In this document: piece by piece, positions 1-24,270 of the stretch
How positions within the stretch are numbered: position 1 is the first letter of the stretch
Layout of the letters: each line of letters starts with the position of its first letter
IMG/VR virus record: IMGVR_UViG_3300037153_000449
Coordinates: 1-24,270 of that record
Origin: a virus
Strand: one strand, 5' to 3'
DNA: 24,270 bases
Translations under genes and position numbers: made by a program
Notes under the pieces: generated by a model
The model's input: the letters and a program-made list of their open reading frames with translations, nothing else
What the model was told of the DNA's origin: nothing
Databases searched by the model: none

Positions 1-2
1 CT

Positions 3-101
3 CCGTCGATTTCCCCGCCCCCTCGGGCCGTTCCCGGGCCGATCGGCGTCGTTGCGGCTGATCGTGGCGTGATCCGGGCGGCTCGTCGCAGACTGGGCTG
101 A
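3..101 (+). CDS. C-terminal end of an upstream gene (partial), possibly terminase small subunit
   Basis: One frame is open from the window edge and ends in TGA, sharing one base with the terminase ATG (TGATG), the coupling style used throughout this phage. Only 32 residues are visible, ending in IRAARRLG. No domain can be recognised. The position just before a large terminase is typical for a small terminase subunit, but that is inference from order only. The other two plus frames also run from the edge to stops at about 61 and 72, so the frame choice is uncertain. Confidence 0.3.
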   Translation, partial: PSISPPPRAVPGPIGVVAADRGVIRAARRRLG

Positions 102-1861
102 TGCCGCGACGGGGTTCGCCGTACGGGCCGGGCTATGAGCGGGCCCGGGCCCGGCTGCTGGCGGGGCGGCCGTTGTGCTGGCGGGGGTGTGGGCGGCGGG
201 CGACGGAGCTGGATCATGATCCGCCGCTGGCCCGGCATCGCCATGTGGAGGGTGGCGGGTGTTGTGTGCTGCGGCCGGCGTGTGGGCCGTGTCAGCGTCG
301 GCAGGCCGTCGATTTGGCGAACGAGACCCGCAGCGGCCGGGGTGTGGTGCTCGACGAGGTCGAGGAGGAGGCCGAGCCGGTCGGGTTCGATGTCGACGAG
401 GCGGTGTGGGACGTGGCGTGGTTGGACGAGCTGCGCGAGGTGCCGGGCGACGCGGTGTGGCCGCGGTTGATGACGTTGCCGCATCCGGCGGCGGTCGATT
501 CGCTGGGGGTCGAGTTCGAGTGGTGGGTGCGGGCTCGGACGGGTCGGCGGCTGCGCTGGTTCCAGCGCCTCGTCGTGTGCCGGCTGTTGGAGGTCGATGC
601 CGATGGTCGGCTGGTGTGGGAGTCGGCGGTGTGGTCGATGGCCCGCCAGTTGGGCAAGTCGTGGCTGCTGCGCGAGCTGATCATGTGGCGGCTGCATCAG
701 GGTGAGCGTTTCGGCTGTCCGCAGGAGATCGCGCACATGGCGATGACGGTGCAGCACGCCTTGGACGTGTTGGAGCCGGAGCAGCGTTGGGCCAAGGCGC
801 GCCGCGGGGACTATGCGGTGGGGGAGGCGCACGACGACGAGTCGATCACCCGCATGTTCGACGAGTCGCGGTGGCTGGTCGTGTCGAAGGGGACGAAGCG
901 TTCGGGTGGGGCGTACGGCAAGTCGACGGGGTTGGCGGTGGTCGACGAGGGGTGGGCGGTGCGCGCGGCGGCGGTCGACGACGCGTTGGAGCCGACGACG
1001 GTGGCGATGCCCCAGTCGCAGCTGCTGTTGGTGTCGACGGCGCATCGGATGGCGACGTCGCTGATGCTGGATCGGCGGGCCGCTGCGTTGGCGGCGCTCG
1101 ATGACGGCAGCGACGGTGATCTGATCATCGAGTGGTCGGCGCCGTTCGACGCCGAGCTGGAGGATCGTGAGATGTGGCGGCTGGCGTCGCCGTACTGGAC
1201 GGCGCAACGTGAACGGCTGATCGCCAAGGCGGTGCGGCGTGCCCTGTCGGGGCAGGCGTCGGATGATCCTGACGAGCCGGACCCGGTGCAGGCGGTGCGG
1301 GCGCAATGGCTGAACATCTGGCCGCGCCGGTTGACGGTCGGCGGTGGCGAGCAGCTCGTCGACGTGGCGGCGTGGCGCAGTCTGCGCCGCCCGGCCGAGG
1401 CGTGTGCGGGCCGGTTGTGGGTGGCGGTGGAGGACAACTTCGGGCACGGCGCAGCGGTGGCGGCGGTCGCCGAGCTCGGCGACGACGTGTTCGAGGTCGA
1501 CGGCTGGCTGGCCGCGGATCGGGTCGAGGCGGTCGCCCAGGCCGAGGCGTTGATCGCGGCGCACCCGGCCCCCGCCACGCTGGTGCTCGGCCCGTCGTTG
1601 GATCGGGCACGTCGCACATGTCAGCGGGCCGGGTCGGGCGAGACCCGCTACGGGCTGCCCCTGTTGCGGTCGCTGGTGGCGCAGCGCCGGCTGGTACACG
1701 ACGACACCCCCGAGCTCGACGAGCAGATCGCCGCGGTGCGGGTGCGTCAGGTGATCGGCGGGCTGCACCTTGTCGGTGGGAAGCGGGCCGATCTGGTGCG
1801 GGCGGTGTGCTGGGCGCTGCGCGCCGCGGTGGTGCGCCGCCCCGCCCCGGCGATCCGTTGA
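101..1861 (+). CDS. Terminase large subunit with N-terminal HNH-like domain
   Basis: This is the DNA-packaging motor: an ATPase pumps phage DNA into the prohead and a nuclease cuts it. The ATPase part shows Walker A ARQLGKS (residues 181-187), Walker B LAVVDE (D282, E283) and a coupling motif VSTAHR (311-316). The C-terminal nuclease part has acidic residues at 444-445 (VAVEDN), about 540 and 564, as in RNase H-like terminase nucleases. Residues 22-70 look like a separate HNH endonuclease domain: C26/C30, LDHDPP (H39) and CGPCQRRQ (C61/C64). There is no stop or strong internal start between the two parts, so this reads as a 586-residue fusion. The linker (about 75-115) is acidic. An SD-like purine run lies near 366, but no good in-frame start follows at proper spacing. 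The terminase call is firm; the HNH part is motif-based. Confidence 0.9.
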   Translation: MPRRGSPYGPGYERARARLLAGRPLCWRGCGRRATELDHDPPLARHRHVEGGGCCVLRPACGPCQRRQAVDLANETRSGRGVVLDEVEEEAEPVGFDVDEAVWDVAWLDELREVPGDAVWPRLMTLPHPAAVDSLGVEFEWWVRARTGRRLRWFQRLVVCRLLEVDADGRLVWESAVWSMARQLGKSWLLRELIMWRLHQGERFGCPQEIAHMAMTVQHALDVLEPEQRWAKARRGDYAVGEAHDDESITRMFDESRWLVVSKGTKRSGGAYGKSTGLAVVDEGWAVRAAAVDDALEPTTVAMPQSQLLLVSTAHRMATSLMLDRRAAALAALDDGSDGDLIIEWSAPFDAELEDREMWRLASPYWTAQRERLIAKAVRRALSGQASDDPDEPDPVQAVRAQWLNIWPRRLTVGGGEQLVDVAAWRSLRRPAEACAGRLWVAVEDNFGHGAAVAAVAELGDDVFEVDGWLAADRVEAVAQAEALIAAHPAPATLVLGPSLDRARRTCQRAGSGETRYGLPLLRSLVAQRRLVHDDTPELDEQIAAVRVRQVIGGLHLVGGKRADLVRAVCWALRAAVVRRPAPAIR

Positions 1862-1879
1862 ACGCCGTCAGGTAGCAGC

Positions 1880-3214
1880 GTGCTCGCTGACGCGAGCGGC
1901 GAGGCGTACGCTGGGCTGCCGATGTGGGAGCGGGTGACGCGGCGCGGCGGGTCGGTGGTCGAGCAGCGCGCGCTGCGGCCCCCGGCGGCGGGGGTGACAC
2001 CGAACGACACGGTGCCACCAGAGTCGGATCCGGGGACGGTCGGCCCGCCCGATGCCCGCCCCGGCGACCCTGACGGGGTGGGCGCCGACGAGTCGTGGAT
2101 GACCCCGGCGCCGCCGTGGCCGCCGTCGATCATCCGTCCCTCCCCGTGGTCGGGGTGGCCGGCCGAGTGGGCGACACCGAACTGGTGGGGTCGCGCTGAG
2201 ATGATGTGTGACGTCGCCTGGGCGGCGCTCGACCTGAACAGCTCGCTGCTGGCGACGATGCCGCCGTATCTCGTCGGGGCGGCACCGTCGCTGCCGTCGG
2301 CGTGGATCGACAATCCGGACCCGGACCACTACACGTCGTGGGACGAGTTCGCCAAGCAACTGTTCTGGGACTACCAGTGCGGCGAGGTGTACGTCGTGGC
2401 CACGGCCCGCTACGACAACGGGTTCCCGGCCCGGTTCCATGTCGTGCCGCCGTGGACGGTCAACGTCGACCTGGTCGCCGGGATCCGCCGCTACTCGATC
2501 GGTTCGCTGGACGTCACCGACGACATGCTGGCGGTCCGCTACAAGTCGACGGTTGACGGGGCCCGCGGTGTCGGCCCGCTCGACGTCGGCCGGGCCCGGC
2601 TCGTCGCCTGCGCCCTGCTGATGCGTTACGCCTCCAACTTCGTCGGCTCCGGCGGGATCCCCGGCGCCGTGCTGACCCATCCCGACGAGCTGACCGCCGA
2701 GCAGGCCGCCACGTTGCAAACCCAGTGGGTCGAGGCGCGCATGTCGTCGATCGGGCTGCCGGCGGTGCTGTCGGGCGGGCTCAGCTTCGAAACGTTGCAG
2801 CTGTCCCCGAAGGATCTCGCCCTCGTCGAGCTCGCCCAGTTGACCGAGTCGCGCATCGCCGTCCTGTTGGGGGTGCCGCCTTTCCTGCTCGGCCTGCCGT
2901 CGGGTGGCGACTCGATGACGTACAGCAACGTGGTGTCGATCTTCGACTATCACTGGCGGGCGTCGCTGCGCCCCAAGGCGCAGACGGTGATGGCGGCCCT
3001 GTCGCAGTGGCTCACGCCGCGCGGCACCCGCATCGAAGTGAACCGTGACGCCTACGTGCAGCCAGCCCCGTTGGAACGGGCCCAGACCTACGAGATCTAC
3101 AGCCGCATCCGCGACGAGAGGGGCAATCCGGTGCTGACCCGCGACGAGATCCGCGCCTCGGAACGTTTCAATCTGGGCGACCCGACCCATCTCGCCGCCG
3201 GGGTGCTGCGATGA
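1880..3214 (+). CDS. Portal protein, HK97-like family
   Basis: The dodecameric portal ring at the capsid vertex is the DNA channel and the terminase docking site. The 444-residue product has the family pattern: a variable proline-rich N-terminus, a body with WDEFAKQLFWDYQCGEVYVV, the conserved segment GVPPFLLGLPSGGDSMTYSN and a helical C-terminal part. It lies between terminase and protease as in HK97-type phages. The start is GTG at 1880 with AGG a few bases upstream; ATG at 1922 (15th codon) is the alternative. A 6-bp hairpin (GCTCGC/GCGAGC, 1882-1897) lies between these two starts and would be a leader hairpin if the later one is used. The stop overlaps the protease ATG by four bases. Confidence 0.88.
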   Translation: MLADASGEAYAGLPMWERVTRRGGSVVEQRALRPPAAGVTPNDTVPPESDPGTVGPPDARPGDPDGVGADESWMTPAPPWPPSIIRPSPWSGWPAEWATPNWWGRAEMMCDVAWAALDLNSSLLATMPPYLVGAAPSLPSAWIDNPDPDHYTSWDEFAKQLFWDYQCGEVYVVATARYDNGFPARFHVVPPWTVNVDLVAGIRRYSIGSLDVTDDMLAVRYKSTVDGARGVGPLDVGRARLVACALLMRYASNFVGSGGIPGAVLTHPDELTAEQAATLQTQWVEARMSSIGLPAVLSGGLSFETLQLSPKDLALVELAQLTESRIAVLLGVPPFLLGLPSGGDSMTYSNVVSIFDYHWRASLRPKAQTVMAALSQWLTPRGTRIEVNRDAYVQPAPLERAQTYEIYSRIRDERGNPVLTRDEIRASERFNLGDPTHLAAGVLR

Positions 3215-3795
3215 GCGACACCCTGCTGGTCGAGCGGCTCCCGCTCGAGTTCCGCACCGCCATCACCCTCGACGTCCGGTTCCCGGACCGGGTCATCGAC
3301 CTGGTCGCCGTCCCCTACGACGAGGAAACCGTCGTCGACGTTCACGGCCGGACGGTGATCGAGTCGATCGCCCCGGGCAGCTTCGACGGGATCGAGAAGC
3401 GGGCCAACCGGATCAAAGTCAACCGTGACCACGACGTGCTGCGCACCGTCGGACGGGTCATCGGACTGCACCCGGCCGACCCGCACGGGTTGCGAGCCGA
3501 GCTGCGCATCGGACGCAGCCCGCTCGGCGACGAAACGTTGGAGTACGCCGCCGACGGCATCCTGGACGCGTCGATCGGGTTCGCCCCGTTCCCCGGACAC
3601 GAGACGTGGACCGACAACCGGACCCGACGGCGGGTCACCAAGGCGTACCTCGGGCACATCGCCCTCGTCCCCGAAGCCGCCTACGAAGGGGCGCAGGTCA
3701 CCGCGGTCCGCCACGCCGCCAGCCCGCCGACCCGGGTGCCGACCCCGAACCTGGACCGGTGGCGGGCCCTCCAACTCGAGCAGCTGTATCACTGA
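3211..3795 (+). CDS. Prohead maturation protease, HK97 family
   Basis: This serine protease works inside the prohead and trims capsid or scaffold before DNA packaging. The 194-residue length fits the family. The catalytic His is visible in VNRDHD (H74) and the nucleophile Ser in ILDASIGF (S121), the usual HK97/U35 pattern, followed by the conserved region around LGHIALVPEAAYEGAQV. The ATG overlaps the portal stop (ATGA). The next gene is the major capsid protein after a promoter-bearing gap. No separate scaffold gene is seen; the helical N-terminal part of the capsid protein probably acts as delta domain. Confidence 0.9.
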   Translation: MSDTLLVERLPLEFRTAITLDVRFPDRVIDLVAVPYDEETVVDVHGRTVIESIAPGSFDGIEKRANRIKVNRDHDVLRTVGRVIGLHPADPHGLRAELRIGRSPLGDETLEYAADGILDASIGFAPFPGHETWTDNRTRRRVTKAYLGHIALVPEAAYEGAQVTAVRHAASPPTRVPTPNLDRWRALQLEQLYH

Positions 3796-3799
3796 ATCG

Positions 3800-3830
3800 T
3801 TGACAGCGCCACCATCGCCGCGCGTACGCT
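3800..3830 (+). promoter_or_regulatory. Predicted promoter for the capsid gene
   Basis: A perfect -35 hexamer TTGACA (3800-3805) is followed after 19 bases by TACGCT (3825-3830), which keeps the T1, A2 and T6 positions of a -10 box. It begins a few bases after the protease stop, in the only sizeable gap of the virion gene block, just ahead of the capsid gene, the product needed in largest amount. The spacer is a little long. The start point would be near 3836-3838. Confidence 0.55.
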
Positions 3831-3835
3831 GCAGC

Positions 3836-3912
3836 GCTGAGAGCGACGCACTACCTGGGGAGCAGCCCGACGGCTAGGAGCCGGCCTCAGTAGCGGGTGA
3901 CGAGCCCTCGTC
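3836..3912 (+). ncRNA. Structured 5' leader of the capsid transcript (candidate)
   Basis: The predicted transcript starts at or next to CTGAG (3837-3841), which pairs with CTCAG (3886-3890); the stem extends with GC/GC (3843-3844 with 3884-3885) past one bulged A. Inside are two hairpins: GGG/CCC (3858-3860 with 3866-3868) and CGGCT/AGCCG (3871-3875 with 3879-3883, loop AGG). Together they make a three-way junction. A third hairpin, GACGA/TCGTC (3899-3903 with 3908-3912), follows. The capsid SD and start lie about 30 bases further on. No named RNA family was recognised. It could be a stability, translation-control or protein-binding element. The pairing was found by eye only. Confidence 0.4.
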
Positions 3913-3950
3913 CAACACACGCACGCTGTTGCACGAGAGGAGCCACCCCG

Positions 3951-5159
3951 ATGGGTGCGACCGACCAGATGCTCGCCCGGCTGCAAGCCGAGATCGACGA
4001 GCGCCAAACCCAGATCGACGGGATCGTCTCGGGCGCCGAAACCGCCGGACGTGACCTCGACGAGAAAGAGCTCGAACTGCTGGAGCGGTTCGGGAACCGC
4101 CTCAAGATCCTCCGAGCCCAGATCGAACCGATCGGCGAGACCGCCAAGATCACCGCCGAGTCACGGGCCCGCATGTCGGAGATCTCTGGGCACATCGCCG
4201 CCGTGCGTTCACCGGAGATGGCCCAGAAGGTCGAGTACCGGTCGGCCGGCGCCTACGTGATGGACGTCATCCGGGCCGGCACCGGCAACACCGACGCGGT
4301 GCAACGCCTCGACCTGTTCCACCGGGCCGCCGCCCACCAGACGACCGCCGACAACCCGGGTCTGTTGCCCGAGCAGATCCTCGGGCCGGTCGTCAACTTC
4401 ATCGACACCGCCCGACCCGTCGTCGCCGCGCTCGGCCCGCGCAACCTGCCGTCGGGGTCGTGGTCGCGGCCACGCATCACCCAGCACACCCAGGTCGGCC
4501 AGCAGACCGCCGAGAAGACCGAGCTGCCGTCACGCAAGCTGATCCTGGGCAAGGTGCCCGTCGCCGGTGACACCTACGGCGGCTACGTCAACGTGTCCCG
4601 CCAGAACATGGACTGGTCGCAACCCCAGATCCTCGACATCGTCATCAACGACCTCACCGGCCAGTACGCCATCGAAACCGAAGGCGCCGCCTGCGACACG
4701 CTCGTCGCCGCTGCCACCGACGGCCCTGATATCCCTGCCGACGCCGACAACCAGGCGATCGCCGCGGCGCTGTGGTCGGCGGCCGGTTCGGCGTTCGCCG
4801 CGATGCAAGGCCAGGGCCGGCTGATCCTGGCGGTGTCCCCCGACCGCCTCGGCCTGGTCGGCCCGCTGTTCGCCCCGGTGAACCCGCAGAACGCCCAGTC
4901 GACGGGGTTCTCGGCGGGCAGTTTCGGGTCGGGGGCGATGGGGGCGATCTCGGGGATCACCGTCGTCATGTCGGCCGGGCTGCCGGCCGGGACGATGCTC
5001 GTCATCTCCACCGCCGCAGCCGAGGTGTACGAGGACCGGGTCGGTGCCCTGCAGGTGATCGAGCCGTCGGTGCTCGGCACCCAGGTCGCCTACGCCGGCT
5101 ACTTCTCGACGCTCGTGTTGGAGCCGGCCGGGGTCATCGCGATCGGGGCTGCGCCGTGA
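3951..5159 (+). CDS. Major capsid protein, HK97 fold
   Basis: This is the main shell protein. The 402-residue product starts with a charged, heptad-rich helical segment (about residues 3-75), typical of the delta/scaffold domain removed by the upstream protease. HK97-type shell sequence follows (VNFIDTARPVVAALGPRNLPSG, and a C-terminal part with LVLEPAGVIAIGAAP). The start at 3951 is chosen over an in-frame start 18 codons earlier because AGGAG (3938-3942) sits eight bases upstream; the extra residues of the longer version look like non-coding leader. It has its own predicted promoter and leader. The stop overlaps the next GTG (GTGA). Confidence 0.88.
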   Translation: MGATDQMLARLQAEIDERQTQIDGIVSGAETAGRDLDEKELELLERFGNRLKILRAQIEPIGETAKITAESRARMSEISGHIAAVRSPEMAQKVEYRSAGAYVMDVIRAGTGNTDAVQRLDLFHRAAAHQTTADNPGLLPEQILGPVVNFIDTARPVVAALGPRNLPSGSWSRPRITQHTQVGQQTAEKTELPSRKLILGKVPVAGDTYGGYVNVSRQNMDWSQPQILDIVINDLTGQYAIETEGAACDTLVAAATDGPDIPADADNQAIAAALWSAAGSAFAAMQGQGRLILAVSPDRLGLVGPLFAPVNPQNAQSTGFSAGSFGSGAMGAISGITVVMSAGLPAGTMLVISTAAAEVYEDRVGALQVIEPSVLGTQVAYAGYFSTLVLEPAGVIAIGAAP

Positions 5160-5371
5160 GCGACGACACACCCGGCGAACAGCGCGCTGACGTCGAAGGC
5201 AACGTGAACGGCGGCGAGGTCGATTCGCCGCTCGTCAACGACGCCGTCGTCGGCGTCGACTATGTCACCCCCGGCGACGACCCCGAACCCGACCCCGACC
5301 CCGAGCCCGAACCGGAACCGGAACCCGAACCGGAACCGGAACCCGAACCGGAAGAGCCGGAGCCGAAGTGA
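5156..5371 (+). CDS. Small acidic Pro-Glu repeat protein after the capsid gene
   Basis: A 71-residue product starts at GTG in a GTGA overlap with the capsid stop and ends in a GTGA overlap with the next gene. The second half (about residues 41-70) is almost entirely PE/PD dipeptides, coded by tandem cccgaaccggaa-type repeats that could vary in number by slippage. The N-terminal half is acidic and unstructured-looking. No family was recognised. Its place after the capsid gene suggests a minor head component or an assembly aid, but function is unknown. Strict coupling on both sides supports it being a real gene. Confidence 0.6.
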   Translation: MSDDTPGEQRADVEGNVNGGEVDSPLVNDAVVGVDYVTPGDDPEPDPDPEPEPEPEPEPEPEPEPEEPEPK

Positions 5372-5730
5372 GCGAGGTGGCACCGCCAGCCGGCGCCCTG
5401 TGGGACGTCGACGACATCGCACAGCGCGCCCTGGCGGTGCTGCGCCTCGGCCCCGGCGACGTCGACGAAACCCGTGTCCAAGACGCCGTCGTCGCCGCCA
5501 CCGCCCGCATCGACTCGATGCTCGACCAGCCCGAACCGGTCACCCCGACCGGCCCGATGACCGACTCGGCGGTGCAGGTCACCGTCGGCCTGTACCGCCG
5601 CAAGGACGCCCCACTCGGCGTCACCGACGCATGGTCGGCCGACACCGTCGCGCTGACGGTGCCGGGCAGCCCGCTCGCCGGGGTACGGGCCGAGCTGCTC
5701 CCCGACAAGGCCCGCTGGGGGGTGAGCTGA
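5368..5730 (+). CDS. Head-tail connector, gp6-like (adaptor)
   Basis: This 120-residue protein resembles phage gp6-like head-tail connectors, which form the adaptor ring beneath the portal. It has a helical N-terminal half (DIAQRALAVLRLGPGDVDE, AVVAATARIDSMLDQ), then VQVTVGLYRRKDAPLGV, a pattern typical of these connectors in actinophages. The GTG start overlaps the previous stop. It is the first gene of the neck module between capsid and tail. The assignment rests on pattern and position. Confidence 0.65.
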   Translation: MSEVAPPAGALWDVDDIAQRALAVLRLGPGDVDETRVQDAVVAATARIDSMLDQPEPVTPTGPMTDSAVQVTVGLYRRKDAPLGVTDAWSADTVALTVPGSPLAGVRAELLPDKARWGVS

Positions 5731-5732
5731 CA

Positions 5733-6185
5733 GTGAGTGTCCTGTCCGACGCCCGTGCCGTGCTGCACGCCGAACTCGTCCACGTCGTCGACGAACCGGT
5801 CAACGGGCTGCAGCTCACCGCCGGCCGGGTGCATCAGTGGCCGGCCCCGCAACCCAACGCCCCGTGTCTGTGGATCGAGCAGTGCCTCGGTGACCTCGTC
5901 GAAACCGGCCGGCTCGGCACCGTGCTGGTCGAAGACGTCACATTCCCCGTCGCCGTCGTCTACGACGGCGCCGACCGCGCCCAGGTCGCCGGCCTGGACG
6001 AGCTCGTCGCCCGGGTGTGGGACGCGGCGTGGCGTGCCGGGCGTCCCACCGGCTGGCGGCCCGGCCCGATCAATGTCGGCGGCCCCAGCCTGCGCGCCAC
6101 CTACCTCGACGTCGACATGCGTGTCGGCGCCGTCACCCTGTGCGGCTCCGTGGCCGCCCGAACCCTGGAGGTCCCAGTTGGCTGA
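5733..6185 (+). CDS. Neck / tail-terminator-like protein
   Basis: This 150-residue product starts at GTG 5733, two bases after the adaptor stop. It is a mixed alpha/beta protein with motifs such as CLWIEQCLGDLVETG and FPVAVVYDGADRAQ. It probably belongs to the neck or tail-completion proteins that link head and tail tube; the exact role (stopper or terminator) cannot be assigned from sequence alone. It ends GTT GGC TGA, the first arm of a perfect palindrome at the junction with the antisense HNH gene, which separates it from the major tail gene. Confidence 0.55.
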   Translation: MSVLSDARAVLHAELVHVVDEPVNGLQLTAGRVHQWPAPQPNAPCLWIEQCLGDLVETGRLGTVLVEDVTFPVAVVYDGADRAQVAGLDELVARVWDAAWRAGRPTGWRPGPINVGGPSLRATYLDVDMRVGAVTLCGSVAARTLEVPVG

Positions 6186-6195
6186 ATCAGCCAAC
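6177..6195. repeat. Perfect palindrome at the convergent gene ends
   Basis: GTTGGCTGA, one central A, then TCAGCCAAC: 9-bp arms with no mismatch. The left arm is the last three codons of the neck gene on the plus strand; the right arm is the last three codons of the HNH gene on the minus strand, so both genes end Val-Gly-stop. The same 9-mer ends the second HNH gene (14426-14434). Confidence 0.85.
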
Positions 6196-6828
6196 GGTGA
6201 CGCGCCGCTTGGCGTACTTCGCCCGGGTACTCGCCCGGGCGCATTCCCGGCAGTACCGGTCGCGCCGGCCATTACGTCGCGTCGTCCACGCGACGTTGTC
6301 GCCCTCCATCGGGTGCCCGTGCTTGCAGACGTCGATGCGTTGGCCACGCTGCCGATGCGGACCGGGGTTCGCCTTGGACGTCTCGCGGTGTCGTCGTTGG
6401 GCGGCACGGGAGCACGTGACACACATGCGTCTCAGCGAACCGGTCTTGCCTACAAGGATGCGCAGGTTGTCGCCGGCATAGGGATGGCCTGCGGGACAGT
6501 GCGTCTTGGCCGTGTTCGACGCCCGCGCCTTGCGCGCCATGTCCTGCATGTTCTCTGCCTGGCTCGCCACGAACAAGTGCGTCGGATTGATGCACGCCCG
6601 ATTGCTGCAGCGATGACAGACGCACATCCCGTCGGGGATCGGACCGATGTACAGCAGCCACGCGAGCCGATGCGCTCGCATCATTCGATGCTCCCACCAC
6701 AGATGCCCGTACCCAGTGGGATCACGGGCTCCCGTCCAGATCCAACAGCCATCGGGTCGGCACTCGATACGCCGCTCGAAGCGCTGCCGTTCGGCGCTCG
6801 TCGCCACGTCCGAGGAGGTTAGTGCCAT
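6187..6828 (-). CDS. HNH endonuclease, probable free-standing homing endonuclease
   Basis: The 213-residue product is coded antisense to the virion genes. An HNH core is visible: RAHRLAW (H53), VCHRC (H72), ACINPTHL (N81, H84) and ENMQDM (92-97), the HNH_3 arrangement. Two Cys/His zinc-finger-like repeats follow: CPAGHP...CVTC (111-139) and CKHGHP...CREC (168-196), probably for DNA binding. Such genes spread by cutting phage copies that lack them. It fills the space between the neck stop and the major tail start exactly, and its ATG (plus-strand 6826-6828) overlaps the likely tail-gene start on the other strand. A start 20 codons upstream exists but would reach into the tail gene. It is related to the HNH gene at 13970. 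Confidence 0.85.
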
Positions 6829-7453
6829 CGCCGACCCCGTCATCTTCCAAGTCGACAACGGCCTGCTGCTGTTCTCGGTGGTCGACACCGCCGCCCCCGG
6901 CTACCTGCCGTCGTGGAACGCGCCCGGCGGCAAGACCGTCGACACGGTCACCGCCGCCGACTACGACGCCGATTCGGACACCTGGTCGTGTCAGGTCACC
7001 TCCGGCATGTTGACCCCGTCGGCGGACACCACCACCACCGACGTGCCCGCCACGTTCTGCGCGGCGGCCCGCACGATCCCCACTCCCGGCCAGACGTCGT
7101 ACACGTTGGACGCCGAGTTCCTGCAAGACCCGACGATCTCGACGGGCCTGTCACGGTTCCTGTTCGAGCACGACACCGAAGAGGCCTACTTCATGCTCGG
7201 GTTGAACGGTGAGGACCCACCCAAGGCGATCGGCCGGGTGCGGGTGCAGGCCGGCGCGTTCGGTGGGGCCGCCCGCACCACGTTGACGGCGACGGTGTCG
7301 CTGCCCCTGTCGCAGAAGCCGTCGATCGAGTGGGGTGACGCCACCACGTCGGTGATCACCTCGTTTGCCGAACCTGCCGCCGAGACCGACGACGAGTCGT
7401 CCGGTGAGGAAGTTGGGGAGCCGGTGCCGGCGGGGGCTGGCGCCACGCCGTGA
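6827..7453 (+). CDS. Major tail protein (tail tube), probable ATC start
   Basis: The 208-residue product resembles siphophage tail tube proteins: a beta-rich body ([42 protein letters not shown]) and an acidic, flexible C-terminal tail. The start is unusual. No ATG, GTG or TTG lies in this frame from about 6720 to the conserved region. The strong SD GGAGG (6814-6818) is eight bases before ATC at 6827. GTG at 6822 is out of frame and too close to the SD. Either ATC is used, or a base was lost (GTGGCC to GTGCC) by mutation or sequencing error. The HNH gene lies directly upstream on the other strand. The stop overlaps the next start. Confidence 0.72.
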
Positions 7454-7884
7454 GCTCGGGCGGGGCCACGGTGCGCCAGTGGGCCCGCGACATCGGGCGG
7501 TTCGCTGACGACTGGCCGGCGCAAGGCGCCGACGTGCTGGCCCGCGCCGTCCAGGACCAGCTGCGGGCCGACACCGGCGGCGACGGCGGGTTCTCCCGTG
7601 GCCGCAACCTGGGCCGCGCCGATGTGACCGTCGATCCCGGCCGTGGCCAAGCGGAGGTGGCCGGGTCGGGATCAATGGCGGTGTGGACGATGTTGGAGCA
7701 CGGCACCCGCCCCCACGAAGTGCGGGCCGGGCGGGGCCGGGTGCTGGCCACCCCGTACGGGCCACGCCCCTATGTGCGGGTGTCGGGGATGCGCCCCAAG
7801 CGCACCTGGACACGCGGCGTCCAAGCCGGCATGCCCCAAGTGGGACGTGACGGCGACCAGGCGTGGGGACGGGTCGGTGGCTGA
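7450..7884 (+). CDS. HK97 gp10-like tail-completion protein
   Basis: This 144-residue protein carries the gp10-like pattern of a basic C-terminal half: MLEHGTRPHEVRAGRGRVL, then PYGPRPYVRVSGMRPKRTW. Such proteins act at the head-tail joint. The GTG start overlaps the tail gene stop (GTGA), and the stop overlaps the tape measure ATG (TGATG). Its place between major tail and tape measure is unusual: many siphophages have frameshifted tail assembly chaperones there, and none is seen here. Confidence 0.65.
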   Translation: MSSGGATVRQWARDIGRFADDWPAQGADVLARAVQDQLRADTGGDGGFSRGRNLGRADVTVDPGRGQAEVAGSGSMAVWTMLEHGTRPHEVRAGRGRVLATPYGPRPYVRVSGMRPKRTWTRGVQAGMPQVGRDGDQAWGRVGG

Positions 7885-10412
7885 TGGCCCGTGACGCCGA
7901 GTTCCGGGCCCGGATCACCGTCGACGGCGCCGACCAGGCAGAAGCACAGCTCGACGATCTCGCCCAAGTCGCCAGCGACCTGGAGGAACCGGTCGAGCTC
8001 GACGTCAAGTCCGACCTGTCCCGAGTGTTGTCGGACCTGGAGTCGTTGAGCAGCGAGATGCGGGCGACGACCCAGGCAGCTGACACGCTCGGCCAGGCGC
8101 TCGGCCCGGAACTCTCATCAAAGGCCGATCTGACCACCGTCGTCACCGAGCTCCGGTCGATGGGTCTGACGTTCGACGACATCGAAGGCAACGCCGACCA
8201 GCTCGCCGCCAAGTTGCGTGAACTCGCCGCCGCCGACGTTGGTGGCTCACTCGGCCAGAGCCTCGGGACCGCCCGCGGTGAAACCGAGAAGCTGTCGGAC
8301 TCGGCGCGGGGCGCCAACTCGGCGTTGGCCAACATGGTCGGCAACACCGCCCAAGACCTCGGCGCCCTCGGCGGGGTCGCCGGGTCGGCCGGAGTCGCCA
8401 TCGGCCAGATGGCCGAGTACATGTCAGACGCCACCCTCGGCGGCGAAGCGCTCGGCTCAGCGCTCAAGTCGATGGCCACCGTCGCCGGCCCGGTCGCCGC
8501 CCTGGGCATCGCCATGCAACTGGTCAGCAGCCAGATGGACGCCATGCGCAAAGGCCAAGAGGCGACCAAGGCGTTCCACACCGACCAGATCGAAGCATTC
8601 ACCGACGCCCTGCGCGAAGGTGGTGACGCCGCCGAGAACTACTCCAAGCATCTCGCCGACACCGGACAGATCATCGCCTCCACCGGCCAGAAGGCGGGGC
8701 CGGCGTGGGCGAAGATCATCCCCGGCGTCAGCGACGTGACCGGCGCCCTCGGCGTGCTCGGCAGATACGGCGACGTCCTCGAGGATCTCACCCGCACCCT
8801 CGACAAGGCGGGAATCTCCGCTGAACGATGGTCGCAGATCGTCACGTCGGCGAGCCCGGTGCAGGCGATGAACCAGCTGCGCACCGCCACCGACCAGATG
8901 AACCTGTCCGACGACGAACGAGCCGACATCCTCACCGGTGCCCGCGCCGCCCAAGAGGACTACGCCAAGGCGCAGCAGAAGGCGGCGATCGCCAACCGGG
9001 TGTTCGGCGAGTCCGCCGACAGCGTCAACGAGATCCTGCAAGACACCCTCGCCCAGGCCGACCCGCTCGCCCAGTTCACCGATCTGTGGGACCGACTGTT
9101 CGCCGACATGGCCGACGGCACGATCGACGCCCAGGGCACCGCCGCGGCGGTCGACCTGCTCGCCGACAACCTTGGGATGACCCGCGAACAGGTCATCGGG
9201 CTCGCCCAAGAGCACCTCGACGACGAGTTCCAGAAGCAGGCCGACGCCGCCGAGGAGGCCGCCAAAGCGGCCGCCGACTACACGATCAAACTGGCCGGCA
9301 CACAGACCACGATCGATCAGCTCGGCGACGCGTTCGGGGAGATGGGCCGCAACGCCGACGCCATCTCACAGATCTTCGCCCTCGGTGACGCCCCGCTCGA
9401 AGCCGCCTCCGACGTCCGTGACATCTCCGAGGCGATCGGCGGGCTCGGCGACGCCGCCAAAGGCATCGACCTGTCCAAACCGCTCGACCCGGCCAACCTC
9501 AAGGCCGACAAGCTGCTCGACGCCTTGGATCAGCTGCGCCCGCAGATCCAGCAGCGCATCACCGACGCCTTCGCCACCGGCGGCCCCGCCGCCGCCCAGG
9601 CCACCGCCGACAGCTACGTCAACCAGATCGTCCAAGCGTTGCACGGCCAGCTCACCGCCGATGAGGTCCGCAGCCTGCTCGGCCTCGACGACCTCGAAGC
9701 CAAGATCCGGGTCGCCGTCGACCGCTCCGCCCTCGACCAGGCCAAAGCCTCGCTCGACGCCCTCACCGGGCTGACGGGGGAGACGCCGTGGACGGCGACG
9801 ATCCGCATGGCGCTCGACGCCGGCGACATCTCCCCCGACGCCGCCCAAAGCTTGATCAACGCCCAGCTCGCCGGCGCCGGCGTCGACATCCCGTCCAGTC
9901 TGCAACCGCCGTCGGATGCCGGCCAGACCCTCGTCGAAGCGGCCACCTGGGCCCGTGACCACCCGGTCGACATCCCCACCACGGCCGACCCGTCCGGCGC
10001 CGCCAAGGACGTCTCCGGTTGGGCCAAGGGCAAGCAGCCGACGGCGACGATCCCGACCGACGCCAACACGAAACCGGCCGAGGATGAGCGTCGAGGGTTC
10101 GTGCAGCAGACCGAGTCCACCAAGCCGGTGGTGACCGTCGACGCCAACACGAAGGCGGCGATCTCCACGATGCTCTACCTGAAGATCCTGTCCGGGCTGC
10201 TGCAGCCGGTCGTCACGGTCACCGCCAACACCAACCCGGCCCGGCTCGGCATCTGGGCGCTCACCCAGATGCGTCCGACGGTGCCGGTCACCGCATACCT
10301 GTCGGACTATCCGTCGGCGGGGACGATCGCCAACCGCATCGGCACCGTCCGCGTCCCCGTCGACGCCTACGTCCGTTCCACCCCACGCATCTCCGGCAAC
10401 TTGGGCGGCTGA
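7884..10412 (+). CDS. Tail tape measure protein
   Basis: The 842-residue protein is the longest in the window and largely helical, with long Ala/Gln/Asp-rich heptad regions (about 10-110 and 330-480). A hydrophobic Gly/Ala-rich part at about 155-220 (TVAGPVAALGIAMQLV) may help DNA entry through the membrane. The C-terminal part (about 720-842) is beta-rich with repeated VTVDANTK and VTVTANTN-like segments. Length of this protein sets tail length; by the usual 1.5 angstrom per residue this tail would be short for a siphovirus. The start at 7884 is chosen by overlap with the previous stop; a start seven codons earlier lies inside the previous gene. No peptidase or lysozyme domain was recognised. 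Confidence 0.85.
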   Translation: MARDAEFRARITVDGADQAEAQLDDLAQVASDLEEPVELDVKSDLSRVLSDLESLSSEMRATTQAADTLGQALGPELSSKADLTTVVTELRSMGLTFDDIEGNADQLAAKLRELAAADVGGSLGQSLGTARGETEKLSDSARGANSALANMVGNTAQDLGALGGVAGSAGVAIGQMAEYMSDATLGGEALGSALKSMATVAGPVAALGIAMQLVSSQMDAMRKGQEATKAFHTDQIEAFTDALREGGDAAENYSKHLADTGQIIASTGQKAGPAWAKIIPGVSDVTGALGVLGRYGDVLEDLTRTLDKAGISAERWSQIVTSASPVQAMNQLRTATDQMNLSDDERADILTGARAAQEDYAKAQQKAAIANRVFGESADSVNEILQDTLAQADPLAQFTDLWDRLFADMADGTIDAQGTAAAVDLLADNLGMTREQVIGLAQEHLDDEFQKQADAAEEAAKAAADYTIKLAGTQTTIDQLGDAFGEMGRNADAISQIFALGDAPLEAASDVRDISEAIGGLGDAAKGIDLSKPLDPANLKADKLLDALDQLRPQIQQRITDAFATGGPAAAQATADSYVNQIVQALHGQLTADEVRSLLGLDDLEAKIRVAVDRSALDQAKASLDALTGLTGETPWTATIRMALDAGDISPDAAQSLINAQLAGAGVDIPSSLQPPSDAGQTLVEAATWARDHPVDIPTTADPSGAAKDVSGWAKGKQPTATIPTDANTKPAEDERRGFVQQTESTKPVVTVDANTKAAISTMLYLKILSGLLQPVVTVTANTNPARLGIWALTQMRPTVPVTAYLSDYPSAGTIANRIGTVRVPVDAYVRSTPRISGNLGG

Positions 10413-10413
10413 C

Positions 10414-12708
10414 ATGGACTCGGCGTTCGAGTTCACGACACGGGCCCGACCCCTCTGCCAGATCGGCATCGGCGACGCCCGCGTCGACACCGGGCTCGCT
10501 ATGTGGGACGTCGCCCGCTGGGACGACCCCGACGCCACCTGGGCGAGCTCGGAGCCGTACTGGCTGGACGTCTCATGCGACACGATCCGTACTGAATGCG
10601 CCTACGGGCGTGCCGCCACCACCGACCGGTTCGTTGCCGGCACCGCCACCGTCATCGTCAACAACGACTCCGGCTGGGCCGACCCCAACACCGTCGACGT
10701 CCCCGGGATCCTGTCGATCCGTCCGGGCCGGGCGATCCGCTTCGGTGTCACCCACATCACGCTCGGCGACTGTTGGGTGTTCCGCGGGTTCATCGACGAC
10801 ATGCAGCCCTCCTATCTGCCCGACGGCACCGACACCGTCGAACTGCACTGCGTCGACGCGCTCGGCGAGGTCAACCGGGCCAAGTTCGTCCCCTACGACG
10901 TCCCGTGGGGTGCCGGCGAGAACGCCACCCAACGCGTCACCCGCATCTTGAACCTGGCGATGTGGCCGGTTGCGAAACGCCAGATCGGGCCGTCGTCGAC
11001 CGCCCTGCTGGGCTCGGACCTGGGCGGACAGGCCGCCGACCTGTTGGGTGTCGTGTCGGAGTCGGTGGGTGGCGCACTGTTCGGCGACCTCGAGGCGAAT
11101 GTCGTGTTCCACGGCCGGGACTGGCAGGCCTACCCGGCGGGTACCCCGCCTGACGGGACGATCGGCAATGTCGACCCGGGCGTGCCCGGCTACTGGATTC
11201 CGGGCACCCCTGAGGTCCCCGCCCATTTGGACACGGCGGCGGGCGTCGTGTCCACCGTCGCCCCGACGGTGCCCGCCGCGCAGCGTCAGGTCACGTCGGA
11301 TCCGGCCGGGGTGACCGTCGTCGACGCCGGTGGGGTGTCGACGATCACCGGCCCGAACGGGCTGCGCTGGGCCCAGTTGGATCAGATCAACCAGCGCCGG
11401 TTCGTGTTCCCCGGGGTGGCTGGGAACTACCTGTCGGTCTCCAACGCCGCCAACCTGAAGATCACCGGTGACATCGAGATCGTGGCGCGCTGCGATGTCA
11501 GGCCCACTGTCTCTGGCGTCATCTACTGCTATGACGGATCACCTCGTGGCTGGAGGCTGTATTACGCCACCAACGGGCAGATCAACTTCAACCCGGCCCT
11601 ACCGGGGACCAGCTACTCCAGTACGGTCGTGCCGGGCACTGCGGGTGCGATGACGTGGATCAAGATGACTCGTGTTGCTGCCAATGGCCTCATCTCGTTC
11701 TATTGGGCGCCCGACAGTCCGACCGAGCCGATGACGTGGACGGCGGCTGGTACCAATAGCTCGACGGCAGGCAACCTGCCGCTCCCGACGACGGGTGTGT
11801 TAGCGACGATCGCGGCTCGGGCCGCTGGTGGTTCGTCCGAGATGTTCGCCGGTCGTATCGCCCGTGTCATCGTCCGTGACGGGATCGCCGGCCCCACCGT
11901 CCTCGACGTCACCGAGTCGGACGCCGCCACCGTCCCCGCCGGCGCCACCAGCTTCACCGCCGGCACCGGCCAAACCGTCACCGTCACCCAAACCGCCGGC
12001 AACACGATCATCCAAGCCCTCCCCGACCAAACCGTGTGGCGGTTCGACGCCAACGACTACCCTGGCAGCGGACTCACCTACACCGACCCCCGCGGCCGAC
12101 AGTGGACCCTCTCCGCCCCCGGCGCCGTCGCCCCGTACCAGCCGGCGACCCCACCCGTGTGGGTGCCGCCCGTCCCCGGCGACGTCTGCCCCACCTCGTG
12201 GACCCGCCCGTTCGACCGCGCCGACATCGCCACCCGCGTCATCCTGGGCCGCGACAACACCACCTTGGACCCGCCATCCGTCCCCATCCAACTCGACGAC
12301 CAGGCCGGCATCGCCCTGTTCGGCATCGAACCGTTCGAACGCACCTACCTGCTCACCCGCGACGACGACGACCTGTACCTGCTCGCCCAACGCATCCTGG
12401 AAACCCGCGGCTACCGCTACCAGCCCCGCGTCCGCACCGTCGACTTCGACGCCGCCACCTCTGACACCGCCCTCGATCTGATGGCCGTCGCCACCCCCTA
12501 CCTGCCGTCCCGCTACCGCTGCCGGCTCCGCTTGGAGCGGGGCGACATCTTCGACGAGGAGATGTTCGTCACCGGCCTCGCCCACGAGATCGAACCGGGC
12601 CGCTGGCACGCCCAATACAACTTGGACTCCGCCGCCCCCTACGCCGTCGCCGACGTCCGCTGGGACACCGCCCACTGGGACCGCGACCGCTGGACGATCG
12701 CCGTCTGA
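10414..12708 (+). CDS. Minor tail protein with lectin-like (LamG) insert
   Basis: This 764-residue protein follows the tape measure, where distal tail or baseplate proteins lie. N-terminal part (1-300): tail-hub-like beta sequence (GTATVIVNNDSGWADP, FRGFIDDMQPSYLPDGTDTV). Middle (about 330-500): a concanavalin A/LamG-like domain (RFVFPGVAGNYLSVSNAANL, GDIEIVARCDV, WIKMTRVAANGLISFYW, FAGRIARVIVRDG), probably binding a surface sugar. C-terminal part (about 535-764): hub-like again. Both ends carry Trp-rich repeats (MWDVARWDD near 30 and RWDTAHWDRDRW at the end). DNA for the lectin part (about 11460-11870) is visibly less GC-rich and less strict at third positions, which suggests later acquisition. 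The ATG lies two bases after the previous stop. Confidence 0.75.
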   Translation: MDSAFEFTTRARPLCQIGIGDARVDTGLAMWDVARWDDPDATWASSEPYWLDVSCDTIRTECAYGRAATTDRFVAGTATVIVNNDSGWADPNTVDVPGILSIRPGRAIRFGVTHITLGDCWVFRGFIDDMQPSYLPDGTDTVELHCVDALGEVNRAKFVPYDVPWGAGENATQRVTRILNLAMWPVAKRQIGPSSTALLGSDLGGQAADLLGVVSESVGGALFGDLEANVVFHGRDWQAYPAGTPPDGTIGNVDPGVPGYWIPGTPEVPAHLDTAAGVVSTVAPTVPAAQRQVTSDPAGVTVVDAGGVSTITGPNGLRWAQLDQINQRRFVFPGVAGNYLSVSNAANLKITGDIEIVARCDVRPTVSGVIYCYDGSPRGWRLYYATNGQINFNPALPGTSYSSTVVPGTAGAMTWIKMTRVAANGLISFYWAPDSPTEPMTWTAAGTNSSTAGNLPLPTTGVLATIAARAAGGSSEMFAGRIARVIVRDGIAGPTVLDVTESDAATVPAGATSFTAGTGQTVTVTQTAGNTIIQALPDQTVWRFDANDYPGSGLTYTDPRGRQWTLSAPGAVAPYQPATPPVWVPPVPGDVCPTSWTRPFDRADIATRVILGRDNTTLDPPSVPIQLDDQAGIALFGIEPFERTYLLTRDDDDLYLLAQRILETRGYRYQPRVRTVDFDAATSDTALDLMAVATPYLPSRYRCRLRLERGDIFDEEMFVTGLAHEIEPGRWHAQYNLDSAAPYAVADVRWDTAHWDRDRWTIAV

Positions 12709-12718
12709 AAGGCACCCT

Positions 12719-13567
12719 ATGGCCACCGTCCCCAACGTCTCCGCCGGCGAACTGATCCAGTCGTCGTGGGGCAACACCGTCGCCAACGAGCTCAACGGCA
12801 ACGTCGTCAAGAAGTCGACGGCGACAACCCAAGCCGTCGCCGGCGCGTTCCAGTCGGCGTCGCTGACCGTCACGCCCGGCGGCGTCAACGTCGCCTCGAC
12901 GATCACCGCTGGCAGCACGATTTCCACACCGGGATCGGTCAACGCCGGTGGCGCGGTGACGGCGACCGGTGCAGTCAGCGCCGGGAGCAGCTCACCCGAC
13001 CCGGGCACCGCCGCCGCCGGTGTGCTCGCCCGCTCCGACGGGGCGATCGTCTCGGTGCTGATCGGTGGGACCGTCCCCGCCAACTTGGGTCTGACCCGTT
13101 CCGGGAGCCCGGCCGGTGACGTCGGCCAAGCCTTCGTCCACTTCCGGCGCACGTCGGCCAACACCCTCATCGGGTCGATCACGATCAGCGGGACCGGCAC
13201 CACCGTCGCCTTCAACACGTCGTCGGACCGGCGCGCCAAACACGACGACGGGCCGATCGTAGACGCCGCCCGCCGTGTCGCCCGGCTCGCCCGCCGCGCG
13301 TTCCGTGGCCGCTGGCGTCCGCTCGGCGACGACGGCGTCCCCGGCGACCCGCCCGCCGACACCACCATCTGGGACCTCCTGTCGTCGCAGGACATCGAAG
13401 ATGTCGCCCCCTACGCGGTCACCGGTGAGCGCGACGCCGTCGACGACGACGGCAACCCGATCTTCCAGCAGGCCGACTATTCCAAGCTCGTCCCGCTGCT
13501 GGTCGCCGCGTTCGGTGAACACGAATCCCGACTGGACGCCCTCGAACACTCTGGAGGTGCCCGATGA
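12719..13567 (+). CDS. Tail fibre with C-terminal S74 intramolecular chaperone
   Basis: The 282-residue protein has a short N-terminal attachment part, a low-complexity beta region rich in Gly, Ala, Ser and Thr (about 45-165), and a C-terminal S74-type chaperone domain starting at SDRRAK (S169-K174). The Ser-Lys dyad of S74 autoproteases (S169, K174) is intact, so self-cleavage after trimer folding is likely. The last residues (LVPLLVAAFGEHESRLDALE) form the usual coiled coil. SD AAGG lies upstream of ATG 12719. This is the probable receptor-binding fibre. The stop overlaps the next ATG. Confidence 0.82.
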   Translation: MATVPNVSAGELIQSSWGNTVANELNGNVVKKSTATTQAVAGAFQSASLTVTPGGVNVASTITAGSTISTPGSVNAGGAVTATGAVSAGSSSPDPGTAAAGVLARSDGAIVSVLIGGTVPANLGLTRSGSPAGDVGQAFVHFRRTSANTLIGSITISGTGTTVAFNTSSDRRAKHDDGPIVDAARRVARLARRAFRGRWRPLGDDGVPGDPPADTTIWDLLSSQDIEDVAPYAVTGERDAVDDDGNPIFQQADYSKLVPLLVAAFGEHESRLDALEHSGGAR

Positions 13568-13848
13568 CCTACTGGGATCAGGCGCTGCTGTCCAACGATC
13601 TGGAGTTCCAGCAACGTCTCGGCGCCGCCGCCGCCGTCGAAGTCGACGTCCCGGCCGGGCAGTCACCGCTCGGCTGGGCCGCCGACCACCAATGGCAGAT
13701 CGCCGCCTCACCCGGGTTCGCCGACGCCTACGCCTCCGCCCTCGCCGCCGACGTCCCCAACCCTGGCCGCGACCCGGCCGTCATCTCCGACCAGATGATC
13801 CTGTCAGCCATCCAAGCCCTCATCGCGGGAGGAGGTGCAACAGCATGA
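13564..13848 (+). CDS. Small conserved-looking actinophage protein after the fibre gene
   Basis: The 94-residue product contains NDLEFQQRLGAAAAVE, then ASPGFADAYASALAADVPNPGRDPAVISD, a pattern that I recall from small proteins near the tail genes of actinophages. Function is not known. It is mainly helical, with no signal peptide or membrane segment. The ATG overlaps the fibre stop and the stop overlaps the next ATG. It may be a tail component or assembly factor; this is inferred from position only. Confidence 0.65.
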   Translation: MTYWDQALLSNDLEFQQRLGAAAAVEVDVPAGQSPLGWAADHQWQIAASPGFADAYASALAADVPNPGRDPAVISDQMILSAIQALIAGGGATA

Positions 13849-13955
13849 GCGACCAGCCCGACCAGCCCACCGAGCCCGAGCTCGACGAGCCCGATCATCC
13901 GACCGATGCCGGCGACGACGACGACGACGCCGTCGACGCCACCGACAACGAGTGA
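13845..13955 (+). CDS. Tiny, very acidic protein (36 residues)
   Basis: ATG 13845 overlaps the previous stop, and a strong SD GGAGG (13829-13835 region) lies about ten bases upstream. The product is almost all Asp, Glu, Pro and Thr, including a DDDDD run, with no hydrophobic core, so it is probably disordered. It resembles in style the acidic protein after the capsid gene. Function is unknown; DNA-mimic or assembly roles are possible but unsupported. Confidence 0.55.
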   Translation: MSDQPDQPTEPELDEPDHPTDAGDDDDDAVDATDNE

Positions 13956-13969
13956 GATGATGGCAATCG

Positions 13970-14434
13970 GTGAGTCCAACCACGCCGTGCGTCGAGTACG
14001 ACGGTTTCCGCAATGCCAACGGCTACGGGCGGGTCAACAAGCGCGTCGGCGGCAAGCTCGTCAGCGAGTACGTGCATCGGCTCGTCTGGGAAGCGACGAA
14101 CGGGCCGATCCCGCCAGGAATGCTGGTGATGCATCTGTGCGACAACCCGCCGTGCTATCGGCTCGACCATCTCCGCCTCGGGACACCGGCCGACAACATG
14201 GCCGACATGAAGGCCAAAGGGCGAGCGCGCACGAGGCCGAACGCTCCCCAGCATGCTCCGGCGCTCAAGCCGGGACGGCTCGGCGATCGCGACCACTGCA
14301 AGCACGGTCATCCGTTCACACCCGAGAACACCTGCGTGGACCCGCGCGGCTGGCGGTCCTGTCGTATCTGCCGTCGGGCATCCGATCGGCGGCGGCGAGC
14401 TAATGGGCGGCATCTACCTGGATTGGTTGGCTGA
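13970..14434 (+). CDS. Second HNH endonuclease, probable homing endonuclease
   Basis: The 154-residue product has an HNH core: VHRLVWEAT (H36), VMHLCDNPPC (H55), RLDHLRLGT (H67) and DNMADM (75-80). One zinc-finger-like unit, CKHGHP...CRIC (110-134), matches the second finger of the HNH gene at 6187. The usual Asn before the last His is replaced (CYRLDHL), so activity is not certain. The start is GTG 13970. The gene lies between tail and lysis genes, and its 3' end overlaps the endolysin start by 32 bases. It ends GTT GGC TGA, identical to the other HNH gene. Confidence 0.82.
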   Translation: MSPTTPCVEYDGFRNANGYGRVNKRVGGKLVSEYVHRLVWEATNGPIPPGMLVMHLCDNPPCYRLDHLRLGTPADNMADMKAKGRARTRPNAPQHAPALKPGRLGDRDHCKHGHPFTPENTCVDPRGWRSCRICRRASDRRRRANGRHLPGLVG

Positions 14435-15326
14435 CGAACTTCGTGCCGCGGGCGGCAACGTCGTCGAGTACGACACCCAGTGGAAACGACGAGCCCGGAG
14501 TTCCGGTGGCTTCGCGGCACAGCCGTTGGGGGTGAGCTTCCATCACACCGCCGGCGCCAGCGGTGCCTCAGCCAAGTCGGAGTGCGACTACATGTGTGTC
14601 GCCGCCGGGAACTCGAACAAGCCGACCGCCAACATCTACATCGCCCGCGACGGCACGATCTGGGTTCTGGCCGCCGGGGCGACGAACACGTCCGGCAAGG
14701 GCGGCCCGCTGACCCTGTCACGCGGCACCGTCGGCACCGACTGTGCCAACACCACCACGGTGGGGATGGAGATGGGCAACAACGGGGTCGGCGAGCCGTG
14801 GCCGGAGGTCCAGATCGACGCCGCCTTCCTCGCCTCCAACGCGATCAACCGCCGCCTCGGCAACCAGCCCACCGACGTGTTCAGCCACAACCTCTACGCG
14901 CCCTCGAGGAAGATCGACCCGGCCACCGCCGCCGCCGTGCAGGGCCCGTGGAAGCCACGCAGCTGCACCAGCTCGGGCACCTGGAGCACCGACGACATCC
15001 GCGCCGAATGCGCCCGCCGCGCCACCACCACCCCGACCCCGCCCGCACCGACCCCCGAGGAGGACGACGACATGGCGACGGTTCCCGCGATATGGAGGAT
15101 GGACAACGACAACGCACCGTTCGCCGTGTACATGAACGGGCAGAGCCCGCTCGGCTACAAGGTCTGGCTGCCGTCGGGGATGTACCAGGCGTTCCAGAAC
15201 CTGTGCAAGATCAATGGCTGGAGCACGATGGTCAACATCCAGACCGACCCCAACATGTTCAAGGCGTTCGGTCCGGTGCTCGGCCCGATCCCCGCCGGCC
15301 ACGACCAGTGGGGTCTGCCCACATGA
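14403..15326 (+). CDS. Endolysin: N-acetylmuramoyl-L-alanine amidase with C-terminal wall-binding-like domain
   Basis: This cuts the bond between muramic acid and the peptide stem at lysis. The 307-residue product has an amidase_2/PGRP domain at about 40-205. Zinc ligands are probably H47 or H48 in SFHHTAG, H162 in FSHNLYAPSRK and D172. The surrounding NIYIARDGTIWVLAAGATNTSG is typical of actinophage amidases. A Thr/Pro/acidic linker (206-223) leads to a separate C-terminal domain of 84 residues, probably for cell wall binding, family not recognised. ATG 14403 lies inside the HNH gene end. The linker DNA carries a strong SD before M224, so the C-terminal domain may also be made alone. Confidence 0.85.
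   Translation: MGGIYLDWLADELRAAGGNVVEYDTQWKRRARSSGGFAAQPLGVSFHHTAGASGASAKSECDYMCVAAGNSNKPTANIYIARDGTIWVLAAGATNTSGKGGPLTLSRGTVGTDCANTTTVGMEMGNNGVGEPWPEVQIDAAFLASNAINRRLGNQPTDVFSHNLYAPSRKIDPATAAAVQGPWKPRSCTSSGTWSTDDIRAECARRATTTPTPPAPTPEEDDDMATVPAIWRMDNDNAPFAVYMNGQSPLGYKVWLPSGMYQAFQNLCKINGWSTMVNIQTDPNMFKAFGPVLGPIPAGHDQWGLPT
15057..15326 (+). promoter_or_regulatory. Internal ribosome binding site and start inside the endolysin gene
   Basis: GAGGAGG (15057-15063) lies eight bases before an in-frame ATG at 15072, which starts exactly at the first residue of the C-terminal domain. This SD is stronger than the one in front of the full-length gene. The product would be 84 residues (MATVPAIW...WGLPT). 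Some phage endolysins are known to make their binding domain separately from such sites. The SD also codes EEDDD, so it could be a coincidence of acidic codons. Confidence 0.5.
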
Positions 15327-15517
15327 CCGCCGACATCGCCGTCGGCCACCACGCCGCTGCCGACGTCGCGTTCCTGGTCGCCGTCATCTGCGCCGGGCTG
15401 GCCGCCGCCTCCGCGGTGTTCGCCCCGCCGGCCCGGTCCTGGCACGAGCTCGTCTGGTCAACCGTGTTGGGCTGGGCGGCCGTCGCCCTCATCGCCCTCG
15501 GATTCATGCTGCTGTGA
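15323..15517 (+). CDS. Two-span small membrane protein in the lysis cassette
   Basis: The 64-residue product has two hydrophobic segments (about 14-34 and 44-64) separated by a short polar loop PPARSWHE. The ATG overlaps the endolysin stop. Such a size and topology fits a small holin or antiholin. The gene order endolysin then membrane proteins supports a lysis role. Which of the three neighbouring membrane proteins is the real holin cannot be told from sequence. Confidence 0.6.
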   Translation: MTADIAVGHHAAADVAFLVAVICAGLAAASAVFAPPARSWHELVWSTVLGWAAVALIALGFMLL

Positions 15518-15789
15518 GCACGCCGCCGCCGCCCACTCGGCCGCTGTTGCAGCGTGAACCGGTGCGGGTCATCAACGCCGCGTTCACGCTCGCCGCCGCG
15601 GTCAACGCCGTCCTGTTGGGCGCCGGCGCCTACTCGGGTGCCGTCGCCGGGGTCGTCACCGGGATCATCGCCGCGGTCGCCGCGTTCACCAACGAGCTGT
15701 TCACCCGCGCCGAGGTCGTCCCACTCCACCCGCTCGAGGATCTCGCCGATGCCCAACGAGGAGCCGCCACGCCGCCGCAGCCTGGGTGA
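15514..15789 (+). CDS. Holin-like membrane protein
   Basis: The 91-residue product has a short Pro-rich N-terminus, two membrane segments (about 19-39 and 41-60) and a charged tail starting at LFTRAEVVPLHP. This resembles actinophage holins with two spans followed by a TR-x-VTP-like motif. It would form lesions that let the endolysin reach the wall. The GTG start overlaps the previous stop (GTGA). The last 41 bases overlap the next gene. Confidence 0.65.
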   Translation: MSTPPPPTRPLLQREPVRVINAAFTLAAAVNAVLLGAGAYSGAVAGVVTGIIAAVAAFTNELFTRAEVVPLHPLEDLADAQRGAATPPQPG

Positions 15790-16021
15790 TGCCCTGGCCA
15801 CCCGCTCGACGGTCGACATCATGATCCTGGTGTTGGTGTTCGTCGTCTCCGTGTCGATCCTGGCCACCGGGGCGACCGTCGCGGTGATCGAGATCGCCCA
15901 CCCGGAGTCGGACACGACGACGGTCGTCGAGTCGTTGACGTCGACGATCACCGGGATCATCGGCGCCTTGCTCGGTCTGATCGCCGGCCGCTCCGAAGCG
16001 TCCAAGCCGCCCGGCCCGTGA
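15749..16021 (+). CDS. Small membrane protein of the lysis cassette
   Basis: This 90-residue protein has a basic N-terminus (PRRR), a strong membrane segment at about 23-47, a short Asp/Thr-rich loop and a second weaker span at about 64-80. ATG 15749 is used inside the end of the holin-like gene in another frame. It may be an antiholin, an accessory holin or an unrelated membrane protein. No family was recognised. Confidence 0.55.
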
Positions 16022-16656
16022 CCCCGACGGCGGCGATCGGGACGCTCGCTGTGGCGGCGGCGGTGTCGGGCGGGCTGGTCGCCGCCGTGTTCACCTGGCA
16101 GACCGTCGCCGGGGTCGACACGACACCATCCACCACGACGACGGTGACCGTCGCCGGCCCGCCCGGCCCGCCCGGCCCGCCCGGCCCCGCAGGCGACCGC
16201 GGTCCGGCCGGCCCGCAAGGTGCGCCCGGTCAGGACGCCACCGTGGCGATGGTCGCCGCCGCCGTCGCCGCCTACTGCGCCGACAACGCCTGCCGAGGCC
16301 AGCCCGGCCCGGCCGGCCCGCAGGGCGAGACCGGTCCCGCCGGTCCCGCCGGTGTCGGCATCCCCGGCCCCGCCGGTCCCGCTGGTCCCGCCGGTCCCGC
16401 CGGCAAGGACGGCGCCTCGATTCAGGGCCCATCCGGCCCGGCCGGCCCGGCGGGCGCGGATGGAGTGGGCATCCCTGGCCCGATCGGCCCGCAGGGCGAG
16501 CCGGGCGAGCAGGGGCCGCCGGGGCCGGTCCCGTCGACGTCGACCCCGACGCTCGCCGACCTGTGCCCGGCCGGCACCCAACTCGTCACCATCGACGTCC
16601 ACCAACGCCAACCCGTCGACACCGACCGCACCGTCACCCTCTGCGCCGTCCCCTAA
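16018..16656 (+). CDS. Membrane-anchored collagen-like protein
   Basis: The 212-residue protein starts with one N-terminal hydrophobic segment (about 5-30), then a Thr-rich stretch and two Gly-X-Y collagen-like blocks, about 47-72 and 94-170. The break between them is an Ala-rich helix with two cysteines (C87, C92). A short C-terminal region has two more cysteines (C183, C209). Trimeric triple helix with disulphide links is likely. The GTG start overlaps the previous stop. Being last in the lysis cassette, it may span from membrane into cell wall, or it may be a lysogenic-conversion surface protein. The repetitive DNA (ggtcccgcc units) could change length by slippage. Confidence 0.75.
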
Positions 16657-16676
16657 GCCGGGGGCCCGGATCTGGT

Positions 16677-16790
16677 TCACGTGTAGGCGACGAACAGCCA
16701 CAGGCAGATGAGGAAGCCGGCGGCGATGGCCAGCCACAGCCACGTCGACGACCACGGCCCCTTCGGCTCGAGCGGCGGCAGCCCGTTCAC
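16677..16790 (-). CDS. 37-residue single-span membrane protein downstream of the integrase
   Basis: On the minus strand a GTG at 16790-16788 overlaps the integrase stop (GTGA) and reads 37 residues: MNGLPPLEPKGPWSS, then a strong hydrophobic, Trp-rich span (TWLWLAIAAGFLICLWLF) and VAYT. A GGGGA element about six bases before the GTG could be the SD. Coupling to the integrase and a clean membrane segment support a real gene. The role is unknown; superinfection exclusion or toxin-like small membrane proteins expressed in lysogens are possible. Confidence 0.55.
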   Translation of the reverse strand: MNGLPPLEPKGPWSSTWLWLAIAAGFLICLWLFVAYT

Positions 16791-17590
16791 GCCGCGTCCC
16801 CGTACATGGCGTCGATCACCGGGCGGGCCTGCGGATCCCACCCCGAGTAGCCCATCGTCGTGGCGATGTTGGCGTGCCCCATCGTCTTGGCGACTAACAG
16901 CAGGTTGCCGCCGGCGATGCGGGTCATCTCGGTGCCGAACGTGTGCCGCAACTGGTGTGGCGTGCCGACGATCCCCAACGCCCGGAAGTGGCGTCGCACG
17001 ATGTCCCCGATCGTGTCGGGGGTGACCTGGCGGCCGTGGCGGCCGACGATGACAGGACCACGCACCCCGATCCCCTCGAGCAGGCCGGCGAGCATCGGGT
17101 GGATCGGCACGAGCCGGTCCTTGCCGCCCTTGCCGTCACGCACGACGAGCTCGCGGTGGTGCAGCGACACGTCGACGGCGTCCAAGGCGGCGATCTCGGC
17201 GTTGCGCAGCCCGGCGTACATGCCGAGCCCGACGATGCGCCGGGTCCGCAACGGCCCGCAGGCCAGGACGCAGGCGACGGCGTCGTCGGGCAGTGGGCGC
17301 GGCATAGCCCGGGGGACACGCACCCGGTCGACGTCGTCGAGCGGATTGGCGGCCAGGCCGTCGCGGCGCACCGCCCAGGCGTAGAACATCTTGAGGTCGG
17401 AACGGTAGGCGTGACGGGTCTTGGCGTTGCGATGCCGGGCGAGGTACTCCTCGACGTCCTCGGCGCGGGCGGCGTCGAGCGGCAGCGGGTCGATGAAGTC
17501 GCCGAACAGGCGGACGGTGGCCAGGTAGCGTTCGACGGTCTTGGCGGCGAGCCCGCGCGACTGCACGTGGCGCCGGTAACGGTCCAGCAT
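16787..17590 (-). CDS. int: Tyrosine recombinase / integrase
   Basis: This inserts and excises the phage genome at attachment sites. The 267-residue product has an N-terminal SAM-like core-binding domain (about 1-85) and a catalytic domain. Catalytic residues are visible: R129 (AGLRNAEI), K154 or K157 (GKGGKDR), H212 and R215 (HQLRHTFG), H239 (MGHANIATT) and nucleophile Y248 (MGYSG). The start at 17590 is preferred over a start 33 codons earlier because a GAGGGGG SD sits about nine bases upstream and the extra residues look unrelated. The length is short, without an arm-binding domain, like small XerD-type integrases. It is probably co-transcribed with the repressor upstream. Confidence 0.92.
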   Translation of the reverse strand: MLDRYRRHVQSRGLAAKTVERYLATVRLFGDFIDPLPLDAARAEDVEEYLARHRNAKTRHAYRSDLKMFYAWAVRRDGLAANPLDDVDRVRVPRAMPRPLPDDAVACVLACGPLRTRRIVGLGMYAGLRNAEIAALDAVDVSLHHRELVVRDGKGGKDRLVPIHPMLAGLLEGIGVRGPVIVGRHGRQVTPDTIGDIVRRHFRALGIVGTPHQLRHTFGTEMTRIAGGNLLLVAKTMGHANIATTMGYSGWDPQARPVIDAMYGDAA

Positions 17591-17685
17591 GGACTGATTC
17601 CCCCTCGGTGTGATGCCCGCTGGCCCGTCCATCGGCACGTCGACGGTGAGGCAATAGCGACGATCGTGTGACGATCCCAGCCCGC

Positions 17686-17934
17686 TCATGCGGCGACGGC
17701 GAGGACAGCGAGTCCCGGATAGCGCTCGTTACCCGGTGCAGTAGGGCCGGGATCATCTCCGTCGAGCAGCCAGTCGACGGACACGTTCGTGACACCGGCC
17801 CACATCTCGATCACCGGGTAGCTCGGTACATGCGTGCCCGTCTCCCATCCGGCGACCGCTGAACGACTCACGCGCAGCCGTGCCGCCATGTCGGCCTGAC
17901 GTTTCCCGGCGTGCTCGCGGGCCTTGCCGGAAAT
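17686..17934 (-). CDS. Cro/CI-type repressor, probable ATT start
   Basis: This is a short XRE-family DNA-binding protein. From an ATT at 17934 it has 82 residues with all helices of the fold: KAREHAGKRQADMAARLRV then SRSAVAGWETG (recognition helix), and VSVDWLLDG at the end of the domain. The first ATG (17889) would remove helix 1. No ATG, GTG or TTG lies upstream in frame before a stop, so ATT with AGG six bases before it, or a sequence error, is needed. It has no protease-sensitive C-terminal domain. It lies upstream of int in the same direction, facing away from the early operon, and the operator-like repeats overlap its start, as expected for the lysogeny repressor. Confidence 0.75.
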   Translation of the reverse strand: MSGKAREHAGKRQADMAARLRVSRSAVAGWETGTHVPSYPVIEMWAGVTNVSVDWLLDGDDPGPTAPGNERYPGLAVLAVAA

Positions 17935-18082
17935 GTCCGACCTGTGATTGGATGTCGGACATGCACCTCGTGTCCGGGGGCGGCGAGCGGCCCGTGTGGA
18001 CCTTCACCGACAGGTTGCGCAACTTTCCGTTGCAATCTGTGTCCGACATATGACAACATCCGGATTGTGTCAGAGTCCGACT
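17933..18082. promoter_or_regulatory. Lysogeny/early control region with four operator-like sites
   Basis: Four copies of the symmetric core GTCSGAC occur in 150 bases: TGTCCGACC (17934-17942), TGTCGGACA (17953-17961), TGTCCGACA (18040-18048) and AGTCCGACT (18074-18082). The first two form a 9-bp perfect inverted repeat (17933-17941 with 17954-17962) over the repressor start; the third and fourth flank the start of the rightward early gene. The region also has the palindrome GTTGCGCAAC (18014-18023). Divergent promoters must lie here, but no clear -35/-10 pair could be fixed. The sites are probable repressor (or Cro) binding sites. Confidence 0.65.
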
Positions 18083-18249
18083 TGCTCTCGCCGCAGGCTG
18101 CCGCCCTCATCCTCCGAGTGAGTCCGCGCACCATCGCCCGATGGGCCGACGACGGGCTGCTCGGGGACGTCGTGTTCACCGAGGGTGGACAACGCCGGTT
18201 GTCCCGTGACGCCGTCGAGCGGCTCGCCGCGGACCGGGCGGCGTCGTGA
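18067..18249 (+). CDS. Small HTH protein (MerR/excisionase-like), first early gene
   Basis: The 60-residue product has a winged helix-turn-helix of the MerR/BldC/excisionase kind: LSPQAAALILRVSPRTIARWADDGLL, then the wing ending GGQRRLSRDAVERL. It could be an excisionase (Xis) or a Cro-like regulator. The GTG at 18067 is the only start that keeps the domain; no SD is seen, so the mRNA may be leaderless or nearly so. One operator-like site lies inside its first codons, another about 20 bases upstream. It heads the rightward early operon, opposite the repressor. Confidence 0.7.
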   Translation: MSESDLLSPQAAALILRVSPRTIARWADDGLLGDVVFTEGGQRRLSRDAVERLAADRAAS

Positions 18250-18410
18250 CCCCCGCCGAGCTCGACGCCCTCGCCGTCCTCCAGGCCGACACCCGACTCC
18301 GCTACCAGCTCGCCCGGCTCCCCATCCTGTCCTGGGAGCCGGCTTCCGCCCCACCTCCACCTCCGGGCAAGGCTGCCGCCCGTCCGACCGGTGGAGGTGG
18401 GGCACCATGA
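18246..18410 (+). CDS. Small early protein (54 residues) carrying a long RNA hairpin in its 3' end
   Basis: GTG 18246 overlaps the previous stop. The N-terminal half is helical (ELDALAVLQADTRLRYQLARLP); the C-terminal half is Pro/Gly-rich low complexity coded by the two arms of a 14-bp inverted repeat. No family was recognised. Because its 3' codons form the hairpin that covers the SD of the next gene, its main role may include translational coupling. Confidence 0.5.
   Translation: MTPAELDALAVLQADTRLRYQLARLPILSWEPASAPPPPPGKAAARPTGGGGAP
18348..18403 (+). promoter_or_regulatory. 14-bp inverted repeat that covers the SD of the next gene
   Basis: GCCCCACCTCCACC (18348-18361) pairs perfectly with GGTGGAGGTGGGGC (18390-18403). 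The 28-base loop holds a further CGGGC/GCCCG stem (18364-18368 with 18378-18382 region). The right arm contains GGAGG (18393-18397), nine bases before ATG 18407, so the folded RNA would block that start. Ribosomes translating the gene at 18246 would open it. Confidence 0.6.
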
Positions 18411-18535
18411 CCGACGACCTCGACGACCTCGACGACGAGGCGGCGTTGGCGTTGCAACGGCTACGCATCGCCCACCTCGAAGCGATGCTCACCCGGCTGC
18501 GCGACGACGACCCGGACCCGCAGGACGTGGCGTGA
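18407..18535 (+). CDS. Small acidic helical early protein (42 residues)
   Basis: ATG 18407 overlaps the previous stop (ATGA), with SD GGAGG nine bases upstream inside a strong stem. The product is very acidic at both ends (MTDDLDDLDDE, DDDPDPQD) around one amphipathic helix (LALQRLRIAHLEAMLTRLR). No family was recognised. Coupled on both sides in the early operon. Confidence 0.5.
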   Translation: MTDDLDDLDDEAALALQRLRIAHLEAMLTRLRDDDPDPQDVA

Positions 18536-18846
18536 GCCGCCAGCCGAGCGCCGCCGCCGAGCGCCACCGGCGAGCCGCCACCCGCCCGACCACACGCCCC
18601 GGCTCCGAAACCACCGGCCTCGCCGTCGGCGACCCGGTCCGCGTCGCCCGTAGCGGGGGGAGCACAGGCACGTGGAGCCGCTACGACGGGCGCAACGGCT
18701 GGGTGGCGGCACTGACCACCCAAACGTTCCCGTCGGGCGTCACCTACGTCGAGATCGGTGTCAGCTGGGTGCAGCCGACCGACCGTCGCAACCCGGCAAC
18801 GGACGCCTGGTTCCGTGCCGACGAACTCGAAGCGGTCGAGCCGTGA
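18532..18846 (+). CDS. Early protein with SH3-like beta domain
   Basis: The 104-residue product starts at GTG in a GTGA overlap. The first 30 residues are basic and disordered; the rest (VGDPVRVARSGGSTGTW, GWVAALTTQTFPSGVTYVEIGV, WFRADELEAVEP) looks like a small SH3-like or KOW-like beta barrel. Nucleic-acid binding is possible. Function is unknown. Confidence 0.55.
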   Translation: MSRQPSAAAERHRRAATRPTTRPGSETTGLAVGDPVRVARSGGSTGTWSRYDGRNGWVAALTTQTFPSGVTYVEIGVSWVQPTDRRNPATDAWFRADELEAVEP

Positions 18847-19247
18847 CCGGCCCGCACCGTCCCGGCCGTCCCGCGGGCCCCGCCGTCACCCCCACCACGG
18901 CGGCCGGGGAGCCGACCGAGGCCGACATGATGCGCGCCGTCTTGGACGCCGCCCGGTTCACCGGATGGCGGGTCGGCCACTTCCGTCCCGCCCGCACCAA
19001 ATGGGGGTGGCGCACCCCGGTCGAAGGTGACGGCACCGGGTTCCCCGACGCCGTCATGATCCACCCGGCCGCCGGACTGTGCTGGTGGGTCGAATTCAAG
19101 ACGGCCCGGGGCCGGCTGTCAGCCGAGCAGGAACGCTGGCGGGACGACCTCGTGCGGGCCGGCCAGGTGTGGCGACTGGTGCGCGGCCGGGCCGGGCTCA
19201 CCGCCCTGCTCGACGACATGGCGACCCTGCCACGGGTGGCGTCGTGA
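18843..19247 (+). CDS. VRR-NUC family nuclease
   Basis: This 134-residue protein is a stand-alone VRR-NUC nuclease of the PD-(D/E)XK superfamily. TEADMMRAVLDAARFTGWRV starts the domain, GFPDAVMI holds D69, and WWVEFKTARGRLS holds E84 and K86; Q96 in LSAEQERW completes the usual set. Such small phage nucleases act as structure-specific or Holliday-junction nucleases in replication and recombination. The GTG start overlaps the previous stop; the next gene starts in the same GTGA manner. Confidence 0.82.
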   Translation: MTGPHRPGRPAGPAVTPTTAAGEPTEADMMRAVLDAARFTGWRVGHFRPARTKWGWRTPVEGDGTGFPDAVMIHPAAGLCWWVEFKTARGRLSAEQERWRDDLVRAGQVWRLVRGRAGLTALLDDMATLPRVAS

Positions 19248-19414
19248 GCAACGAGCTGGTCGTCGGCCGCGACGGACGCATCTACATCATCTGCGGCGAA
19301 CCGAAGGCCGGCTACCGGGTCTACGCCGTCAACGAGGAACCGTTCGCCTCCTACGAGCGCAAGTACGAGGCCCGCCGCGACCTGATGCACGGCCGGCTGG
19401 AGGCACCGTCGTGA
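19244..19414 (+). CDS. Small early protein (56 residues), unknown
   Basis: GTG 19244 overlaps the nuclease stop. The product is a compact beta-then-helix sequence (VVGRDGRIYIICGEPKAGYRVYAV, then EARRDLMHGRLE). No signal, membrane span or known motif was seen. Coupled in the early operon; function unknown. Confidence 0.5.
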   Translation: MSNELVVGRDGRIYIICGEPKAGYRVYAVNEEPFASYERKYEARRDLMHGRLEAPS

Positions 19415-19587
19415 TCGCCGCCGACTTGGCCGTCGACGTCGTCCTGGCGGTCATCGGGTTTGGGGCGGTTGTCGTCGCCCTCGTCGACGCCGCGCATGTA
19501 TGGCATAACCGGCCACCGGTCGTGCGCGACCGCCACGGACGGTGGCGGGCAGCACCGCGACCAGTCAACGGATGGGGACGGCGATGA
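19411..19587 (+). CDS. Small single-span membrane protein (58 residues)
   Basis: GTG 19411 overlaps the previous stop and the product ends in an ATGA overlap with the next gene. It has an N-terminal membrane segment (about 5-27, rich in Val, Ala and Gly) followed by a basic, Arg/Trp-rich tail (RDRHGRWRAAPRP). The topology would put the basic tail in the cytoplasm or at the membrane surface. Function is unknown. Confidence 0.55.
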   Translation: MIAADLAVDVVLAVIGFGAVVVALVDAAHVWHNRPPVVRDRHGRWRAAPRPVNGWGRR

Positions 19588-19814
19588 GCGACAACCGCGA
19601 GGAGATCACCATGGACATGAACGGCAACATGAACGGCTCCGAGTTCCGCGCCAACGCCGGACTCATCACCTGGGAACTCCGACTCCCGGGTGCCATCCCC
19701 GCCGAGGTCTGGCCGGTGCTGCGCCGTCTGCAAGCCGCCGCATGCAAGGCGTCGGTGGCGATCGACGCCGCCATCGAGACCGCCCGCGCTGACGAGGTGA
19801 CGGCAGAGCAGTGA
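19584..19814 (+). CDS. Small early protein (76 residues), unknown
   Basis: ATG 19584 overlaps the previous stop, and GGGGACGG just upstream can act as SD. The N-terminal part is rich in Asn, Met and Glu (MDMNGNMNGSEF); the C-terminal part is an Ala-rich helix (RLQAAACKASVAIDAAIETARADE). The middle (LITWELRLPGAIPAEVWPVL) suggests a small ordered domain. No family was recognised. Confidence 0.5.
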   Translation: MSDNREEITMDMNGNMNGSEFRANAGLITWELRLPGAIPAEVWPVLRRLQAAACKASVAIDAAIETARADEVTAEQ

Positions 19815-20698
19815 GCGGCGACGAGAAACCGGACATCGTCTACGGCCGGCTGCTCGAGGCCGCCCACATCTCCGGCTACGGCTTCGATCGGATGACCGAC
19901 GAGCTGTTGTGGTTGCTCGACGGCGACCACTGGCGGCATGTCGGGCCCGGCTACAGCAACGTCAACGAGTTCCTCCGGTCGATCGACATGTCCGCGTTCA
20001 ACATCGCCGACAAGGTGACGTTGCATCGACGGATCCACGAGTTGCAGCCGACGGCCACCGAACGGGCCATCGGCCAGGCCACCGGGACTCCCAAGAGCAC
20101 CGTGCATCGCGACCTTGCCCCAGATGGGGCAACCAACACGCCAGAGGTCGCTTCTGAGCAGGTTGAACCCAGTCAGCTTGCCCCAGATGGGGCAGCCAAC
20201 ACACCACATGTCACTCGCAACAGCGGGCAGGACGAGTGGTACACGCCGCCCGAGCTCACTCACGCCGCCCGTGACGTGCTCGGCGTCATCGACTTGGACC
20301 CGGCCTCGAGCGAGGCCGCCAATCGCACCGTCAAGGCAGCCCGGTTCTACACCGTCGACGACGACGGGCTCGCCCAGGACTGGAAGGGCCGGGTGTGGAT
20401 GAACCCGCCGTACTCGACCGGGGTGGTCGACCGGTTCGTGTTCAAGCTGCTCGACGTCTTCCAGTCGGGCGACGTGCCCGCGGCGGTGGTGCTGACGAAC
20501 AACGCCACCGACACACGCTGGTGGCAGGCGCTCGCCCGGCGCAGCGCAGCGGTGTGCATGGTCGCCGGCCGGGTCCGTTTCCGCGCCGCGTCCGGTGAGG
20601 TCGCCGGCGCCGGGCTGCAGGGCCAGTCGGTGTGCTACCTCGGCGACCACGTCAGCACGTTCACCGAGCGGTTCCGCGAGTTCGGAGTCGTGCTGTGA
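19811..20698 (+). CDS. Phage DNA N6-adenine methyltransferase (Dam-like) with N-terminal HTH region
   Basis: The 295-residue protein ends in a phage N6-adenine methyltransferase domain (about 139-295): DEWYTP (141-146), DLDPAS (161-166), the catalytic NPPY (198-201) and the conserved tail LQGQSVCYLGDHVSTFTERF. It would methylate adenine in phage DNA, possibly against host restriction. The N-terminal region (about 10-102) is helical and ends in an HTH-like TERAIGQATGTPKSTVHRDL. The linker (103-138) has two repeats of LAPDGA-NTP whose DNA forms two hairpins. It is coupled to the previous gene. Methylated target site unknown. Confidence 0.85.
   Translation: MSGDEKPDIVYGRLLEAAHISGYGFDRMTDELLWLLDGDHWRHVGPGYSNVNEFLRSIDMSAFNIADKVTLHRRIHELQPTATERAIGQATGTPKSTVHRDLAPDGATNTPEVASEQVEPSQLAPDGAANTPHVTRNSGQDEWYTPPELTHAARDVLGVIDLDPASSEAANRTVKAARFYTVDDDGLAQDWKGRVWMNPPYSTGVVDRFVFKLLDVFQSGDVPAAVVLTNNATDTRWWQALARRSAAVCMVAGRVRFRAASGEVAGAGLQGQSVCYLGDHVSTFTERFREFGVVL
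20115..20194 (+). repeat. Two hairpin-forming direct repeats inside the methyltransferase linker
   Basis: TTGCCCC-AGAT-GGGGCAA (20115-20132) and TGCCCC-AGAT-GGGGCA (20179-20194) are near-identical inverted repeats 64 bases apart, within a longer direct repeat that codes LAPDGA(T/A)NTP twice. They may only be a duplicated linker, or they may be DNA or RNA binding sites. Confidence 0.6.
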
Positions 20699-21021
20699 GA
20701 CAGCGCCGCTTTGTCGCCGGTCAGCAGTTCGTGGCTGGTGGCGTCCAGTTCCGAGTCGCCAGTGGGAGCAAGGGTTCCGGCGATCTGCGCCTCGACTGGT
20801 GTGTCGGTGGTGACTGGCAACCGGTCCTGCTCGATGCCGTCTTCGCTGTCGTCGACATGGTCGCCGAGAACGAGGACCGACTGTTCCCCTATCCGGCCAA
20901 GGGTGGCGAGGAGACGATGCGGTATCTCCGCATCGCGCGCATCCAGGGCTGGCAGGAGGCGTCACGTCTGTTGCATCTCGCCCGGGTGAGCCGGCATCGC
21001 GAGCAGGAGTTCACAGCATGA
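20695..21021 (+). CDS. Early protein (108 residues), unknown
   Basis: GTG 20695 overlaps the methyltransferase stop. The N-terminal half is beta-rich with repeated QFVAGG and VQFRVASG-like segments; the C-terminal half is helical (FAVVDMVAENEDRLF, TMRYLRIARIQGWQEASRLL). The third positions are less GC-rich than in neighbours in the first 100 bases. No known family was recognised. It precedes the RecT-like gene, to which it is coupled by ATGA overlap. Confidence 0.5.
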   Translation: MRQRRFVAGQQFVAGGVQFRVASGSKGSGDLRLDWCVGGDWQPVLLDAVFAVVDMVAENEDRLFPYPAKGGEETMRYLRIARIQGWQEASRLLHLARVSRHREQEFTA

Positions 21022-21905
21022 CCGCGGAGATCGCTGGTGCGGCCGGGGCGGGGGGGACCCCGGCCGCGCCCGCCGACCGTACGGGCGAGTCCGTGGGTGC
21101 GGTCACAGCTGGGGAGCTGGCGGCCGCACCCACACCCGCCGCGGTGCCCGACAAGGTGTCACCAGGCAAGAGCCCACGGGCGCAGGCGTACAACGAGCTG
21201 TACTCGTTGGCCCGGCTGACGACGAACACGGCGATGGTCCCCCGCCCACTCCGCGGCCGCCCCGACGAGGCGTTCGCCGTGATGGTGTACGGCGCCGAGC
21301 TCGGCCTCGAACCGATGGCGGCGATGCGGTCGATCTTCCTGATCGAAGGCCAACCGACATGCTCGGCGCAGCTGATGCGCGCCCTCATCCAAGCCGCCGG
21401 CCACATGCTCGCCTGGCGCGAGGTCGGCGAGTCCCGGGTCGTGCTGTACGGGCGGCGTCGTGACACCGGCGCCGACACCACCGTCACCTGGACGCTCGAC
21501 GACGCGCGACGGGCGAAGCTGGCCGGCAAGGGCAACTGGGCGACCTACCCCCGGGCCATGCTCGCCGCCCGGGCCACCTCGGAGATCGCCCGGCTGCTGT
21601 TCGCCGACGTCCTCCACGGCATCGCCTACACCCCCGAGGAGGTCGGCGCGGTCGGCCCGTACGCGGCGATCGACGTCGACTGGCAACCACCCGACGACGA
21701 CGACGACTCGCAGCTGCGTTACGTGAATCGGGACACCGGCGAAGTGTTCGACGACGACACCCCCGCCCACGTCGTCCAGGCCGCCGTGTTGGACGCCGAA
21801 GACGCGATGGACGCCGAGTGGCTGGCCGAAGCCCGGGCCGATCCGGGCGACACGGTCGACGGCCGTGTCGCCCAAGCCGACCTCGACCTGGAAGGGGACG
21901 ATTGA
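21018..21905 (+). CDS. RecT-like single-strand annealing protein (putative)
   Basis: The 295-residue protein has a disordered Ala/Pro-rich N-terminus (1-50), then a region resembling RecT-type annealing proteins of actinophages: ELYSLARLTTNTAMVPRPLRG, FAVMVYGAELGLEPMAAMRS, GQPTCSAQLMRALIQAAGH, KGNWATYPRAMLAARATSEIARLLF and YTPEEVG. The C-terminal tail is very acidic, typical for ssDNA-binding and annealing proteins. It probably works with the VRR-NUC nuclease upstream in phage recombination or replication repair. No exonuclease partner of the usual RecE/YqaJ type is in the window. The family call is from recalled pattern, so moderate. Confidence 0.62.
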   Translation: MTAEIAGAAGAGGTPAAPADRTGESVGAVTAGELAAAPTPAAVPDKVSPGKSPRAQAYNELYSLARLTTNTAMVPRPLRGRPDEAFAVMVYGAELGLEPMAAMRSIFLIEGQPTCSAQLMRALIQAAGHMLAWREVGESRVVLYGRRRDTGADTTVTWTLDDARRAKLAGKGNWATYPRAMLAARATSEIARLLFADVLHGIAYTPEEVGAVGPYAAIDVDWQPPDDDDDSQLRYVNRDTGEVFDDDTPAHVVQAAVLDAEDAMDAEWLAEARADPGDTVDGRVAQADLDLEGDD

Positions 21906-22207
21906 TGCCGCGGACCAGCTACGAGTTCGACCACAGCCGCAACGTCTGCCGGTGCGGGCTGGATCTGCCCCCGGCGGCCGTGTGGACCGAGTTCACCGTG
22001 GCGTGGCATCGCTACCACCACACGCTGTGGGAGCACACCGCCCGCACCGTGCGCGGCACGAAGCCGACACTGGCCCAGGCGCGGGAGCTGATCGGCCGGG
22101 CCGGCGCCTACATCGAGGCGCTCGAAGCGGAGGCCCGGACGTTGCGGGTGGAGATCGGCGAGCTGCGCGACGAGCTCGCCGAGCGGCGCGGGCCGGTGGC
22201 GTCATGA
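21905..22207 (+). CDS. Early protein with C-terminal coiled coil, unknown
   Basis: ATG 21905 overlaps the previous stop (TGATG). The 100-residue product has a CRCG pair near residue 15, a Trp/His-rich middle (WTEFTVAWHRYHHTLWEH), and a heptad coiled coil at about 65-95 (IEALEAEARTLRVEIGELRDEL). It looks like an oligomerising accessory factor. Function is unknown. Confidence 0.55.
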   Translation: MPRTSYEFDHSRNVCRCGLDLPPAAVWTEFTVAWHRYHHTLWEHTARTVRGTKPTLAQARELIGRAGAYIEALEAEARTLRVEIGELRDELAERRGPVAS

Positions 22208-22662
22208 ACCGTCTCGCCGCGACCGTCGTGTCGCTGGCCGTGCTGTGCGGCTGCACACCCCGTGAGGTCGAGCTGTGGACGGCCTGGCATGCCAAGGACC
22301 CGGCCGCCGCCGAAGAGTTCGCGCACAGCCTGGCGAACCGAACAGAACAACAGCCGGCCGGCCGGGACGGCTGTGACGGGATCTACGACGAGATGATCCG
22401 CCAAGGCGCCAACGCCGGCGTCGCGCAACGCTTCGCCTACCGCATCGCCCCCCGCGAATCAGGCTGCCACCCACAGTTCGTCCACGACCGCGACGACTGG
22501 TCGTACTCCCGGTTCGGGCTGAACGGGCTCACCGCCGGGCTGCGAGCGAACTGGCGGGCATGGTGCGGCGCCGACGTCCGCTCCGACACCCGGGTGCTGT
22601 CCACCGACGTGGCCTGCGCACTCGCCGCGTACCACCGGATGGGCTGGCAGCCATGGAACTGA
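22204..22662 (+). CDS. Lipoprotein with lysozyme/transglycosylase-like domain
   Basis: The 152-residue product starts with a lipoprotein-type signal peptide (MNRLAATVVSLAVLCGC; lipidated Cys probably C17, though Cys at -2 is unusual). The mature part resembles a lysozyme-like SLT domain: AYRIAPRESGCHP with the probable catalytic E85, then DWSYSRFGLNG and ACALAAYHRMGWQPW. It would act at the outer face of the membrane on peptidoglycan. The early location, far from the lysis cassette, suggests a role other than lysis, such as blocking superinfection or wall remodelling. It is coupled to the gene before by ATGA overlap. Confidence 0.6.
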   Translation: MNRLAATVVSLAVLCGCTPREVELWTAWHAKDPAAAEEFAHSLANRTEQQPAGRDGCDGIYDEMIRQGANAGVAQRFAYRIAPRESGCHPQFVHDRDDWSYSRFGLNGLTAGLRANWRAWCGADVRSDTRVLSTDVACALAAYHRMGWQPWN

Positions 22663-22697
22663 CCGCCGGCAAGCACCGCAAACGAGACCGGCGATGA
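22653..22697 (+). CDS. Possible 14-residue coupling ORF
   Basis: ATG 22653, overlapping the end of the lipoprotein gene, reads MELTAGKHRKRDRR and stops in an ATGA overlap with the next start. It may be a leader or coupling ORF only; such a short reading frame can also be chance. Confidence 0.2.
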   Translation: MELTAGKHRKRDRR

Positions 22698-22859
22698 CCG
22701 CGCTCACGCTGCCGGGGATCGACGTCGGCCCGTGGCAGGTCCGCAACCACCGCGATCGAGCCGCGAACGCCCTCGCCGACCGCCACTACTCACGTCGCCG
22801 GCGCCTACGAGTGCGCCCGGTGCCGACGCCCCACCCACCTCCGATCGGAAGACACATGA
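22694..22859 (+). pseudogene. Broken gene: head of a 'NALADRHYSR' family protein joined out of frame to a zinc-ribbon tail
   Basis: From ATG 22694 the frame reads 36 plausible residues (LPGIDVGPWQVRNHRDRAAN, then ALADRHYSRR) that match the beginning of an actinophage protein family I recall as much longer. The frame then becomes basic low-complexity sequence, running on as a shadow of the next gene. Another frame from about 22790 reads HVAGAYECARCRRPTHLRSEDT and stops at 22857-22859, four bases before the next ATG; it has a CxxC pair and looks like the end of a different small protein but has no start. The simplest reading is an internal deletion that fused two genes out of frame. Confidence 0.5.
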
Positions 22860-22862
22860 ACG

Positions 22863-23231
22863 ATGGCCGGTCCGCAATGGGTCCGTCTGGACGTCGCCTA
22901 CTTCTCCAACCCGAAAGTGTTACGGGCCGGCAAGGACGCCGCCCTGATGCATCTGGCCGCCGTCTGCTACCTCGGCGCCCACGAGATGGACGACGGCATC
23001 CTGCCGGCCGAAGCTGTCCCCGTCCTGGCCGCCCTGGTCAGGGTGCAACGCCCCGGCGAGGTCGTGGACCGGCTGATGAAGCACGGCCTGTGGCATCGGG
23101 CCGACGACGGCGGATACATCATCCACGACTACGACGTGATGAACGGCGCCCGCTCAGAAGCTGCGGCAGCACGCCGACGGCAACGCGACCGGCGGGCCAG
23201 ACAGCTCACCGAACAAGAACAAACAGCGTGA
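22863..23231 (+). CDS. Replication-initiator-like winged-helix protein
   Basis: The 122-residue product begins with the typical opening of phage replication initiator or organiser proteins: WVRLDVAYFSNPKVLRAGKDAALMHL, then DGILPAEAVPVLA, LMKHGLWHRADDGGYIIHDY. It ends with a basic, helical tail (AAARRRQRDRRARQ) likely to touch DNA. It is shorter than many relatives, having only the N-terminal domain. The repeat-rich stretch right after it is a candidate origin, which fits the role. Confidence 0.65.
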   Translation: MAGPQWVRLDVAYFSNPKVLRAGKDAALMHLAAVCYLGAHEMDDGILPAEAVPVLAALVRVQRPGEVVDRLMKHGLWHRADDGGYIIHDYDVMNGARSEAAAARRRQRDRRARQLTEQEQTA

Positions 23232-23314
23232 CAAACACCGTGACATGTCACGCCTCCGGTCACGGGGATGTTCGGCGCACGGACGGACGGACGTACGGAC
23301 GGACGTACGGACGT
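23227..23314. repeat. Repeat cluster next to the initiator gene, candidate origin of replication
   Basis: CGTGACA occurs at 23227-23233 and 23239-23245, and in reverse (TGTCACG) at 23246-23252; the last two form the perfect 14-bp palindrome CGTGACATGTCACG. A related GGTCACGG follows at 23259. Then nine copies of the tetramer ACGG/ACGT run from 23279 to 23314 without a break. The stretch is non-coding on the plus strand, directly after a replication-initiator-like gene, and leads into an AT-richer patch (CTTAAGAACCTCTTCATC). Confidence 0.5.
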
Positions 23315-23327
23315 CTTAAGAACCTCT

Positions 23328-23351
23328 TCATCTGAGAGATGAGTCTCTGTG
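23328..23351 (+). promoter_or_regulatory. Two mutually exclusive hairpins over a start codon
   Basis: TCATCT/AGATGA (23328-23333 with 23337-23342, loop GAG) and AGAGA/TCTCT (23335-23339 with 23344-23348, loop TGAG) overlap and cannot form together. The second ends directly at the GTG start 23349. No normal SD is seen upstream; GAGAG lies inside the stems. A switch of translation is possible, though stems are short. Confidence 0.35.
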
Positions 23352-23768
23352 ACTGACACCGAAGCAACGACACTGATCGCCCGGATCAAGCACACCTGGC
23401 GAGGCGGACCGCACCCCGACATCTGGCGAGAAGTGCTACTCGATCTCGACGCCGGAACAGCCGGCACCACCATCGTCCGCCTCGCCCGCGAACACGACGA
23501 CCCGCCCACCATCGCCCTGTTCATCCGCACCTACCGCAGCCTCGACACCGCCGCCAACGACCCCGTCTCCCCACCACCGCCCGTCGGCTGCCCCATCTGC
23601 CAACCGCATGACCGCGACACCGGCCACTGGGACGGCTGTCCCAACCAGCCGATCCCGTTCGACGACCCACGAGCACAGGCCGCCTTCCGGGCCGGCCACC
23701 GCCAAAGCCAACACGAACTGTGGGACATGTCCGACGGCCGAGCCGGCACCCCACCCGAGGAGTTCTGA
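23349..23768 (+). CDS. Early protein with Cys/His cluster, possibly replication related
   Basis: The 139-residue product has an N-terminal helical region (EATTLIARIKHTW, then GGPHPDIWREVLLDLDAGTAGT, PPTIALFIRTYRSLDT) similar in style to a domain seen in actinophage replication genes after the initiator. A zinc-binding-like cluster CPICQPHDRDTGHWDGCPNQ follows at about 80-98. Location after the candidate origin fits a helicase-loader or accessory role, which is not proven. Start GTG 23349. Confidence 0.55.
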   Translation: MTDTEATTLIARIKHTWRGGPHPDIWREVLLDLDAGTAGTTIVRLAREHDDPPTIALFIRTYRSLDTAANDPVSPPPPVGCPICQPHDRDTGHWDGCPNQPIPFDDPRAQAAFRAGHRQSQHELWDMSDGRAGTPPEEF

Positions 23769-23770
23769 CC

Positions 23771-24270
23771 ATGGGCACTGAACCGCCGTTCAAATCCCGG
23801 TTCCTGCTCGGCACCCACCAACCGACCTGGCTGCGCCACGTCGACATCCCACTGTTCGTCTCCCACACCCGACTCCACCGGCAACGCCGACTCCCACGCG
23901 CCCACTGCCAATGGGCGCTCGACTCCGGCGCATTCTCCGAGATCGCCATCCACGGCGAATACCGCACCACACCCCGCCAGTACGCCACCGCCGTCGCCCG
24001 CTACCGCGACGAGATCGGCAACCTCGACTGGGCCGCCCCACAAGACCACATGTGCGAACCATCGGTACTCGCCCGCTCCAACATCGCAGGCACCGTGACC
24101 GAAGCACAGGACTGGACCGTCCGGAACGTTCTCACGCTGCGTTCCCTCGACCCCGACCTGCCAATCATCCCGGTGTTGCAAGGCCAGACACTCGCCGACT
24201 ACCGGCGACACGTCGACGCCTACAACCGGGCCGGGCTCGAAGGTTTTTCTGGCTGTCGACCCCGCAGGAC
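23771..24270 (+). CDS. TGT/DpdA-like transglycosylase family protein (partial, runs off the window)
   Basis: The first 166 residues are present. They carry landmarks of the queuine tRNA-ribosyltransferase superfamily: WALDSGAFSE with D51 (DSGGFQ motif of TGT), WAAPQDHMCEP with D92, and IIPVLQGQT (VQGG-like motif, Q137-G138). The opening FLLGTHQPTWLRHVDIPLFVS resembles phage TGT-like proteins of the DpdA type, which swap guanine for 7-deazaguanine derivatives in DNA. No preQ0 biosynthesis genes are in the window, so the base would come from the host or from genes beyond the edge. The last 25 bases, after a TTTTT run, no longer read like the family (GCRPRR); an indel there is possible. ATG 23771 is two bases after the previous stop. 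Confidence 0.65.
   Translation, partial: MGTEPPFKSRFLLGTHQPTWLRHVDIPLFVSHTRLHRQRRLPRAHCQWALDSGAFSEIAIHGEYRTTPRQYATAVARYRDEIGNLDWAAPQDHMCEPSVLARSNIAGTVTEAQDWTVRNVLTLRSLDPDLPIIPVLQGQTLADYRRHVDAYNRAGLEGFSGCRPRR

Follow-up and report, generated by a model that had tools for sequence, protein, structure and literature searches.

The DNA analysed here (the window) is an entire IMG/VR record of 24,270 bases, and it carries a dpdA-like gene at its right end. The open reading frame starts with an ATG at position 23771 on the + strand, is preceded by a GAGGAG stretch, and stays open up to the contig end at 24270; the gene runs off the edge, as the preliminary description had stated. At the other end of the window lies the gene for the terminase large subunit (101..1861, + strand; phrog_9, E 3.6e-29), which is 66% identical to positions 11202-12908 of a related viral record, G001. 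This record also holds the closest full-length relative of the dpdA product (L001).

Other genes of the window include a tyrosine integrase (16787..17689, − strand; PF00589, E 1.8e-20), a Dam-type DNA adenine methyltransferase (19811..20698, + strand; PF05869, E 1.9e-19; phrog_111), a RecT-like annealing protein (21018..21905, + strand; PF03837, E 5.9e-8; phrog_4171) with homologues near dpdA in L001 and L006, and a replication-initiation-like protein (22863..23231, + strand; phrog_3926, E 1.2e-18). The 139-aa gene directly upstream of dpdA (23349..23768, + strand) has no PHROG match and is weakly similar to L001 10637-10810 (34% over 59 aa). A collagen-like repeat protein (16018-16656; PF01391, E 5.5e-13) is encoded between the endolysin and integrase genes. 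A frame of 213 aa at 22694-23335 was rejected as a gene, as it is mostly non-coding and the likely gene in this region is 22863-23231. Within 22694-22800, a short ORF start is present (MTALTLPGIDVGPWQVRNHRDRAANALADRHYSRR) and coding character is then lost, possibly marking a remnant or frameshifted gene. Judging from the integrase gene, the phage is temperate, and since its capsid and portal proteins most resemble those of mycobacteriophages, an actinomycete host is likely. Two layers of DNA protection had been suggested for this phage; the Dam-type methyltransferase gene exists, while the idea of two layers is conjecture.

The 5′ part of the dpdA-like gene (23771..24240, + strand), about 157 codons, can be aligned with relatives before the gene is cut by the contig end. 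Nearly all tblastn alignments of the product end at residue 157 (160 in one case), and the contig tip (24241..24270, + strand) has no match in any relative, none of its 14-mers recurring in four viral relatives or anywhere else in the window. Because these last ~30 bases match no relative while the relatives continue with a DL...VGxGSVCRR stretch at the point of divergence, the tip is probably unreliable as sequence and likely represents an assembly or low-coverage end. Relatives have the SADS motif, with the expected nucleophile Asp, and a Cys-rich motif; in the window gene both would lie beyond the contig end. No continuation of the same phage turned up in viral_contigs when the dpdA end was searched as an exact pattern.

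The 166-aa product matches the Pfam family DpdA (PF23859) over residues 8-157, with an E value of 8.6e-47 and 159.9 bits against a curated cut-off of 27, and also PHROG 1279 (E 4.5e-50), while NCBIfam and PADLOC searches gave no match. Of the 398 phage records that it matched by tblastn, 391 are mycobacteriophages. In PHROGs and in many phage records, the protein is labelled queuine tRNA-ribosyltransferase. The syntenic viral relative L001 is 70% identical over 148 residues, and a comparison of the two genes (dN 0.25, dS 0.60; dN/dS ~0.4) shows the substitution pattern of purifying selection. As a whole, these similarities greatly exceed what chance would give.

The three motifs on which membership of the transglycosylase superfamily had been proposed lie where they were placed, all on the + strand: DSGAF (23921..23935, with D51), PQD (24038..24046, with D92) and PVLQG (24170..24184, with Q137). 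The D, S, G and F columns of the first, the D of the second, and the P, Q and G of the third are invariant among 14 relatives. Profile alignment to E. coli TGT, in which the overall score is weak, maps these residues to D89 (D43 in L001), D143 and Q187, so that the first three TGT-type residues are present in the window gene. In E. coli TGT, the catalytic and recognition residues are D89, D143, Q187, the nucleophile D264 and the Zn ligands. The superfamily assignment is borne out by the Pfam match and by the profile comparison and fold described below.

In profile-profile comparison, the PF23859 subfamily joins the DpdAs of 9g/CAjan/Rosebush type (E 2.3e-8), with ~23% identity and the same motif order, in agreement with the DpdA label given to the gene earlier. 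The corresponding value against TGT was 0.15, using a TGT profile built from just two sequences, and the motif residues coincide. The proven 9g/CAjan/Rosebush-type DpdAs give no match to PF23859 and therefore the Pfam name alone does not transfer function.

The fold was modelled with AlphaFold for the full-length L001 protein (nine aligned sequences; pLDDT 88.5). The sole Foldseek match below E 0.001 was a tRNA TGT, and VIA-align gave Z scores of 18.4 for archaeosine TGT, ~18 for Zymomonas TGT, and 18.0 (231 residues, 13% identity) for the bacterial DNA preQ0 insertase DpdA of dpd islands (7UI4). On this model, a TGT-type TIM-barrel fold can be regarded as settled for the DpdA family of the window. 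The modelled fold matches tRNA TGTs and the DNA insertase equally, and so does not distinguish a DNA from a tRNA substrate. A PDB sequence search with the family profile found no TGT, the relationship being revealed by fold comparison alone. No dpdB-K gene was seen in the annotation of the window.

G001 is collinear with the window across the packaging, head, tail and recombination genes, although opened at another point. It carries an integrase, RecT and a lone dpdA, followed by the terminase gene ~2 kb downstream. Its ends form an imperfect direct terminal repeat (L017 1-169 and L018 4419-4587, the latter at 22419-22587 of the record), and because they share 167 of 169 bases, G001 is probably the complete genome of a temperate actinophage of ~22.4 kb, even though IMG/VR does not class it as complete. 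As the terminase gene opens the window and dpdA closes it, we infer from the spacing in this one relative that the genome lacks just ~0.3-1.5 kb here, a stretch too short to hold a preQ0 operon.

Profiles of QueC, QueD and FolE found no match in the window, G001, G006 or G007, and tblastn with phage QueC, QueD, QueE and FolE found none in the window. The absence of visible preQ0 genes, already remarked on from the sequence, thus extends to the collinear and apparently complete G001 (QueC, QueD and FolE profiles). TGT and VUT profiles had no match in G001, G006 or G007, and YhhQ none in the window by tblastn; the upstream neighbour of dpdA is not a VUT gene, and the window ends before the downstream side of dpdA. 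Validus gp41 was considered as a hidden transporter and set aside, having no Pfam match. Any base used by the DpdA of this phage would have to come from outside the phage. QueC profile matches in four actinomycete host genomes (three with E ~2e-4, and one of 8e-11 in Actinomadura) were not taken as preQ0 synthases, since they are partial and lie inside frames of 545-646 aa.

Bacterial relatives of the gene show a different setting. In E. coli, YhhQ is reported to be a preQ0 transporter (PMC5372724), and YhhQ-type (VUT) genes accompany dpdA in the Pseudonocardiaceae. Across 297 genomes of this family, DpdA was found in 73, VUT in 49 and both in 46 (Fisher p 3.8e-31, a statistic that ignores shared ancestry), and of the 56 VUT matches, 45 immediately precede dpdA on the same strand. 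Only 5 of the 297 genomes have a tRNA TGT. Two Amycolatopsis genomes carry dpdA but lack TGT, and the single VUT/YhhQ match of each is found immediately before dpdA. A distinct TGT-family protein of 342 aa occurs in G840, G893, G909, G917 and G924 (Pseudonocardiaceae), although the family has no TGT apart from these; the one compared has 30% identity to the E. coli enzyme. Across the class, PF23859 DpdA was present in 8 of 297 genomes, and in the Streptomyces family in 28 of 395; about a quarter of the sampled Pseudonocardiaceae species carry it, ~10 times the rate in the class.

Many of these loci are cassettes with a recurring gene order: an N4/N6 methyltransferase (PF01555), an m5C methyltransferase (PF00145), a PAPS-reductase-like protein (phrog_424), VUT (PF02592), DpdA (PF23859), an excisionase-like gene (HTH_17) and a recombinase (integrase or serine recombinase). 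Examples are L121, L129, L143, L139 and other Pseudonocardiaceae loci, and L031 on an Embleya plasmid; dpdA is beside VUT on this plasmid and also in Sinorhizobium phage phiLM21. The m5C methyltransferase gene accompanies 22 of 32 VUT loci, compared to 3 of 69 others. On Streptomyces plasmids, a Mom-family gene (PF25680) directly follows dpdA and overlaps its stop (L032 5762-6448, L034 5753-6442, L035 5738-6703), so that two genes for DNA hypermodification form a single unit. The cassettes of the Pseudonocardiaceae integrative elements belong to the same PF23859 subfamily as the window gene; unlike them, the phage and its relatives show neither VUT nor a PAPS-reductase-like partner.

Previously, YhhQ showed no correlation with any phage group (Hutinet et al. 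2019, PMC6884629), and a 2025 preprint found it in ~9% of dpdAB islands. The open-access papers searched contained no report of a methyltransferase-VUT-DpdA cassette, although one may exist elsewhere. What is new here is the tight pairing of DpdA with VUT in the Pseudonocardiaceae. Because dpdA pairs with a YhhQ-type transporter in a family where tRNA TGT is nearly absent, the lone DpdAs of the PF23859 subfamily probably use a scavenged base.

In phylogenetic trees, the window protein groups with L001, L002 and L007 in a viral clade of good support (100/98); the mycobacteriophage proteins belong to another clade (96/86). A sister relationship between the window clade and the transporter-linked clade had a support of 91 in a quick tree and is not claimed, as the careful tree does not uphold it; the AU test did not reject it (p 0.41).

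The singleton DpdAs of mycobacteriophage clusters K and B1 belong to the same Pfam family (48-51% identity to the window protein) and, as in the window, have no preQ0 genes nearby, although the window protein falls in a separate viral clade. One phage with this type of DpdA is Orion, a B1 (Pegunavirus) phage like UncleHowie. Hutinet et al. (2019) placed such proteins in their third group; phages with DpdA and without preQ0 genes were the largest group in that study (76 phages; PMC6884629). Orion, the one tested phage of the singleton type, showed no 7-deazaguanine above detection (PMC6884629), but its host has no preQ0 pathway genes (PMC6884629), and so the assay does not measure the enzyme. 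Rosebush, which carries its own queC/D/E and folE, has ~28% of G replaced (PMC6884629). Phages of the 9g/CAjan/Rosebush type make their own preQ0 (folE-queD-queE-queC), unlike the window phage, and the queC/D/E-folE operon was seen in a Rosebush-group phage.

The reading we favour, with some reserve, is that the gene encodes a lone PF23859 DpdA, a base-exchange enzyme of TGT fold that inserts 7-deazaguanine supplied by the host cell. The enzyme would remove guanine and insert a 7-deazaguanine base, with DNA as the probable target. The phage would make none of this base and would rely on what is present in the cell, either a product of the host or brought in by a YhhQ-type transporter that the host or a resident mobile element encodes, and modification of the phage genome would be conditional on this supply. 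We infer that the enzyme acts on DNA, which base it inserts, where this phage obtains it, and that the modification protects against restriction. Standing against this reading are the lack of 7-deazaguanine in Orion, the lack of a visible transporter gene in the phage and its closest relatives, a host that may have no preQ0 source, the missing tree support for a sister relationship to the transporter-linked clade, a fold that suits tRNA and DNA substrates alike, and a contig that ends before the catalytic half of the gene. The preliminary description suggested that the phage DNA is 7-deazaguanine-modified: the superfamily and the DpdA label are supported, whereas the modification is not established, Orion being negative and the subfamily remote from the proven DpdAs, and it is best described as plausible.

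A rather unlikely alternative is a folded, selected enzyme that does not insert 7-deazaguanine in its natural host, and uses another base or has another role, such as guanine removal. This would fit the unmodified DNA of Orion and the hundreds of mycobacteriophages that keep dpdA though their laboratory host has no pathway (PMC6884629), but the transporter pairing points to imported 7-deazaguanine and the catalytic-motif residues are conserved. Less probable again is a tRNA-guanine transglycosylase whose modification of host tRNA (queuosine-type) benefits the phage. The database labels and the tie in fold with tRNA TGTs (Z 18) agree with it, but no match to the tRNA TGT profile PF01702 was found at E <= 0.001 in the window, nor in the records of relatives, and genes of the PF23859 family are located on phages, plasmids and integrative elements, in many cases next to those for DNA methyltransferases, so that a true tRNA TGT is unlikely. 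Clustering with true tRNA enzymes had been raised as the contrary case to a DpdA, and the nearest profiles are those of DNA-acting DpdAs, not TGTs. That the gene is decaying or truncated and has no function is very improbable: the frame departs from all relatives after codon ~157, but the departure falls exactly in the contig's final 30 bases, dN/dS against L001 is ~0.4, and every motif in the sequenced part is intact. The gene is a real one under selection and is probably functional, a lone dpdA of a small temperate phage with a likely actinomycete host.

The window gene itself is of modest novelty, and the transporters and methyltransferases encoded around its relatives are of greater interest. 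Hutinet et al. (2019) left open the function of the lone DpdA group, as no base source was seen; the transporter pairing offers a concrete one, import. A broader and more doubtful proposal is that PF23859 DpdAs are a scavenging branch, in which the cassettes of actinomycete elements import and write the base without a queuosine tRNA enzyme, and small phages carry the writer only and use base from the host or from such elements. If the base is indeed imported, the Pseudonocardiaceae importer would work for DNA and not for tRNA, and whether many actinophages are modified would vary with the supply of base and go unseen in laboratory hosts such as M. smegmatis.
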